Below, one piece after another: positions 1-64,000 of a DNA stretch of 64,000 nt; position 1 is the stretch's first letter; each line of letters starts with the position of its first letter. Source of the DNA: Comamonas testosteroni TK102 (lineage in GTDB: Bacteria > Pseudomonadota > Gammaproteobacteria > Burkholderiales > Burkholderiaceae_C); NCBI RefSeq assembly GCF_000739375.1, contig NZ_CP006704.1, positions 5,580,001-5,644,000 of the forward strand, written 5' to 3'. Position numbers and translations under genes: made by a program. A model generated the notes under the pieces. It searched no databases and had not been told where the DNA came from. It worked only from the letters and a program-made list of their open reading frames with translations.

Positions 1-347
1 GCACCCTTGCGCGGACCCTTGCGAGTACGGGCGTTCGTGCGGGTACGTTGACCGCGCATGGGCAGGCCGCGACGATGACGGAAACCGCGGTAGCAACCGA
101 TGTCCATCAAACGCTTGATGTTCATGGTGGTTTCGCGACGCAGATCACCTTCCAGAGTCATGGGATTCAGGAAGTCACGGATCTTTTCCAGATCAGCGTC
201 CGTCAGGTCCTTGACCTTCTTGGAATACTCGATACCGCATGCTTCGCAGATTTTGCGAGCTGTAGTGCGACCGATGCCAAAGATGGCAGTCAGGCCGATT
301 TCAGCATGCTTGTGCGGCGGGATGTTAATGCCAGCAATACGTGCCAT
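1..347 (-). CDS. rpsM: 30S ribosomal protein S13, 3' end missing at window edge
   Basis: Partial gene: the start codon (ATG, complement of 345-347) is present, and about 115 codons are read before the window ends, so only the last few codons are missing. The product begins [14 protein letters not shown] and reaches the Arg-rich tail [13 protein letters not shown], both diagnostic of S13. S13 sits in the head of the 30S subunit and contacts the P-site tRNA and the 50S bridge. It is the last visible gene of the minus-strand spc/alpha ribosomal run and follows rpmJ by 22 nt, so it is co-transcribed with it. Identification is certain; only the C-terminus is unseen. Confidence 0.97.
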
Positions 348-369
348 ATTAGTCCTCTAATGCTTTCAA

Positions 370-483
370 TCAACCTTGGCGCTGCTTGTGGCGCTGGTCA
401 GTGCAGATCACGCGCACAACACCTTTGCGGCGGATGATCTTGCAGTTACGGCAGATTTTCTTGACCGAAGCCGAAACTCTCAT
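370..483 (-). CDS. rpmJ: 50S ribosomal protein L36
   Basis: A 37-codon gene. The product starts [15 protein letters not shown] and ends RHKQRQG, the canonical L36 sequence with the zinc-binding Cys-Cys-Cys-His pattern (C11, C14, C27, H32). L36 is the smallest protein of the large subunit and packs against 23S rRNA. It lies between secY (118 nt upstream in transcription) and rpsM. In many betaproteobacteria infA sits between secY and rpmJ; the 118-nt gap here (484-601) is too short for it and holds no coding frame I recognise. Confidence 0.96.
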
Positions 484-601
484 TCTTTTCTCCTAAAACT
501 TTCCATCCACTATCGGCCTATCGACCGGGAAACAATGCCCGCGATAGATCGATGGGCGTCTACTAACTTTTGGCAGGCTGCCCCCTTGGGCAGCCTTGTC
601 A

Positions 602-1915
602 TCAAATACCAGCCTTAAAGTTCGCTTTTTTCAGGAGCGACTCGTATTGCTGCGACATCACGTAGTTCTGCACTTGCGCCATGAAGTCCATTGTCACGAC
701 CACAATGATCAGCAACGATGTACCACCGAAGTAGAACGGAACGTTGTACTTCAGGATCAGGAATTCGGGCAGCAAGCACACGAAGGTAATGTAGATCGCG
801 CCAGCCAGGGTCAGGCGAACCAGAATCTTGTCAATGTAGCGGGCTGTCTGTTCGCCAGGACGAATCCCGGGGATGAAAGCGCCACTCTTCTTCAGGTTGT
901 CGGCAGTTTCCCGGCTGTTGAAAACCAGGGCCGTATAGAAGAAGCAGAAGAAAATGATCGCGGCAGCATAAAGGATGACATAGATTGGCTGACCAGGGGT
1001 CAACGTGCTCGCAATATCCTTCAGCCAGCGCATGGATTCTCCTGCACTGAACCAATTCACCACCGTAGCGGGCAGCAAGATGATCGACGAAGCGAAGATG
1101 GGAGGAATCACACCTGCCATGTTCAGCTTCAGTGGCAAGTGCGAAGACTGACCACCGTACACCTTGTTGCCGACTTGTCGGCGTGCGTAATTCACCAAGA
1201 TCTTGCGTTGACCTCGTTCGACATACACGACGAAATACGTCACGGCTGCCACAACGAGAACAATGAAGATTGCCGCCAGAATGCTCATGGCACCGGTGCG
1301 CACCAGCTCCAGCAGACCGCCGATAGAGCTCGGCAGGCCTGCGGCGATACCGCCAAAAATCAGTATCGAGATACCGTTGCCCAGACCACGTTCAGTGATC
1401 TGTTCACCGAGCCACATCAGGAACAAGGTGCCGGCCGTGAGACTGACGACCGCAGTCATGCGGAAGCCAAAACCAGGGTTCAGAACCAAGCCTGCGGAGC
1501 TTTCCAGAGCAACAGCAATTCCCAAGGACTGAAACAGCGCCAGGCCCAGAGTGCCGTAGCGGGTGTACTGGGTAATCTTGCGACGACCCGCTTCACCTTC
1601 CTTTTTCATCTGCTCGAATGTCGGGACCACGTAGGTCATGAGCTGCATGATGATCGATGCCGAGATGTACGGCATGATCCCCAGTGCGAACACTGTGAAG
1701 CGCGAGAGCGCTCCACCCGAGAACATGTTGAACAGATTGAGAATGCCGCCCTGCTGGCCAGAGAACAGCTGCTGCAGCTGCGCTGGATCGATGCCCGGAA
1801 CGGGGATATGCGCCCCGATGCGGTATACGACCAGCGCAAGCAACAGAAAAACCAGACGACGACGCAGGTCGCCGAATTTTCCAGTCTTTGCAATTTGAGC
1901 TGCGCTAGTAGCCAC
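602..1915 (-). CDS. secY: Preprotein translocase subunit SecY
   Basis: 437 aa, normal for the family. SecY is the ten-helix channel of the SecYEG translocon in the inner membrane. The sequence shows the expected hydrophobic helices, the early [13 protein letters not shown] segment before the plug, and [11 protein letters not shown] in the middle. The N-terminus [20 protein letters not shown] matches betaproteobacterial SecY and requires a GTG start (complement of 1913-1915). A purine-rich GAAAGAAGA lies just upstream, and no better ATG exists. It follows rplO by 24 nt in the spc operon. Translation of this essential membrane protein from GTG may lower its level relative to the neighbouring ribosomal proteins (inference). 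Confidence 0.97.
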
Positions 1916-1939
1916 GGATGTCTTCTTTCAGAACTTTAA

Positions 1940-2371
1940 TCAGGCGATGCTGCCACCGGCAGCTTCGATGGCAGCCTTGGCACCGGCGGTAGCGCCGATA
2001 CCGTTGAGCTTGACAGCCTTAGTCAGTTCACCGCTCTTGATGATCTTCACGACCTTAGCGATAGAACCAACCAGACCGGCTTGCTTCAGAGCAGCCAGAT
2101 CGACTTCGGCCAGGCCGAGCTTATCCAGCTCGGACAGGGTCACTTCTGCATTGAACTTCAGCAGATGCGACTTGAAGCCACGCTTGGGCAGGCGACGCTG
2201 CAGAGGCATTTGACCGCCTTCGAAGCCCACCTTGTGGTAGCCACCCGAACGCGACTTCTGACCCTTGTGACCGCGACCGGCGGTCTTACCCAGACCAGAA
2301 CCGATACCGCGACCCACGCGACGCTTGGCGTGCTTGGCGCCGTCTGCAGGCTTGATGCTATTGAGTTCCAT
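1940..2371 (-). CDS. rplO: 50S ribosomal protein L15
   Basis: 143 aa. The N-terminal [22 protein letters not shown] and the Gly-rich [16 protein letters not shown] stretch are hallmarks of L15, a late-assembly large-subunit protein. The 5' end reads TTG-ATG-ATG in frame. The second ATG (complement of 2369-2371) is chosen because the ribosome-binding sequence AAGGA lies six bases before it. An ATG start three bases earlier would add one Met. It lies between rpmD and secY with short gaps, consistent with one transcript. Confidence 0.95.
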
Positions 2372-2382
2372 CATCAATCCTT

Positions 2383-2565
2383 TCAGAGAACCTTCACCAA
2401 GTAGGCGATCTTGTTAATCATGCCGCGCACTTCAGGAGTGTCCTGCAGTTCGCTGACGCTGTTCAGCTTGCGCAGACCCAGGCCACGCACAGTCGCACGG
2501 TGCGACTCTTTGGTGCCGATGGGGCTACGAACCAGCTGAATCTTGACAGTTTGTTGTGTTGTCAT
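2383..2565 (-). CDS. rpmD: 50S ribosomal protein L30
   Basis: 60 aa, the bacterial short form of L30. The product [17 protein letters not shown] followed by a conserved [16 protein letters not shown] segment is diagnostic. The gene sits in its usual place between rpsE (14 nt gap) and rplO (11 nt gap), so translation is probably coupled along the spc message. L30 binds 5S/23S rRNA in the large subunit. Nothing unusual was seen. Confidence 0.96.
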
Positions 2566-2579
2566 GTGCTGGACTCCGA

Positions 2580-3101
2580 TCAGGCGGTGAAGATGTCTTC
2601 GACCGACTTGCCGCGCTTTGCTGCCACGTTCGCAGGGGTCGTGGAGTTCTTCAAAGCGTCGAAAGTTGCGCGAACCATGTTGTAGGGGTTCGACGAACCG
2701 TGGCTCTTGGCCACGATGTCGGTGATACCCACCACTTCAAAAACAGCGCGCATGGGGCCGCCAGCGATGATGCCGGTACCCTTGGGAGCTGGGTGCAGTT
2801 CGACCTTGGCAGCGCCGTGATGGCCCTTCACCGAGTGGTGAATGGTGCCGCTCTTCAGTGCAACCTTCATCAGGTTGCGACGGCATTCTTCCATCGCTTT
2901 TTGCACGGCAGCAGGCACTTCCTTGGACTTGCCCTTACCCATGCCAACGCGACCGTCACCGTCGCCAACCACGGTCAGTGCAGCGAAGCCGAGAATACGA
3001 CCGCCCTTCACAACCTTGGTGACGCGGTTGACCGCGATCATTTTTTCGCGCAGACCGTCGTCACGACCTTCGTCTTGCACTTTGGGGGAAAATTTAGCCA
3101 T
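2580..3101 (-). CDS. rpsE: 30S ribosomal protein S5
   Basis: 173 aa. The N-terminal half has the double-stranded-RNA-binding fold segment with [19 protein letters not shown], and the C-terminal half contains [20 protein letters not shown]; both are typical of S5. S5 lies at the mRNA entry channel and influences decoding accuracy; the loop around VKGGR is where spectinomycin-resistance mutations map in other bacteria. The spectinomycin-relevant residues look wild type by eye. The gene sits between rplR and rpmD. Confidence 0.97.
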
Positions 3102-3116
3102 TTGTATCCGCTCCGC

Positions 3117-3482
3117 TTAGAACTGCAGGCCCGCTTCGCGAGCGGCTTCTGCCAAAGCCTTCACGCGGCCGTGGTATGCAAAACCGGCGCGGTCGAAAGC
3201 CACTTTCTCAACGCCAGCAGCCTTAGCCTTCTCAGCAATGCGCTTGCCGATCAGCGTGGCGGCGGCCACGTTGCCACCCTTGCCAGCGGCGCCGAGTTGC
3301 GAACGCACTTCGACTTCTGCAGTGGAGGCCGAAGCCAGCACGGTAGTGCCGTCTTCCGAAACCACGGAGGCGTAGATATGGAGGTTGGTGCGGTTCACGC
3401 TCAGACGTGCAACGCCTTGCTGGGCAATGCGGATGCGAGTCTGACGGGCACGGCGCAGACGCTGCTCTTTCTTGTTCAACAT
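3117..3482 (-). CDS. rplR: 50S ribosomal protein L18
   Basis: 121 aa with the start at the second of two tandem ATG codons (complement of 3480-3482). GGAG lies seven bases before this ATG and only four before the first. The product [16 protein letters not shown] carries the basic 5S-rRNA-binding N-terminus, and it ends in [17 protein letters not shown], the conserved L18 C-terminus. L18 delivers 5S rRNA to the large subunit with L5. It is located between rplF and rpsE in the spc operon. Confidence 0.96.
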
Positions 3483-3493
3483 CATGCAGCTCC

Positions 3494-4027
3494 TTACTTC
3501 TTCTTGGTCTCTTTGATCACGACCTTCTCATTCGCATAGCGAATGCCCTTGCCCTTGTAAGGCTCGGGAGGACGAACGGCACGGATCTCAGCAGCCAATT
3601 GACCGACCACTTGACGGTCAGCACCCTTGATCACGATTTCAGTCGGAGTGGGGGTAGCCACAGTGATGCCGGCAGGCATCTCGAAGTTGACGGGGTGCGA
3701 GAAGCCCACAGCCAGGTTCAGCTTGGAACCTTGTGCAGCGGCCTTGTAGCCCACGCCAATCAGCGTCAGCTTCTTCTCGAAGCCTTCAGTCACGCCCTTG
3801 ACCATGTTGTTGACCAGCTGGCGGAAAGTACCGGCCAGAGCGTCAGCTTCACGGGAATCGTTGGCGGGAGCAAAGGACAGCTTGCCGTCGTTGTTGCCGA
3901 TGGCCACCAGACGGTTCAGAGCCAGGGACAGATCGCCGCCCTTGCCCTTGACCTTGATGGATTCAGCGTTGATGGACACATCCACACCAGCGGGGATGGT
4001 CACAATAGCTTTTGCTACGCGAGACAT
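3494..4027 (-). CDS. rplF: 50S ribosomal protein L6
   Basis: 177 aa. [17 protein letters not shown] at the N-terminus and the C-terminal [15 protein letters not shown] motif identify L6, which sits near the sarcin-ricin loop and the factor-binding site. Two repeated alpha/beta domains are apparent from the length and from the paired I/V-rich strands. The C-terminus ends in a Lys-rich tail. It is preceded by rpsH (24 nt) and followed by rplR, the standard spc order. Confidence 0.97.
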
Positions 4028-4051
4028 TTCAGTATTTCTCCTTAATGTCCG

Positions 4052-4447
4052 TTAGGCCACATAGCACAGCACTTCACCGCCGATACCGGCAGCACGTGCT
4101 TTGCGATCGGTCATCACGCCCTTGGGAGTAGTGACGATGGCCACACCCAGGCCGTTCTGGACCTGAGGGATTGCGTGACGACCCTTGTAGACGCGCAGGC
4201 CGGGACGGCTCACACGTTCGATACGTTCGATCACAGGGCGACCGGCGTAGTACTTCAGGGTAATTTCGAGTTCGGACTTGCCACCTTCGGACTTCACTTC
4301 GAAGCCGTCGATATAGCCTTCTTCCTTCAGCACTTGTGCGATGGCAACCTTGACCTTGGAGGAAGGAGCCGACACAGTGGCCTTGGAGACCAGTTGTGCA
4401 TTGCGGATGCGGGTCAGCAAGTCAGCGATGGGATCACTCATGCTCAT
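4052..4447 (-). CDS. rpsH: 30S ribosomal protein S8
   Basis: 131 aa beginning [18 protein letters not shown] and ending [11 protein letters not shown], both diagnostic of S8, a primary 16S rRNA binder of the platform. The first ATG (complement of 4445-4447) is kept because AGGAGAG lies upstream at suitable distance. In E. coli, S8 represses its own operon by binding mRNA near rplE. I did not see an obvious equivalent of that RNA fold here, so autoregulation is inference only. Confidence 0.97.
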
Positions 4448-4467
4448 GTTTAATCTCTCCTGCTTGC

Positions 4468-4773
4468 TTACCAGCTGGCCTTGGTGACACCGGGGATGTC
4501 GCCAGCAAAGGCCAATTCACGCACCTTGGCGCGACCCAGACCGAATTGGCGGAAGGTACCGCGAGGACGGCCAGTGATCTCGCAACGGTTACGCTGGCGA
4601 GTGGGGTTCGAGTTACGGGGCAGCTTCTGCAGACCCAGGCGAGCGGCGTCGCGCTCTTCGTCGGAACGCTTCACGTCGCCGGCGATTGCCTTCAGTTCTG
4701 CATACTTGGCAGCATACTTGGCTGCCAGCTTTTCGCGCTTCAGTTCGCGCTGAATCATTGCTACTTTAGCCAT
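4468..4773 (-). CDS. rpsN: 30S ribosomal protein S14 (zinc-free long form)
   Basis: 101 aa, [16 protein letters not shown] through [17 protein letters not shown]. This is the long S14 type: the four-Cys zinc site of the short form is absent and the conserved [12 protein letters not shown] segment retains a single Cys. The frame stays open for 18 further codons upstream, but that part overlaps rplE. The ATG at complement 4771-4773 gives the family N-terminus, so it is used. Located between rplE (8 nt gap) and rpsH. Confidence 0.96.
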
Positions 4774-4781
4774 GCGCCACC

Positions 4782-5321
4782 TCAGTTCTTGAAGGGGAAT
4801 TTGAAAGCGGCGAGCAGTGCCTTGCACTCTTCGTCGTTCTTCGCTGTTGTCGTGATGCTGATGTTCAGACCACGCAGAGCGTCCACCTTGTCGTACTCGA
4901 TTTCGGGGAAGATGATTTGTTCTTTGACGCCAACGTTGTAGTTGCCGCGACCATCGAACGAGCGACCCGAGATACCACGGAAGTCACGCACGCGGGGCAG
5001 AGCCACGGTCACGAAACGGTCCAGGAATTCGTACATCTGAACGCCACGCAGGGTCACCATGCAGCCGATAGCTTGGCCTTCGCGGATCTTGAAACCAGCG
5101 ATAGCCTTCTTGGCCTTGGTCACCACAGGCTTCTGACCAGCAATCTTGGTCAGGTCAGCCACGGCGTTGTCCATCACCTTCTTGTCGGCCACGGCTTCGC
5201 TCACACCCATGTTCAGAGTGATCTTGGTCAGACGGGGCACTTCCATAGCGGAGGTGTAGCCGAACTTTTCTTTCAGTTCAGCCGCGATCTTTTCGCGATA
5301 GAGTTTTTGCAGTCGTGCCAT
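4782..5321 (-). CDS. rplE: 50S ribosomal protein L5
   Basis: 179 aa. The product starts [22 protein letters not shown] and contains the conserved [25 protein letters not shown] segment of L5, which binds 5S rRNA and contacts S13 across the subunit interface. The start chosen (complement of 5319-5321) has GGAG six bases upstream. A longer in-frame reading would run into rplX and lacks family similarity. Standard spc order between rplX and rpsN. Confidence 0.97.
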
Positions 5322-5331
5322 GTGTTGCTCC

Positions 5332-5649
5332 TTAGGCGGCGATTTCAGCGCCATTGGACTTAAACACGCGAACACGTGTGCCGTCGGCGTTCACCTTGAT
5401 GCCCACGCGATCGGCCTTGCCGGTCGCTGCATTGAAGATAGCCACGTTGGATTGGTGGATAGGCATAGCCTTTTCCACGATACCGCCGGTGGTGCCCTTC
5501 ATGGGGTTAGGCTTGGTGTGCTTCTTGACCAGGTTGATACCGTCCACGATCACGTGGGAGTCATCCTTGCGCAGAGAAACCACGCCACGCTTGCCCTTGT
5601 CACGGCCGGTCAGCACGATAACTTCGTCGCCCTTGCGAATCTTGTTCAT
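5332..5649 (-). CDS. rplX: 50S ribosomal protein L24
   Basis: 105 aa. [22 protein letters not shown] is the KOW-motif N-terminus of L24, an early-assembly protein that nucleates 23S rRNA domain I folding. The [15 protein letters not shown] stretch is also typical. Located 12 nt downstream of rplN and 10 nt upstream of rplE on the same message. Confidence 0.97.
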
Positions 5650-5661
5650 GGTGCTATTCCT

Positions 5662-6030
5662 TTAGAGAACTTCAGGGGCCAGCGACACGATCTTCATGAA
5701 CTTTTCGGTACGCAGTTCACGAGTCACGGGGCCAAAGATGCGGGTGCCGATAGGCTCCAGCTTGGCGTTCAGCAGCACGGCGGCATTGCCGTCGAACTTC
5801 ACGAGCGAACCGTCTGCACGACGGATGCCCTTGGCGGTGCGCACAACCACAGCACTGTAGATCTCGCCTTTTTTGACGCGACCACGAGGAGCTGCTTCCT
5901 TGACGCTCACCTTGATGATGTCGCCAACACTTGCGTAGCGACGATGAGAACCGCCCAGCACCTTAATGCACTGAACAGACTTCGCGCCGGTGTTGTCGGC
6001 AACCTCTAACCGAGATTCTGTTTGGATCAT
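5662..6030 (-). CDS. rplN: 50S ribosomal protein L14, first gene of the spc operon
   Basis: 122 aa, [17 protein letters not shown] to the conserved C-terminal [15 protein letters not shown]14 is a beta-barrel protein of the subunit interface and part of bridge B8. The frame is open for 36 codons upstream of this ATG (to about 6138), but that stretch has no L14 similarity, so the ATG at complement 6028-6030 is preferred. No rpsQ, rpmC or rplP follows in the upstream direction; the next gene is glpD. The operon therefore starts here from the promoter at 6195-6223, with a leader of roughly 155 nt. Confidence 0.97.
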
Positions 6031-6194
6031 TTCAATATTCCCAACTTGCTCCAGCAACGCTCGACAGCCCCAGAGTCTTCTCAAGGGCCGTTCAAGCAGC
6101 CGGTCAGTCTTGGGCCCGTCGTCCACCCCTCGGACCATTCCGAAGGGCTTCCCGCTGGGCAGAAAGTTCCACGCTTTTACACGTGAAGCATGAG

Positions 6195-6223
6195 ATTGTC
6201 GCAGGAAATCCTTTGTGCGTCAA
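6195..6223 (-). promoter_or_regulatory. Sigma-70 promoter of the spc operon
   Basis: On the minus strand, a -35 box TTGACG (6218-6223) and a -10 box GACAAT (6195-6200) are separated by exactly 17 bases, close to consensus. It points towards rplN and would give an untranslated leader of about 155 nt (roughly 6031-6188). It accounts for transcription of the spc operon in the absence of an upstream S10 operon. Seen directly in sequence; activity is inferred. Confidence 0.75.
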
Positions 6224-6327
6224 GCGTTTAGCCCGCAATACCCGCACTGACTTCACTGGCGCCAAGCCTGGCAGACAGGCCTTTCGCACTTGCAACCAAA
6301 ACAATAGCGTATAGCGCTCTTAGAGCA

Positions 6328-6395
6328 TTGATTTCAAACAATAATTCATCTGAAATCAACAGATGGAAAGCGCTGACAGCTCACATTTTCGCAAG
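6328..6395. repeat. Dispersed intergenic repeat, family 1 (copy a)
   Basis: A 9-bp inverted repeat TTGATTTCA (6328-6336) / TGAAATCAA (6351-6359) with a 14-nt loop is followed by AAGCGCTGACAGCT (about 6368-6381). The same arrangement, TTGATTTC...GAAATCAA then AAGCGCTGGCAGCT, recurs at 28106-28163. It lies between the 3' end of glpD and the spc promoter. The remainder of 6224-6453 shows no gene. Confidence 0.6.
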
Positions 6396-6453
6396 GCCTG
6401 CGGACCAGCAGCCTGTTGCCCGCACGCCACGCTCCGCAGAGCGGCCGCACAGA

Positions 6454-8049
6454 TCAGCCCTGAGCGGGCAGATATTGGCGGGTCAGAGCCAGGAAATCGT
6501 TGAGATGCACATCCTGCCCCAGCTCCTCGGTCAGGATGGCAGCCACGCGAGGCGCGATCTCGGCCGCCTTGCGGGCATCGAGAAAGAGCAGGCGACTGCG
6601 GCGCGCCAGCATGTCCTCGACGGTACGTGCGTACTCGAAGCGGGCGGCAAAGCGCACCATGGCCTCGGAAAGACCGTCCATCAGCCAGTTCTGCGCGCCC
6701 GGCAACGCCGCCACGGCGGCAGCATCCGTGCCGTAGGAGTGCAGTCCCTGGCTCTGATTCATGCTGTGCGTGACGGCCGCCTCAGCCGGCGCACCGACCA
6801 ACGGCAGGTTCACGGTCACCCCTGCAGGGCGGCTGGGCAGACGACCGATCTGGAAGCATTCGGCCAGCACATCCTCGGACATGGCACGGTAGGTGGTCCA
6901 TTTGCCGCCGGTAACGGTCACCAGACCCGTCTTGCTGGCCATCACCGTGTGCTCGCGGCTGATCTTCTTGGTGTTCTCGCCATCATCATCCTGCGGCTTG
7001 ACCAGGGGGCGCAGACCTACCCACATGCTGCGCACATCGGCCAGCGTTGGCTGGCGGTTCAGATACTTGCCGGCCTCGCCGAGAATGAAATCCAGCTCTT
7101 CGGGGAAGGGCAGGGGCTCGCGCGCCAGATCATGACGCGGCGTGTCGGTGGTTCCCAGAATCACCTTGCCCAGCCATGGCACGGCAAACAGCACACGGCC
7201 ATCGGCCGTCTTGGGGATCAGCAGCGCATGATCCGTGGGCAGGAACTCGCGGTCCACCACCACGTGCACGCCCTGGCTGGGCGCAACCATGGGCTTGACG
7301 GGCTTGCCCTGGGCCTCGGCATCCTGCTGGCGGAACAGATCCACCCAGGGCCCCGTGGCATTGACCACGCACTTGGCGCGCACTGTGAAGTTGCGGCCCG
7401 ATTCCGCATCGCGGCAGATCAGTCCGGCAATCTGGTCGTTTTCATAGATCAGCTTTTCTGCCGGGCAGTAGTTGATCAGCAAAGCACCCTTGGCCGCCGC
7501 GGTACGCGCCAGCGCCAGCGCCAGGCGCGCATCGTCAAACTGACCATCCCAGTACTTGACCCCGCCCTTGAGACCTTTTTGCTGCACGGTCGGCAGGTAT
7601 TTCACGGTCTTGGCGCTGGAGAGGAATTCGGTAGCCCCCAGGCCGGCCTTGCCGGCCAAAGCGTCATACATCTTGAGGCCGATGCCGTAGAACGGCGTGT
7701 CCAGCAGCTTGTACGAGGGCATCACAAAGGCCAGGGGCTGGGCCAGATGCGGTGCGTTGTGCAACAGGGTCGTGCGCTCATGCAGTGCTTCGCGCACCAG
7801 GGAGATATTGCCCTGCGCAAGGTAGCGCACGCCGCCATGCACCAGCTTGGTGGCGCGCGAGGAAGTACCCTTGGCAAAGTCCAGCGACTCCAGCAGCACG
7901 ACCTTGAAGCCGCGTGCCGCTGCATCCACCGCCACGCCCAGCCCCGTGGCACCGCCGCCCACGATGGCCAGATCGAAGCTTTCGGTCTGCGCCAGGCGCT
8001 CCAGCAGTTGTGCACGCGTTGTAGCCAAGGGTTGAGTGGACTGGTTCAT
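6454..8049 (-). CDS. glpD: Glycerol-3-phosphate dehydrogenase, aerobic, FAD-dependent
   Basis: 531 aa. It oxidises sn-glycerol 3-phosphate to dihydroxyacetone phosphate at the inner membrane and passes electrons to ubiquinone. The N-terminal Rossmann fingerprint DLAIVGGGATGLGVAVDAAARG (split here only for description) lies around residues 26-47, followed by the FAD-contacting TSSRATKLVHGGVRYL segment. WVDLFR and TGGKWTTYRAMSEDVL further on are typical of the family. The ATG at complement 8047-8049 gives the usual length; the frame is open further upstream but without similarity. It is transcribed divergently from glpR, consistent with control by GlpR. Together with glpK it completes glycerol utilisation. 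Confidence 0.95.
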   Translation of the reverse strand: MNQSTQPLATTRAQLLERLAQTESFDLAIVGGGATGLGVAVDAAARGFKVVLLESLDFAKGTSSRATKLVHGGVRYLAQGNISLVREALHERTTLLHNAPHLAQPLAFVMPSYKLLDTPFYGIGLKMYDALAGKAGLGATEFLSSAKTVKYLPTVQQKGLKGGVKYWDGQFDDARLALALARTAAAKGALLINYCPAEKLIYENDQIAGLICRDAESGRNFTVRAKCVVNATGPWVDLFRQQDAEAQGKPVKPMVAPSQGVHVVVDREFLPTDHALLIPKTADGRVLFAVPWLGKVILGTTDTPRHDLAREPLPFPEELDFILGEAGKYLNRQPTLADVRSMWVGLRPLVKPQDDDGENTKKISREHTVMASKTGLVTVTGGKWTTYRAMSEDVLAECFQIGRLPSRPAGVTVNLPLVGAPAEAAVTHSMNQSQGLHSYGTDAAAVAALPGAQNWLMDGLSEAMVRFAARFEYARTVEDMLARRSRLLFLDARKAAEIAPRVAAILTEELGQDVHLNDFLALTRQYLPAQG

Positions 8050-8125
8050 GGAACGACTTCTGCGGTGATCGCCGTGCCGCTCCCGATCATGGATGGGAGG
8101 CACACAGCAAAGAACAAATTTCAGA

Positions 8126-8194
8126 TCGAATATTTTCGCTATTTTTCGCTTTCCGTGGGTGACAACCCGAAAATATCGATTCGTTTTAGCGCGA
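8126..8194. promoter_or_regulatory. Candidate GlpR operator region upstream of glpD
   Basis: AT-rich patch in the glpD-glpR divergent spacer containing tandem TTTTCGCT units (8133-8140 and 8143-8150) and, across a short gap, the opposite-orientation CGAAAATATCG and TTCGTTTTAGCG (about 8169-8190). TTTCG-type half sites are what DeoR-family GlpR regulators recognise in other bacteria (from memory). The rest of the 500-nt spacer (8050-8549) shows no gene. Binding is inferred, not seen. Confidence 0.4.
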
Positions 8195-8549
8195 TTCAAG
8201 CCAAAGCCGCTGGTAAGCCGCCACTCAGGCCGGACCGCGACACCGGCTATCGGCGCGCTTGCACACTCTCCATGCATGAACTGCATGCTTCTTGCCTCAC
8301 CCATTGTTACTGCTGCAACAACTCGCCACGATGACATATCACCGCAGCTTGCTGTCAGACTTCAGACTCGGCGTGGATTCATTTTTGTTTTTTACCGGGC
8401 AATTCCATAGAAAATCACCCTATTAGAGGTTCGTTTGGATTCGCTCACAATCCCTGCACTGCCCGCTGCGGCTGGCGCTCTCGCCTGTAGAGCTATTCGC
8501 CTGCAGCGCGTCCATGCGCCAATAGCACCTATATAACCAGTCACCAGTC

Positions 8550-9314
8550 ATGAACAGCAATCCACGCCAGTTGCAGCTTGTCGAAGAAGTCCGCGCCCGC
8601 CAATCCACCTCGGTAGAGCAACTGGCCGAAATCCTCGGGGTCACGCTGCAGACCGTGCGCCGCGACATCCAGAAGCTGGCCGATGCCGGCTTGCTGGTGC
8701 GCTTTCATGGCGGCGTGCGCGTACCCAGCGCCACCGTGGAGAATCTGGCCCATACCCAGCGCCAGGTATTGCATGCCGAAGGCAAGATGCGCATTGCGCG
8801 TGCCATTGCCGAGGCCATTCCCAACGGCTGCTCGCTGATTCTCAACATCGGCACCACCACCGAGGCAGTGGCCCAGGCCCTGCTGCATCACAAGGGGCTG
8901 CGCGTCATCACCAACAATCTCAATGTCGCCGCCATCCTCAGCAGCAATGCCGATTGCGAGGTCATCGTCGCGGGTGGCGTGGTGCGCACCCGCGACCGCG
9001 GCATCGTGGGCGAGGCTGCCGTGGACTTCATGCGCCAGTTCAAGGTGGACATTGCGGTGATCGGCATCTCGGCCATCGAATCGGACGGCAGCCTGCGCGA
9101 CTTCGATCTGCGCGAGGTCAAGGTGGCCCAGACCATCATCGGCCAGTCGCGCGAAGTCTGGCTGGCGGCCGACCACAGCAAGTTCAGCCGCCAGGCCATG
9201 GTGGAGCTGGCCCGCCTGAACCAGATCGACCGCCTGTTCACCGACGTGCCGCCCTCCGCCCCCTTCGATGCCCTGTTGCGCGATGCCGAGGTGCAATGCA
9301 CCATCGCCCAATGA
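8550..9314 (+). CDS. glpR: DeoR-family repressor of glycerol metabolism
   Basis: 254 aa. The N-terminal winged-helix segment RQSTSVEQLAEILGVTLQTVRRDIQKLADAG (residues about 17-46, described in part) contains the DeoR signature. The C-terminal DeoRC sensor domain includes LNIGTTTEAVAQAL and the IAVIGISAIESDGSLRDFD region that binds a phosphosugar effector, expected to be glycerol 3-phosphate. It is divergent from glpD and directly upstream of a GNAT gene and glpK. The context makes GlpR the natural assignment. Its stop codon overlaps the next start (ATGA, 9311-9314). Confidence 0.9.
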   Translation: MNSNPRQLQLVEEVRARQSTSVEQLAEILGVTLQTVRRDIQKLADAGLLVRFHGGVRVPSATVENLAHTQRQVLHAEGKMRIARAIAEAIPNGCSLILNIGTTTEAVAQALLHHKGLRVITNNLNVAAILSSNADCEVIVAGGVVRTRDRGIVGEAAVDFMRQFKVDIAVIGISAIESDGSLRDFDLREVKVAQTIIGQSREVWLAADHSKFSRQAMVELARLNQIDRLFTDVPPSAPFDALLRDAEVQCTIAQ

Positions 9315-9790
9315 ACGCAGCCCCCTATTTGATCCGCTCCGCGCTCCCCGGGGATGCAGCAGGCATTGCCGGGCTGCTGCACGACATAGGCTGGTTCAAG
9401 GCCTATGAAACCCATTCCGCCGCCCAGAACACCGAGGCCGTGCAGGCACTGCTGGACGAGCTGCAGGCCGGGCCGGAGCGCTCCCTGATGCTGGTGGCAC
9501 AAGATGGCCAGCACCGCATTCACGGCTACTGCGCCGTGCACTGGCTGCCGGTCGCCGTGCAGCAGGGCTGGGAGGCCTATGTCAGCGAGCTGTTTGTCGC
9601 CGAAGCAGCACGCGGTGCCGGCCTGGGCCAGCAGCTGCTGGATGCGGCCACGCAGGCTGCGCGCGAGCGCCACTGCCTGCGCATCTGGCTGGTCAACAAC
9701 CGCGAGCGCCCTTCCTATGTGCGCGGCTTCTATTCCCGCCAGGGCTGGAGCGAACAGGCCGAAATGGCGCGCTTTGTGCTCCCCCTCTGA
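9311..9790 (+). CDS. GNAT-family N-acetyltransferase
   Basis: 159 aa. Shows the acetyl-CoA-binding GNAT motif [21 protein letters not shown] (Q/RxxGxG/A type, about residues 97-117), followed by a typical [11 protein letters not shown] beta-strand/turn near the C-terminus. The substrate cannot be told from the sequence. It starts inside the glpR stop codon (ATGA overlap) and ends 14 nt before glpK, so it is translated from the glpR-glpK message. A role tied to glycerol metabolism is possible but only suggested by this position. Confidence 0.85.
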
Positions 9791-9804
9791 ATCACGGACA
9801 ACCC

Positions 9805-11301
9805 ATGACAACCTATCTGCTCGCCCTGGACCAGGGCACCTCCAGCTCCCGCTCCATCGTCTTCGACACGCAAGGCCGCATCGTGGCATCGGCCCAACTG
9901 GAGCTGCCGCAGATCTACCCGCAGCCGGGCTGGGTGGAGCATGACCCGCGCGAGATCTGGCGCACCCAGCTGACCACCGCCAAGGAGGCGCTGGCCAAGG
10001 CGGGCCTCAAGGCCACCGATATCCGCTCGGTGGGTATTACCAACCAGCGCGAGACCACCATCGTCTGGAGCCGCAAGACCGGCGCTCCCATCCACCACGG
10101 CATCGTCTGGCAGGACCGCCGCGCCGAACCCACCTGCGTGCAGCTGCGCGAAGCCGGTCACAGCGACACCATTCTGCGCAAAACCGGCCTGCGCATCGAC
10201 GCCTATTTTTCAGGCACCAAGCTCAAGTGGCTGCTTGACCATGTGCCCGGCGCACGCGCCGCAGCGCAAGCCGGCGAGCTGGCCTTCGGCACGGTGGATT
10301 GCTGGCTGATCTGGCAGCTGACGGGCGGCAAGCGCCATGTCACCGATGTGAGCAACGCCAGCCGCACCATGCTCTTCAATGTGCACAGCAACCAGTGGGA
10401 TACCGATCTGCTGGCCCTGCTCGACATTCCTGCGGGCCTGATGCCCGAAGTCCTGCCCTCGGCCGCCGATTTCGGCCAGACGGCGGACGAGGTGCTGGGC
10501 GGCTCCATCAATATCGGCGGCGTGGCCGGCGACCAGCAAAGCGCGCTGTTCGGCCAGGCCTGCTTCGACGCAGGCATGGCCAAGAACACCTACGGCACGG
10601 GTTGCTTCATGCTCATGCATACGGGCAGCAGTTTCCAGACCTCTAGCAACGGCCTGCTGACCACATCGGCCGCCCAGGCGAGCAGCCAGCCCCAGTTTGC
10701 GCTGGAAGGCAGCGTCTTTGTCGGCGGAGCGGTGGTGCAGTGGCTGCGCGACGGACTGCAGGCCATCGAGCACAGCGGCCAGGTGCAGCAACTGGCCGAA
10801 AGCGTGCCCGACAGCGGCGGCGTGATGCTGGTGCCGGCCTTTACCGGCCTGGGCGCCCCCTACTGGAAACCCGATGCGCGCGGCACCATCACCGGACTGA
10901 CACGCGGCACGACAATGGCCCATATCGCGCGTGCGGCCCTGGAATCCATTGCCTACCAAAGTGCGGCCCTGCTCGGCGCCATGAGCCGTGACGCCGTGGC
11001 CACGGGCGGCACGCCGGTCAGCGAGCTGCGTGTGGACGGCGGCGCCTGTGTGAACAATCTGCTGATGCAGTTCCAGGCCGACCTGCTTGGCATTCCCGTG
11101 GTGCGCCCGGCCTGCGTGGAAACCACGGCTCTGGGTGCGGCCTATCTGGCCGGCCTGTCCAGCGGCGTCTATCAGAGCACCGAGGAGCTGTCGGCCTTGT
11201 GGAAGGCCGAGCGCCGCTTCCTGCCCACGCTGGGCAAGGACCGCGCCGACGAGCTGATGCAGCGCTGGGAACAGGCCGTGCGCCAGACCACGGCGCAGTA
11301 A
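9805..11301 (+). CDS. glpK: Glycerol kinase
   Basis: 498 aa, the normal length. FGGY-family kinase converting glycerol and ATP to sn-glycerol 3-phosphate in the cytoplasm. Landmarks: the N-terminal phosphate loop [28 protein letters not shown], the substrate-binding [10 protein letters not shown] region, [15 protein letters not shown], and the C-terminal ATP-site stretch [16 protein letters not shown]. It is the last gene of the glpR-GNAT-glpK unit and is followed by a strong terminator hairpin. Confidence 0.96.
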
Positions 11302-11343
11302 AGCCGCTGGCTGGCAAGCGCCCGCCCCTCAAAGAACCATCAG

Positions 11344-11369
11344 AAAAGGGATGCCAAGGCATCCCTTTT
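11344..11369. terminator. Bidirectional intrinsic terminator between glpK and aqpZ
   Basis: Perfect 12-bp inverted repeat AAAAGGGATGCC (11344-11355) / GGCATCCCTTTT (11358-11369) with a 2-nt loop. A T-run on each strand is supplied by the ends of the stem. It lies between the convergent glpK and aquaporin genes, so it can stop both. Confidence 0.85.
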
Positions 11370-11395
11370 CCACTGGGGCACAACAGTCGCAGCGC

Positions 11396-12094
11396 TCAGT
11401 CTTCGTCACCCAGCAGCGCCTTGTGGATCACGGCGCCGATGATGGCGCCCACGATGGGAGCCAGCCAGAACAGCCATAGCTGCTCCAGCGCAATGGCAGG
11501 ACCGAACAGCGCCGGGCCGGTGCTGCGGGCAGGGTTGACCGAGGTATTGGTCACGGGAATGGAGATCAGGTGGATCAGCGTCAGGCACAGGCCGATGCTC
11601 ATGCCCGCAAAGCCCACGGCGGCCTTCTTGGTGGTGGAGCCCAGGATCACCAGCAGAAACACGGCGGTCAGCACGACTTCGGTCACCAGCGCCGCCGCCA
11701 TATTGAACTTGCCCGGAGAATGCTCGCCATAGCCATTGGTGGCCAGATCGGTCACATGGGCACCAGCCTTTCCGCTGGCAATGAAGTACAGCAGGGCTGC
11801 CGCCACGATGGCGCCCAGGACCTGGGCAATGATGTAGCCGGGCAGCTCGGCAAAGCGAAAGCGCCCGGCCACTGCCAGACCGACGGAGACCGCCGGATTG
11901 AAGTGGCCGCCTGAGACCGGACCGAAGGCATAGGCCCCCGTCAGCACCGTCAGACCGAAGGCAAAAGACACGCCCAGCAGGCCGATACCCACTTCGGGAA
12001 AGGCAGCTGCCAGCACCGCGCTGCCGCAACCGCCAAAGGTCAACCAGAAAGTACCCAGAAACTCCGCCGACCATTTTTTGACATTGGATGCCAT
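11396..12094 (-). CDS. aqpZ: Aquaporin Z, water-selective type
   Basis: 232 aa inner-membrane channel of the MIP family with six predicted helices. The two half-helix motifs are NPA at residues 66-68 (HFNPAVS) and NPA at 187-189 (SVNPARS). The selectivity-filter residues read from the alignment are F44, H175, T184 and R190, the combination of water-specific AqpZ rather than the wider W/G/F/R set of glycerol facilitators. The gene is convergent with glpK. Despite its neighbours, this is therefore probably not GlpF; glycerol may enter by diffusion or by a facilitator elsewhere. Confidence 0.9.
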
Positions 12095-12201
12095 GATTGC
12101 TCCCTATTTCCGATGAGCGTTGTCCGTGCCGCACCACGCGGCATGGAACCGTACCGCTGGGCATCTTAGAAAGCGATCGGCGAAAAGTACAAGGCACAAA
12201 T

Positions 12202-13380
12202 GTGAACAATCCACGACCGCGCTGGCTTTGGGGCCTCTTGTTGATCTGCGCCAGCCTTGCCGCCTGCACGACGGCGTCGCTCGCACCCCACCGCATCTGC
12301 AGCACGCCCCAGGCCCGGCCCTGGTCTCTGCTCGGCGAGATCCGCTGGCCGCACGAGCAGCTGTTTGCCGGCACGACCGTGGGCGGCCTGTCCTCGATCG
12401 ACTACGACGCGGGCAGCCATCTGTATTTCCTGGTCAGCGACGACCGCTTAGCCCATGGGCCGGCGCGCTTTTACACGGCCCGTATCGACTACGACGCCCG
12501 CGGCCTGCATCAGGTCAGGCTGCACGATGCGCGGCCGCTGCTCAGCCCCTCCCAGGCCCCCTATGCCAGCCGCCGCCAGCCCCTGCCCGGCATCGCGACG
12601 CCCGACGCGGAAGCCCTGCGCGTGCTGCCGGGAGGGCAGTCCCTGATCTGGAGCAGCGAGGGCGACTTCGCACGCGGATTCGGCCCGCAGCTGCTGCAAT
12701 CGGGCACGGACGGGCGCTGGCAGCGTGAGTGGCCGCTGCCGCCCGAGCTGCGCCAGCCGACCCGCAAGTCCGAGGGGCCACGCAGCAACCTCACGCTCGA
12801 AGGTCTGGCGCTGAGTCAGGATGGCGAGACGCTCTGGCTGGCCATGGAAGCGGCGCTCAGACAAGACGGCCCCCTGCCCGCACCCGGCCGAGCGGGCGGC
12901 CCGGTGCGCATCACCGCCTATGACATGGGCACGCAACAGCCCCGACGCCAGCTGGCCTACCAGCCCGATGCCATGCCTGCCGACATCTGGCTGCAACGCG
13001 GCGCCATCAACGGCGTCAGCGCCGTGCTGGCCGACGACGCAGAGCATCTGCTGGTGCTGGAGCGCTCCTTTGCGCCGCCGCTGCGCTTCGGTGCCCGCAT
13101 CTACCGCATCAGCACCCGTGCCGACGCCAGCAGTGACACGCTGGGCCAAGCCCAGCTGCAGCCAGGCAGCTACCGGCCTGCAAACAAGGAATTGCTGCTG
13201 GATCTGGCCGATGCCGGCCTGCGCTCCGTGGACAACCTGGAGGGCATGACTTGGGGGCCGCCGCTGCCCGATGGCCGGCGCGTGCTGCTGCTGGTCAGCG
13301 ACAACAACTTCAATCCCGCCGAAGTCACCCAGTTGATCGCCCTGAGCGAGGAGCCCGGCCACTGCGGCACAGGTTTATAG
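12202..13380 (+). CDS. Lipoprotein with esterase-like activity of phytase domain
   Basis: 392 aa from a GTG start at 12202, seven bases after AAGG; the open frame continues upstream to 12097 but without a signal sequence. Residues 1-21 form a lipoprotein signal peptide ending in the lipobox LAAC, so the mature protein is probably anchored to a membrane. The domain begins at GGLSSIDYDAGSHLYFLVSDD and contains the LEGLALS and LEGMTWG blocks of the PF13449 'esterase-like activity of phytase' family, a beta-propeller-like fold. The substrate is unknown. It reads towards proC, 70 nt downstream. Confidence 0.8.
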   Translation: MNNPRPRWLWGLLLICASLAACTTASLAPHRICSTPQARPWSLLGEIRWPHEQLFAGTTVGGLSSIDYDAGSHLYFLVSDDRLAHGPARFYTARIDYDARGLHQVRLHDARPLLSPSQAPYASRRQPLPGIATPDAEALRVLPGGQSLIWSSEGDFARGFGPQLLQSGTDGRWQREWPLPPELRQPTRKSEGPRSNLTLEGLALSQDGETLWLAMEAALRQDGPLPAPGRAGGPVRITAYDMGTQQPRRQLAYQPDAMPADIWLQRGAINGVSAVLADDAEHLLVLERSFAPPLRFGARIYRISTRADASSDTLGQAQLQPGSYRPANKELLLDLADAGLRSVDNLEGMTWGPPLPDGRRVLLLVSDNNFNPAEVTQLIALSEEPGHCGTGL

Positions 13381-13450
13381 TGCCGCTTTGCACCTGGAAT
13401 CCGAATACAGGCTTGCCCACTTGCTGCATTGCAAAGCGAATCGAACCATC

Positions 13451-14290
13451 ATGAGCCAGACCGACCACTCGACCTCCGTCTTCCCTCCCATCGCCTTTAT
13501 CGGCGGCGGCAATATGGCCAGCGCCATCATCGGCGGCCTGATCCGCCAGGGCGTTCCGGCCAGCAGCATCACCGTGGTCGAGCCTTTTGAAGCCACGCGT
13601 GCTGCGATCAAGACCAGCTTCGGCATCGACGCCCTGCCCGCCGCCACCGAGGCCCTGCAAAGCGCCCAGCTGGTGGTCTGGGCCGTCAAGCCCCAGAGCT
13701 TCAAGGAGGCGGCCGCTCCCGTTGCCGCCCACACCCGCAACGCCCTGCACCTGAGCGTAGCTGCCGGCATCACCACCGACAGCATTGCGGCCTGGACCGG
13801 CACCCGCCGCATCGTGCGCGCCATGCCCAATACCCCGGCCCTGGTCGGCAAGGGGATGACGGGCCTGTTCGCCCGCCCCGAGGTCGATGCCCAGGGCAAG
13901 GCCCTGATCGAGACCGTGATCGGCAGCACCGGCGAACTCAGCTGGGTGGACCAGGAAGCGCATCTGGATGCCGTGACGGCCATCTCCGGCTCCGGCCCGG
14001 CCTATGTATTCCTGTTCCTCGAAGCCATGACCCAGGCCGGCGTCGACATGGGCCTCAGCGCCGAGCAAAGCTACAAGCTGGCCGTGGCCACGTTTGCGGG
14101 TGGATCGGAACTGGCGGCACGCTCCAGCGAGAGCGCCGAAGTGCTGCGCCAGCGCGTGACCAGCAAAGGCGGCACCACCTATGCAGCTATCACGCATATG
14201 CAGGAGCAGAAGCTGCCCGAGCATTTCATCGAAGCCATGCGCAAGGCCCAGATCCGCGCACAGGAACTGGCCGCCGAGTTCGGCAAATAA
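13451..14290 (+). CDS. proC: Pyrroline-5-carboxylate reductase
   Basis: 279 aa. It catalyses the last step of proline synthesis, NAD(P)H-dependent reduction of 1-pyrroline-5-carboxylate. The N-terminal Rossmann motif IAFIGGGNMASAIIGGL is followed by AMPNTPALVGKGMTG and the dimerisation-domain signature RVTSKGGTTYAAI near residue 238. The ATG at 13451 yields the family N-terminus; the frame is open upstream but that part is not conserved. An intrinsic terminator follows immediately. Confidence 0.95.
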   Translation: MSQTDHSTSVFPPIAFIGGGNMASAIIGGLIRQGVPASSITVVEPFEATRAAIKTSFGIDALPAATEALQSAQLVVWAVKPQSFKEAAAPVAAHTRNALHLSVAAGITTDSIAAWTGTRRIVRAMPNTPALVGKGMTGLFARPEVDAQGKALIETVIGSTGELSWVDQEAHLDAVTAISGSGPAYVFLFLEAMTQAGVDMGLSAEQSYKLAVATFAGGSELAARSSESAEVLRQRVTSKGGTTYAAITHMQEQKLPEHFIEAMRKAQIRAQELAAEFGK

Positions 14291-14315
14291 AAAACCGGCC
14301 TCGGCCGGTTTTTTT
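14291..14315 (+). terminator. Intrinsic terminator of proC
   Basis: Perfect 10-bp stem AAAACCGGCC / GGCCGGTTTT (14291-14300 and 14303-14312) with a 2-nt loop, followed by further T residues. It starts directly after the proC stop codon. Confidence 0.9.
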
Positions 14316-14324
14316 GAGTCATTC

Positions 14325-14372
14325 AGGCATCTATCGCTTACCAAACAAGCGATTCAAGCTATCAAAACAGGA
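14325..14372. repeat. Dispersed intergenic repeat, family 1-like (copy b, diverged)
   Basis: The spacer between proC and ubiA contains AAGCGATTCAAGCTATCAAAA, matching in order the AGCG...AGCTATCAA tract seen at 28143-28163 and, in other orientation, at 61325-61350. The inverted-repeat half of the element is not evident here, so this is either a diverged or partial copy. Low-complexity coincidence is possible. Confidence 0.35.
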
Positions 14373-15254
14373 CTATTTCAACGCATACCCTAGCGCCACG
14401 CCCGCAAAGATGGCTGCGCCAATCCAGTGACTCTTGCTGAAGGCGACAAAGCAGCCTTCGCGCGTGCGGTTCTTGATCAGGCTGAAATGCCAGACGATCT
14501 GGGCCGCTGCGACGCCCATGCCCAGCCAGAAGGGCCAGCCCAGCTGATAGGGAGCCAGCACCCAGGCGATCAGGCCCCAGCACAGGACAAAGAACAGCAT
14601 GATGGCCGTGACATCGAAACGGCCCAGGGTGATGGCCGAGGTCTTCATGCCGATCTTGAGATCGTCATCGCGGTCCACCATGGCGTATTCCGTGTCATAG
14701 GCCAGCACCAGAAACATATTGGCCAGCCACAGCGTCCAGGCCGTGGCATTGACTTCGCCCGTCACCGCCGCAAACGCAATCACGATGCCGAAATTGAAGG
14801 CAATGCCCAGAAAGGCCTGCGGCATGGCAAAAAAGCGCTTGGTGAACGGATAGAGAATCGTGAACAACACGGCAGGTACCGACCAGGCCACGGCCTCCCA
14901 GCGCGTCGACAGCACCAGGCCGAAGGCCACCAGCGTGAGCACCAGGCCGACCATGGCCGCTTCCCTGACCGAAATCTGGCCGCTGGTGATGGGACGCCGG
15001 GTGGTGCGTTTCACATGCCTGTCGAAGTCGCGGTCGGCAATATCGTTGATGGTGCAGCCCGCGCTGCGCATCAGCACCGTGCCCAGCACAAAAACCACCA
15101 GCAGATGCCAGCCCGGAAAGCCCTGACCGGCCACCCACAGTGCCACCAGCGTGGGCCAGACCAGCACAAGCCAGCCTGCGGGACGGTTGAAGCGGATCAG
15201 ATCCAGATACAGCGACAGCTTGGAGCGCGGCGAAGCAGGAATGGAGGCGGACAT
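14373..15254 (-). CDS. ubiA: 4-hydroxybenzoate octaprenyltransferase
   Basis: 293 aa integral membrane prenyltransferase of ubiquinone synthesis. It attaches the polyprenyl tail to 4-hydroxybenzoate. Both Asp-rich metal-binding motifs are present: [15 protein letters not shown] near residue 80 and the second, [16 protein letters not shown], near residue 200. Several hydrophobic helices surround them. The ATG at complement 15252-15254 gives the canonical N-terminus. It lies 50 nt downstream of the PAP2 gene on the same strand and may share its message. Confidence 0.94.
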
Positions 15255-15304
15255 GAGAGGAGTTCCGGAAGGCAGGAGATCACGACCGGGCCCCCAGGCC
15301 GCGG

Positions 15305-16165
15305 TCAGCGCAGGGGCAATTGTGCCTCGGCCTGCACCGCCCGCAGGGCGCCACCCCCATGCTCGACACGGTCTGTCAGCCAGAGCACCAGAGCCGTCCA
15401 GCCCAGACCCAGGCACAGACCCGCCAGCACATCGCTGGCATGGTGCACGGACAGCAGCACGCGGCTCAAGCCCGTGCTCAGGGCCAGCAGCACTGCCGCC
15501 GCAAAGACCCAGGCCCGCCAGCGCGGCGGCAGTCGACGAGCGACCAGCCAGGCCAGCATGCCGAAAATCGCGGCCGTGCCTGCGCTATGACCGCTGGGAA
15601 AGCTGAAGCCGGCCTCATGCACCAGACCGTCCAGCGGACGCTCGCGCTGCATGGTTGCCTTGAGGAAGCGCACCCACAGTCCCGTGCCGGCCACGGCAAC
15701 CACCCAGCCCAGCAGTTGCAGGCCCTGGCGTCGCCACAGCAGCCACAGGCCCACGACCAGGCCCAGCAGCCCCATGACGCGCAAATCCCCGAGCATGGTC
15801 CAGCCCCGCACCAGGGGCTGCAGACTGGGCGGCAGGCCTGCGCTCACCGCGTTCTGCAGCTTCAGGTCCAGGGCCATCAGCCCCTGCTGCGGCTGAAGGG
15901 ACTGTGACTGCTGCACGCCGATGATCAGCAGGGCCAGAGCAATGGCAGCCAGCCCTGCCACCGCCAGCAGCCAGTTGCCGCCAGGCCTGGGATCCGCGCG
16001 GCGGTCCTGCCACAGCCACGCGGCCCGGCCCTGTGCACGCCAGCGCAGCATGCAGGCCGCAGCCAGCAACAGCAGCAGCAACATCCTGATGGCATGTCCG
16101 TCCACCCACTGCACCAGCAAGACCAAGGGTTCCACCACAGCAAGCACGCACGTTCCTTTCTGCAT
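15305..16165 (-). CDS. PAP2-family membrane phosphatase
   Basis: 286 aa multi-pass protein with the three-part phosphatase signature in its C-terminal half: [17 protein letters not shown] and [12 protein letters not shown]. These supply the catalytic His residues and the phosphate-binding Lys/Arg. Members dephosphorylate lipid phosphates such as undecaprenyl pyrophosphate or phosphatidic acid at the periplasmic face; the substrate here cannot be told. The start is uncertain: ATG at complement 16163-16165 directly abuts the upstream hairpin and lacks a good ribosome-binding site, and an internal ATG about 28 codons in is possible. Confidence 0.82.
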
Positions 16166-16168
16166 CAA

Positions 16169-16215
16169 AAAGCGAAAGCCCTGACGGGCCTCCAGAGGCT
16201 AACCCGCCAGGGCTT
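16169..16215 (-). terminator. Intrinsic terminator downstream of dps
   Basis: Inverted repeat AAGCCCTGACGGG (16176-16188) / CCCGCCAGGGCTT (16203-16215), one mismatch, loop 14 nt. On the minus strand the stem is followed by TTTCGCTTTTTG. It lies between dps and the PAP2 gene and would end the oxyR-dps message. Confidence 0.7.
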
Positions 16216-16263
16216 AAGCGAAACTGAAAGTATGGCCGGGCCGGGCAACTGCCGCGGCGCGGC

Positions 16264-16800
16264 TCACTCTTCGAGCAGGGAGCGCAGCATCCAGGCGGTC
16301 TGCTCGTGCACGGCCAGACGCTGGGTCAGCAGATCGGCCGTAGGCTCGTCGCCGGCCTTGTCGGCACGGGGAAACAGCTGGCGAGCCGTGCGCGCCACGG
16401 CCTCGTGCCCCTGCACCAGGATGCGCACCATCTCCAGGGCCTTGGGCGGCTGGGCCGGTGCGTCGGGCAGGCTGGTGAGCTTGCCGAACTGGGCATAGGA
16501 GCCAGGCGCATGGTGGCCCAGTGCGCGGATGCGCTCTGCCACGGGATCGACGGCATTCCACAGCTCGGTGTACTGCGCCATGAACATGGTGTGCAGCGTG
16601 TTGAACATGGGTCCCGTGACATTCCAGTGGAAGTTGTGCGTGGTCAGGTACAGCGTATAGGTGTCGGCCAACAGCGCCGACAGCCCCTTGGCGATGGCGG
16701 CGCGGTCCTCGTCGCTGATGCCGATGTGGATGCCGGCGGGCACCTGCGGCGCGCCGTCCGACTTTGTTTTCTGCGATTTGTCCTTGCCTTGCTTGGTCAT
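16264..16800 (-). CDS. dps: Dps-family DNA-binding ferritin
   Basis: 178 aa. Dps forms a 12-subunit shell that oxidises and stores iron and protects DNA during oxidative stress. The ferroxidase ligands are visible in the [13 protein letters not shown] and [15 protein letters not shown] segments (His, Asp and Glu). The Lys-rich N-terminal tail ([13 protein letters not shown]) is of the kind used for DNA binding. AAGGTGAG precedes the ATG. It follows oxyR by 63 nt on the same strand, so peroxide control through OxyR is likely. Confidence 0.92.
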
Positions 16801-16863
16801 GCACTCACCTTTCGGGTTTAACGAATCCGGACTCCCACCCTCTTAGCGCCGCTGAAGCCACGC

Positions 16864-17832
16864 TTACTGCGACAGACGCTGCACTCCCGGCAGCGGGCAG
16901 GCGTAGACGGCATTGCGCAATGCGGCAATCGCCTCGTAGCGCGTGAAGCTGCGCCGCCAGGCCAGCACCACACGGCGGGTGGGCGGCGCAATGCCGTCTT
17001 CCTCATGAATCGGAAGATAGCGGATATGAGGCTCATCGGCGCGGCGACGGCGCTCAATGGGAGCCAGCGCATCCTCGGGCACGGACAGTCGCGGCACCAG
17101 GGTCACGCCCATGCCGGCGGCCACCATGTATTTGATGGTTTCCAGCGAGGAGCCTTCGAAGGTGCGGCGAATGCCCTCGGAGTTGCTGGCATAGCGCGCG
17201 AATTCGGGGCAGACCTCGAGCACATGGTCGCGGAAGCAGTGACCCGCGCCCAGCAGCAGCATGGTCTCGTTCTTGAGATCCGTGGTGGACAGGCTCTTCT
17301 TCTGCGCCAGCGGGTGGGTGCTGGGCACGGCGGCCATGAAGGGCTCGTCGTAAAGCGGCGCCAGTGCCAGGCCGGTATCCGGGAAGGGCTCGGCCATGAT
17401 GGCGCAGTCGATCTCGCCGGTGCGCAGCATCTCCAGCAGCTTGACTGTGAAGTTCTCCTGCAGCATCAGCGGCATCTGCGGCGTCATATTGATGGAGTTG
17501 CGCACCAGATCGGGAAGCAGATAGGGGCCGATGGTGTAGATCACGCCCAGGGTCAGAACGCCGGACAGCGGGTCCTTGCCGCGCTTGGCGATTTCCTTGA
17601 TCTCGTTGGCCTGCTCCAGCACGCTTTGCGCCTGGCGCACGATCTCCTCGCCCAGCGAGGTGACCGAGACTTCGCCGGCACTGCGCTCGAAAATCTTGAC
17701 ATCCAGCTCTTCCTCCAGCTTCTTGATCGCCACGGACAGCGTAGGCTGGGACACATAGCAGGCTTCGGCTGCGCGGCCAAAGTGCTTCTCCCGCGCAACG
17801 GCCACGATGTACTTCAATTCGGTAAGAGTCAT
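16864..17832 (-). CDS. oxyR: Hydrogen-peroxide-sensing LysR-type regulator OxyR
   Basis: 322 aa. An N-terminal LysR helix-turn-helix (residues about 1-60, FGRAAEACYVSQPTLSVAIKKLE) precedes a regulatory domain that carries the redox pair C199 and C208 in GAGHCFRDHVLEVC. These positions and spacing are the same as the disulfide-forming cysteines of E. coli OxyR. It is therefore a genuine peroxide sensor rather than a generic LysR protein. It sits between recG and dps on one strand; the 142-nt AT-rich spacer upstream (17833-17974) probably holds its promoter. Confidence 0.95.
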   Translation of the reverse strand: MTLTELKYIVAVAREKHFGRAAEACYVSQPTLSVAIKKLEEELDVKIFERSAGEVSVTSLGEEIVRQAQSVLEQANEIKEIAKRGKDPLSGVLTLGVIYTIGPYLLPDLVRNSINMTPQMPLMLQENFTVKLLEMLRTGEIDCAIMAEPFPDTGLALAPLYDEPFMAAVPSTHPLAQKKSLSTTDLKNETMLLLGAGHCFRDHVLEVCPEFARYASNSEGIRRTFEGSSLETIKYMVAAGMGVTLVPRLSVPEDALAPIERRRRADEPHIRYLPIHEEDGIAPPTRRVVLAWRRSFTRYEAIAALRNAVYACPLPGVQRLSQ

Positions 17833-17974
17833 AGAGAGTGGATCTTTCGGATCATCAATAACAGCATTGATTCATCCTGTTTTTGCATTCAATCACATAT
17901 TACCAAGGCAAAAGATTACATATATTCCTGCAAAAACGTAACTATTTACGTCTACAAACGCAATTTTCAGTACT

Positions 17975-20158
17975 TCAGGCCTTCAGATACTCGGCCTTGC
18001 CACCCAGCCAGCGGCTGACATGGCGTGCCGCCAGTGCAGGAAATTGCTCAAGCATAAGCGGTGCCAGCTCGCGCGCCCAGTCCAGCAGCAGCACATCCTG
18101 CTCCAGATCGGCAAAGCGCAACATGGGAGCGCCGGACTGCCGCGCGCCGAGGAACTCGCCCGGACCGCGAATCTCCAGATCCCGCCTCGCGATCTCGAAA
18201 CCGTCATTCGTCTCGGCCATGGCCCGCAGGCGCTCCTTGCCGGTATCGGACAGGCGCCCGTTGTCATTGACCGAATACAGCAGCACGCAGGCCGAAGCCG
18301 CGGCGCCGCGCCCCACGCGGCCGCGCAGCTGGTGCAGCTGAGACAGGCCGAAGCGCTCCGAGTGCTCGATGACCATCAGCGAGGCATTGGGCACGTCCAC
18401 ACCGACTTCAATCACGGTGGTGGACACCAGCACACCCATGACGCCGGCCGAAAACAGCTCCATCACAGCCTTTTTCTCGGCCGTGGGCATGCGCGAGTGC
18501 AGCAGGCCCACCATGACCCCGGGCAGCGTTTCGCTCAAATATTCGTGGGTCGCCGTGGCATTCGACAGATCCAGCGCTTCGCTCTCCTCGATCAGCGGGC
18601 AGACCCAGTAGACCTGGCGCCCGCTGGCGACCTGGGCGCCGATGCGCTCGATCACCTCGTCCTTGCGGCTGTCCGAGATCAGCTTGGTGACGATGGGCGT
18701 GCGCCCGGGCGGCAGCTCGTCGATGGTGGAGACATCGAGGTCGGCGTAATAGCTCATGGCCAGCGTGCGCGGAATCGGCGTGGCGCTCATCATCAGCAAA
18801 TGCGGCTCCATGCCCGTGGCTGCGAGCTTTTGCCGCAGCGCCAGACGCTGGGCCACGCCAAAGCGATGCTGCTCGTCGATCACGGCCAGGGCCAGGTTCT
18901 TGAACTGGACCTGCTCCTGAATCACGGCATGGGTGCCCACGACCAGCGCCGCCTCGCCGCTTTCCACCAGCGCCAGCATCGCGGCACGCTCCTTCTTTTT
19001 CTGGGCACCCGCCAGCCAGGCGACCTTTTTGCCCAGCGGCGCCAGAATCGGCTCCAGCCAGCCGACCAGCTTGCCAAAATGCTGCTCGGCCAGAATCTCG
19101 GTGGGCGCCATCAATGCGCACTGCCAGCCGGCCTCGATACAGGCCACGGCAGACAAGGCCGCCACCACCGTCTTGCCAGAGCCCACATCGCCCTGCAGCA
19201 AACGGTGCATGGGAATGCGGCGCTCCATATCGGCCCGAATCTCGCCCACCACGCGCTGCTGCGCCCCCGTCAGGCCAAACGGCAGCTGCGCCAGAAACTG
19301 CTGGGTCAGATCCGCCATCCCGGCCTGCGGCCTGAGCACGGGCGCGCGCAAGCGGGCGCGCTCGCGCTTGGCCTCGTACTGGGACAGTTGCTGGGCCAGC
19401 AGCTCTTCGGCCTTGAGCCTTTGCCAGGCAGGATGGGAATGGTCCTCCAGCGTGACCAGTGCCACATCGGGCGTTGGGTGATGCAGAAAAGTGAGCGCAT
19501 TGCGCAAGTCATATGCGGGCTGAAGCCCATCCTGACCATAGAACTGCGCAATGGGAGGCGACTGCTCCGGAGGCAAGGTCTCGGACAGGTCGGCACGCAG
19601 CAGCGCCGAAGCAATGGCCCTGCGCAGATAGGCCTGGGGCAGGCTTGCGCTGGCGGGATAGACCGGAGTCAGCGCCGTGGGCAGCTCTCCGCCTGCCACC
19701 CGGAACGCGGGGTGCATCATCTGCCGTCCCCAGAAACCGCCCTTGACTTCGCCGCGGATGCGCAGGCGCGCGCCCGGCGCCATGGTCTTTTGCTGCGACG
19801 GGTAGAAACTGAAGAAGGTCAGCACACAGGTGCTGCTGCCATCATCCACGGTGACCTTGAGCATGCGTCGCGGACGCAGTTGCACCTCGCTGTGCGTGAC
19901 CGTGGCTTCGATCTGCACCGTCTCGCCATCGCGCGCGTTCTTCAGCGGCACGATGCGGGTTTCGTCCTCATAGCGCAGCGGCAGGTGCAGAGCCAGGTCG
20001 ATATCGCGTGTCAGCCCCATCTTCAATAGGGCCTGCTGCGCAGGGCTGAGGGTCTTTTTGGGAGCGGCATCCCGATCCGTGCCCGCCTTTTTTTCACGAG
20101 TGCCAGCGCGCTTGGCAGCAGACTTAGGCTCGGCAACAGGCTTTTTTGACACAGACAA
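17975..20158 (-). CDS. recG: ATP-dependent DNA helicase RecG
   Basis: 727 aa superfamily 2 helicase that remodels stalled forks and branched recombination intermediates. An OB-fold wedge domain precedes the motor, which shows Walker A LQGDVGSGKTVVAAL, the DEQH box VIDEQHRFG, and ATPIPRTLAMSYYADLDVSTIDELPPGR (conserved in RecG; described in part) plus the QLRGRVGRG motif. A TTG start at complement 20156-20158 is preferred because AAGGAG lies six bases upstream; a GTG two codons later is an alternative. The Lys/Ala-rich first 40 residues are an extension. Confidence 0.95.
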   Translation of the reverse strand: MSVSKKPVAEPKSAAKRAGTREKKAGTDRDAAPKKTLSPAQQALLKMGLTRDIDLALHLPLRYEDETRIVPLKNARDGETVQIEATVTHSEVQLRPRRMLKVTVDDGSSTCVLTFFSFYPSQQKTMAPGARLRIRGEVKGGFWGRQMMHPAFRVAGGELPTALTPVYPASASLPQAYLRRAIASALLRADLSETLPPEQSPPIAQFYGQDGLQPAYDLRNALTFLHHPTPDVALVTLEDHSHPAWQRLKAEELLAQQLSQYEAKRERARLRAPVLRPQAGMADLTQQFLAQLPFGLTGAQQRVVGEIRADMERRIPMHRLLQGDVGSGKTVVAALSAVACIEAGWQCALMAPTEILAEQHFGKLVGWLEPILAPLGKKVAWLAGAQKKKERAAMLALVESGEAALVVGTHAVIQEQVQFKNLALAVIDEQHRFGVAQRLALRQKLAATGMEPHLLMMSATPIPRTLAMSYYADLDVSTIDELPPGRTPIVTKLISDSRKDEVIERIGAQVASGRQVYWVCPLIEESEALDLSNATATHEYLSETLPGVMVGLLHSRMPTAEKKAVMELFSAGVMGVLVSTTVIEVGVDVPNASLMVIEHSERFGLSQLHQLRGRVGRGAAASACVLLYSVNDNGRLSDTGKERLRAMAETNDGFEIARRDLEIRGPGEFLGARQSGAPMLRFADLEQDVLLLDWARELAPLMLEQFPALAARHVSRWLGGKAEYLKA

Positions 20159-20307
20159 ATAGGACTCCTTGGCTACACTCCCCGCAACAGGGAAAGCAAT
20201 GTATTTATATACAGCATATTCAGGTTTGCAAACAACTGCCCGCCAGCGCAAGAAATGCAAAATCGCTACCATTCCCAGCTTGTTACTTTGTGTTTCAGTA
20301 GAATTCC

Positions 20308-21519
20308 ATGTTGAAGCGAGTTGATGTCGAGCACCTCCGCCCAGGAATGTTCGTGCACGAGTTCTGTGGCTCGTGGATGGAGCATCCCTTTTTGCGTGCC
20401 AGCCTCCTGCTCGAACAGCCCAGGGACCTGGAACGCCTGCTTGCCACCACCATCCGCCAGGTGTGGATAGACACCGGCAGAGGCGCCGACATCGCTCCCG
20501 ACATCACGCCGGCCGAGGTCTGCGAGGCGCCAGACGATGAAGCGGCGCCGAGCTCGCCTGCACGGCTCACCAGAACCAGCGTGGAGTTGCAGCAGGCCCG
20601 CCAGATCATCGGGCAGGCGCGCGATGTGCTGAAGACCATGTTCAGGGACGTTCGCCTGGGCCGTCCGCTGGACCTGCCAGCCTCAGGCCAACTGGTCGAC
20701 GAGATGGCGGAGTCGATCAAGCGCAACCCCCATGCTCTGATCAGCCTGGCGCGCCTGAAAACTGCGGACAACTACTCCTATATGCACAGCATCGCGGTAT
20801 GCGCCCTGATGATAGGTCTGGCGCGCCGCATGGGCCTGGACGAACACCAGGTGCATCTGGCGGGCGTCGCGGGCCTGCTGCACGACATCGGCAAGAGCAA
20901 AGTGCCTCTGGACGTGCTCAACAAGCCAGGGGCGCTGGATGCCGAGGAATGGGTCATCATGAGGTCCCACCCTCGCTGGGGCTACGAACTCCTGCTGCCT
21001 CAGGGTCTGGATGATGCCGTCACCGATGCCTGCCTGCATCACCACGAAAAAGTCGACGGCACGGGCTATCCCGACGGCCTGAAGCAGGACGACATCAGTC
21101 TGATGGCGCGCATGACGGCCGTCTGCGATGTCTATGACGCCATCACCTCGGATCGCCCCTACAAGCAGGGCTGGCACCCGGCCATCGCGCTGCAGCGCAT
21201 GGCGCAATGGGCGCCCCACCACTTCGACAAGGCCATCTTCGAGCAGTTTGTCCAGACAGTGGGCATCTACCCGCTGGGCTCGCTGGTGCGGCTGCAGTCT
21301 CAGCATCTTGCCGTGGTGCTGGATGTCTCGCCGAACTGCCTGCTGACTCCGAAGGTACGGCGCTTTTACTGCCTCAGCCAGCAGCGCCGCATCACGCCCG
21401 AGATTCTCGACCTGGCCTGCCCACATGCCAACGACAGCATTGTCGGGCGCGAAGACCCTGCCGACTGGCCCTTCAGGAATCTCAACGAGCTCTGGACCCC
21501 AGCTGCTGCTCAGCCCTGA
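20308..21519 (+). CDS. HD-GYP domain cyclic-di-GMP phosphodiesterase
   Basis: 403 aa. Residues 1-130 form a DUF3391-type N-terminal domain (MLKRVDVEHLRPGMFVH). The HD-GYP domain covers about 145-330, with H192-D193 in LLHDIGKSKVP and the GYP triad at 253-255 in HHHEKVDGTGYPDGL. Such enzymes hydrolyse c-di-GMP and promote planktonic life; with the metal ligands and GYP intact, this one is probably active. It is divergent from recG and lies 87 nt upstream of queA. No receiver or membrane segment was seen, so the controlling signal is unknown. Confidence 0.88.
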   Translation: MLKRVDVEHLRPGMFVHEFCGSWMEHPFLRASLLLEQPRDLERLLATTIRQVWIDTGRGADIAPDITPAEVCEAPDDEAAPSSPARLTRTSVELQQARQIIGQARDVLKTMFRDVRLGRPLDLPASGQLVDEMAESIKRNPHALISLARLKTADNYSYMHSIAVCALMIGLARRMGLDEHQVHLAGVAGLLHDIGKSKVPLDVLNKPGALDAEEWVIMRSHPRWGYELLLPQGLDDAVTDACLHHHEKVDGTGYPDGLKQDDISLMARMTAVCDVYDAITSDRPYKQGWHPAIALQRMAQWAPHHFDKAIFEQFVQTVGIYPLGSLVRLQSQHLAVVLDVSPNCLLTPKVRRFYCLSQQRRITPEILDLACPHANDSIVGREDPADWPFRNLNELWTPAAAQP

Positions 21520-21606
21520 AGCCGGCAGCCCTAATGGCGATTTGCGACAATCGCCCACTTGTTTGATTGAACTTGGAACGGGCCTCGTACGGCCCTCAAG
21601 CACCGC

Positions 21607-22695
21607 ATGTCTTCCAGCACCCGTGAATTCACACTCAGCGATTTCGACTTCGACCTGCCCGAATCCCTGATTGCCCAGCATCCCACCGCCGTTCGCAGCG
21701 CCTCGCGCCTGCTTGATGGCCGCAGCCTTCCCGCCACCGACCGCATCTTCCGCGAACTGCCCGATCTGCTGCAGCCCGGCGACCTGCTGGTCTTCAACGA
21801 CACCAAGGTCATCAAGGCACGCGTCTTCGGCGAAAAAGCCAGCGGCGGCAAGATCGAACTGCTGGTCGAGCGCGTGCTGCAGAACAACGAAGTCGTGGCC
21901 CACATGCGCGTGAGCAAGAAGCCCTTGCCCGGTGCCAAGATCCATCTTTGCGGCGGCCTCAGGAATGGCGGTTTCGAAGCCACGCTGCTGGGCCGCTGGC
22001 CGGACGAGAACGGGCCGCTGTTCCATCTTTCCTTCAAGGGCAACCAGGGCGAGTCGCCCTATGAATTGCTGGAGCAGTTCGGCCACCTGCCGCTGCCGCC
22101 CTATATCGAGCGCCAGCAGAACGCCGAGCATGATCCTGATGAAAAGGAAGACAGCGAGCGCTACCAGACCGTGTTCGCTGCCCACCCCGGCGCCGTGGCC
22201 GCACCCACCGCAGCCCTGCATTTCGACGAGACGGTGCTCGCCGCCCTGCAAGCCAAGGGCGTGGAGCGCGCCAGCGTCACCCTGCATGTGGGTGCCGGTA
22301 CCTTCCAGCCCGTGAAGACCGAAAACCTTGCCGACCACACCATGCACAGCGAGTGGTACGACATTCCCCTGCCCACATTGGCCGCCATGGAGCGCTGCCG
22401 CCAGCGCGGCGGTCGCATCATTGCCGTGGGAACCACCACGGTGCGCACGCTGGAGTCCTGGGCCAAGTACGGCAATATCACCGGCGACACCAGCATCTTC
22501 ATCACCCCGGGCTTTCAGTACCAGGTGGTGGACATGCTGATCACCAACTTCCATCTGCCCAAAAGCACGCTGATGATGCTGGTCAGCGCCTTTGCGGGCT
22601 ACGAGCACATCATGGCCATGTACCAGCATGCGATTGCCCAGCACTACCGCTTCTTCAGCTATGGCGACTCCATGCTGCTGGAGCGCCAGCGCTGA
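21607..22695 (+). CDS. queA: S-adenosylmethionine:tRNA ribosyltransferase-isomerase
   Basis: 362 aa. It transfers and isomerises the ribosyl group of SAM onto preQ1 at tRNA position 34 to make epoxyqueuosine. Typical segments: [12 protein letters not shown] at the N-terminus, [29 protein letters not shown] and [20 protein letters not shown] near the C-terminus. The tgt partner is not in the window. Nothing unusual was seen. Confidence 0.96.
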
Positions 22696-22829
22696 TCTGC
22701 AACATATTGGAGCCGCTGCGACGGATCCTGGCATAAGGCGTTACAGAAACACTGGGTCCAATCTTTTCTTAGTGGTAGATTTCATCGTTTTGTCAAAGTG
22801 CTTATTTATTTAGTCATTTAAAAAAATCA

Positions 22830-23684
22830 ATGGAAGTTCAAACCCCACAAGATGAAGAGTTGGATCTGCTGGATCTGTTGGTCACTCTCGCGGAAAACTG
22901 GAAGATTCTGATTTTCGGTCCGCTGCTGGCGGGCATCGCAGCCTACGGCATCGGTCTGGTGATCCCCAAGACCTACGAAAGCAGCGCATCGGTTCAGGTG
23001 GAGCGTGCCGGCTCCAGCTTTACCGCCCCCATGGCCGCCAGCCTGGCCATGTCCGCAGACGTGCTGCACCAGATTGCTCCCGTGGCGGGCCTGGACGATG
23101 GCCTGACCAAGGAAGAGATCTATAAAAAGCTCAGCAAGCGCATCACGGTCAATGTCGGCAAGCAGGACAAGCTGCTGAATATTGCAACACAGGCCAAGTC
23201 GCCCGAAGCGGCTCAAAAGCTCAACCAGGCACTGCTGGACACCCTGTTTCCCCTGAGCAAGCCACGCGGTCTGGAAAAAAAGCAGCTCGAAGTGCAACTG
23301 GCTTCCGAGAAGACACGCCTGGAGGAGTCGCTCAAGCTTGAGCATGAAACTTCCGCCAATCTCTCCTCCGGCAAAAGTGTCACCGAAGCCACCAGCCGCC
23401 TCTATGGCGAACTGCTGACCGCCAACAGCAACCGCCAGAAGGGGATTCTGGACATGGAGCGTCGCCTCGGCGGTCTGGACAACGACGACGTGATCCAGAT
23501 GCCAACCCTGCCCGAGCGCTCCATCAAGCCCAAGAAGCCCATGCTGGCCATTGGTGCGGCCGTGGGCACCGGTTTCCTGCTGCTGCTGTTTGTCTTCATC
23601 CGGCAGGCGCTTCGCACCGCCAAAGAGTCCTCGCCCGAGCAGGCCGAGAAAATTGCGCGCATTCGTAACGCCATGCCCTGGTAA
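22830..23684 (+). CDS. Wzz-type chain-length determinant protein
   Basis: 284 aa with the Wzz architecture: an N-terminal transmembrane helix (about residues 28-48, ILIFGPLLAGIAAYGIGLV), a long periplasmic, partly coiled-coil region, a Pro-rich stretch (MPTLPERSIKPKKP) and a second helix (about 240-260). Such proteins set O-antigen or polysaccharide chain length with a Wzy polymerase. No polysaccharide genes are adjacent, so it is an orphan copy. A terminator follows. AT-rich DNA at 22740-22829 probably carries its promoter. Confidence 0.82.
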   Translation: MEVQTPQDEELDLLDLLVTLAENWKILIFGPLLAGIAAYGIGLVIPKTYESSASVQVERAGSSFTAPMAASLAMSADVLHQIAPVAGLDDGLTKEEIYKKLSKRITVNVGKQDKLLNIATQAKSPEAAQKLNQALLDTLFPLSKPRGLEKKQLEVQLASEKTRLEESLKLEHETSANLSSGKSVTEATSRLYGELLTANSNRQKGILDMERRLGGLDNDDVIQMPTLPERSIKPKKPMLAIGAAVGTGFLLLLFVFIRQALRTAKESSPEQAEKIARIRNAMPW

Positions 23685-23702
23685 GCCCCCCACCGCCCCC
23701 CT

Positions 23703-23734
23703 GCCCGCACCCGAGACAGTGCGGGCATTTTTTT
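23703..23734 (+). terminator. Intrinsic terminator after the Wzz gene
   Basis: 8-bp stem GCCCGCAC (23703-23710) / GTGCGGGC (23719-23726) with an 8-nt loop and a following run of seven T residues. Confidence 0.88.
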
Positions 23735-23807
23735 GGGCGCCGCAACGCAGGCCGGACGCCTCACCCCCCTAGAATTTCTCGCTTCTTTGTCGCAAATCGC
23801 AACGGAC

Positions 23808-24713
23808 ATGCTACCCCGCTGGCTCTCTCCCACACTTTCCACGTCAGCGCAGTCTGCCATTCGCGGTGTTCTGCTCACCATATTCGCCTGTGCGCTGTTT
23901 GCAGTTCTGGATAGCGCCACCAAGTTCAGCGGCAAGCTGCTGCCGGTGCTCATGGTGCTGTGGCTGCGCTTCATGGCCCAGGCCCTTGTCACCAGCTTGC
24001 TGGTTTTGCCCCGGCATGGCCTGTCGGCACTGAAAACCCGGAACCTGAAGTTTCAGCTGCTGCGCGCGATCTCAGGGCTGTTGACCACGGTCTGCGCCTT
24101 TTTCTGCATACAGAACATGCCCCTGGCCAATTTCACGGCCATCTGGTCTGCAGCCCCGCTGTTCATCGTGGTCGCATCGGCACTCTTCTTCAAGGAACAG
24201 GTCAGCCCTGCACGCTGGTCACTGCTGGTGATCGGTCTGCTGGCCGTGATTGCCATTGTGCGGCCGGAAAATGACGGCCAGGCCCTGGGTCTGGCCGCCC
24301 TGTGGCCCGTGGGTCTGCTGATATCCGGCACCACCTACCAGGTACTGGGAAGCCGTCTGTCGCGCCTGGACTCGCCTCCGACCACCCAGCTTTACTCCAC
24401 CTGGCTGCCGATACTGCTGACCACGCCGCTGGTCGGCCTGGTATGGCAGCCCATCGATCACTGGCAGATCTACGCGGCAGCGGCCGTGATGGGGCTTTGC
24501 AGCGGCATCGGCCACCTGATGCTGCTGCAGGCATACACCCACGCCACGCCTGCGACTGTCGCCCCGTTTCTCTACAGCCAGATCGGCTTCGCCATGCTGA
24601 TGGGCTGGCTGTTTTTTGGACAGCTTCCCGACAGCACATCGCTGATCGGCATGGCGGTGGTGACGCTCAGCGGCCTGATGGGTGTCTGGCTGGGTATCCG
24701 GGAAAAACGCTGA
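23808..24713 (+). CDS. EamA/DMT-superfamily transporter
   Basis: 301 aa with about ten hydrophobic helices in two EamA repeats (for example IRGVLLTIFACALFAVLD near the N-terminus and a C-terminal IGMAVVTLSGLMGVWLG). Members of this superfamily export metabolites or amino acids; the substrate cannot be told. The ATG at 23808 is chosen; an earlier in-frame start at 23733 would overlap the terminator of the preceding gene. It is convergent with the broken ung gene. Confidence 0.82.
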   Translation: MLPRWLSPTLSTSAQSAIRGVLLTIFACALFAVLDSATKFSGKLLPVLMVLWLRFMAQALVTSLLVLPRHGLSALKTRNLKFQLLRAISGLLTTVCAFFCIQNMPLANFTAIWSAAPLFIVVASALFFKEQVSPARWSLLVIGLLAVIAIVRPENDGQALGLAALWPVGLLISGTTYQVLGSRLSRLDSPPTTQLYSTWLPILLTTPLVGLVWQPIDHWQIYAAAAVMGLCSGIGHLMLLQAYTHATPATVAPFLYSQIGFAMLMGWLFFGQLPDSTSLIGMAVVTLSGLMGVWLGIREKR

Positions 24714-24734
24714 GCCTCCCGCTGAGCGAGCCTC

Positions 24735-25472
24735 TCAATAGCCGTGCCTGAGCCTGAATTCCCTGGCCTTGCCGAAGTGTCCGTTACCGATAAAGGGCAC
24801 GGGCGGCCTCAGGGCCGATAGCGGCGAAGGGTGGTTGCTCATCAGCACCAGATGGCCTCTATCCTGGGGAATGAACACCCGCTTGGACTGGGCATGCGAG
24901 CCCCAGAGCATGAAGACCGTGGGCCGCCCCTGCTCGGCCACTTGGCGAATGATGGCGTCGGTCAGCTCTTCCCAGCCCTTTTTGGCATGGCTTGCGGCCT
25001 ACCCCTCTTCCACCGTCAGACTGGTGTTGAGCAGCAGCACGCCGTGCTGGGCCCAGCCCACCAGACTGCCGCCGGGCTGGGGAAAAGCCGGAAACGGCGT
25101 CCCCAGTTCGCGCTGCATTTCCTTGAAGATGTTCTGCAGCGAGGGCGGAACACGCACCCCCGGGGCGACCGAGAATGCCAGCCCCTCGGCCTGCCCGCGG
25201 CCGTGATAGGGGTCCTGCCCTAGGATCACGACCCGCACATCCTGCGATGCGGTCAGCTCCAGCGCCCTCAGAGGCTTGGGGGGAAAGATCACCGCACCGG
25301 CATCCAGCCTTTGCTGCAGGAACTGCAGCAGCTTCTGGCCGGTATTTCCCGCAAAAAAGGTGTCGACAACGGTTTGCCAACCTGACGAGACTGGCCAGTC
25401 CTGCGGATCTGCACTCGTCAACTGGGTAGGCGCTGCGGTGTTAGCAACTGTGCTCTGGCTGGTGAGGTTCAT
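24735..25472 (-). pseudogene. ung: Uracil-DNA glycosylase, interrupted by one amber codon
   Basis: A 246-codon frame with family 1 UNG similarity from end to end, broken once by TAG at complement 24999-25001 (codon 158). Upstream of it lies the catalytic GQDPYHG motif (Asp87) and [12 protein letters not shown]. Downstream, in the same frame, come [24 protein letters not shown] and the second catalytic motif HPSPLSA. Family members usually have Gln or Lys at the stop position, so a CAG-to-TAG change is the simplest origin. The truncated 157-residue product lacks the DNA-intercalating HPSPLS loop and should be inactive. A sequencing error or amber suppression remain possible. Confidence 0.88.
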
Positions 25473-25643
25473 GCCTTGATTTTCTCAACTTCCACGACCG
25501 TCCCGAAGGAGTTCCTGCAGGCTTGGCTGCTATCGGGGACCCAAAATACCTGATTTCAGTGAGTGACACATTCTGACATTTTGCAAAAAATCGACTCCAA
25601 CACAGCTGACCGCTCGGCAGCTCAGGCTCACAGGGAGTTTTTC

Positions 25644-26048
25644 ATGCACACGTCTTCTGCCAGTCACTTGCCAGTCTCTGCCGCGCAGGCCTTCTTCTCC
25701 TGTGCCCGCCCGGCCTTCAGCCTCAACCCCCAGGGTTTCAGGTTTGCCGGCTGGGAGTTGCGCCTGCGCACGCGCAGCCTGATCAGCGCCGCCGGGCACG
25801 AAGTGGGGCTCACAAAGAGCGAGTTCGCACTGCTGCTGGCCCTGCTCAAGCGCCCCAAGCAAATCATGAGCCGTGAACAGATCATGGACATGACGCAGGC
25901 CGAAGACACGGTCTTCGACCGTGCCATCGACGTACAGATGCTGCGCCTGCGCCGCAAGGTGGAAACGTCGGGTCGCTCGCCCACGCTGCTCAAGACCAAG
26001 CGCGGCGCCGGCTATTTTCTGGATGCCGACGTGCAGGTGCTGCGCTGA
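25644..26048 (+). CDS. Winged-helix (OmpR/PhoB-type) DNA-binding protein without receiver
   Basis: 134 aa from the ATG at 25644, which has AGGGAG six bases upstream; the frame is open back to 25563. Residues about 40-130 match the Trans_reg_C effector domain: LTKSEFALLLALLKRPKQIMSREQIMD, then DRAIDVQMLRLRRKVE and TKRGAGYFLDADV (described in parts). The phospho-receiver domain that normally precedes it is missing, and no histidine kinase is near. It is either a stand-alone regulator or the remnant of a response regulator. Convergent with trpC, 21 nt apart. Confidence 0.8.
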   Translation: MHTSSASHLPVSAAQAFFSCARPAFSLNPQGFRFAGWELRLRTRSLISAAGHEVGLTKSEFALLLALLKRPKQIMSREQIMDMTQAEDTVFDRAIDVQMLRLRRKVETSGRSPTLLKTKRGAGYFLDADVQVLR

Positions 26049-26069
26049 ACCTGCGCAGCCGCCTGCAGC

Positions 26070-26870
26070 TTACTGAAACAGCTGGGCCAGGGCCTCACCC
26101 GGCTCGCGGGCACGCATAAAGGCCTCTCCCACCAGGAAGGCATCAACGCCTGCCTCACGCAGGGTCTTCACGTCGTCCCGGCTCAGGATGCCGGACTCGG
26201 TCACCAGCAGGCGATCGGCGGGCACATCCTTCTTGAGCACAATCGTGGTCTGGATATCGACCTCGAAGCTGCGCAGATTGCGGTTGTTGATGCCCACCAG
26301 CGGCGTCTTGAGCTTGAGTGCACGCTGCAGTTCCTCGGCGTCATGCACTTCCACCAGCACATCCATGTCCAGACTGTGCGCAATCTGCTCCATCTCGGTC
26401 ATCTGCGCATCGTCCAGGCAGGCGGCGATCAAGAGCACGCAGTCGGCGCCCATCACCCGCGATTCGTAGATCTGGTAGGGGTCGACCATGAAGTCCTTGC
26501 GCAGCACCGGCAGCAGCGTGCTCGCGCGGGCCTGCTTGAGATAGTCTGGTTGCCCCTGGAAGAACTGGCGATCGGTCAGCACCGACAGGCAGGCAGCACT
26601 GATCTTGCCGTCGCCCACCATGTAACTCTGGGCGATATCGGCAGGATCGAAATCGGCCCGAATCACGCCCTTGCTGGGGCTGGCCTTCTTGACTTCGGCG
26701 ATCACGCCGGCCTGTCCCTTGGCGATCTTGGCACGGATGGCGCCTACGAAATCGCGCGTGGAGACACGGCTTTCCGCATCGCGGCGCATCTCGGCAAACG
26801 GCACGGCCTTCTTGGCAGCGGCAACTTCCTGGACCTTGACGTCGCAGATTTTCTTCAGAATGTCAGACAT
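26070..26870 (-). CDS. trpC: Indole-3-glycerol-phosphate synthase
   Basis: 266 aa TIM-barrel enzyme that closes the indole ring in tryptophan synthesis. Conserved parts: [49 protein letters not shown] and [15 protein letters not shown], ending in [27 protein letters not shown] (partly quoted). It is not fused to trpF. The start codon overlaps the 3' end of the small upstream gene at 26863-27024 by 8 nt, indicating coupled translation with trpD. Confidence 0.96.
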
Positions 26871-27024
26871 GGTTTTCCTTGTTGGTGGCGGCATCTGCCG
26901 GGACGCGCAATACCTTCATGATGACGCGGTGCATGCCTATGCCCACCACGATGAACAGCAGGCAGACGCCCAGCACGACCCAGGTGCCGGCATCGCTCCA
27001 GATGGGCGCATCCAGCAGGCTCAT
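26863..27024 (-). CDS. Small single-span membrane protein in the trpD-trpC junction
   Basis: 53-codon frame not matching any protein I know. [15 protein letters not shown] is followed by a hydrophobic helix [16 protein letters not shown] (about residues 16-31), a basic flank HRVIMKVLR, and a polar tail. The orientation would be N-out/C-in by the positive-inside rule. Its ATG overlaps the trpD stop (ATGA) and its TGA lies 8 nt inside trpC, so it fills the spacer exactly and looks translated. These overlaps are the main evidence that it is real. Function unknown. Confidence 0.6.
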
Positions 27025-28058
27025 GCTGCTGCCTGGCCGAGCTTTTGCGAATAGGCCACCAGCTCCTGGAGCTTGGCCAGTGCCGCGCCGCTATCGATGG
27101 CCTTCTGCGCACGCTCCAGGCCCTCTTCGATCGAGCCGGCCACATTGGCCGCATACAGGGCAGCGCCGGAGTTGAGACAGACGATATCGCGTGCCGGGCC
27201 TTGGTCCCCCTGCAGCACGCCCATCAGCATGGCCTTGGACTCCTCGGGGTTCTCGACCTTGAGCGAGCGCGTACCCGCCATGCGCAGGCCAAAGTCCTCG
27301 GGATGGACTTCATACTCGCGCACCACGCCGTCCTTGAGCTCGCCGACCAGCGTGCCCGCGCCCAGGCTGATCTCATCCAGACCGTCACGGCCGTAGACGA
27401 CCAGCGCATGCTCGGCGCCCAGGCGCTGCAGGGCACGCACCTGAATGCCGACCAGGTCTTCGTGGAACACGCCCATCAGGATATTGGGCGCGGATGCCGG
27501 GTTGGTAAGCGGGCCCAGGATGTTGAAGATGGTGCGCACGCCCAGTTCCTTGCGCACGGGGGCCACGTTCTTCATGGCAGGATGATGGTTGGGCGCAAAC
27601 ATGAAGCCTATGCCCACATCGCGTATGCAATCGGCTATTCGTGACGGGTTGAGGTTGATGTTGACGCCCAGCGCCTCCATGGCATCGGCGCTGCCCGACT
27701 TGCTGCTGACGCTGCGCCCGCCATGCTTACTCACCTTGCCGCCCGCCGCCGCAATCACAAAGATAGAGCAGGTGGAGATGTTGAAAGTGTTGGCGCCATC
27801 GCCGCCGGTGCCGACGATATCGACCAGATTCCTCTTGTCGTGCACGTTCACCTTGTTGGAGAACTCGCGCATCACCTCGGCCGCAGCCGAGATCTCGCCA
27901 ATGGTTTCCTTCTTCACGCGCAGGCCGGTGATGATGGAGGCCGTCATCACCGGCGAGAGCTCGCCGCGCATGATCATGCGCATCAGATGCAGCATTTCGT
28001 CATGGAAGATTTCACGATGCTCGATGGTTCGCTGCAGCGCTTCCTGGGGAGTGATCAT
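27021..28058 (-). CDS. trpD: Anthranilate phosphoribosyltransferase
   Basis: 345 aa. Transfers phosphoribosyl from PRPP to anthranilate. The PRPP-binding signature [18 protein letters not shown] is present, followed by [21 protein letters not shown] and [22 protein letters not shown] (quoted in part). Length and N-terminus [22 protein letters not shown] are normal. It is separated from trpG by a 117-nt repeat-bearing spacer (28059-28175) and overlaps the next small gene by four bases. Confidence 0.96.
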
Positions 28059-28105
28059 TGCAATACCTCACTATGCTTTTAGGAGCTGCTTGCGCATACC
28101 AAAAA

Positions 28106-28163
28106 TTGATTTCCTATTGTTTTTATTCTGAAATCAAGCAGTGACAAGCGCTGGCAGCTATCA
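28106..28163. repeat. Dispersed intergenic repeat, family 1 (copy c)
   Basis: Inverted repeat TTGATTTC (28106-28113) / GAAATCAA (28130-28137) with a 16-nt loop, followed by AAGCGCTGGCAGCTATCAA (28145-28163). Same order and similar spacing as the copy at 6328-6381. It lies inside the trp operon between trpG and trpD, where the stem could influence mRNA stability or readthrough. Confidence 0.6.
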
Positions 28164-28175
28164 ATAAATCAGCGG

Positions 28176-28757
28176 TTATTTCTGCTCGAGAAAGTTCTTC
28201 AGCATGGCATGGCCATGCTCGGTCAGAATGCTCTCGGGGTGGAACTGCACGCCCTCGATGGCCAGTTCGCGATGGCGCACCCCCTGGATTTCACCATCTT
28301 CGCTGGTCGCCGTGATTTCAAGGCACTCGGGCAGCGTGTTCCGGTCTATGACCAGAGAGTGATAGCGGTTGACCGTGAACTGTCTGGGCAGGTCGGCAAA
28401 CACGCCCTTCTGGTCGGTGCTGATCACGCTGGTCTTGCCATGCATCTGCTGGCCAGCCCGGATGATGTCGCCGCCAAAGGCCGCGCCAATGCTCTGGTGC
28501 CCCAGGCAGACACCCAGAATCGGCAGCTTGCCCGCGAAATGCTTGATCGCCGCCACCGAGATGCCCGCCTCGTTGGGCGAGCAGGGGCCGGGCGAGATCA
28601 CCAACCGCTCGATGCCTTCGCGCGCGATCAGCGCCTCGACTTCGGCCACCGTGGTTTCGTCATTGCGCACCACAGTCACCTGCGCGCCCAGCTCGCCAAA
28701 GTACTGGACGATGTTGTAGGTAAAGCTGTCGTAGTTATCGACCATCAGCAGTTTCAT
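28176..28757 (-). CDS. trpG: Anthranilate synthase glutamine amidotransferase subunit
   Basis: 193 aa class I glutamine amidotransferase that feeds ammonia to TrpE. The nucleophile is in [16 protein letters not shown] and the catalytic His-Glu pair in [11 protein letters not shown]. The N-terminus [15 protein letters not shown] is canonical and fixes the start at complement 28755-28757. It follows the chorismate mutase gene by 4 nt. It may also serve PabB for folate synthesis, as in other bacteria with a single subunit (inference). Confidence 0.95.
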
Positions 28758-28761
28758 GGTC

Positions 28762-29091
28762 TTACTCCCCTGATTTCTTGGGTTCACGCAGACGCGCAAA
28801 TTCCTGGTGTTCGTAGTCGATGCAGGCTTCCATCAGCGCACGATAGACGGTCTCCATCACATCGGGCTGGCCGCCCTCCTGCGCCGTGCGCTCACGCACG
28901 CGGCTGACGATGGCTTCGATGCGCGCCTCATCGCGCACCTGGCTTGCATCACCCTTGATGCGCGCTGCCTGCTGCATATAGCCGATGCGCGTGACCAGCA
29001 GCGGCACCAACACATCGTCGAGCGCATTCACGTTGCGGCGCACATCTTCCATGGTGGTGCAGTGCTGCACCTTCTCAATGGAACGATTCAT
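28762..29091 (-). CDS. AroQ-type chorismate mutase
   Basis: 109 aa, all-helical AroQ fold by sequence: [34 protein letters not shown] and RVRERTAQ (quoted in part). The Arg, Lys and Asp/Glu residues of the active site are in place. Converts chorismate to prephenate, the first step towards Phe and Tyr. Finding it between trpE and trpG, four bases before trpG, places the competing branch enzyme in the Trp operon. No signal peptide, so it is cytoplasmic. Confidence 0.88.
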
Positions 29092-29149
29092 TGCATTTCT
29101 CCATCGCGTGGCAGGTCAGTCACTGCACTTGAAGCTGTTGCATCGCCTT

Positions 29150-29250
29150 GCAGGAGAGGGCCAGCAAGGGCCGCCCCGCAGCGTGGGCTGCCCCAGCAAA
29201 GGCCGTCGTCCCCCCTTCAAGGGAGAAGGTGCGCAGCGCCTCAGGGAGTA
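29150..29250 (-). repeat. Dispersed GC-rich intergenic repeat, family 2 (copy a)
   Basis: On the minus strand the trpE-chorismate mutase spacer (29092-29258) reads CCCTGAGGCGCTGCGC, then GGGGGGACGACGGCC, then GCGGGGCGGCCCTTGCTGG. The same blocks in the same order occur on the plus strand at about 57263-57335 in the etfB-etfA spacer. No coding frame. It lies within an operon, so it must be tolerated in transcripts. Confidence 0.6.
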
Positions 29251-29258
29251 GTCGTTTT

Positions 29259-30758
29259 TCATTCCAGACCTTCCTCAACCAGTTCTGCGGCGCGCAGCAG
29301 GGCGCGGGCCTTGTGCTCGGTCTCTCTCCATTCCAGCTCGGGCACGGAGTCGGCCACCACGCCGGCAGCGGCCTGCACATAGAGCACGTTGTCCTTGATG
29401 ACGCCGGTACGGATCGCAATCGCCAGATCCATGTCGCCGGCAAAGCTCAGATAGCCGCAGGCACCGCCGTAGATGCCGCGCTTGCTGGGTTCGAGCCGGT
29501 CGATGACTTCCATGGCATGCACCTTGGGAGCCCCCGTCAATGTGCCGGCGGGGAAGGTGGCCTTGAAGACATCCATATTGTCCATGCCGTCCTGCAAGAT
29601 GCCTTCCACATTGCTCACGATATGCATGACATGGCTGTAGCGCTCCACGGCAAAGGCCTCGGTCACCTTGACGCTGCCGGTCCTGGCAATGCGGCCGATA
29701 TCGTTGCGTGCCAGATCGATCAGCATCACATGCTCGGCACGCTCCTTGGGGTCGGCGATCAGTTCCTGCTCGGTGGCCTTGTCGGCCTCCACCGTATTGC
29801 CGCGCGGACGGGTGCCGGCCAGGGGGCGGATCGTGACCTTCTGGCCGTCGGGCGTGCGCTCCTGGCGCACCAGAATCTCCGGGCTGGCCCCCACCACATG
29901 GAAATCTCCGAAATGGTAGAAGTACATATAGGGGCTGGGGTTGAGCGAGCGCAGCGCGCGGTACAGCGACAGCGGCGAGGCCGTGAAACGCTTGTGAATG
30001 CGCTGGCCTACCTGCACCTGCATGAAGTCGCCCGCCGCAATCAGCTCCTTGGCTTTTTGCACGGCGTCCAGATAGTCCTGCTTGTCGAAGCTGCGCTCTG
30101 CGGGATAGCTCTCGCCGGCACGGATCTGCGGCGCGCTGACCGAATAGCGCAGCTGGTCCTTGAGCTGGCGCAGGCGCTTCTTGGCGCGGGTATAGGCTTC
30201 GGCCTCGCCGGGGTTGGCGTAGACGATGAGGTAGAGCTTGCCCGAGAGGTTGTCGATGACGGCGACCTCTTCGCACTGCAGCAGCATGATGTCGGGGGTG
30301 CCCAGGCTGTCGGGCGGACAGCTGTTCTCCAGCTTTTTCTCGATATAGCGCACGGCGTCATAGCCGAAATAGCCGGCCAGACCGCCGCAAAAACGCGGCA
30401 TGCCCGGCGTGACGGCCACCTTGAAGCGCTGCTGATAGGCCGCGATGAAGTCCAGCGGATTGCCGCCGGCTGTCTCCACCACCTTGCCATCGGTCACGAC
30501 CTCGGTCCTGGCCTGGTCACCGAAGCCCGAGGCGCGCACAAAGCTGCGTGCCGGCAGGCCGATGAAGCTGTAGCGGCCGAAGCGCTCGCCGCCGACGACG
30601 GATTCCAGCAGAAAGCTGTACTTGCCGTCGCCATTGGCATGGGCCAGCTTGAGATAGAGGGACAGCGGAGTTTCGAGGTCGGCAAAGGCCTCGATCAGCA
30701 GCGGGATGCGGTTATAGCCTTGGGCCGCAAGCGATTTGAATTCCAGTTCCGTGATCAC
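29259..30758 (-). CDS. trpE: Anthranilate synthase component I
   Basis: 499 aa from a GTG start (complement 30756-30758) with GGAG eight bases upstream; an ATG seven codons earlier is an alternative. It forms anthranilate from chorismate with TrpG-supplied ammonia. The N-terminal half contains the feedback site region (LETPLSLYLKLA, LLESVVGGERFGRYSF). The C-terminal catalytic half has RPLAGTRPRG, LIDLARNDIGR, GTLTGAPKVHAMEVID and RGIYGGACGYL. It is the first trp gene of this minus-strand run. Confidence 0.95.
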   Translation of the reverse strand: MITELEFKSLAAQGYNRIPLLIEAFADLETPLSLYLKLAHANGDGKYSFLLESVVGGERFGRYSFIGLPARSFVRASGFGDQARTEVVTDGKVVETAGGNPLDFIAAYQQRFKVAVTPGMPRFCGGLAGYFGYDAVRYIEKKLENSCPPDSLGTPDIMLLQCEEVAVIDNLSGKLYLIVYANPGEAEAYTRAKKRLRQLKDQLRYSVSAPQIRAGESYPAERSFDKQDYLDAVQKAKELIAAGDFMQVQVGQRIHKRFTASPLSLYRALRSLNPSPYMYFYHFGDFHVVGASPEILVRQERTPDGQKVTIRPLAGTRPRGNTVEADKATEQELIADPKERAEHVMLIDLARNDIGRIARTGSVKVTEAFAVERYSHVMHIVSNVEGILQDGMDNMDVFKATFPAGTLTGAPKVHAMEVIDRLEPSKRGIYGGACGYLSFAGDMDLAIAIRTGVIKDNVLYVQAAAGVVADSVPELEWRETEHKARALLRAAELVEEGLE

Positions 30759-31186
30759 GAGAGAAGCTCCGGGAGTCATGGCGCATGGTGCATCTGCACA
30801 AGTTTGATTGCGAAGCAGATGACGCGTTTGAAGAGAGGATGCGCCGGTTCATTCCAATTGGCCCGAAGTATGCAACGCATGGGGCCGCGGGGTGCACGCC
30901 GGGCTCGTGCCGGGTGCTTCAGCAGTTCAGATGTGCAGGCTTACGCCAGGGCCAGGCTCCCCGGTCTCCACAACCTGCATTGAACGTGCGATGAATGAAC
31001 ATGATGCGGACAGTGTAGCGCATAGCGCCGACGCGCAAACAATGACGCTTCTATGCCGTGCAATGACTTCCATGCTGGGGACAGTCCTTATTGCGATGAA
31101 ATCTGGCAGACACAAATATGCACGACCGTTCGCAATTCAAGGCCACCTGCAGAGCGGCCAGGAACAACCAACACGAGGAGACATTC
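30759..31186. other. Spacer upstream of trpE with a possible leader peptide
   Basis: A 428-nt divergent spacer between trpE (minus) and the chalcone-isomerase-like gene (plus). On the minus strand an ATG at complement 31000-31002 opens a 27-codon frame ending at 30919 that contains Trp-Pro-Trp (W17, W19), the kind of signal used in trp attenuation. A GC-rich imperfect hairpin (about 30895-30920) follows it, but without a T-run, and the ATG lacks a clear ribosome-binding site. A possible -10 box TACACT lies at complement 31012-31017. No gene otherwise. Confidence 0.3.
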
Positions 31187-31792
31187 ATGCCCAGCTTACG
31201 TTGGCCACAGGCTTTGCTGCTGGCTGCAGCGCTTGCCAGCTTTGCCCTCCATGCTCAGGAGCGCCCGACTGAACCCGTCAAGTTGCATGGTGTGAACTAC
31301 GCACCCAGCTTGCAGTTGCAGGGTCAGGCCCTGCAGCTCAACGGTGCAGGCACACGTTACAAGGCCGTTTTCAAGGTCTATACCGCCGGCCTGTATCTGG
31401 AAAAGCCGGCGCGCAGCCTGCAGGAAATCGCCGCCCTGCCCGGTCCCAAGCGCATCAGCGTGACCATGCTGCGCGATATCGACTCGGCCGAGCTGGGCAA
31501 GCTGTTCTCACGCGGCATGGAAGACAATATGGAGCGGGCAGCCTTCTCCAAGCTGATTCCAGGGGTGATGCGCATGAGCGAGATCTTCACCCAGCACAAA
31601 AAGCTGCTTGCAGGCGAGACCTTCATGGTGGACTGGCTGCCCGGCCAGGGCACCATCGTGACCGTCAAGGGCCAGCCACAGGGCGAGGCCTTCAAGGAGC
31701 CCGAATTCTTCAACGCCCTGCTCGGCATCTGGCTGGGCCCCAGGCCCGCCGATCAGCAGCTCAAGAAAGCGCTGCTGGGCGAGGCCGGCTGA
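31187..31792 (+). CDS. Exported chalcone-isomerase-like protein
   Basis: 201 aa with a Sec signal peptide (MPSLRWPQALLLAAALASFALHA, cleavage after HA; described for position) and a chalcone isomerase-like fold domain (PF16036 type): VFKVYTAGLYLEKPARS, GPKRISVTMLRDID, then FNALLGIWLGPRPADQQLKKALLG at the C-terminus (quoted in part). Bacterial members are periplasmic and have no demonstrated flavonoid activity. The ATG has GAGGAG six bases upstream. Convergent with speDE, one base apart. Confidence 0.85.
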   Translation: MPSLRWPQALLLAAALASFALHAQERPTEPVKLHGVNYAPSLQLQGQALQLNGAGTRYKAVFKVYTAGLYLEKPARSLQEIAALPGPKRISVTMLRDIDSAELGKLFSRGMEDNMERAAFSKLIPGVMRMSEIFTQHKKLLAGETFMVDWLPGQGTIVTVKGQPQGEAFKEPEFFNALLGIWLGPRPADQQLKKALLGEAG

Positions 31793-31793
31793 C

Positions 31794-33059
31794 TCACTTG
31801 AGCAGCTCGCGGTAATAGTTGGGCAGCGCAAACAGCGCGCCGTGCACCTGCTCGTTGTAATACTGCAGATCCCGCACCTTGCGCTGCCTGAGGCGTTCGG
31901 CCAGCTGCTGCGCCTTCGGCTCCAGCGGATCGAGCTCATCGGAGGCCACGGCCAGCCCCCAGTAAGCACCGTAAAGCGGAATGTAGAGGCCGTAGCAGCG
32001 CACCACGGCAAACTGCTGACGCAGGCTGCGCACCAGTTCAGCCACCTGCGGGCCGTGGAAGACGGGACTGCCCAGATGCAGCACCAGCGCGCCGCCCGGT
32101 GCCAGCACACGCTTCATGCATGCCAGCGAGTCAGGCGCATACAGGGCGCTGGCCGGGGTGTCTGGATCGGTCAGATCCATCAGCGCCAGATCGAAGCGCT
32201 CATCGGTTGCCTCCATCAGGGCCAGACCGTCGCCTATGCAGACCTCGACACGGACATCATCGAGCGCGCCGCGATGCACGGCTTGCAGATGCTGGCGCGA
32301 GAACTGCACCACGGCCTCGTCCAGCTCGGCCAGCACCACGCGCTCGATGCTCGGATGCTTGAGCAGCTCCTCCGCGGCCCCGCCATCGCCGCCTCCCAGA
32401 ATCAAGGCCTTGCGCGGCGCGGGGTGGGCCATGGCGGCCGGATGCACCAGCGCCTCGTGATAGAAAAACTCCTCGCCCTCGAAGGTCATGAAGCAATCAT
32501 CCAGACGCAGCACCTTGCCGAACTGCGGCGTCTGCAATAGATCCAGCTTCTGATACGGGGTCTGCCGCGTCTGCAGCGCCGTGGCGCGGTAACCAAAGCG
32601 CGCATGGGGCGTGAGCTGCTCCATGGCCCAGCCGGATTCGGGCCCGGGTGCAGGGTCCACGTCGTGGTCTGCCGGCTGCGCCATGCCGATGTCGCCGCGC
32701 ATCAATTGCTGGCGCAACACCTTTCGGGGCGAGAAAGCGTCGATCACGCCGTCCATCAGCCTGCGGGCCTTGCCCGAGTTGTCGGCGGAGAAATTGCACA
32801 CATAGACGTCGATGGTGACACTGCCCGTCTCGGGCCAGGTATGTATGGCCAGATGGGACTCCGCCAGCAGCACCGTACCCGTCACCCCGCCAGGCTGGCC
32901 TTCATAGGGCGGGAACTTTACCCAGGTGTCATCCACCAGGGTCAGCCCCGAGGCCGCAGTCTGTTCGCGGCAAAGCCCGGCGATGGCATCGGCATCGAGC
33001 ATGTAGCGCTCGCAGCCTGCGCATTGGTAAAGGTCGGCAGTCAGGTGCAGTCCGTGCAT
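31794..33059 (-). CDS. speDE: Fused S-adenosylmethionine decarboxylase-spermidine synthase
   Basis: 421 aa. Residues 1-120 are an AdoMetDC proenzyme domain (MHGLHLTADLYQC) with the processing site E67-S68 in AESHLAIHTWPE. S68, H73 and C88 keep the spacing of the catalytic residues of bacterial class 1b enzymes. Residues 165-421 are a spermidine synthase domain with the decarboxylated-SAM loop LILGGGDGGAAEELL and LALMDLTDPDTPASALY. Self-cleavage would leave a beta chain and a pyruvoyl alpha chain fused to SpeE, channelling decarboxylated SAM. The frame is open upstream to 33146, but the ATG at complement 33057-33059 matches the family. Confidence 0.9.
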   Translation of the reverse strand: MHGLHLTADLYQCAGCERYMLDADAIAGLCREQTAASGLTLVDDTWVKFPPYEGQPGGVTGTVLLAESHLAIHTWPETGSVTIDVYVCNFSADNSGKARRLMDGVIDAFSPRKVLRQQLMRGDIGMAQPADHDVDPAPGPESGWAMEQLTPHARFGYRATALQTRQTPYQKLDLLQTPQFGKVLRLDDCFMTFEGEEFFYHEALVHPAAMAHPAPRKALILGGGDGGAAEELLKHPSIERVVLAELDEAVVQFSRQHLQAVHRGALDDVRVEVCIGDGLALMEATDERFDLALMDLTDPDTPASALYAPDSLACMKRVLAPGGALVLHLGSPVFHGPQVAELVRSLRQQFAVVRCYGLYIPLYGAYWGLAVASDELDPLEPKAQQLAERLRQRKVRDLQYYNEQVHGALFALPNYYRELLK

Positions 33060-33197
33060 GTGGCGCGAGTCCCCCTTCGTACTCTGCCGGCTGCAAGGCG
33101 ATGCACGAGCCGGCATTGGTTCAAACAAAGCCGATGACTCTAGCAAATATGCTTATCCGCACTCTTTCTTGCCAGATATGCAGACCAACAGACAGCA

Positions 33198-33878
33198 TCA
33201 CACTGCAAGTTGCGCCAGGGAATCCAGATGGGCCCTGGCCTCGACCGCCGTGATGGGCTCGCCGTGGTTGTAGCCATAGGTCATCAGCACCACGGGGCAG
33301 CCTGCGGCATGGGCGGCCTGGGCATCGTTGCTGGAGTCACCCACCATCAGCGTGCGCGCGGGCTCGCTGCCCAGAGCCTTGCAGGTCTCGACCAGCGGCA
33401 TGGGGTCGGGCTTTTTGCGCGCGAAGGAGTCGCCGCCGAACACGCAGTCGAAGAAGCCGTCCAGCCCCTTGGCGGCCAGCAGGGGCTGGGCAAAGGACAA
33501 AGGCTTGTTGGTCAGACAGGCCATGCGCAGCCCCAGGGACTGGAGTGCCTGCAGACCTTCGGCCACGCCCGGATAGACATCGGCAAACTGGCCGTTGATG
33601 GCCAGGTAATGGTGCTCATAACGCTGCCAGGCCCGGGGATACAGGGCATCGATGTCCGGCGCCTGCACATGCGCCAGCACGGAGCGGATCAGATGCTCGC
33701 TGCCCTTTCCCACCATGTTCTCGATGATCTGCGGCTTGATGGCCGGCAATTGCAGATCGGTCAGCATGCGGTTGAGCGCTTCGGCAAAGTCACCCAGCGT
33801 GTTCACCATGGTGCCATCGAGGTCGACCATGACGGCATCCAGTTCCAGGTGGAGCAACGGAATAAAGTTTCGAATCAC
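33198..33878 (-). CDS. gph: Phosphoglycolate phosphatase, HAD family
   Basis: 226 aa. HAD hydrolase with motif I DLDGTMVNT (nucleophile Asp at residue 19), motif II LTNKPLSF, motif III KKPDPMPL and motif IV MVGDSSNDAQAA. Dephosphorylates 2-phosphoglycolate from DNA repair or oxygenation. The GTG start (complement 33876-33878) is tentative because the first 15 residues are not conserved; ATG at codon 17 would remove them. It is located upstream of speDE on the same strand. Three AACTTTATTC direct repeats surround the start (see 33860-33933). Confidence 0.88.
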   Translation of the reverse strand: MIRNFIPLLHLELDAVMVDLDGTMVNTLGDFAEALNRMLTDLQLPAIKPQIIENMVGKGSEHLIRSVLAHVQAPDIDALYPRAWQRYEHHYLAINGQFADVYPGVAEGLQALQSLGLRMACLTNKPLSFAQPLLAAKGLDGFFDCVFGGDSFARKKPDPMPLVETCKALGSEPARTLMVGDSSNDAQAAHAAGCPVVLMTYGYNHGEPITAVEARAHLDSLAQLAV

Positions 33879-33933
33879 AGAATAAAGTTGAAAATTTTTC
33901 GAAGGCGTATCGTACGCCTCAGAGAATAAAGTT
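33860..33933 (-). repeat. Three direct repeats and a small hairpin at the gph start
   Basis: The decamer AACTTTATTC (minus strand) occurs at 33860-33869, 33880-33889 and 33924-33933. Between the second and third copies is a hairpin GGCGTA (33904-33909) / TACGCC (33913-33918). The first copy lies inside the gph 5' coding region. It could be a regulator site or a decayed repeat; no known motif was recognised. Confidence 0.45.
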
Positions 33934-34241
33934 TAAAACGGGTCTCTTCACCTGAAATTTGCTTGGCCAACGACACTGAGCTTCATTTGCATCCGAGACT
34001 CTATGGAGGCCGTACTGCGCTAGACATTTGACGGACTCCTAGTCCAATTTGATGGCAGTGCGTGGCTGAACGTAAAGCCCCATAAATTTAAGTGCTAGTT
34101 TTCCAGCAAGGAACCTTCGCGAGGAGCCCAAGAGACCTTACTGACTGAGCCGACTACTGAGCGCATCTATAGGACTTGCAGTGGCCGTGCGAGTTTTTAC
34201 TGCAAAGCTATTTGGCTTCAGCTAGAGCATGAAGGAAGAAA
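33934..34241. other. Spacer between gph and the LysR gene, no gene seen
   Basis: About 300 nt of lower-GC sequence at the transition from housekeeping to accessory DNA. Stops are frequent in all frames and no conserved frame, tRNA or clear terminator was seen. Confidence 0.6.
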
Positions 34242-35165
34242 TCATGAAGCACCGAGGCAGTCAGGATGGATGTGAAGTTGCCCCCTGAGCGCTTGAACAA
34301 CCAGAGTAAATGCTGGTGATGGCTGACGCCTGCTTGGGTAGTACAGGTGGTAGCCGTCAAACTTTGGACACCAATCCTCAAGCACGCGCGCAAGTCGGCC
34401 ATCTTTCAGATAGGTCATCAACTCGTCCTCCGGCAGCAGCGTGATACCTAATCCCGCCAATGCAGCATCAATCTGGGGCTGGGTCGTGTTGAAGATCAAT
34501 TGACCATCCACACGGACATTCATCTTTTTCCCTCGACGCGCGAAATCCCATACATAGAGGCCACCTGAACTTTGCATGCGCTGGTTGATGCACTGGTGCT
34601 TCATCAGGTCCTGGGGCATCTTGGGTTTGCCATTTCTCGCAAAGTATTCTGGGGATGCCACCACCGCCAAGCGCATGGGAGGCCCAATGGGTACAGCAAT
34701 CATGTCCTTGTCGATGGTCTTGCCCAGTCGTACACCGGCATCGAACCGGTCTGCCACGATGTCGCGAAAACCGTAGTTCACATCGAACTCCAGTTTGATG
34801 TCGGGGTAGGCACGCAGCAAAGCTGTGAGCTTGGGTAGCAACACGCTGTGCAGCACATAGTCGCCACAGGTGATGCGTACCGTGCCGGCGGGTTTGTCTC
34901 GCAACTCGGTCAAGGCATCAAGCTCGGCCTCAATTTCGTCGAAGCGGTTACCGATGGCCTGCAACAGCCGCTCTCCTGCTGGAGTCGCGGAGACGCTACG
35001 CGTTGTACGGGTGAGCAAGCGGATCTCCAACCGTTCTTCCAGCGCGCGGATTGTCTGACTCAAAGCAGACTGGGTCACGCCAAGAGCCGCTGCGGCACGG
35101 GTGAAACTGCCTTCACGCGCGACAGTGACGAAAGACCATAAGTCATCAAGATTGCGTCGAGCCAT
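34242..35165 (-). CDS. LysR-family transcriptional regulator
   Basis: 307 aa. N-terminal helix-turn-helix at about 5-63 (LWSFVTVAREGSFTRAAAALGVTQSALSQTIRALE, quoted in part), then a periplasmic-binding-protein-like effector domain (GTVRITCGDYVLHSVLLPKL and VRLGKTIDKDMIAVPIGPP). It belongs to the CrgA/DmlR-like group by the TRSVSATPAGERLL stretch. It is divergent from the cyclophilin-like/hydrolase/MFS genes, which it probably controls through the inverted repeat at 35198-35220. The effector is unknown. Confidence 0.9.
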   Translation of the reverse strand: MARRNLDDLWSFVTVAREGSFTRAAAALGVTQSALSQTIRALEERLEIRLLTRTTRSVSATPAGERLLQAIGNRFDEIEAELDALTELRDKPAGTVRITCGDYVLHSVLLPKLTALLRAYPDIKLEFDVNYGFRDIVADRFDAGVRLGKTIDKDMIAVPIGPPMRLAVVASPEYFARNGKPKMPQDLMKHQCINQRMQSSGGLYVWDFARRGKKMNVRVDGQLIFNTTQPQIDAALAGLGITLLPEDELMTYLKDGRLARVLEDWCPKFDGYHLYYPSRRQPSPAFTLVVQALRGQLHIHPDCLGAS

Positions 35166-35197
35166 GTGGATATTTTTTCATGAGCACTAATTAGTCA

Positions 35198-35220
35198 TTC
35201 TTATAGGCCATTTAAGAATT
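35198..35220. promoter_or_regulatory. Candidate LysR operator
   Basis: Perfect 7-bp inverted repeat ATTCTTA (35198-35204) / TAAGAAT (35214-35220) spaced by nine bases, containing a T-N11-A core, in the 98-nt divergent spacer between the LysR gene and the cyclophilin-like gene. This is the usual form and place of a LysR autoregulatory site. Confidence 0.55.
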
Positions 35221-35263
35221 CATTAGCTAGTCATAGACAAAGGAATTCGCAAGAATCTTGGCA

Positions 35264-35728
35264 ATGAAGAAGCCAATTCATTTCCTGCTCGTGAATGCAC
35301 TGTTGGGCCTGGCTGCTTGTTCAACAAACCTCGCTGTTGCCCATTCAGCAACTGCCTGCTGCAAAGAGACGTTCATGAAGATTCGCCTGACTGTCGATGG
35401 ACAGACCGCAAATGCCACGCTCTATGACAACGCCGCAGCCCGCGATTTCGCCTTCTTGCTACCGCTGTCTCTCACGCTGGAGGACTACGACGTTATTGAG
35501 CGGGTTTCCAGGCTGCCACGCAAGTTGTCGCTTCAGGGGGCTCCGGACGGGATGGCGCCCGCTGCGGGTGAGCTGACTCACTACGCCCCCTGGAGCAATC
35601 TGGCCATCTTCATCAAGCCGCGCTCGTACTCGCGCAGCTTGCTGCCCCTGGGCAAGGTGGACGATGGGCTGTCAATTCTGGCGCGTCCTGGCCCATACAA
35701 AGTTCACATCGAGCGTGCCATTCCTTAA
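35264..35728 (+). CDS. Cyclophilin-like fold lipoprotein
   Basis: 154 aa. A signal peptide ends in a lipobox-like LAAC (about residues 17-20), giving a probable lipoprotein. The domain MKIRLTVDGQTANATLYDNAAARDFAFLLPL onward (quoted in part), with YDVIERVSRLPRKL and LLPLGKVDDGLSIL, matches the cyclophilin-like family (PF18050), which lacks shown isomerase activity. The ATG at 35264 is used; a TTG two codons earlier is possible. First gene of a three-gene unit with the hydrolase-fold protein and the MFS transporter. Confidence 0.75.
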   Translation: MKKPIHFLLVNALLGLAACSTNLAVAHSATACCKETFMKIRLTVDGQTANATLYDNAAARDFAFLLPLSLTLEDYDVIERVSRLPRKLSLQGAPDGMAPAAGELTHYAPWSNLAIFIKPRSYSRSLLPLGKVDDGLSILARPGPYKVHIERAIP

Positions 35729-35763
35729 ACGGCCCAGAACACACTGGACGAGAGATACCCAAT

Positions 35764-36876
35764 ATGACCAAGACTGCAAAGACAAATGACGATCAACCGA
35801 GATTGGAGGCGGCTGAGGTAGGCCGCCGTAGTTTGCTAAAAATGACCGGCAGCGGCATCGCTGCATTGGGAATGGCTGGTGTCACCACAGTCCCGGCAAT
35901 GGCACAGCAAGTAAAACTCCAAGAAGCCTGGGACAAGACCTTCCCGCAAAGTCACAAGGTTCAGCACAGGAAAGTCTCCTTCAAGAACCGCTATGGCATC
36001 ACCCTAGTCGGTGATCTGTACCTGCCGAAAGATAGTAGTGGAACCCTCGCGGCGTTGGCGATTGGGGGCCCATTCGGCGCCGTAAAAGAGCAATCCTCTG
36101 GCTTGTATGCGCAGACGATGGCCGAGCGCGGCTTTGTCGCGCTGGCCTTTGACCCCTCCTACACAGGCGAAAGCAGTGGCTCTCCTCGCAATGTCGCCTC
36201 CCCCGACATCTGCGTCGAAGATTTCAGCGCTGCGGTGGACTATCTGGGTCTTCAGCCAAAGGTGGATCGTGGGCGCATAGGCATCATCGGTATTTGCGGC
36301 TGGGGTGGTATGGCATTGAGTGCCGCAGCCGTTGACAAGCGCATAAAGGCCGTTGTCGCCAGCACCATGTACGACATGACGCGTGTCATGTCCAAGGGAT
36401 ATAAAGATAGTGTGAGCTTGGAGCAACGCACCCGGACATTGGAGCAACTAAGCCAGCAGCGTTGGAAAGATGCGGAGGCAGGCATGCCCGCTTATCAGCC
36501 GCCCTACAACGAGCTAAAGGGCGGCGAAGAACGGTTCCTGGTGGAGTACCACGACTACTACCGTACATCACGCGGTTTCCATCCGCGCGCAGTGAATTCA
36601 GGCAATGCCTGGACGATCACAACGCCGATGTCATTCATGAATCTGCCGATTCTGAACTACATCCAGGAAATTTCGCCGCGCCCCATCCTGCTGGTACATG
36701 GCGAAAAAGCGCACTCGCGCTACTTCAGCGAGACCGCCTATGCAGCGGCGGCCGAGCCCAAGGAACTCATGATCATTCCAGGAGCAATCCATACGGATTT
36801 GTATGACCGCACCGAGATCATCCCCTTCGACAAGCTGACCGAGTTCTTCCAGAAAAGCCTGGCTGGCACAGCATAG
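35764..36876 (+). CDS. Tat-exported alpha/beta-hydrolase-fold protein (YcjY/DLH-like)
   Basis: 370 aa. The N-terminus carries a twin-arginine signal (GRRSLLKMTGSGIAALGMAG, residues about 21-40, ending AMA-Q). The core has the hydrolase strands LAALAIGGPFGAVKEQ, FVALAFDPSYTGESSG and IGIIGICGWGGMAL. In related YcjY-type proteins the elbow is GxCxSGG; here the Ser position is Trp (GICGWGG), so the usual nucleophile is missing. The late acidic and His segments (LLVHGEKAHS, IPGAIHTDLYD) are present. It may use Cys, or be a non-hydrolytic binder. 35 nt after the cyclophilin-like gene. Confidence 0.8.
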   Translation: MTKTAKTNDDQPRLEAAEVGRRSLLKMTGSGIAALGMAGVTTVPAMAQQVKLQEAWDKTFPQSHKVQHRKVSFKNRYGITLVGDLYLPKDSSGTLAALAIGGPFGAVKEQSSGLYAQTMAERGFVALAFDPSYTGESSGSPRNVASPDICVEDFSAAVDYLGLQPKVDRGRIGIIGICGWGGMALSAAAVDKRIKAVVASTMYDMTRVMSKGYKDSVSLEQRTRTLEQLSQQRWKDAEAGMPAYQPPYNELKGGEERFLVEYHDYYRTSRGFHPRAVNSGNAWTITTPMSFMNLPILNYIQEISPRPILLVHGEKAHSRYFSETAYAAAAEPKELMIIPGAIHTDLYDRTEIIPFDKLTEFFQKSLAGTA

Positions 36877-36973
36877 AAGCTGTATCTCGACTCTTGCGTC
36901 CTTTTCCACCACCGTCCATTCAGAGCGGACGGCACGGCGCTGTCCTGTTGTGCAGCAAAAAAGAAGCGTATCC

Positions 36974-38188
36974 ATGGCGGTAACCACCCACCACATCTCA
37001 ACGGACGGCGCTACGCGCCCTTCCGAACAACCAGCCTCCTGGAGTGCTGTCTATGCCATGTCGGTATGCGCGTTTGCGCTGATCGCCTCGGAGTTCCTGC
37101 CCGTAAGCCTGCTATCGCCGATGGCATCCGATCTTCATGTCACACAAGGCATGGCCGGTCAGGGAATCGCGATCTCCGGTGCGTTTGCCGTGCTCACAAG
37201 CCTTTTCATTTCGGCTCTGGCTGGCAAGCTCGACCGCAAGGATTTGCTGCTAGGGCTGACGGTGGCCATGGGCGTCTCCGCGACCATCGTTGCAATGGCA
37301 CCAAACTACTTCATTTATATGTTGGGCCGAGCATTGATCGGCGTGGTCGTTGGAGGCTTCTGGTCCATGTCGGCTGCAACCGCTATTCGGTTGGTACCGC
37401 TTCGCGATGTGCCGCGAGCGCTCGCCATCGTCAATGGTGGCAATGCATTGGCTACTGTCGTGGCAGCTCCACTGGGCGCCTACCTAGGCACTGTCGTAGG
37501 CTGGCGTGGGGCTTTCCTCTGTCTGGTCCCCATATCCATCATCACCTTGGCCTGGCAATGGAAGACACTGCCCTCCATGCAGCCCACTGCCGGTGAGCTC
37601 GGCACGGCCCACGTATTCAATGTGTTTACGCTGTTCAGGCGTCGTGGTGTCATCGTGGGAATGCTGGCAAGCAGCCTACTGTTCATGGGGCAGTTCTCGC
37701 TGTTCACTTATGTACGGCCGTTTCTGGAGACGGCCACGGGTGTACATGGCACTACGGTTCCACTCATCTTGCTAGTGATCGGGGCAGCGGGCTTCGTTGG
37801 CACCTTGTTCATCGGCAAAGTTTTGCAACGAAGCCTATACGTCACACTGATCATCATTCCTCTGCTGATGGCAGCGACAGCTCTGGCATTGGCGTTCTTT
37901 GGTCACTGGACTGCTATGGTCATTGCACTGCTGGGCCTATGGGGCCTGACCGGAACTTCCGCGCCGGTTGGCTGGTGGGCTTGGATAGCCAAGGTCTTTC
38001 CGCAGGACGCCGAAGCGGGCGGAGGTCTTTTCGTTGCAGTGGTTCAGCTGTCGATCGCCTTGGGATCCATACTGGGTGGACTTTTATTCGACTACCGCGG
38101 ATACCAGAGCACCTTCATATTGAGTGCCGTCCTGCTGGTGATGTGCGCGGCGATGACCATAGGCACTTCGCGCACGCAGGTCAAATAG
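36974..38188 (+). CDS. MFS transporter, NepI/AraJ-like drug or metabolite exporter
   Basis: 404 aa with twelve predicted helices. The first loop after helix 2-3 has the MFS-type LAGKLDRKDLLLG motif, and GRALIGVVVGGFWSMSAATAIRLVP is typical of the DHA1/NepI group of exporters (quoted in part). An ATG at 36974 is preferred over a GTG at 36950 because AAGAAG lies upstream. Last gene of the LysR-linked unit; it may export the product of the preceding hydrolase-like protein. Substrate unknown. Confidence 0.85.
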   Translation: MAVTTHHISTDGATRPSEQPASWSAVYAMSVCAFALIASEFLPVSLLSPMASDLHVTQGMAGQGIAISGAFAVLTSLFISALAGKLDRKDLLLGLTVAMGVSATIVAMAPNYFIYMLGRALIGVVVGGFWSMSAATAIRLVPLRDVPRALAIVNGGNALATVVAAPLGAYLGTVVGWRGAFLCLVPISIITLAWQWKTLPSMQPTAGELGTAHVFNVFTLFRRRGVIVGMLASSLLFMGQFSLFTYVRPFLETATGVHGTTVPLILLVIGAAGFVGTLFIGKVLQRSLYVTLIIIPLLMAATALALAFFGHWTAMVIALLGLWGLTGTSAPVGWWAWIAKVFPQDAEAGGGLFVAVVQLSIALGSILGGLLFDYRGYQSTFILSAVLLVMCAAMTIGTSRTQVK

Positions 38189-38213
38189 TTCAGCCAGAGC
38201 GTCTGTAGCCTAG

Positions 38214-38244
38214 TCTATATGCCGACGTCGGCTCGGCATATAGA
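38214..38244. terminator. Stem-loop between convergent MFS and MaoC genes
   Basis: Perfect 12-bp inverted repeat TCTATATGCCGA (38214-38225) / TCGGCATATAGA (38233-38244), loop seven bases. No T-run follows on either strand, so it may be a rho-assisted or mRNA-stabilising hairpin, but its position between convergent operons suggests a terminator. Confidence 0.6.
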
Positions 38245-38290
38245 CGTGGAGCCTTGTCACTTGAACGCTGGAGTGCTTAAGCGGCACACA

Positions 38291-38785
38291 CTATTGTGAT
38301 TTAGTTAAGTCCACGTCCATTGGTTTGCATTTGTACATATTAGAAATGATCATGGAATGAACGATGTCGTTGCGCTGGTTTATGACAATTCGTTCGCAGG
38401 TTACGATTCCCTTCGTCCCGCTGCTTGTCAGCTTTTTTTCCGTGGGTGTAATCACTGCATGAATGGTGTCACCAGCCTTTACAGGTAGATGCATACGCCA
38501 CTGATCGAGACCCATCATCGCGATGATGGTGCCGTCATTGATTCCGCTCAGACATTGCAATCCACCGACGATTGCAAGGACAAGGGGTCCATGTGCAATA
38601 GGCTCACCGTAAGGCTGTGTCTTGCAAAACTCATGATCGATATGTGGAGCGTTATGGTCTCCGGATAAGCATGCGAAGTTGACGATATCAGTTTGAGTGA
38701 CAGTGCGACGCGAGGTCACAATGCTGCTGCCGATTTCAAAGTCTTCAAAGTACATGCCGCGAGGCTTGTAGTTAGTGTGGCTCAT
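38291..38785 (-). CDS. MaoC-like enoyl-CoA hydratase/dehydratase
   Basis: 164 aa hot-dog-fold protein. The hydratase active-site pattern D-x4-H occurs in GDHNAPHIDHEF, followed by GEPIAHGPLVLAIVGGL, which is typical of R-specific hydratases and mesaconyl-CoA hydratase-like enzymes. It would add water to, or remove it from, an acyl-CoA double bond. Last gene of the six-gene minus-strand operon from 44236, 17 nt after the MmgE/PrpD gene. Confidence 0.85.
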   Translation of the reverse strand: MSHTNYKPRGMYFEDFEIGSSIVTSRRTVTQTDIVNFACLSGDHNAPHIDHEFCKTQPYGEPIAHGPLVLAIVGGLQCLSGINDGTIIAMMGLDQWRMHLPVKAGDTIHAVITPTEKKLTSSGTKGIVTCERIVINQRNDIVHSMIISNMYKCKPMDVDLTKSQ

Positions 38786-38802
38786 GCAATGGTTCCTTTG
38801 CG

Positions 38803-40173
38803 CTACGCGGCCAGCATTTGGGTTAGTTGGCTGACGTTTTCCATGCGGTCGACGGTCAGAGCTTCAGAGATAAAGCGCTGTGCATGTTCCTTTTCAAGCA
38901 CGGGTTCCGCCAATAGAAGAAACTTCCTTTGAACGTCTTCGTCAGAGAGAGGCTTTTGAGGGGAACCGCGCGGTGCAGTCACCTGCAGCAGAGTTGTTTG
39001 GCCACCGCTTTCTGTGACGGATACTTGACAGTGGTGGTAGTGGCTAAGGTTTTCATCGGGGATCACGCGGATTCGCTGCATTGCACTGACCACGTCTGTG
39101 CGTTGCAGATACTTTTCCAGCTGGATGCTATGGTCTGGAAGGATGACATCTGCACCGCTAGCCACCAAGGCAAGGCAATACTGGAGGTGAAACCTAGCGT
39201 CATTGGGAGACGCAGGATTGCGCTCTTTGCTCACAACGTCCGCAACATAAGGAGCCACGCGCAGTTCAATCTGCCCAGCTTGTAACGCATCGGAACCTAA
39301 TTGTTGGCGCAGCTCGCTGAGAGCATCTACTGGAGCATGGAGGTAGCCGCAGCAGGCGTGAAGCTTGCGGCGAGGCTGCGTCAATGCCCAACGCTCTTCC
39401 CACGAAGATGCGTTGAAACTGCCTTGTGTGGAGGCCGAGGCGAAATAGCCCACCTTGCTGTCAAGCAAGTTAATGGGGCCAGTCATGCCTGCTTGGGCGT
39501 AGTAGGCAGCCTTGACGCCAATGTCAGCGGGTTGGGCGCCGAAAAGCATGGGCTTGAAAGATCCGCCACTGCCGAAGATCACTTCTGCGGGGCACCAGCC
39601 GGCTAACCCTCCAGCAATTGCTAGTGCATTAACTGTTTGCTCTTCATCCAAATCCAGCAGATGTGCGGCCGAGACCGCCGCACCGATCGTCGAAGGAAAT
39701 CCGACAGGAACCATACCCATTTCGGTATAGCGACGGAGCGAGGGATAGACAGAGTCATAGACACGACAGGTGGTCTCGATACCACGCACGACTGCCTCTA
39801 GCACTTTAGTGCCGGAAGCTCCCAGATGCTGGCCTAACGATAGTGCGGCAGGAACGATGCCAATACTGGCATGTCCGCCAAAAAGATCGTTAAGTTCAAG
39901 TACATCGCCGAGGTAAGCGTTGATACGCATCGCTTCGTGCAAACCTCGACACTGCGAGGTGCCGAAGATCGGAAGCGTATCCCGAGAAGTGCTCGGCTCA
40001 CAGCCAAGTATCAACTGCGCCTCCTCTGTACGGGAGCCAGCAAGGATGCAGCCCACTGTATCTAGAATGCATAACCGTGCTTGGCTGAGCACCTCTTTAG
40101 GGATGCTGGCGAAGGACATGGAGCGGGCGTGCTGAACAAGTGTCTGCAGTGCACTGAATGTAGTGGAGCTCAT
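38803..40173 (-). CDS. MmgE/PrpD family protein
   Basis: 456 aa. The family includes 2-methylcitrate dehydratase, cis-aconitate decarboxylase and iminodisuccinate epimerase. Seen here: ILDTVGCILAGSRTEEAQLILG at the N-terminus, LNDLFGGHASIGIVPAALSLGQHLGASGTKVLEAVVRGIE (quoted in part), and RKLHACCGYLHAPVDALSELRQQ. These match the all-helical domain and the lid. The substrate is not predictable by eye, but it should be a carboxylic acid. The start overlaps the stop of the TctC gene by four bases (ATGA), so the two are translationally coupled. Confidence 0.85.
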   Translation of the reverse strand: MSSTTFSALQTLVQHARSMSFASIPKEVLSQARLCILDTVGCILAGSRTEEAQLILGCEPSTSRDTLPIFGTSQCRGLHEAMRINAYLGDVLELNDLFGGHASIGIVPAALSLGQHLGASGTKVLEAVVRGIETTCRVYDSVYPSLRRYTEMGMVPVGFPSTIGAAVSAAHLLDLDEEQTVNALAIAGGLAGWCPAEVIFGSGGSFKPMLFGAQPADIGVKAAYYAQAGMTGPINLLDSKVGYFASASTQGSFNASSWEERWALTQPRRKLHACCGYLHAPVDALSELRQQLGSDALQAGQIELRVAPYVADVVSKERNPASPNDARFHLQYCLALVASGADVILPDHSIQLEKYLQRTDVVSAMQRIRVIPDENLSHYHHCQVSVTESGGQTTLLQVTAPRGSPQKPLSDEDVQRKFLLLAEPVLEKEHAQRFISEALTVDRMENVSQLTQMLAA

Positions 40174-41132
40174 TCTTTTTCGATTCCTGCGCGTTGGGCG
40201 ACAGCGCTATAACGTGCAAAATCTTTCTTCATCTCTTCGCGATAAGCTTGCGGAGACAAGACTGCCGGATCCATGCCTAGTCGCGCATACAGAGACAGGA
40301 TTTCGGGAGATTTCACAGCTTCTGCAATTTCCTTATGTATTCTGTCAATGATGGGTTGAGGAGTGCCTGCCGGGGCCAGAACGCCCAACCAACCATTGAA
40401 GACGAACTCCTTGTAGCCAAGCTCCTGCATGGTAGGAACGCCTGGAAGAGACGGAGAGCGAGTAGAGCCCATTACAGCAAGTGCTCGGGTTCGTTTCCCT
40501 TGCAACATAGGTGCTGCAGCACCTAGGGCATCTGGGTTGACAGTCAAACGGCCAGCCAGTAATTCCGTTGTTGCCTGAGAAGCCCCCTTGAATGGGATGC
40601 CCATCAGATCAATCCCTGCATAGTGATTCATTGCTTCCATAGCAATCCGATACAGACCTGCGGAGTTTCCGTAAGTCATGGTGCCTGGAGCTTTTTTTGC
40701 AGCTGCTACTAGGTCAGAAATGCTCTTATATGGTGAGTCACTCGAAACGGTTATCAGCAGCGGCGTGTTGGCCATGGTCGCCACCGGAATGAAGTCTTTG
40801 AACAGGTCAAACGGCACGCTTTTTGAAATGATCGGAGGGACGACGGTTGTTGATACGGTGCTGATTGCGAACGTGTAGCCGTCTGCCTTGCTACGTGCGA
40901 CCGTCTGCATCCCAATTCCGCCGTTTGCACCTGGTTTGTTTTCGACAACCACTGGTTGACCCAATGGTCCTGCTATTTTTTGTGCGATCGCACGTGCTGT
41001 GACGTCCGAACTATTGCCGGGAGTGAACGGCACTACGAACCGAATTGGCTGGGTAGGATATCCACTTTGAGCCAGAGCGCTCGTGCAAGCGAGTCCGACT
41101 GTCAAGATCAAAGAAAGTTTGGCGCAGCGCAT
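40170..41132 (-). CDS. Bug/TctC-family periplasmic substrate-binding protein
   Basis: 320 aa with a Sec signal peptide (MRCAKLSLILTVGLACTSALAQ) and the Bug fold: YPTQPIRFVVPFTPGNSSDVTARAIAQKIAG, VVENKPGANGGIGMQTVARSKADGYT and YKEFVFNGWLGVLAPAGTP (quoted in part). Such receptors bind carboxylates by two water-bridged contacts. No TctA/TctB membrane subunits are in the window, so it probably serves another transporter or signals. Overlaps MmgE/PrpD by 4 nt. Confidence 0.88.
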   Translation of the reverse strand: MRCAKLSLILTVGLACTSALAQSGYPTQPIRFVVPFTPGNSSDVTARAIAQKIAGPLGQPVVVENKPGANGGIGMQTVARSKADGYTFAISTVSTTVVPPIISKSVPFDLFKDFIPVATMANTPLLITVSSDSPYKSISDLVAAAKKAPGTMTYGNSAGLYRIAMEAMNHYAGIDLMGIPFKGASQATTELLAGRLTVNPDALGAAAPMLQGKRTRALAVMGSTRSPSLPGVPTMQELGYKEFVFNGWLGVLAPAGTPQPIIDRIHKEIAEAVKSPEILSLYARLGMDPAVLSPQAYREEMKKDFARYSAVAQRAGIEKE

Positions 41133-41191
41133 GGTTGTGTCTCCGTTACACCTCAGAAGAGGTGCATTTTTAAGAATCTTGGGTGCGTTGT

Positions 41192-41542
41192 TTAGTCCAC
41201 TAGGGATGGCATCGAGGCTGCACGAATCAGCCTAGTTTCCTGCGCTGTAATGAGGTGCCCGGAGGCCACCAAATAAGCCGGGAAATCGGGGTGGGTATCA
41301 CGTGCGTGGCAGCGACGCTCATAGTCGGCCAAATCGTCGTAGCCCCAAAGATGAATAAACTGATTCTGTGCGCCGACGAAGCTCGTCCAGCACCCTAGTG
41401 GTGTTCCTAGCGTCTCAAGAAGAATAGGCATTGCTAGACGATTGAACACCTCAAGGAACTCCGGCATCTTGCGCAAAGCGATTGTGTAGATTCGGTGATC
41501 AACCAAAGCCTTTTGAGGAAGGATCAACGCAGTCCCGCTCAT
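41192..41542 (-). CDS. NIPSNAP-family protein
   Basis: 116 aa ferredoxin-like-fold protein: DHRIYTIALRKMPEFLEVF, LGCWTSFVGAQNQFIHLWGYDDLADYERR and a C-terminal LIRAASMPS (quoted in part). The family is of unknown biochemical role and is common in catabolic operons, where it may act as a small dimeric binding protein. Its ATG overlaps the stop of the flavoprotein gene (41539-41542), indicating coupled translation. Confidence 0.82.
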   Translation of the reverse strand: MSGTALILPQKALVDHRIYTIALRKMPEFLEVFNRLAMPILLETLGTPLGCWTSFVGAQNQFIHLWGYDDLADYERRCHARDTHPDFPAYLVASGHLITAQETRLIRAASMPSLVD

Positions 41543-43260
41543 GCTGCTTTCGCTTTCTGCTTAGAGACTTGGTCAGCAATGTGATTGCCAGTGACATAGC
41601 CGAAGGTCATGTTCGGGCCATGTGTAATGCCTGCTCCGGGGTAGTTTCCGCCCATGACACTCGCACGATCGTTTCCTGTGGCATACAGGCCGACGATGGG
41701 GGTGCCATTGCTGTGCAAGACTTCACCGACTACGCTAGTGCGCAGGCCATCGAAGGTGCCTAGATCTCCCATGAGCACTTTGACTGCATAAAACGGCCCC
41801 TGTTTGACGGGGGCAACGCACGGATTAGGCATGTTGTCCTGGTCGGCCAGATAACGATTGAAGCTCGTGCTGCCCCGCCCGAAGGCTGGATCAGCCCCGC
41901 GCTCGGCATCCTTGTTGTACTCGCGCACCGTCTGTTCTAGCCCGGTGGAGTCAATGCCTGCGTTCTTGGCCAGTTCCGCAAGCGTATTTCCCTTGATCAG
42001 GTAGCCATTCTTGATGAAGCTGCCAATGGGCATAGGGGCAGGCTTGACGTAGCCAAGGCCATATTTAGATAGAGCTGTCTTATCGCAGATCAGCCACATC
42101 GCCGTCTCTTTCATGTTTGAACAAGCACGGTGCAGCGCTGCTCCTACATCATGGTATGAGTTGGATTCATTGGTGAAGCGATGTCCGTTGGAGAGAACGC
42201 CGATGATGCCGGGCTTGTAGCGGTCCAACAGGTGTGGGAAGACGCCGGTTTCGCCACCGCCAAAGTCAACCTTGCTTACGGGCATCCAGGCAGAGGGCTC
42301 TTTAAAACGAATGTCGACAACACCGCCAACCTGCTCCGCCATATTGCAGCCATCGCCGGTATTACTCTTCGGTGTAGGCGACAGATGCTGGTGACCACGA
42401 CGCAAATGAGGATAGGCTTGCGTAATACGTTTGACGTCATGCGGAAAGCCGCCGCAAGCAAGAACAACACCATGACGAGCCAAAAGTTGATGGTCTCCGT
42501 CAGTTCCAGAAGCAAGTACACCGGTCACACGACCACCGCTCGTCAAAAGTTGACGTACCGGTGTACTGGTCAAAATCGGGATCCCCAGGTCAAGGGCAGA
42601 CTTGGCTAGTCGCGCCGCAAGCGCATTTCCGCTGGTGACTTGAATGGCACGTCGGTAGAGAATAAGCTCTTTAAGGTGGCTTGCAAGTCGGCGCGCCACA
42701 TATAGGAAAGAGGTAAGGGACTTGGTTGCTCGGAAGAAATGCTTCAGGTCCGCATTGGATGAATTAAACATCATTCCAATGAAAGTAATGGAGCGTAATG
42801 GCAGCTTCAGTCGCTCCATATCCTTGCCAAGACCCCGAATGTCATAGGGTGCAGCAAGAATAGAGCGCCCTATGTCGACCCCACCTTGCTGGGTAGGATG
42901 GTAGTCCGGGTAAAGCGTTGGCACGAATTTCATCGAGGTTTCTCGCTCGAAGAATTCCACCATTTCGGGGCCTTTTTGAATGAATGTGGCCACGGCCTCT
43001 TCATCGTAAAAAGCCCCTGTTTCTGCCTTCATGAAGGTTCGTACCTTCTCGACAGAATCGTCTGGGTTTTGCTTTTGGCCGTAATGATTTAGCGGGATCC
43101 ACAGTACGCCACCAGAAAGCGCTGTTGTACCTCCAAAAACCGGCTCTTTTTCGAGTACAGCCACTTCAAGACCGCGCTTGCGAGCAGTAATTGCAGCAGC
43201 TAAGCCTGCAGCGCCAGATCCCACCACAAGCACGTCATATATAGATTTCCGTTCAGTCAC
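41539..43260 (-). CDS. FAD-dependent dehydrogenase related to 3-ketosteroid delta1-dehydrogenase
   Basis: 573 aa flavoprotein of the succinate dehydrogenase/fumarate reductase superfamily. The FAD fingerprint VVGSGAAGLAAAITARKRG lies at about 12-30 and FGGTTALSGGVLWIPLNH at 42-59. The C-terminal block NYPGAGITHGPNMTFGYVTG resembles KstD, whose FAD-binding end reads PGAGI-T-GP. It should introduce a C=C next to a keto or carboxyl group, but the substrate may not be a steroid. The start is GTG (complement 43258-43260). It lies four bases after the TctC gene. Confidence 0.83.
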   Translation of the reverse strand: MTERKSIYDVLVVGSGAAGLAAAITARKRGLEVAVLEKEPVFGGTTALSGGVLWIPLNHYGQKQNPDDSVEKVRTFMKAETGAFYDEEAVATFIQKGPEMVEFFERETSMKFVPTLYPDYHPTQQGGVDIGRSILAAPYDIRGLGKDMERLKLPLRSITFIGMMFNSSNADLKHFFRATKSLTSFLYVARRLASHLKELILYRRAIQVTSGNALAARLAKSALDLGIPILTSTPVRQLLTSGGRVTGVLASGTDGDHQLLARHGVVLACGGFPHDVKRITQAYPHLRRGHQHLSPTPKSNTGDGCNMAEQVGGVVDIRFKEPSAWMPVSKVDFGGGETGVFPHLLDRYKPGIIGVLSNGHRFTNESNSYHDVGAALHRACSNMKETAMWLICDKTALSKYGLGYVKPAPMPIGSFIKNGYLIKGNTLAELAKNAGIDSTGLEQTVREYNKDAERGADPAFGRGSTSFNRYLADQDNMPNPCVAPVKQGPFYAVKVLMGDLGTFDGLRTSVVGEVLHSNGTPIVGLYATGNDRASVMGGNYPGAGITHGPNMTFGYVTGNHIADQVSKQKAKAA

Positions 43261-43264
43261 GATC

Positions 43265-44236
43265 TTACTCAGCCTTGATATTGAATTTGGTGATCACTTC
43301 TCGCATTTGCTTCGACTCTTGCTGCATGCGATTGTTGAACTCTGCTGGAGTGCTGGTCTTAACAACCGCCCCTGCAGCAAGAAATTTGGCCTTCAACGTC
43401 TTGTCGGAGAGGACCCTATGCAGTGCTAAGTTGATCTTTTCGATCGCGCTATCAGGGGTGCCAGCCGGAGCAAGAAGTCCAAACCATGCTTCTGCAGTAA
43501 ATCCAGGTACGGACTGGCTCAGCAAAGGGGCATCAGGAACAACAGGTGAAGGCTCTGGTGTTGCAGTTCCAAGCAGCCTCAAATTGCCCTGGTGAATTTG
43601 GCCGAGCATCGCGGCAGAAGGCGTTGTCAAAAGCATCTGAACTTCGCCGGTCCTGGCGGCCATCGTTGTTCCAGCTTCCCCTTTGTAGGGAACATGGTCG
43701 ACCTTGATGTCCGCCAGCATGGCGAAACGCATTGTTGTCAAATGCCCAAAAGATGCGGGTCCCGCTGATGCGTACATTACGCCGCCAGGCAGCGATCTCG
43801 CATAGCTCAAAAAGGATTTCACATCCGTTGCTGGCGTCGTCTTGTTCGTGACAAGGACCATTGGAACGGTGGAGACGAGACCGATAGGCTTGAAGTCCTT
43901 AAAAGGATCAAATCCAGCTTTCGCACTGAGTAAAGGCGGTACCAGAACACCATTGTTGGGGAAAAGCAGCGTATGCCCGTCCGCCTTAGATCGAGCTACT
44001 TGTATGGCCCCGAGCGCACCCGATGCTCCGGGTTTGTTTTCAACAACGATCGGTTGCCCCAGCTCCCTACTTAACGCCTCGCTCATCATTCGAACTTGAC
44101 CGTCGCTAGCTCCGCCCGCGTTGTATGGCACCACGATCGTGATGGGATGGCTTGGAAACGCCTGTGCCAGCGCGCTGCTACTCAAAAGGACAGCAAGGGC
44201 ACAGAAGGATGCGCTCTTTTTCAACGTCATGCTCAT
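43265..44236 (-). CDS. Bug/TctC-family periplasmic substrate-binding protein
   Basis: 323 aa, first gene of the six-gene operon. The signal peptide follows MSMTLKKSASFCALAVLLSS; mature features are FPSHPITIVVPYNAGGASDGQVR, VVENKPGASGALGAIQVARSKADGHT and FGLLAPAGTPDSAIEKI (quoted in part). Two starts are possible (complement 44234-44236 or two codons later); GGAG lies just upstream of both. With the paralogue at 40170-41132, this operon has two binding proteins and no tctAB, while a permease is encoded divergently. Confidence 0.88.
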   Translation of the reverse strand: MSMTLKKSASFCALAVLLSSSALAQAFPSHPITIVVPYNAGGASDGQVRMMSEALSRELGQPIVVENKPGASGALGAIQVARSKADGHTLLFPNNGVLVPPLLSAKAGFDPFKDFKPIGLVSTVPMVLVTNKTTPATDVKSFLSYARSLPGGVMYASAGPASFGHLTTMRFAMLADIKVDHVPYKGEAGTTMAARTGEVQMLLTTPSAAMLGQIHQGNLRLLGTATPEPSPVVPDAPLLSQSVPGFTAEAWFGLLAPAGTPDSAIEKINLALHRVLSDKTLKAKFLAAGAVVKTSTPAEFNNRMQQESKQMREVITKFNIKAE

Positions 44237-44320
44237 TGTCTCCGTAAGGATTCTTGGTGTATAAATCAATCATTCAATGGTTGATCCATTAATTCTATGT
44301 CTCAAAAGCAGAAACATCAA
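44236..44320. promoter_or_regulatory. Divergent promoters with a shared FadR-like operator
   Basis: Plus-strand promoter: TTGTCT (44236-44241), 18-base spacer, TATAAA (44260-44265). Minus-strand promoter: TTGATG (complement 44315-44320), 17-base spacer, TAGAAT (complement 44292-44297). Between the two -10 boxes lies the imperfect palindrome AATGGTTGATCCATT (44276-44290), covering the expected start sites of both. The same palindrome, AATGGTTGAACCATT, overlaps the promoter at 52165-52206. TGGT-N3-ACCA is the core bound by FadR-type GntR proteins; the gene at 47023 encodes one. Confidence 0.7.
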
Positions 44321-45790
44321 TTTGACGTGGACGATGATTTAATGAGTAATTACCCTAGTACAAGGCGGCAAGGCATTCATCTGCAAGCCACTGAAAAGTG
44401 GGGCACGCAGGAGGAGCTGGGGCAACCGAAATGGAGTGCTTGGCGTGACGGGGCGGTCTTGGTGGGCATTCCCGCGCTTACGCTGGTCGACTTGCTCCTG
44501 CGAAGCAGCGGCAGTGCGGCACTCATGGCTGCCGCATGCATGACCTTCCTATGGAAGTACGTTCATAGAGCCTCGGCTGCAGTGCAACGAACGTCTCTTG
44601 CTTTGCTAGGGATCACAGCCTTTCTTGTCCCAGTCATACAACAGCCCGTTGAGGCTCTAGAGAAGGGCCTTCGCATTGGCGCCCTGATTGCCTCATTACT
44701 GATTTCTGTCAGTCTGCTTTCACGCGCATCGTTGCGTGTTCCCCGGATGCGTAAAGTAGTACAGGACATCTTTGCGCTACCTAGACGACAGAGGCCGCTG
44801 GCTATAGGTGTGGCAACTCAGTTCTTGGGAGGCTTTTTGGGGCTAGCAGGACTGACGATGATGATGGAAGTGGCATCAACTCGCGAAGGGATTGCACAGA
44901 GCGACCAACTTGCCGACTTCAATGCTATTTCCCGGGGATATGCAGCACTCAGTCTCTGGAGCCCTATGTACAGCAACATGAGCATTGTGTTGGCGTTGTA
45001 TGGTGGGATGCACTGGATCGATGTGCTTCCTTACGCACTGATGATTGCGCTGGTATTCATCGGGCTGGGAGTCATACAGGAGAAGTTGAAGCTGCGAGAT
45101 GAAGAAGGAACTCCTATCCCTACTTCCTCAGTTTTTCCGCTGCTACGTGATGGATGGCCGATTGTCATAGTCATGCTGTGCTTTGTCGCACTCATGGTTC
45201 TGACAGGCCAGTATCTGAAGGTGGCGATTTCAGTGGTGATTATTGCCGGTTCACCACTGGTCGCTTGGTTGCTGAACATCATGTACCCGGATGAGCAAGC
45301 GCGACCGCTCGTCAATGGATCGCGCAAGCTTGCACAGGATTTGCTCGGTCAGGGACTCATGGCCGGCGAGGTACTACTTTTCATCGCGTCAGGGTGCGCA
45401 GGTGCCGTGCTGTCACAGGCCATTCCTGCATCTTGGAGTGCCTCGATTGCTCAACTCGCGCTAGGGTCGCCCTATCTTGGCAGCCTACTTGTGATTGCTT
45501 CAATAGTGCTTCTCTCGGGAACATCTATTCATCCAATGCTCAGCGCGGTTCTGGTTGCTTCGACACTGACGGCGTCTCAGTTGAATCTACTGCCGTTGGT
45601 GCACTTGTGCGCAGTGTTGGTCGGATGGGGACTGGCCATTATCGTGACGCCCTTTTCAGTCATCAGCATCATGGCGGCTCGGTTCAGTGGCTTGCCAATT
45701 CTGGACATCAGCCTGAAATCAAATTTCGCCTTTGTGCTGTGGTCTGTGGCCGGAGCTACGTTTGTGCTTGGGTTGGCAAACACGCTATGA
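44297..45790 (+). CDS. Multi-pass membrane transporter of unknown family
   Basis: 497 aa with about 11-13 hydrophobic helices after a hydrophilic N-terminal segment of about 45 residues. Segments such as LLVIASIVLLSGTSIHPMLSAVLVAS and GFLGLAGLTMMMEVAST (quoted in part) resemble hairpin-containing carriers of the ion transporter superfamily, but I do not recognise a specific family. The start is uncertain: the ATG at 44297 lacks a ribosome-binding site and overlaps the opposite promoter, and ATG at 44342 is an alternative. It precedes the racemase gene by 10 nt. It may import the acid bound by the two TctC proteins. Confidence 0.7.
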   Translation: MSQKQKHQFDVDDDLMSNYPSTRRQGIHLQATEKWGTQEELGQPKWSAWRDGAVLVGIPALTLVDLLLRSSGSAALMAAACMTFLWKYVHRASAAVQRTSLALLGITAFLVPVIQQPVEALEKGLRIGALIASLLISVSLLSRASLRVPRMRKVVQDIFALPRRQRPLAIGVATQFLGGFLGLAGLTMMMEVASTREGIAQSDQLADFNAISRGYAALSLWSPMYSNMSIVLALYGGMHWIDVLPYALMIALVFIGLGVIQEKLKLRDEEGTPIPTSSVFPLLRDGWPIVIVMLCFVALMVLTGQYLKVAISVVIIAGSPLVAWLLNIMYPDEQARPLVNGSRKLAQDLLGQGLMAGEVLLFIASGCAGAVLSQAIPASWSASIAQLALGSPYLGSLLVIASIVLLSGTSIHPMLSAVLVASTLTASQLNLLPLVHLCAVLVGWGLAIIVTPFSVISIMAARFSGLPILDISLKSNFAFVLWSVAGATFVLGLANTL

Positions 45791-45800
45791 GAGAGTACAC

Positions 45801-46910
45801 ATGAGTCTGAACAAAACCATTTCATCGGGTCCTCTGCAAGGAGTGAAGGTTATCGAGTTTGCAGGCATGGGGCCTGGTCCATTTGCTTGCATGCTGCTGT
45901 CAGATATGGGGGCGGAGGTCGTTCGTATTGATAGGCCAGGAGCGCGGGCGGCCAATCCCTCGGATATCGTTGGCAGAGGCCGGAAGACGCTTCTGCTGGA
46001 CTTGAAACTTGAATCAGCAAGAACTCAGGTCCTGGAGTTGTTAACGCGCGCTGACGCCCTTGTAGAAGGCTTTCGTCCACGAGTGATGGAGCGTCTGGGG
46101 TTGGGGCCCGAAGTGGTTGCCCAACGAAACCCACGCCTTGTCTATGGACGCATGACCGGGTGGGGTCAGACAGGGCCCTTGGCGCAAGCAGCAGCTCATG
46201 ACATTAACTACATCGCTTTGTCAGGTGCGCTTGCGGCCATTGGGGAGAAAAGCCGCCAACCTGTTCCTCCTCTTAACCTGGTAGGCGACTACGGTGGCGG
46301 TAGCCTTTATCTTGTAATGGGGATCTTGGCGGCCTTGCTTGAGGCACGGAGGTCGGGCCTTGGACAGGTGGTTGATGCCGCAATTTGCGATGGCGTTGTT
46401 TCACTCATGAGCAACAACCAGGGCCACACCTTGCGCGGCATCTATCAGGAGGAACGGGGAAGCAACATGCTTGATGGCGGCGCTCCATACTATTCAGTCT
46501 ATGTCACTTCGGATGGTCATTCCGTGTCATTGGGGGCGATAGAGTCCAAGTTCTTTACGCTGATGTGCGAAAAGTTGGAGTTGCCTCAGTCCCTGTGGAA
46601 TGCGCAAAACGATCGAGCCCGCTGGCCGCAGTTGAAAGAGGCGATTGCAGGCAGCATTGCCATGCGTTCGCGCAAGGAGTGGTCTCGGTTGCTGGAGGGG
46701 ACTGATGTCTGCTTTGCTCCAGTACTTACGCTGCAGGAGGCAAAAGATCATCCCCATATCCAGGCCCGAAAATCCTTTATTGATGTGGATGGTGTCACGC
46801 ATACAGCCCCCGCTCCCCGTTTTAGCAGAACGCCCGCATCGATTAATGTTGGCGCAGGAGGCGAGACATCGGTTGATGAACTGCTTGTTCTCTGGACTTC
46901 GAATGTTTAA
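45801..46910 (+). CDS. Alpha-methylacyl-CoA racemase-like CaiB family protein
   Basis: 369 aa. Family III CoA-transferase fold. The racemase catalytic residues are all present: H133 (AAAHDINYIALSGAL), D163 (NLVGDYGGG) and E248 (VSLGAIESKFF), as in bacterial AMACR/MCR. GMGPGPFACMLLSDMGAEVVRID is the N-terminal signature (quoted in part). It inverts the 2-methyl centre of branched acyl-CoA thioesters so that an S-specific acyl-CoA dehydrogenase can act. This implies a substrate or intermediate with an alpha-methyl branch. Ten bases after the permease gene. Confidence 0.85.
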   Translation: MSLNKTISSGPLQGVKVIEFAGMGPGPFACMLLSDMGAEVVRIDRPGARAANPSDIVGRGRKTLLLDLKLESARTQVLELLTRADALVEGFRPRVMERLGLGPEVVAQRNPRLVYGRMTGWGQTGPLAQAAAHDINYIALSGALAAIGEKSRQPVPPLNLVGDYGGGSLYLVMGILAALLEARRSGLGQVVDAAICDGVVSLMSNNQGHTLRGIYQEERGSNMLDGGAPYYSVYVTSDGHSVSLGAIESKFFTLMCEKLELPQSLWNAQNDRARWPQLKEAIAGSIAMRSRKEWSRLLEGTDVCFAPVLTLQEAKDHPHIQARKSFIDVDGVTHTAPAPRFSRTPASINVGAGGETSVDELLVLWTSNV

Positions 46911-46926
46911 GGAGCCGCTAATTGGT

Positions 46927-47003
46927 GTACGTTAACGTACTGACGGCGATGTTAACGCCGGGGGCTGAGGTCTAGTTCGCAGTTGGTTCTATCATTGAGC
47001 CAA
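46927..47003. promoter_or_regulatory. Palindrome and FadR-like site upstream of the GntR gene
   Basis: A perfect 14-bp palindrome GTACGTTAACGTAC lies at 46927-46940, with a second GTTAAC at 46951-46956 inside a small GGCG/CGCC stem. Closer to the gene, TGGTTCTATCA (46984-46994) matches the TGGT-N3-ACCA core with one mismatch and sits in a larger imperfect repeat TTGGTTC (46983-46989) / GAGCCAA (46997-47003). The latter is a candidate autoregulatory site. Confidence 0.45.
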
Positions 47004-47022
47004 TTTCAACAGAAGAACAAGT

Positions 47023-47814
47023 ATGGTGACCATCAAACAAACGGAAGAGTTCGAGTCTCAAGCTCGTCCACTCAATTTTCAGCCAATTCGTTCGACGAGA
47101 GCATTCGAAGAGATTGCTGCCCAGATTCGTACTGAGCTTGCTGAAGGTCGCTTAAGGGTTGGCAATCGACTCCCATCGGAACGCGCACTGTCCGAGCAGT
47201 TTGGGGTTTCACGCAACACATTGCGCGAAGCGCTTCGCTCCCTTGAGCATGCTGGTTTGGTGCGATTGCAAAAAGGTGCTACCGGCGGAGCATTCATTAC
47301 CGAAGTCAATGGGGACACGATCACAACGAGCATGCTAGACATGTTCCACGTCGGGGCAATTTCTCCCGAAAAGTTGACAGAGGCTCGGATCTGGCTTGAA
47401 TCCGTAATCGTCCGAGAGGCTTGCCAGAAGGCTCGACCTGAAGATCTGCAACTGCTACGAGACAACATACTGCAAGTTGGAAAGGCGAAGTCCGATGGCG
47501 ACTTTCAGCGCCGAGTTGAGACCCATCTGGAGTTTCATCGCATTCTTGCGCGCATGACTGGTAACCCCATCATGGTGATCATGATGGATGGTCTGTTGGC
47601 AGTACTGAGACACTTCGTTTTTTCGATTGGGAACTATGAAAATGCCTTTGTAATTCCATCGCGCCAGCGTTTTATGAAATGTATGGAGGCCCGCGATGTG
47701 GAAGGAGCTGTCGCAGAGATGGAGTCGAGCTTGAAGAGGCTTCAGAAAAGCTATCTTTCCCTAGCTGCCAAGCAGAATCTAGATGTAACTGCAGCACCAA
47801 CGTCGCAGAGCTAA
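47023..47814 (+). CDS. GntR-family (FadR subfamily, FCD domain) regulator
   Basis: 263 aa. Winged helix at about 24-95: RSTRAFEEIAAQIRTELAEGRLRVGNRLPSERALSEQFGVSRNTLREALRSLEHAG (quoted only to locate it in parts), followed by an FCD ligand-binding domain with ARIWLESVIVREAC and the His-bearing RVETHLEFHRILARM. These domains bind acyl-CoA or carboxylate effectors, often with a metal. It lies between the two halves of the catabolic cluster, and its predicted FadR-like sites occur upstream of both, so it is probably the local repressor. Confidence 0.9.
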   Translation: MVTIKQTEEFESQARPLNFQPIRSTRAFEEIAAQIRTELAEGRLRVGNRLPSERALSEQFGVSRNTLREALRSLEHAGLVRLQKGATGGAFITEVNGDTITTSMLDMFHVGAISPEKLTEARIWLESVIVREACQKARPEDLQLLRDNILQVGKAKSDGDFQRRVETHLEFHRILARMTGNPIMVIMMDGLLAVLRHFVFSIGNYENAFVIPSRQRFMKCMEARDVEGAVAEMESSLKRLQKSYLSLAAKQNLDVTAAPTSQS

Positions 47815-48243
47815 GCCTAGCTCGTCGTGGTGAGACTTGTTAAGGGTGTTCGTTACCTGACCAAACGCATCCATGGCAGTTGCCTAGTCGTACACCCGCG
47901 TATTCCGACTGAATTGACCACCTGTGCCGGTTACGCCTTGACCAAGCTGCTGGTATCGGCTGCGTGTGGCTAGAAGCAGCCCTTGGCCGCTTCTTCGCCT
48001 GCGACCGCTACATGCTGGGCACGGTCGTTCGCCATTCTAAAGCGAATGTCAACGGCTGCCGGAACCGCTCATTGACCTTTCTCTTGCGAAGCGATTCCCC
48101 TCGTCACCGACAACTCTCAATCGGAATCTGTAGCCAGCTTGGTCGGCTCCAGTGGGAATGACCTTGGTCTTCGTGCAAAACTCCCTCACCAATCGTCCTA
48201 CCTCATAACGCCACGCGCCAGTCCGACTGACGGGGAGTTTTCC
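47815..48243. other. Non-coding junction between catabolic cluster and nuclease/helicase module
   Basis: 429 nt without a recognisable gene on either strand. A 9-bp inverted repeat AAAACTCCC (48177-48185) / GGGAGTTTT (48233-48241), loop 47 nt, lies just beyond the helicase stop codon and may act in termination. Short frames such as that at 47964-48161 show no similarity I know. The composition suggests degraded insertion debris. Confidence 0.5.
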
Positions 48244-50004
48244 TTAGAGCTTGTGCCCCTTGAGCAGGGGGCATTGCGGCCAAAGCGGATCGAGGATGAG
48301 CGTGTGAACTTTTGCTCGCGTGATGCCGACTCGAAGCACACGTCGGCTTTTGGGATACGGAGCAGTGTCACCTCGCCAAACGAAAGATGATTCAACGGCG
48401 GGGCCGGTCCGGCGAGCTTCGCGGACGAGGATGACTCCATCGAACTGCTTGCCCTTGGCCTTGTGGAAATTCATGACTTGTAAGCCCATCGGCGGCTCCA
48501 CGCCGTCGAGGATTTGCTCCTGTGCGAGAGCCAAGTCGAGGGCGGTGCGGGCATTGGTGTAGGCGCCATCTCGAAGCCATTCATCAGAGAGGGCAGCCGA
48601 GATGCGATGTCCCCGACGGAATGCCACCAAGAAGTCTAACTGCGCAGCGACCCGCGTGAGTTCGTCTTGATTGGTCGCCCGCAGCTCATGTTTGACCGTG
48701 AGCCAGTCCTCGGCGGGATCGCCGCTGAAATCGTTGACTGCCAAGCCTGAGATTAGGCCGCGCAGCGCGTTGGCGATGTTGATGTTCAAGACCTTGCCAC
48801 CCTTGATTTTGTTGGCCTGCTCCAAGAGTTTGGCGACTTCCTTCCTGCCCTGTCCCGTCGCGCGTCTCGCTGCGGCGATCATTTCCATGCTGGTGACGAC
48901 ATCGGCCTCCAATTTGGCGAGGTCCTTGGGTTCCAGCAGAAAGGCCGCGAAACGGGCTGACAGCAGCGCTTCGGCCTCGTCGAACAGCAGCTTGTGCCGA
49001 ACCGGCTTCCCGACATTGGCCCCCAACGCGTTGAGGGCGTTGGACATCTTCAACGCACTGCGGTTGTTGGTGACTAGTATCGCGATCGTCTCCACCGTCT
49101 TGTCGCTCTGAGCCCGAATTGATTTCAAGAGCTCTCCGAGGGCTCGGCGCAGCAGATGATTCCAGTTCGGCGGTGGCTTCTCGGGGCGGTAGGCAAGGGC
49201 GGAAACGCCCTTGTAAGGCGCGCCGCGTGGCTTGGCCGTCAGGATGTCATTGCCGAACGCCAAGATTTCGGAGTCCGAGCTGCGGTGGTTCTGCGTCCCA
49301 AGGTCGATCTCGTGCGGCTTCAATGCCTCCCGGATGGCGATCACGCGCTCCGGGCCGACGCCTGGCAGGTAGTCGAAGATTTGCTGCTCGAGGTCTGCCA
49401 GGCACAGCACCTGCGTGTGTGGCGCGAGCATCTGGATGCACTGCCACGCGTATGGGCCGGTGTCCTGGGCCTCGTCCACGATGATGATGGGATGCCGATG
49501 GGCGATCGACGCCAAAAGATGCGAGCTGCGAGCCAACAGAGCTGTCGCATTGGCCGCGAACAGATCGAACGCGATCCGCCCCTCTTCGCGAAACAGCCGC
49601 TCACGCTCGACGAGCCACTCGTCCCAGCCATCGTCTTCGTCGCCGAGGCCGCCCGACAGGGCCTTCTCGTCGTGTGGCAGCAAGATCGAGAGCCTATGCG
49701 GTGCCCCAAGCAGGTAGGCATGGGGTTTGAGGATGTCCCAGAAGAACGAATGGAACGTCTGGATGGAGAGCTGCTCCTGTTCGGCTTTGGTGGACTCAAG
49801 CTTGGCGGCATCCAAGATGCGCGCCACTGCCGCCCGCGAGAAGCTCAGGAACAGGGCAGACTGACCCGGAAGCATGCCGTCGCGAATCCGCTTGACCGCC
49901 TTGCGCAGCGCGAGCGTCGTCTTGCCGCTGCCGGGACCGCCGATGACCAAGGCATGGCCTTCGCAAGCTATGACGCTTTCACGCAGTTTGCACGGCTCGT
50001 TCAT
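48244..50004 (-). CDS. UvrD/PcrA-like superfamily 1 helicase, GajB-like
   Basis: 586 aa. Superfamily 1A helicase motifs: Walker A GGPGSGKTT (22-30), motif Ia/b LFLSFSRAAVARIL, IQTFHSFFWDIL (about 81-92), DEAQD box IIIVDEAQD (173-181), CLADLEQQIFDYLPG (201-215), motif V MNFHKAKGKQFDGVIL and motif VI RRVLRVGITRAKVHTLIL (quoted in part). It is longer than the core GajB described for Gabija, which is nearer 500 aa. The ATG (complement 50002-50004) overlaps the stop of the OLD gene by four bases. The frame is open further upstream, but that part lies inside the partner gene. Partner of the OLD nuclease; probable anti-phage defence. Confidence 0.85.
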   Translation of the reverse strand: MNEPCKLRESVIACEGHALVIGGPGSGKTTLALRKAVKRIRDGMLPGQSALFLSFSRAAVARILDAAKLESTKAEQEQLSIQTFHSFFWDILKPHAYLLGAPHRLSILLPHDEKALSGGLGDEDDGWDEWLVERERLFREEGRIAFDLFAANATALLARSSHLLASIAHRHPIIIVDEAQDTGPYAWQCIQMLAPHTQVLCLADLEQQIFDYLPGVGPERVIAIREALKPHEIDLGTQNHRSSDSEILAFGNDILTAKPRGAPYKGVSALAYRPEKPPPNWNHLLRRALGELLKSIRAQSDKTVETIAILVTNNRSALKMSNALNALGANVGKPVRHKLLFDEAEALLSARFAAFLLEPKDLAKLEADVVTSMEMIAAARRATGQGRKEVAKLLEQANKIKGGKVLNINIANALRGLISGLAVNDFSGDPAEDWLTVKHELRATNQDELTRVAAQLDFLVAFRRGHRISAALSDEWLRDGAYTNARTALDLALAQEQILDGVEPPMGLQVMNFHKAKGKQFDGVILVREARRTGPAVESSFVWRGDTAPYPKSRRVLRVGITRAKVHTLILDPLWPQCPLLKGHKL

Positions 50005-51821
50005 GGAGCGGCAGCAGCGGCGGCTGGTTCGGGTGGTGCTCCATCGCCGTCGTCGATCGGTGGTGGAGGTGGGAACAGTGCGAACACTGACGCCAGAAAC
50101 TTCGTCACCGTGACCGGCAGCTCGTGGAGCTCGCACTCCTCGAACAGGCGCGCCGACCAGCCGGCGCCCTTGTTGCCGCCGAGGGCTTCTTTGGCGATGG
50201 CCTTGACCGCGTCGTCGTTCGGGCGCGCATCGGGGATGGCGACGTTGCCGTTCTCATCATTGGCTTTTAAGCCCGACAGGAAGGACCACAGCCGATCCAC
50301 GGGCACCTCCGCCACGACGAGGTCTTCGAAGCCCTTGTAGGCGTGCTCGACATTGATTTCGAAGTTGTCCGCCAGAGCCTGCGCCTGCTCGGTCTTGCGC
50401 TTCTTTTTGTAGTCAAGGTCGTAGAAAGCGAAGGTACGTAGCTCTAGCGTCTTGAAGAACTTTCCGAACTTTGGCATGTTCGACTCGCCATCAGCGTCGA
50501 AGAAGGCCACACCCGCGATGTCCAGCGGCTGCAAGTTGGAATCGCTCTCTTCCATGCGCCGAGCAACGACGGGCATCGCATGCAACTCGGTAACGCCTTC
50601 GACGACGATGACTGCTCGTCCCAGCATGCATTCAGACAGGCCAGAGCGAGAGAAGCGCTTGTAGTCGTTGTCTTTGAGGCCGGTGGCGTCGGAGACCTTT
50701 CGCGCCGTGACCACGCCGGCATTGCGAGCCAGCAGCAGTGTCTTGGATGGCTCGAACTTCTCGATCACGAATGGCGAGTGGGAAGTCACAAAGGCCTGCG
50801 TCGTCTTGGTCAGCAGGTATTGGGCGATGCGTCGCTGGGTGTGCGGCGGCACCGCGATCTCGGGCTCCTCCATGGCGAAGATGACCGTGTCGGGCTTGAG
50901 GTCGGCGATGAAGGAGAGCAGCGCGAGCACCAGCGTGTTGATGGTGCCCGTACCGGCGTGGGGGAATGGGACGTGTCCTTGGTCCACCGACAGCGCCAAG
51001 AAGAACGTCATCGTCTTGCGCAGATGCTCACGCGTGAGCTCCGAGACATGCAGCTTGGTGGCGTTGCCGGGCGACTCCAATGCGATGTAGCGGGCCAACC
51101 GCCTCTCCACGGATCGCAGAACCGGCGCGATCTCGGCCGCGTCGGTTTCTATGTCGAGGCCACGCAGGCGCTCGATGGTCTTCTCCCACAGGCTGGTGCG
51201 CACGCCCTTGGTCCGCAGGATGATGTCGAGAAGTGACCCTCGCTCCAAGCTCAGCGCCCGCGAGCCAGTCCGAAGCGCCCTCAGGTAGAGGAAACCAAAC
51301 AGCCGCTTGATCGGCCTTGGAAGCTTGGTCAGCTCTCCGGGGGGAGCGTCGGGACTATGGGAGAAGTAGGTGCGTGCCTCGAACTCGTCTTCCTCGGGGT
51401 TATATTGGCCGATGGTCTCGATCCGAAGGCAGGGGACGGCATGGGGCGGATTGGCGGCGTCGGCCTCTCCCGGCCCGAGCAGTCTTTGTTCGGGTACATG
51501 CCAAAACTCGATGTTGCCGCCGCACTTGGCTCCGATTTCGGCACCGGGCTCAATGAGGACCGCCTCGATCCGAAGCGGAGTCGGCACCCGCTCCGCGCCT
51601 TCTGCTGCGGCAGGTGCCAGGTATTCGGCGTTGTAGAAGTCGAACTCATCGACCGGAGGGAAGCGGTTGAGTCGGTCGGGGCCCAAGACCAGGTCGAGGG
51701 CTTCGCAGAGCGTGCTCTTGCCGACATTGTTGGAGCCCACCATCAGGGTGTGTCCGTCGAACAGGAGCTCAGCCGACTTGATGCCGCGAAAGTTCGAGAT
51801 AGTCAGCCGCACAACCTTCAT
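50001..51821 (-). CDS. OLD-family ATP-dependent nuclease (ABC ATPase + TOPRIM), GajA-like
   Basis: 606 aa. N-terminal SMC/RecF-like ATPase: FRGIKSAELLFDG, Walker A GSNNVGKST (29-37), Walker B VIFAMEEPEIAVPP with catalytic Glu319, and the switch His in FVTSHSPF (348). The C-terminal TOPRIM nuclease domain has AVIVVEGVTELHAMPVVA (Glu409), FFDADGES (442/444) and FYDLDYK (468/470). It ends in a Pro/Ala-rich tail. The pairing with a UvrD helicase is the class 2 OLD arrangement that includes Gabija. Visibly GC-rich and on the opposite strand to the flanking catabolic genes, suggesting separate arrival. GGGAGAAG precedes the ATG. Confidence 0.87.
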   Translation of the reverse strand: MKVVRLTISNFRGIKSAELLFDGHTLMVGSNNVGKSTLCEALDLVLGPDRLNRFPPVDEFDFYNAEYLAPAAAEGAERVPTPLRIEAVLIEPGAEIGAKCGGNIEFWHVPEQRLLGPGEADAANPPHAVPCLRIETIGQYNPEEDEFEARTYFSHSPDAPPGELTKLPRPIKRLFGFLYLRALRTGSRALSLERGSLLDIILRTKGVRTSLWEKTIERLRGLDIETDAAEIAPVLRSVERRLARYIALESPGNATKLHVSELTREHLRKTMTFFLALSVDQGHVPFPHAGTGTINTLVLALLSFIADLKPDTVIFAMEEPEIAVPPHTQRRIAQYLLTKTTQAFVTSHSPFVIEKFEPSKTLLLARNAGVVTARKVSDATGLKDNDYKRFSRSGLSECMLGRAVIVVEGVTELHAMPVVARRMEESDSNLQPLDIAGVAFFDADGESNMPKFGKFFKTLELRTFAFYDLDYKKKRKTEQAQALADNFEINVEHAYKGFEDLVVAEVPVDRLWSFLSGLKANDENGNVAIPDARPNDDAVKAIAKEALGGNKGAGWSARLFEECELHELPVTVTKFLASVFALFPPPPPIDDGDGAPPEPAAAAAAP

Positions 51822-52164
51822 GTCTTCTCCCGTATTGGCGTAAGCCTTAGTTTGGTGGTGTGGTGGTCATCATAAAGAGGCGCGCATGGCCCGTCTGCTC
51901 AAGTCAGCCTGGAACGGCCGCCTTGTGGCTGTCAGCGTCAGTTGATCTCGCAGCAACGACTGACAGCAATCGCGGCAAAGTAAGCGTAGGAAAATGGCCC
52001 GCGAACAGCTGCAAAGGTGGCCAGGACAAGCAGACGGGTCATCTCGTATCGGAATGATGGCCAATTAACGCCTACGCCCGCATTCCGCCGTCGATGTAGC
52101 ACTCTGCAAGAAATCAGGTCACAACGAGTGACCTAGGGCATTCCCTGATCCCTAGCAAACACAC
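51822..52164. other. Spacer with relic of a short-chain dehydrogenase C-terminus
   Basis: 343 nt between the OLD gene and arm 2 of the catabolic cluster. On the minus strand, complement 52072-52113 reads FLAECYIDGGMRA followed by TAG, the typical C-terminal end of SDR enzymes. The preceding part of such a gene is absent, so this is a truncated relic. No strong promoter for the OLD gene was identified in the remainder. Confidence 0.45.
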
Positions 52165-52206
52165 TTGCTTGGCTTCTTTTTTTAAAAATATAATGGTTGA
52201 ACCATT
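52165..52206 (+). promoter_or_regulatory. Promoter with overlapping FadR-like operator for arm 2
   Basis: TTGCTT (52165-52170), 18-base spacer, perfect -10 TATAAT (52189-52194). The palindrome AATGGTTGAACCATT (52192-52206) overlaps the -10 box and the start site, as expected for repression. GGAG (52207-52210) follows, six bases before the ATG of the CoA-transferase gene. The same site with one change occurs at 44276-44290. Confidence 0.78.
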
Positions 52207-52216
52207 GGAGATATAA

Positions 52217-53500
52217 ATGTTCGACCAAAAGCTTATCAACGCTTTGCCTGTGCACCAGACAGCTACCGGAACCGCTGCACCCGTACTTCAAGGTTTGCGC
52301 GTTGCCGACTTCACTCACTTCATTGCGGGGCCTCTCGCCACGATGACGCTGGGTGATTTCGGCGCGGATGTCATCAAGATTGAAGCTCCTGAAAGAGGTG
52401 ATGACTTCCGTCACTATCCATTTGTAGATCCTGATATTCCAGCTCAAGGAAGTGCGTTCCTATGGAGCAACCGTAACAAGAAGAGCCTGGCGCTGGATAT
52501 GAAGTCCGAGGCAGGCCTCGAGGTGGCCAAGGCACTGATCACTCAAGCTGATGTGCTGGTCGAAAACTTCTCCTCTGGCGTGATGGAGCGCTTTGGTCTG
52601 GACTATGAGACCTGCGCCAAGTTGAATCCCCGCTTGATTTACTGCTCGGTGTCGGCCTACGGTCGAGAAGGCCCTTACTCAGATCGCCTGGGGTTCGACC
52701 CCATTGCTCAGGCAGAGAGCGGTTTCATTTCGATGAACGGGTATGCAGATCGACAAGGTGTGCGCACCGGTGCAGCCGTTATGGATGTTGGAACAGCGAT
52801 GACTGCAACCAATGCAATTTTGTTGGCGCTGATTGCTCGACAACGTGATGGCAAAGGTCAGCGCTTAGAAGTCGCGCTGTTTGACACTGCTGTGGTGATG
52901 ACTGGTTTTGGTGCCATGCAGCACTTAACTACTGGCTATGAGCCTCAGCGAAATGGCAATACAAGCCCGGACACGTGTCCTTCGGGTGTCTTCATGAGCG
53001 AAGACAAACCTTTCTATATCAACTGCGGAAACGACAAGATATATCTGCGCCTGTTTGAGCAAGTTCTGAATCGTCCTGATCTTGCAAATGATCCTGTGTT
53101 GTCGCAACGGGTGGGCCGCCTTAAGCAACGTGAGTTTCTGTTTGAGGTCATGAATGAGGCGTTCATTCAGAAGCCATGGAGCCACTGGGCTCCACTCCTG
53201 CGAGCAGCCAACGTGCCGCATGGCCAAGTTAAGACACTGGGTGAGGCGTTGGCATCTGAAGAGGCTCGCTCCCGCGGTTTAGTGACTCGCATTCCACACC
53301 CAGTCAAGGGTTGGATTCCGAATATCAGCAACCCTATTCGCATGTCAGACACGCCCGCAGTTATGCCTAAAGCAGCGCCGGCCGTGGGAGCGGATACGGA
53401 TTCTGTCTTACACAATGTACTCAAGTACGACGAAGCTCGTATTGAGCAGCTCCGTGCTGCGGGCGCTTTCGGCACCATGGTTGAAAAGGTGGCAGCATGA
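52217..53500 (+). CDS. CaiB/BaiF family (class III) CoA transferase
   Basis: 427 aa. Shows the family III N-terminus LQGLRVADFTHFIAGPLATMTLGDFGADVIKIE (quoted in part), WSNRNKKSLALDMKS, and the catalytic Asp190 in GAAVMDVGTAMTATNAI that forms an aspartyl-CoA anhydride. It differs from the racemase-like paralogue at 45801 in lacking the AMACR His, so it probably activates the imported acid by CoA transfer. First gene of arm 2, directly behind the operator-promoter. Its stop overlaps the next start by four bases. Confidence 0.88.
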   Translation: MFDQKLINALPVHQTATGTAAPVLQGLRVADFTHFIAGPLATMTLGDFGADVIKIEAPERGDDFRHYPFVDPDIPAQGSAFLWSNRNKKSLALDMKSEAGLEVAKALITQADVLVENFSSGVMERFGLDYETCAKLNPRLIYCSVSAYGREGPYSDRLGFDPIAQAESGFISMNGYADRQGVRTGAAVMDVGTAMTATNAILLALIARQRDGKGQRLEVALFDTAVVMTGFGAMQHLTTGYEPQRNGNTSPDTCPSGVFMSEDKPFYINCGNDKIYLRLFEQVLNRPDLANDPVLSQRVGRLKQREFLFEVMNEAFIQKPWSHWAPLLRAANVPHGQVKTLGEALASEEARSRGLVTRIPHPVKGWIPNISNPIRMSDTPAVMPKAAPAVGADTDSVLHNVLKYDEARIEQLRAAGAFGTMVEKVAA

Positions 53501-54690
53501 CGCGAAGTGTCGCACTGATCGGCACAAGTGCCATCCCGATTGGGCGTCATCAAACTGCAGACGAAGAGGCACTGCAAGTACTCGAGCACGAGATCATGAC
53601 GCGTCTTGTGAGTGAAGCGGTAAATGATGCGGGTGTCAGCAAGGAAGATATCGAAAGTCTCATCTTCACACTGCCACGTCCCTATACCCGTCAGAAGTAT
53701 TTCCACACATTCCTCATGGGGCAACTGAGACTATCTTGTCGAGGTAGCGTGATGGAGGTGATGGGCAACGGCATGACTGCCGCACTGGCCTTTGACAAAG
53801 CCTGCGATGAAATCATGCTGGGTCGTGCAGATGTGACGCTGGCTCTTGGCATCAACATGGAAAGCGCGGTGTCGGCTGCTGAACACATGATGAGTAGCAT
53901 GCGAACCACTGGCGATGTGGACTTCCACACGTCTGCAGGTTTTACTCCGATCGCCTGGTACGCCATGGACGCCATGCGTTACATGCATGAGCACGGAGCG
54001 ACCCGTGAGCAGTTGGGATCCGTTGCTGTCAAGAACCGATTTCATGCATCGTTGAATCCCCTCGCCCAGTTCCGCAAGCCTGTGACGCTGGAGGATGTGG
54101 TGGCACAGCGTCCAATCGTAGAACCGCTCGGCCTATATGACGTGCCTCCACGTGGCGATGGCGCCGCGTGTCTTGTCCTTGCTACGGAAGAAGTCGCTCG
54201 CTCATTAGGGCGACCTTACGTACTGGTACGCGGTCGGGGCTTTTATCACGATGGGACACACCAAATCAGTGATGTACCCAACGACATGATTGCCTTTACT
54301 GCAGCACGGGAAGCTTCTCGTACCGCCTACGAACAGGCGGGTATCAGTGCCGAAGACCTGAGCTTGGCAGAGCTCTATGCGCCCTGCACTATCGTTGAGA
54401 TTTTAGTGAGCGAAGCCATCGGCATTTGCCAACGAGGTCAAGGAGCCCGTGCTGCGTTCGATGGTGAAACGCGCTTGGGAGGGCGCATTCCAATCTCCAC
54501 GTCCGGTGGACTGACATCTCGTGGACATCCTGCATACGTGACTTCGCTTTACAACTACGTGGAGTTGGCGGATCAACTGCGGGGGCGCGCCGGCGAGCGG
54601 CAGGTCAAAAATGCCCAATTTGGCTTAGGTACTGGCGAGCTGGGCAATTACAACGCTGCACTGATTCACATCCTGGAGGCCAAGTCGTGA
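53497..54690 (+). CDS. SCP2-thiolase-fold protein without nucleophilic Cys (Ltp2-like aldolase candidate)
   Basis: 397 aa. Thiolase-superfamily protein of the lipid-transfer group: SVALIGTSAIPIGRH, ALGINMESAVSAAEHMM and the C-terminal GGLTSRGHPAYVTSLYNYVEL with the conserved GHP. At the position of the acylated Cys of thiolases (NCATG), the sequence reads VMGNGMTAA, with Met89. Ltp2-type proteins of steroid side-chain degradation also lack this Cys and act as retro-aldolases together with a DUF35 protein. That partner is encoded directly downstream with a 4-nt overlap. Aldolase function is inferred. Confidence 0.82.
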   Translation: MTRSVALIGTSAIPIGRHQTADEEALQVLEHEIMTRLVSEAVNDAGVSKEDIESLIFTLPRPYTRQKYFHTFLMGQLRLSCRGSVMEVMGNGMTAALAFDKACDEIMLGRADVTLALGINMESAVSAAEHMMSSMRTTGDVDFHTSAGFTPIAWYAMDAMRYMHEHGATREQLGSVAVKNRFHASLNPLAQFRKPVTLEDVVAQRPIVEPLGLYDVPPRGDGAACLVLATEEVARSLGRPYVLVRGRGFYHDGTHQISDVPNDMIAFTAAREASRTAYEQAGISAEDLSLAELYAPCTIVEILVSEAIGICQRGQGARAAFDGETRLGGRIPISTSGGLTSRGHPAYVTSLYNYVELADQLRGRAGERQVKNAQFGLGTGELGNYNAALIHILEAKS

Positions 54691-55139
54691 GGACATCGAC
54701 ACAATTAGACATCGTGCCGGTGAGCGGCACACGTTCTTACCCACCTCGTCAGTCGGCGTTCACGCAGAAGTTCTGGGGGGAGCTGGGGGAAGGCAAATGG
54801 CAGAGCACATGCTGCCAAGACTGTCAGAAGTTAACCTTTCCACCCAAAATCGTCTGCCCTCACTGCTGGTCAACCCAGGTGACATGGAGTCCTTTGGGCG
54901 CGACGGGGACTCTGTACTCCTGGACTCGAATTCATGCAGCACCAGCTGCATTCACAGCTGAAGCGCCCTATGCCGGAGGCATTGTGGATTTGGCTGATGG
55001 TATTCGCCTAGCCTGTCGCCTAGTTGATGTGGAGGGCATGCAATTCGCGGTGGGACAACCTGTCGAAATGTGCGTTTTGTTGTACGAGGACGGCCCACTG
55101 TTTGCTGCTCGTCCTGTAGCGCTCGCTACCAAACTCTGA
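54687..55139 (+). CDS. DUF35 / OB-fold zinc-ribbon partner protein
   Basis: 150 aa. N-terminal helix (SAFTQKFWGELGEGKW), a rubredoxin-like zinc ribbon with C-x2-C pairs in CQDCQKLTFPPKIVCPHC, then an OB-fold (GTLYSWTRIHAAPAAF, PYAGGIVDLADGIRLACRLV). DUF35 proteins stabilise thiolase-fold enzymes and bind the acyl-CoA substrate (for example with Ltp2 or BbsB). The start is GTG at 54687, overlapping the thiolase stop (GTGA), consistent with 1:1 production of the two subunits. Confidence 0.88.
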   Translation: MRTSTQLDIVPVSGTRSYPPRQSAFTQKFWGELGEGKWQSTCCQDCQKLTFPPKIVCPHCWSTQVTWSPLGATGTLYSWTRIHAAPAAFTAEAPYAGGIVDLADGIRLACRLVDVEGMQFAVGQPVEMCVLLYEDGPLFAARPVALATKL

Positions 55140-55170
55140 TCACTTCAATTATTCCAACACGGAGATATCC

Positions 55171-56328
55171 ATGTCCCAATCACTCATCAATACCGCCGGT
55201 TTGACTGAAGATCAACGCATGATGCGCGAAGGCGTTCTGGACTTGCTTCAACGTCACCTTCCTTGGGAAAAAATTCGTCAGCTCGATGAAACTCGGGGCT
55301 TTCCTCATGAGGCCTACAACGCACTGGCTGAAGCTGGCTATATCGGTCTGTTCTATCCTGAAGCGTTGGGAGGTATGGGGGGCACTTACAAGGACATCGC
55401 CGTTTTTCTGGAAACACTAGGCTACTACTACACAGGCATTGCTCAGGCAATCACGACCTCTGGCGTGTATGCAGGTATGCATATCGCCAAGTTTGGCACC
55501 CCCGAACTTCAGCAAGAAGTAGTTCCCAAGATCATCGAAGGTAAGGTAAAGCTGGCACTTGGGATGTCAGAGCCTGGTACTGGCTCTGACGTTGCTGGTC
55601 TGAAAACTTCTGCCAAGCGTGATGGCGATGACTACATCATCAATGGCAGCAAGGTCTGGATTACCTGCGCTCACGTGGCTGACTACATCGTCACCATCGT
55701 CAAGACTGACACACAAGCTCGTCATAGCGGTATCAGCACCATTTTGATTCCCACGAACGCTCCAGGAGTCACCATCCGTCCTTTGTCGATGCTGGGCCGT
55801 CGTACTAGCCATGCGAACGAAGTGTTTTTCGACAATGTTCGCGTTCCTGCGGCCAACCTTTTTGGTGGTGAAGGTCAGGCCTGGAAAAACATCATGAACT
55901 GCTTGGGCCTTGAGCGTCTGGCTCTGGCCGCAATTTCTGCAGGCCATTGCTTCAAGATCACCGAGTATGCCCGTGACTATGCCCGCGAACGCATTCAGTT
56001 CGGTCAGCCAATATCTCAGTTTCAGATCATTCAGCACAAGCTGGCAGACATGCAAATCATGAGTGAAACCGCTCGTCAGATGGTGTATCGCGTCGCCGAC
56101 TTGTTGGATATGGGGCAGCCGGTCGTCACTGAAGCCTCGATCGCAAAAATTGTGGCCACTGAGAACAACTTCAAGTGCGCTGATATGGGTATGCAGATCA
56201 TGGGCGGCGCAGGCTATTCCAACGAGTACGACATGCAGATGTTCTTCCGCGACTCGCGTGTTGGACCTATTGGTGGTGGAACCAACGAAATTCAACGCAA
56301 CATCATCGCTAAAAAGATGGAGCTTTAA
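55171..56328 (+). CDS. Acyl-CoA dehydrogenase, IVD/LCAD-type active site
   Basis: 385 aa flavoenzyme introducing an alpha,beta double bond into acyl-CoA. Standard segments: LALGMSEPGTGSDVAGLKTSA, GSKVWITCAHVADYIV, and the C-terminal IGGGTNEIQRNIIAKKME. The MCAD-type catalytic Glu of the YEGT motif is Gly here (IGGGT), while Glu248 in LGLERLALAA takes the position used by isovaleryl-CoA and long-chain dehydrogenases. This favours branched or bulky substrates, in line with the racemase. It passes electrons to ETF, encoded just downstream. 31 nt after the DUF35 gene. Confidence 0.92.
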   Translation: MSQSLINTAGLTEDQRMMREGVLDLLQRHLPWEKIRQLDETRGFPHEAYNALAEAGYIGLFYPEALGGMGGTYKDIAVFLETLGYYYTGIAQAITTSGVYAGMHIAKFGTPELQQEVVPKIIEGKVKLALGMSEPGTGSDVAGLKTSAKRDGDDYIINGSKVWITCAHVADYIVTIVKTDTQARHSGISTILIPTNAPGVTIRPLSMLGRRTSHANEVFFDNVRVPAANLFGGEGQAWKNIMNCLGLERLALAAISAGHCFKITEYARDYARERIQFGQPISQFQIIQHKLADMQIMSETARQMVYRVADLLDMGQPVVTEASIAKIVATENNFKCADMGMQIMGGAGYSNEYDMQMFFRDSRVGPIGGGTNEIQRNIIAKKMEL

Positions 56329-56509
56329 TCCTTTTCCTGAGCGAAGTAGGCCTGGCTCTTTTGGGCTTAGGCGTTGGGGTCTGCTGAAGGGGCATTTGAG
56401 TCAGTCTGCATTTCAGATTGCCATTGCATCTGCAGCGGCCCATTTTTTTGTCACTCAATCAGCAGTCCTTTGGATTGTTCTCTCTGTTGATCTTAAATAA
56501 CGAATACGT

Positions 56510-57259
56510 ATGAAAATCCTTGTACCCGTCAAGCGTGTCGTGGACTACAACGTCAAGGTCCGCGTGAAGTCGGACGGCACGGGTGTGGACATCGCCAACG
56601 TCAAGATGAGCATGAACCCCTTTGACGAAATCGCCGTCGAAGAAGCCGTGCGCCTGAAGGAAAAAGGTGTGGTCACCGAAGTCATCGCCGTCTCCTGCGG
56701 CGTGGCCCAGTGCCAGGAAACCCTGCGCACGGCCATGGCCATCGGTGCCGACCGCGGCATTCTGGTCGAGACCGATGTCGAGCTGCAGCCCCTGGCCGTG
56801 GCCAAGCTGCTCAAGGCCCTGGTGGACAAGGAGCAACCCGGTCTGGTCATCTGCGGCAAGCAGGCCATCGACGACGATGCCAACCAGACCGGCCAGATGC
56901 TGGCGGCCCTGGCCGACCTGCCCCAGGCCACCTTCGCCTCCAAGGTCGAAGTTGCTGGCGACAAGGTGAATGTGACCCGTGAAGTGGACGGTGGCCTGGA
57001 AACCGTGGCTCTGGCCACGCCCGCCGTCATCACCACCGACCTGCGCCTGAATGAGCCCCGCTACGTTACCTTGCCCAACATCATGAAGGCCAAGAAAAAG
57101 CAGCTGGACACCTTCAAGCCCGAAGACCTGGGCGTGGACGTGACGCCTCGCCTCAAGACCGTGAAGGTCTCCGAGCCTGCCAAGCGCGGCGCTGGCGTCA
57201 AGGTGGCCGATGTGGCCGCTCTGGTCGACAAGCTGAAAAACGAAGCGAAGGTCATCTAA
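56510..57259 (+). CDS. etfB: Electron transfer flavoprotein subunit beta
   Basis: 249 aa. [27 protein letters not shown] and the AMP-binding [15 protein letters not shown] region are canonical (quoted in part), as is the recognition segment [21 protein letters not shown]. With EtfA it shuttles electrons from acyl-CoA dehydrogenases to the quinone pool. The base composition is GC-rich like the housekeeping genes, unlike the preceding catabolic genes. This may mark the right boundary of the acquired cluster at about 56,330-56,510, a 181-nt spacer with no gene. Confidence 0.95.
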
Positions 57260-57350
57260 GGCCCCCTGAGCCGCTTCGCGTCATCCCCCGCAGGGGGACG
57301 ACACCCTCGGTGCGGGGCGGCCCTTCCTCGGTGTCCCGCGCCTGAGTCGT
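57260..57350 (+). repeat. Dispersed GC-rich intergenic repeat, family 2 (copy b)
   Basis: The etfB-etfA spacer (57260-57413) reads CCCCTGAGCCGCTTCGCG, then GGGGGACGACACCCTCGG, then GCGGGGCGGCCCTTCCTCGG. These blocks match copy a at 29150-29250 on the other strand. It lies inside an operon, as copy a does. No coding frame. Confidence 0.6.
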
Positions 57351-57413
57351 GCCAGATGGGCCGGCTGCGGGTGATGCAGGCACCATGAAAAATTCTAGAG
57401 AAAGACGACTGAA

Positions 57414-58346
57414 ATGACCTCTCTCGTTATTGCAGAACACGACAACGCTTCGATCAAGACTGCGACCCTGAACACCGTGACGGCTGCCAAGGCCTGCGGC
57501 GGTGATGTGCATGTGCTGGTGGCCGGCGAAGGCGCTGCCGCTGCGGCCGCTGCGGCCGCCCAGATCGCCGGTGTCTCCAAGGTCATCCATGCCGACGGCG
57601 CCAGCCTCAAGGACGGCCTGGCCGAGAACGTGGCGGCCCAGGTGCTGAGCATTGCCGGCAACTACAGCCACATCCTGTTCCCCTCGACCGCCTCGGGCAA
57701 GAACGTGGCGCCCCGCGTGGCCGCCAAGCTGGACGTGGCCCAGATCAGCGACATCACCAAGGTCGACTCCGCCGACACCTTCGAGCGCCCCATCTACGCG
57801 GGCAACGCCATTGCCACCGTGCAGTCCGCCGATGCCGTCAAGGTCATCACCGTGCGTACCACGGGCTTTGACGCAGCGGCTGCCACTGGCGGCTCTGCGG
57901 CCGTGGAAACAGCCGCAGCCGTGGCCGACAGCGGCAAGAGCAGCTTTGTGGGCCGCGAAGTGACCAAGAGCGAGCGTCCCGAGCTGACGGCCGCCAAGAT
58001 CATCGTCTCCGGCGGTCGCGCGCTGGGCTCGGCCGAGAAATTCCAGGAAGTCATGTCGCCGCTGGCCGACAAGCTGGGAGCTGCCATCGGCGCTTCGCGC
58101 GCTGCGGTGGATGCGGGCTATGCGCCCAACGACCTGCAGGTGGGCCAGACGGGCAAGATCGTGGCGCCGCAGCTGTACATTGCCTGCGGCATCTCGGGAG
58201 CGATCCAGCATCTGGCGGGCATGAAGGACTCCAAGGTGATCGTGGCGATCAACAAGGATCCCGAGGCACCGATCTTCTCGGTGGCCGATTACGGGCTGGA
58301 AGCCGATCTGTTTGCAGCAGTGCCAACGATGCTAAACGCTATCTAG
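57414..58346 (+). CDS. etfA: Electron transfer flavoprotein subunit alpha
   Basis: 310 aa. The N-terminal domain starts [20 protein letters not shown]. The C-terminal FAD domain has [82 protein letters not shown] (all conserved; given as landmarks and partly cut: key residues are the Ser/Arg of GASRAA and QTGK). Partner of EtfB. The 154-nt repeat-bearing gap from etfB is unusual for this otherwise tightly spaced gene pair. Confidence 0.95.
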
Positions 58347-58840
58347 TTTCAATGCTCTGATTGATTCAATTAGAAGATCTATGTTGGCTAAGTTCGGTAC
58401 ACAAGTACTGAGTTTAGCCTTGAAGGGGTGAAATGGACTCGATCGTCAAGGGTGATGGAGCTACTCGACTGGGACAAACGACAGGTGCAAAAAAGAATAT
58501 TGAAGATGGTCTGTCACACCTCGAATTCACAGATTTCCACGGAATCGCGAGCCTGAGAATCTTTGATGGTAGGTTGACAAAAAAACCTTCAGCATCACTC
58601 TCACTGGTGAACAGACTTTCGTTACAGAAGAGACATAGAATTTTTGTTCAAAGTCTTGCACTGAACTTCCACCGACGCCCCTCCGGATTTGAGTAGTGTT
58701 TGACTCTGGAGTCCAATCCCGAAGGCAGGAGATTGGACGAGCACAGAAGGTCAATTGAACCGGAATACGCATCAATACTTTATGACTTTGCTGACGATCT
58801 TTAACCGTCATCAACGCATGCCCACGGATGACTTATCGCG
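58347..58840. other. Unexplained 0.5-kb stretch downstream of etfA
   Basis: 494 nt with no gene I can support. Two short open frames (58433-58696 plus; 58527-58814 minus) overlap each other and resemble nothing known. The GC content is lower than in etfA. No clear terminator for etfA was seen. It may be mobile-element debris, given the IS3 element 1 kb further on. Confidence 0.5.
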
Positions 58841-59674
58841 TCATCGCCGATTGGAGCCGTAGAGCATGATCCGCACTTCCTCACGCAGCAATGCCTCTAC
58901 CTCCCCCATCCCATCCTGGCTAAAGAAATAGTCGCTAGGGCGATCGTTGCTGAGTCTGGGATGCTTCTGGTGAACCCATTGAGCAATCCAGTCTTCAGCA
59001 TCGAAGTCATCAGGCACCCTCCCGCCAGGGTTATTGGATATCCATAGCTCTACAAGATCAACCAGCTGCTGCATGGTCTCCCGCTTGTGGGTTTCTTGTT
59101 GACGCTCTTGAATCGTCATCGAAGTCCAGTCTGGCAGGGGCGAAAACTCGCCGTACTCGCCGTATTTCTCACCTAGCCCGTAAATGAAGCTCCAGTCCTC
59201 CTCTGAGAGCTTCTTTTCATCGATATATGTCCAGTTCCTACGGTATAGAGCGTGAATTACATGATCTGCAAGAAGTGCTTCGCCCACCATATACCAGCAG
59301 ACATGATCCCATTGGGGAATTGAATCCAAGCGACGCTTTGCAATCATGTTTCTGCCTCTATCTGCGTGCTCATCGCACAACGTTTGCACCCAACCGAGCT
59401 TGCGCAACGTTGCTGATTTTCCGCACACTTCACAGGTATGCGCTGACAGTTCTTCAGCGAACTCAATGAGCGCATCTTGCGTCAGTGAGCAGTGGTTTGC
59501 GTAAAAGTGGAGAGTGCCGTACTTTTCTTTGACCTGTTGCACTTTGGGTTCGGGAGCTCCGAATCTGTCGGTCTGGTCTTGCAACTGCTCGCAGAGCACG
59601 CGAATGATGTTGAACCAGCCCGAGCGGCACTCTAGGTGTATGCCTGTGAGCAGTGGGTGTAGTGGTGCGTTCAT
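58841..59674 (-). CDS. Hypothetical protein with zinc-binding Cys motif
   Basis: 277 aa. Not a named family to me, but VQQVKEKYGTLHFYANH followed by HTCEVCGKSATLRKLGWVQTLCDEHADRG recalls small uncharacterised proteins common in proteobacterial accessory regions, with C-x2-C plus C-x2-H as a likely zinc site (residues about 81-106). The C-terminal half is Trp- and acid-rich (EEDWSFIYGLGEKYGEYGEF) and not recognised. No signal peptide or membrane segment. It stands alone between the unexplained stretch and the IS element. Confidence 0.65.
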   Translation of the reverse strand: MNAPLHPLLTGIHLECRSGWFNIIRVLCEQLQDQTDRFGAPEPKVQQVKEKYGTLHFYANHCSLTQDALIEFAEELSAHTCEVCGKSATLRKLGWVQTLCDEHADRGRNMIAKRRLDSIPQWDHVCWYMVGEALLADHVIHALYRRNWTYIDEKKLSEEDWSFIYGLGEKYGEYGEFSPLPDWTSMTIQERQQETHKRETMQQLVDLVELWISNNPGGRVPDDFDAEDWIAQWVHQKHPRLSNDRPSDYFFSQDGMGEVEALLREEVRIMLYGSNRR

Positions 59675-59914
59675 AACGATAGTCCAATGAACAGAATGAG
59701 CACTTAAGAGTTGCTACAGCGGCTGTGTATGACGCGCGCTCGAAGCTCAACAAAAGACGAAGTAGAAATTCCCTATTCGGTTCAATATTTGAGCTGAAGC
59801 TGCTCAGAGCCTCTACTAGGCATTGATTTGATCAGCGCCGAAAGTTGACCGGGGGCATGCTTGTATTGACCCAGTGAAAACCTGCTCAGGTGTTACCGTC
59901 GAGAGAAAGACACC

Positions 59915-60229
59915 ATGAGCACATTGATGGAAGAAGAGATCAAACGCTGGACCGCAAAGCGCAAGACGGCACTGATCCTGGAGATCATCCAGGGCAAGAC
60001 CAGCGTGTCGGAGGCCAGTCGAACCTATGACCTGCCGCCGTCGGAGATTGAGGGCTGGGTGGAAGATGGCCGCAAGGGCATGGAGAATGCGCTGAAGGCC
60101 AACCCGCAGGATGTGCGCGAGCAGTACGAGCGCCAGCTGAAGGAGTTGCAGGAGGCCTACGGCGAGGCGATGCTGGAGTTGCGCGCAAGAAAAAAATTGC
60201 AGTCCCTGCTGGGCGAGGACGAGAAGTGA
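59915..60229 (+). CDS. IS3-family transposase OrfA (DNA-binding subunit)
   Basis: 104 aa. Helix-turn-helix protein: KTALILEIIQGKTSVSEASRTYDLPPSEIEGWVEDG (quoted in part) with a C-terminal coiled-coil-like leucine zipper segment (QYERQLKELQEAYGEAMLELRA). Binds the IS ends and, through frameshifting at the A-run 60190-60196, supplies the N-terminus of OrfAB. Its stop overlaps the GTG of orfB. Confidence 0.88.
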   Translation: MSTLMEEEIKRWTAKRKTALILEIIQGKTSVSEASRTYDLPPSEIEGWVEDGRKGMENALKANPQDVREQYERQLKELQEAYGEAMLELRARKKLQSLLGEDEK

Positions 60230-61047
60230 TCGAGACGATCCGCCAGGGACTGCAGGCCGACGGCATCACCGTCTCGATCAGCAAGCTGTGCCGGTGGTTC
60301 GAGGTGCCGCGGCGCAGCGTGTACTACCGGCCGGTGAAGGCTGCCCCCACGCTGCAGGGGCACTTCGTGGCCCCGATCAAGGCCATGATCGAGGAGAACC
60401 CGTCCTTCGGGTACCGAACCGTGGCGCACCTGCTGGGGTTCAACAAGAACACGGTGCAGCGCATCTTCCAGCTCAAGGGCTGGCAGGTGCGCAAGCGCCC
60501 GGTGGGCTTCAGGCCCCGGATCCAGTCGCTGCCCTCGGTGGCCAAGGCGCCCAACGAGCGCTGGGCCACGGATATGTGCCGGGTCTGGGCCGGGCGTGAT
60601 GGCTGGACGACGATGGCCTTGGTGATCGACTGCCACAGCCGCGAACTGCTGGGCTGGCACCTGTCGCGCAGTGGGAAATCGAAGACGGCGGAGTCAGCAC
60701 TGGAGCAGGCCCTGATCGCGCGCTTCGGCACGCTGGGCCGAGTATCTGAGCCGTTCCTGCTGCGTTCAGACAATGGCCTGGTCTTCACCAGCCGCAGCTT
60801 CACCTCGCTGGTCAGAAGCTATGGGCTGCGCCAGGAGTTCATCACGCCACACAGCCCCGAGCAGAACGGCTTGGTCGAGAGGGTGATCCGTACGCTCAAG
60901 GAGCAATGCGTGCATCGGCATCGCTTCGAATCGCTGCAGCATGCCAGTCGCCTGATCGGGGACTGGATCCACTTCTACAACCACCGACGCCCGCATCAGG
61001 CGTTGAACATGAGAACACCCGCTGAGGCATTCGCATTAGCGGCCTGA
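60226..61047 (+). CDS. IS3-family transposase OrfB (DDE catalytic subunit)
   Basis: 273 aa from GTG. An HTH_21-like region (ENPSFGYRTVAHLLGFNKNTVQRIF) precedes the rve integrase core. The catalytic triad reads D in ERWATDMCRVW, D in LRSDNGLVFTS and E in EQNGLVERVIRTLK. It ends with FYNHRRPHQALNMRTPAEAF, typical of IS3 transposases. Intact, so the element may be mobile. Confidence 0.92.
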   Translation: MIETIRQGLQADGITVSISKLCRWFEVPRRSVYYRPVKAAPTLQGHFVAPIKAMIEENPSFGYRTVAHLLGFNKNTVQRIFQLKGWQVRKRPVGFRPRIQSLPSVAKAPNERWATDMCRVWAGRDGWTTMALVIDCHSRELLGWHLSRSGKSKTAESALEQALIARFGTLGRVSEPFLLRSDNGLVFTSRSFTSLVRSYGLRQEFITPHSPEQNGLVERVIRTLKEQCVHRHRFESLQHASRLIGDWIHFYNHRRPHQALNMRTPAEAFALAA

Positions 61048-61322
61048 CCTGTGCAGGTTCTGCTGGGTCAATACACCAGTGCAGTGTAGAGATACGTTCC
61101 ACTCTTTAGGGTCGCACCAGCCCCGGCCATTGAAGTTTTCAACTCTATTCCTGTCATTCTTCACATGACAGGACGTGAATTGCAAAATTTTCCAACTATC
61201 ACCAACGAAGTGCTATCAAAAGCACACCCACCTTGCCTCTGCGCCGGGAGATTTTTATATTCAACTTTATTCAGTTGCCCCACCAGGGCGGCTGCGGGAG
61301 CAGGCAGATTCAGCTTCATACA

Positions 61323-61395
61323 ACTATCAATTCAATAGCTGCATGCGCTTTTCAATATTGGGCTTGCAGCCAAAAACACTAAAACTTTCATACCC
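61323..61395. repeat. Dispersed intergenic repeat, family 1-like (copy d, diverged)
   Basis: In the IS-rpe spacer, TATCAATTCAATAGCTGCATGCGCTT (shown for its TATCAA, AGCTGC and GCGCTT blocks) is the inverse order of the AAGCGCTGGCAGCTATCAA tract at 28145-28163. The rest of 61076-61401 shows no gene. Confidence 0.35.
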
Positions 61396-61402
61396 CGACT
61401 CC

Positions 61403-61428
61403 AAAAACCGCGCTCGTGTATCGAGCGC
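61403..61428 (-). terminator. Intrinsic terminator downstream of rpe
   Basis: On the minus strand, a perfect 7-bp stem GCGCTCG/CGAGCGC (complement of 61410-61416 and 61422-61428) with a 5-nt loop is followed after two bases by TTTTT (61403-61407). It lies about 90 nt beyond the rpe stop codon. Confidence 0.75.
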
Positions 61429-61515
61429 AGCCAAAGTCAGGGCAGGAAACCAGGCCTGGGCGGCCTCGCCGCCTCGGTGCGAAGGAGCTGCGGGTCGCAG
61501 CGCCTTAAGCGGGAG

Positions 61516-62196
61516 TCAGGCAAGATTCTTGCGCATGGTATCGATGACCGCCTTGTAATCCGGCTTGCCGAAGATGGCGCTGCCAGCCACAAAGGTATCG
61601 GCACCGGCATCGGCCACGGCGCGGATATTGGCTTCCTTGATGCCGCCATCCACTTCCAGGCGGATATCCTTGCCACTGGCTTCGATACGCTTGCGAGCGT
61701 CTTCCACCTTACGCAGCGTGCTATCAATAAAGCTCTGGCCGCCGAAGCCGGGGTTCACGCTCATCAAGAGGATCAGGTCGATGTCCTCGATCACCCAGTC
61801 CAGCACGTCCAGCGGCGTGGCAGGGTTGAACACCAGACCGGCCTTGCAGCCATGGCTTTTGATGTTCTGGATGCTGCGGTGCACATGCTGCGACGCATCG
61901 GGGTGGAAGCTGATGTAGTCCGCACCTGCCTTGGCAAAGGCCGTGGCGAGATCGTCCACGGGCTGCACCATCAGATGCACGTCGATGGGCACAGGCTTGC
62001 CATCGGGTGTCACCGAATGAGGCTTCAAAGCCTGACAGATCATGGGGCCGAAGGTCAGATTCGGCACGTAATGGTTGTCCATCACGTCAAAGTGGATCCA
62101 GTCGGCGCCGGCCGCAATGACATTACGCACTTCTTCACCCAGACGGGCGAAGTCGGCTGACAGGATGGAGGGGGCAATACGGTAGGTGGGGCTCAT
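61516..62196 (-). CDS. rpe: Ribulose-phosphate 3-epimerase
   Basis: 226 aa TIM barrel. Interconverts ribulose 5-phosphate and xylulose 5-phosphate in the pentose phosphate pathway. Metal and catalytic residues are in [40 protein letters not shown] and [12 protein letters not shown] (quoted in part). Start [12 protein letters not shown]; normal length. Divergent from apaG, 31 nt apart. Confidence 0.95.
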
Positions 62197-62227
62197 GGAT
62201 TGCCATTGTCGCAGTTACCATTAGCTC

Positions 62228-62635
62228 ATGCCGATGAATGAGTTTCTGGTCCAAGTCCAGCCCGCCTACCTGCCCGAGCAATCCGCCCCGGCCGCCGGCG
62301 TCTATGTGTTTTCCTACACCATTACCGTCACCAACACGGGTGAGGTGCCGGCGCAGCTGATTGCGCGGCACTGGATCATCACCAACGAGCTGGGCCATGT
62401 CGAAGAGGTCAAAGGCCTGGGCGTGGTGGGCCGGCAGCCGTTGCTGCAGCCTGGTGAGTCCTTCGAGTACAGCAGCGGCTGCCAGCTGCGTACGCCCACG
62501 GGCACCATGCGGGGAAGCTATCTCTGCGTGAATCACGAGGGCGAGACCTTCGAATGCGAGATTCCGCTCTTCGTATTGCAGATGAACGAGTCCGGCGACC
62601 CCATGCCCATGCCCGAGAAGCGCGTTCTGCACTGA
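62228..62635 (+). CDS. apaG: ApaG domain protein
   Basis: 135 aa beta-sandwich (fibronectin III-like) protein: YTITVTNTGEVPAQLIARHWIITNELG, VVGRQPLLQPGESFEYSSGCQLRTPTGTMRGSY (quoted in part). In other bacteria it is linked with Co2+/Mg2+ efflux phenotypes and, in eukaryotic relatives, with F-box proteins; the molecular role is unclear. Second ATG (codon 3) is an alternative start. Reads into the recombinase-like gene 18 nt downstream. Confidence 0.93.
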   Translation: MPMNEFLVQVQPAYLPEQSAPAAGVYVFSYTITVTNTGEVPAQLIARHWIITNELGHVEEVKGLGVVGRQPLLQPGESFEYSSGCQLRTPTGTMRGSYLCVNHEGETFECEIPLFVLQMNESGDPMPMPEKRVLH

Positions 62636-62653
62636 GGCCTGCCCCACATTTGC

Positions 62654-64000
62654 ATGAAGAAAAGCACTCTTGATCTGCCCGGCCTGCTGGCCTCCCTGGA
62701 CCCCGATGCAGGCCTTGCACAACGCCATTTGTGGCTGATTTATCTGGCTGAATGGATTCGCGCGGCCGAGCCCTCTGTCGAAGGCGCCGTGCAGCGCGTG
62801 AAACAGGTCGTGGAGGCCTTCGAGGCCGACCCCGAAGCCCTGGCCCGGCTGCGCCGCTGGAGCCAGACGCTGATGGAGACGGTGGACATCACCGCCCTGC
62901 TGGCCGATTTCGGCTTTGCCCCGCGCACTGCCATGGCCAGCGAAGTGGCCGAGCGCCTGCGCTACAAGCTGCTGCCCAGCACGCCCGAGACCGAGGACGC
63001 CTCCGAGCTGTTCATGCTGGTCTTTCCCGACCGCTTCGACGCCCGCTGGCTGCATGCGCTGGACAGCCAGCTCATGGCCCGCATCACCACCTTGCTGACC
63101 CCGCAGCAGCAGGACGAAGGCGTGAGCTTCTGGGAGCGCAATCTGCTGGACGCCATCACCTATTGCGCGGGCCAGATTCTCTCCACGGGGTTTGCCCCCG
63201 AGCTGCGTCTGCGCATGAGCGAGCAGGCACGCGAGGAAAAGCCGTTTCATGCGCTGATCCACGATGTGGAAAACCTGCGCGTGGAAGTCATGCTGCCGCT
63301 GCGCACCACCGACAGGCGCGACGCCGCTGCAGCGCAGTTGCGCGAGCGGCTTGAGGCTTGCCGCGCCGCCGTATCGTCGGTGTACTCCTATGTCGAGGCC
63401 GAAGGCATTTCCGTCGGACTGATCTTCCGCCTGCGCCAGGTGCGTGCGCGCATTCTGCGCATTCGCCGCCTGCTCGATTGCCTGCTGGCCGAAGACCGCG
63501 CCTACGAGACGTCAGAGCTGCTGTCCAACCTGGTGGCCGTGGGCATAGAGCGGCGCAGCGTGCGCGCGCTGATGTCCACCAACTCATCCCTGCTGGCCGC
63601 CAAGGTGGCCGAGCGCAGCGCCGAAACCGGCGAGCACTACATCACCCGTGACGGCAGTGAGTACCGCAAGATGGTGGCCAAGGCCGCGGGCGGCGGCCTG
63701 GTGATGGCCTTCACCACGCTGGCCAAGTTTGCGCTGTATGCGCTGGGCCTGTCGGTCTTCTGGGCGGGACTGGCTGCGGGCTTCAACTACGCCATCAGCT
63801 TTGTGCTGATCCAGATGCTGCATTTCACGGTGGCCACCAAGCAGCCGGCCATGACGGCGCCGGCCATGGCGGCCAAGCTCAAGGACATTCAAAGCGATGA
63901 CTCCATCCTGGAGTTCGTCGACGAAGTCGCCCATCTGGTGCGCTCCCAGGTGGCCGCCATTCTGGGCAACGTGCTCATCGTCTTCCCCGGGGCACTGCTG
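62654..64000 (+). CDS. Site-specific recombinase-like membrane protein (PF10136), 3' end missing
   Basis: 449 codons are visible from ATG 62654 before the window ends; the family is about 650 aa. The N-terminal part is helical and soluble (LASLDPDAGLAQRHLWLIYLAEWIR), and from about residue 348 hydrophobic spans begin (LVMAFTTLAKFALYALGLSVFWAGLAAGF, quoted in part). The family was named from a gonococcal gene-conversion study, but the visible sequence has no tyrosine or serine recombinase catalytic motif and looks like a membrane protein. Located after apaG; no att-like repeats nearby, so it is not evidence of a mobile element. Confidence 0.8.
   Translation, partial: MKKSTLDLPGLLASLDPDAGLAQRHLWLIYLAEWIRAAEPSVEGAVQRVKQVVEAFEADPEALARLRRWSQTLMETVDITALLADFGFAPRTAMASEVAERLRYKLLPSTPETEDASELFMLVFPDRFDARWLHALDSQLMARITTLLTPQQQDEGVSFWERNLLDAITYCAGQILSTGFAPELRLRMSEQAREEKPFHALIHDVENLRVEVMLPLRTTDRRDAAAAQLRERLEACRAAVSSVYSYVEAEGISVGLIFRLRQVRARILRIRRLLDCLLAEDRAYETSELLSNLVAVGIERRSVRALMSTNSSLLAAKVAERSAETGEHYITRDGSEYRKMVAKAAGGGLVMAFTTLAKFALYALGLSVFWAGLAAGFNYAISFVLIQMLHFTVATKQPAMTAPAMAAKLKDIQSDDSILEFVDEVAHLVRSQVAAILGNVLIVFPGALL

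Follow-up and report, generated by a model that had tools for sequence, protein, structure and literature searches.

The gene pair described here is very probably a two-gene anti-phage system of the Gabija (class 2 OLD) type, from a distinct sub-lineage for which models already exist, and it sits between two catabolic clusters of Comamonas testosteroni TK102 within a horizontally acquired block of approximately 4 kb. Both genes were intact, their motifs and their pairing were conserved among relatives, their predicted folds matched GajA/OLD and UvrD-like structures respectively, and near-identical blocks were present in other genera. The features are listed in Table 1, where positions are counted within the window, i.e., the whole stretch of 64,000 nucleotides that was analysed.

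Table 1. Positions of the gene pair, its internal features and the shared block within the window
Feature	Positions	Strand	Description
gajB	48244..50004	-	UvrD/Rep-like SF1 helicase-family protein, 586 aa, ATG at 50004
ATGA overlap	50001..50004	-	gajA stop and gajB start, read from the sequence
gajA	50001..51821	-	OLD-family protein with N-terminal ABC ATPase and C-terminal TOPRIM, 606 aa
TOPRIM core	50418..50600	-	E408, G409, E412, G437, D468-L-D470
Shared block, approximately 3.96 kb	48015..51977		blastn; three other loci show both ends and a fourth (L010) the left end

The two overlapping genes were found where the earlier note had placed them, and the profile search that it had proposed gave full-length matches to dedicated PADLOC models: GajA matched PDLC00086 (757 bits, residues 1–588, E = 4.2e-228) and GajB matched PDLC00141 (844 bits, profile positions 1–572 of 572, E = 1.3e-254). 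With E-values of this order, the similarity is evidently not due to chance. NCBIfam produced no match near any cut-off for the pair. Pfam identified AAA_15 (80.6 bits) and OLD-like_TOPRIM (39.8 bits) in GajA, both above cut-off, and UvrD-helicase plus UvrD_C in GajB; the order of ABC ATPase followed by TOPRIM, which is the criterion for the OLD family, was therefore seen by Pfam, by PADLOC and in the predicted fold. The arrangement of class 2 OLD was likewise seen, in that a UvrD/PcrA/Rep-like helicase-family gene lay directly downstream of gajA and overlapped it. Among 81 related loci, 24 had an ATG for gajB at this very position (offset -3), and most of the others had different short spacings. 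A longer frame of 630 aa with a GTG start was an upstream extension of gajB.

Motifs in GajA were checked against 56 aligned GajA sequences, and active-site residues were mapped to OLD and GajA structures through sequence position and spacing. The alignment bore out a Walker A motif at residues 29–37 (G29–T37), Glu319 and His348, as had been read from the sequence beforehand; G34, K35, S36, E318, E319 and H348 were invariant in all 56, as were E408, G409, G437, D468, E499 and K551 in the TOPRIM part. The TOPRIM glutamate had been put one residue too late, since position 409 is G and the glutamate is E408. Both of the DxD strings noted previously exist (D442-A-D444 and D468-L-D470), but only the second lies at the expected catalytic place. 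Here, a DxD was found in just 8 of 56 sequences (DLD in seven, DND in one), among them the window protein; position 412 was E in 48 and D in eight, and the place two residues before E499 was Gly in 51 (G497 in the window protein). Judged by position, E408, E412, D468, D470, E499 and K551 retain six of seven active-site places, G497 being the seventh. The branch would thus seem to depart from the described class 2 active-site set, while the window protein itself appears to do so only at the place of T506 in the Burkholderia pseudomallei protein. The AlphaFold model of GajA (pLDDT 85.0) had GajA 8x5i as its best Foldseek match (E = 1.7e-20), and ranks one to three were all Bacillus cereus GajA.

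The main helicase motifs claimed for GajB were all located: Walker A (22–30), DEAQD (177–181), motif III (203–207), QNHRS (238–242), motif V (512–522) and motif VI (559–565). Among 17 motif positions counted, 15 were invariant in 24 of 24 aligned GajB sequences, including the D177, E178 pair; position 29 was T in 23 sequences and S in one, and position 516 varied. The model of GajB had a pLDDT of 86.3.

The suggestion that the pair was a candidate Gabija-like or new class 2 OLD module held with respect to Gabija and class 2 OLD. It failed with respect to novelty, because models dedicated to the GajA and GajB of this branch are already part of PADLOC, and the branch is not a new class. Divergence, by contrast, was well founded. 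The second-best PADLOC GajA model scored 121 bits against 757, and the 'Old' model 112 bits; for GajB, the best score of 844 bits was followed by 632 and then 96 bits. Conversely, another GajA of the same genome (L104) matched many of the GajA models, with scores descending from 981 bits. In a search of the PDB, B. cereus GajA was recovered at E = 4.7e-7 for residues 285–417. As judged from these scores, the branch is divergent and lies far from the studied B. cereus system. Two features previously offered as marks of a new subtype were rejected. The 586-aa helicase is of ordinary length, since the GajB models in the PADLOC matches listed span 369–685 positions and the three other GajB of the genome have 580, 577 and 625 aa. 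The Pro/Ala-rich tail (at least 10 P/A within the last 25 aa) is a weak sign: 11 of the 56 aligned GajA have one, most of these being close relatives, and the tail differs in sequence among them.

A profile built from the 56 relatives scored Thermus OLD at 66 bits and B. cereus GajA at 60 bits; sequence alone therefore gives the branch no closer affinity with GajA than with class 1 OLD. Its placement with GajA comes from the partner gene and the PADLOC models, and class 1 OLD, a single gene without a helicase, was ruled out by the overlapping gajB. Phylogenetic analysis of 35 OLD protein rows recovered the window branch (13 rows) with support of 100/100, joined to other helicase-linked OLDs at 93/95; the window protein did not fall among repair proteins, in a tree whose deepest branches were weak and which had many long ends. 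Two proteins labelled 'other' (L124 and L125) were positioned inside the window branch. A single class 2 clade (28 rows) was not rejected (p-AU = 0.159) after one sequence, L097, had been replaced; in an earlier tree, where L097 was labelled class 1, such a clade was marginally rejected (p = 0.0456). The replacement was made because L097 is a shortened copy adjoining an intact, helicase-linked copy, the latter being followed by a short helicase. Signs of class 3 (retron-linked) OLD were absent, with no reverse transcriptase among the Pfam matches of the eight flanking genes, one of which was matchless, and no retron non-coding RNA, since Rfam yielded nothing in the window at its gathering score.

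A scan of 84,980 species genomes returned 287 related stretches; 80 of them were retained and, together with a Robbsia plasmid, made up 81 loci, whose hosts were Pseudomonadota, Bacteroidota, Acidobacteria and candidate phyla. A GajB-like frame was present in 79 of these. The exceptions were L034, where the available sequence ends at gajA, and L083, where gajA is broken; gajB was short or split in L032, L044, L053 and L081. Within the order, full-length matches to PDLC00086 of at least 700 bits occurred in 6 of 300 genomes, the window's own included, the next best being 179 bits. This distribution was patchy, as with transferred defence genes. Relatives were carried by 15 of 72,556 plasmid records (E ≤ 1e-60) and by 13 viral contigs at an identity of at least 38% (14 loci in all, one of them weak); only 2 of 50,697 phage records had matches, both weak and partial. 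The window's genome contained three further Gabija pairs, making four in total.

Neighbours were surveyed at 50 loci out of the 81, namely the Robbsia plasmid and all loci flanked on either side by 3.5 kb or more, by taking the nearest open frame on each side, chosen by length and not with a gene caller, which gave 100 frames. Among the Pfam matches listed (best 25 of 78 families), there were five AbiEii, four Phage_integrase, two HTH_Tnp_1 and one each of TrwC, TrwB and TraN; among the PADLOC matches listed (best 25 of 92 families), there were two pAgo, one JetA and at most three for one AbiEii model. The neighbours of homologues thus include defence and mobile genes as well as many matchless frames, all of them given as raw counts.

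The block containing the pair was recovered by blastn from Acidovorax (L006; 48014–51977, 96.1%), Pseudorhodoferax (L007; 48015–51977, 95.1%) and Variovorax (L008; 48005–51890, 95.4%, and 51891–51980, 93.3%, split by an interruption of approximately 399 bp), and alignment of the junctions showed that its ends coincided in these three loci amid different surroundings. A further copy (L010; 48014–51672, 95.3%) showed the left end but was truncated on the other side by the end of its own contig. The Robbsia plasmid (L005) had a shorter match (48116–51889, 94.2%) with annotated transposase genes on both sides; its record reads as a fused GajA-GajB chain. The G-C content of the block was 61.4%, compared with 53.2% and 54.1% in the 5 kb on each side. 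Taken as sequence evidence, these observations point clearly to horizontal transfer of the block. Of 399 genomes from the order, the window's own was the only one to contain the left end of the block, and among 72,556 plasmid records only that of Robbsia contained either end; no element related to the end sequences was found. In the four copies from the window, Acidovorax, Pseudorhodoferax and Variovorax, there were no terminal inverted repeats (the observed score was reached by 244 to 437 of 500 shuffles) and no target duplication, the longest common flank string being 4–5 nt.

The window copy was set between catabolic clusters. Its eight flanking genes encode TctC, two CoA-transferase III proteins, a GntR/FCD regulator, a thiolase, a ChsH2-type OB protein, an acyl-CoA dehydrogenase and one protein without a Pfam match, and no mobile or defence neighbour was visible among them by Pfam. 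An empty site was seen neither in a search of 61 genomes with the flank, where positions 47023–47860 were matched in full only in the window's own genome and over 54 bases in one further genome, nor in a search of 250 genomes with the CaiB-like protein (52217–53497), which was matched at E = 1e-120 only in its own genome.

Defence requiring both genes, DNA cleavage and formation of a 4:4 GajA-GajB complex would be expected by analogy with the Gabija of B. cereus and Pseudomonas aeruginosa, from which the following steps are drawn. GajA would form a tetramer through its ATPase part with GajB bound upon it, as described in PMC10781630 and PMC10822852. Nucleotide at two ATPase sites would restrain the TOPRIM nuclease, in keeping with the account of ATPase control in PMC10822852. 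Infection would expose unprotected linear phage DNA ends, or lower nucleotides, and so free GajA; the two published trigger models, linear DNA unhandled by RecBCD (PMC12407980, a preprint) and nucleotide depletion (PMC10568477), as presented there, are in conflict, and the window data favour neither. Once freed, GajA would nick or cut phage DNA, its two metals putatively held by E408, E412, D468/D470, E499 and K551, and GajB would hydrolyse NTP on DNA ends and support the complex. The mechanism of Gabija is treated further in PMC10681800.

It is possible, if somewhat unlikely, that the mechanism differs, with GajB as a working helicase and the complex cutting DNA that it unwinds or tracks along, instead of GajB being the non-unwinding partner of a site-specific nickase. 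The GajB model aligned to UvrD along its whole length, and helices at 344–498 suggest a 2B-like region of about 160 residues; the 2B region of B. cereus GajB has only 111 (306–416) according to PMC10822852, and that protein is described in PMC10681800 as having neither the gating helix, GIG motif and separation pin of UvrD nor unwinding activity. However, likeness of fold shows no activity, and in a rough alignment the window protein had RATGQG where a host UvrD/Rep-like protein has RGIG, so that GIG was not kept. A composite reading is rather more doubtful. It would combine a truly unwinding GajB, and hence a tracking helicase-nuclease, with a transposase-free cassette of approximately 4 kb whose ends are fixed, and with a C-tract close to the 3' end of gajA that would switch the product from two separate proteins to a single fused GajA-GajB chain and back. 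Retention by chance of a decaying, non-functional cassette after insertion was judged improbable; the broken gajA of L083 (two frames, no gajB), the gajB of L053 (two pieces) and the lack of a visible mobile or defence neighbour are in its favour, but both frames of the window copy are intact and all catalytic residues checked are present. Least credible was a chromosomal repair pair, i.e., an OLD/RecF-like ATPase and a UvrD/Rep-type helicase serving the host, given that the NCBIfam scores of GajB for UvrD (57 bits against 1144), Rep (53 against 951) and PcrA (50 against 911) all lay far under the equivalog cut-offs, that another UvrD/Rep-like frame exists elsewhere in the genome, and that the distribution is patchy with copies at 94–96% DNA identity in other genera.

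As a Gabija system, the pair is largely ordinary, because its branch is already catalogued and its block is common to several genera; the branch-level changes in TOPRIM and the presence of four Gabija pairs in one genome exceed the routine. Gabija is common, yet its mechanism rests on few systems. Unwinding by GajB is described as unclear in PMC10681800, and the generality of its missing helicase activity is raised as a question in PMC10568477. This branch, in which GajB is larger and a TOPRIM motif is altered, is a good comparator, and it raises the question of whether the window GajB, with its apparently larger 2B-like region, unwinds DNA, unlike that of B. cereus. With four different pairs in one genome, it could also be asked whether branches divide labour.

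Among named systems, the entries PDLC00086/PDLC00141 were the closest, with full-length matches and the same gene order and overlap, and no difference was found that sets the window pair apart from them. Class 1 OLD proteins (P2 Old and Thermus scotoductus OLD, 6p74) share the ATPase-TOPRIM architecture and matched in fold, but are single genes, whereas in the window a helicase gene follows and overlaps. The Gabija of P. aeruginosa PA14, likened here by description, is a gajA-gajB operon on a mobile island and provides the best current trigger model, that of linear DNA not handled by RecBCD (PMC12407980, a preprint, as set out there). The class 2 OLD of B. pseudomallei (6NK8), as portrayed in PMC6755086, shares the class definition, with a UvrD/PcrA/Rep-like helicase in tandem; it was absent from the significant sequence matches listed. 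For its residues E400, E404, D455, D457, E508 and K562, the window GajA has counterparts by position, among which K551 and E499 correspond to the catalytic lysine and the metal-B glutamate. T506 is described in the same source as absolutely conserved in class 2, and the window protein has Gly instead. This seventh place also differs between the references, as T in B. pseudomallei and D in B. cereus, whose catalytic set is given in PMC10822852 as E379, E383, D432, D434, D511, D513 and K541, with D511 at the T506 place; the window Gly497 thus stands against D511. The B. cereus VD045 Gabija (8sm3, 8x5i) likewise pairs an ATPase-TOPRIM nuclease with an SF1 helicase-family partner. Its proteins (GajA 578 aa, GajB 494 aa) are remote in sequence, and the window GajB is about 90 aa longer, with a 2B-like region that is larger in the model; the GajA fold and the ATPase residues are shared and so, judged by position, are most TOPRIM catalytic residues. 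H320 of GajA and D162/E163 of GajB are reported in PMC10822852 to be required for defence in B. cereus, and their counterparts in the window are H348 and D177/E178.

The genome that carries the window encodes second, third and fourth Gabija pairs, all recovered with the PADLOC models (see table). The second, at L103, scored 807 bits for GajA (PDLC00071) and 710 bits for GajB (PDLC00106), while the same models gave 981 and 856 bits respectively for the third, at L104. The fourth, at L111, comprised a GajA of 778 aa (854 bits, PDLC00095) and a GajB scoring 772 bits with PDLC00143. The L104 pair was adjoined by three successive long frames (L104:9062-14268), which by eye look like a putative recombinase trio; the frames near the L111 pair, judged in the same way, look like putative conjugative-transfer (Trb-like) genes.

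Coordinates of the features described
Feature	Locus	Position in window genome (G000:C1)	Strand	Source
Second Gabija pair	L103:3865-7339	about 5981864-5985338	+	PADLOC
Third Gabija pair	L104:4810-8375	about 1759809-1763374	-	PADLOC
Fourth Gabija pair	L111:892-5102	about 1771891-1776101	-	PADLOC
GajA and GajB joined in one frame, 1192 aa	L005:12044-15622, Robbsia andropogonis plasmid p3		-	
Two OLD copies, ~4 kb between	L137:2424-9484, genome G212		-	
497-aa protein, many hydrophobic stretches, adjoining TctC receptor gene	window 44297-45790		+	

The joined frame in Robbsia depends on nine consecutive C; at this place the tract is eight C long in Variovorax (L008), and the window reads CCACCACC. 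The frame may therefore come from an error in sequencing, from a genuine fusion of the two genes or from a tract that can switch. At L137, one OLD copy was intact and overlapped by a short helicase-like frame of 425 aa, while the other was shortened. This pair falls outside the PADLOC models, since its top scores were only 179 bits (GajA, PDLC00086) and 55 bits (GajB, PDLC04173). For the window itself, a Pfam search at E 1e-5 assigned the 497-aa protein to no family.

Among the 56 aligned GajA proteins of the window branch, the TOPRIM DxD (GajA 468-470, numbered by the window protein) was incomplete in 48, and position 497, corresponding to T506 of the B. pseudomallei class 2 OLD protein and D511 of B. 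cereus GajA, was Gly in 51. Most of the window branch thus departs at both places from what is described as conserved in class 2 OLD proteins.
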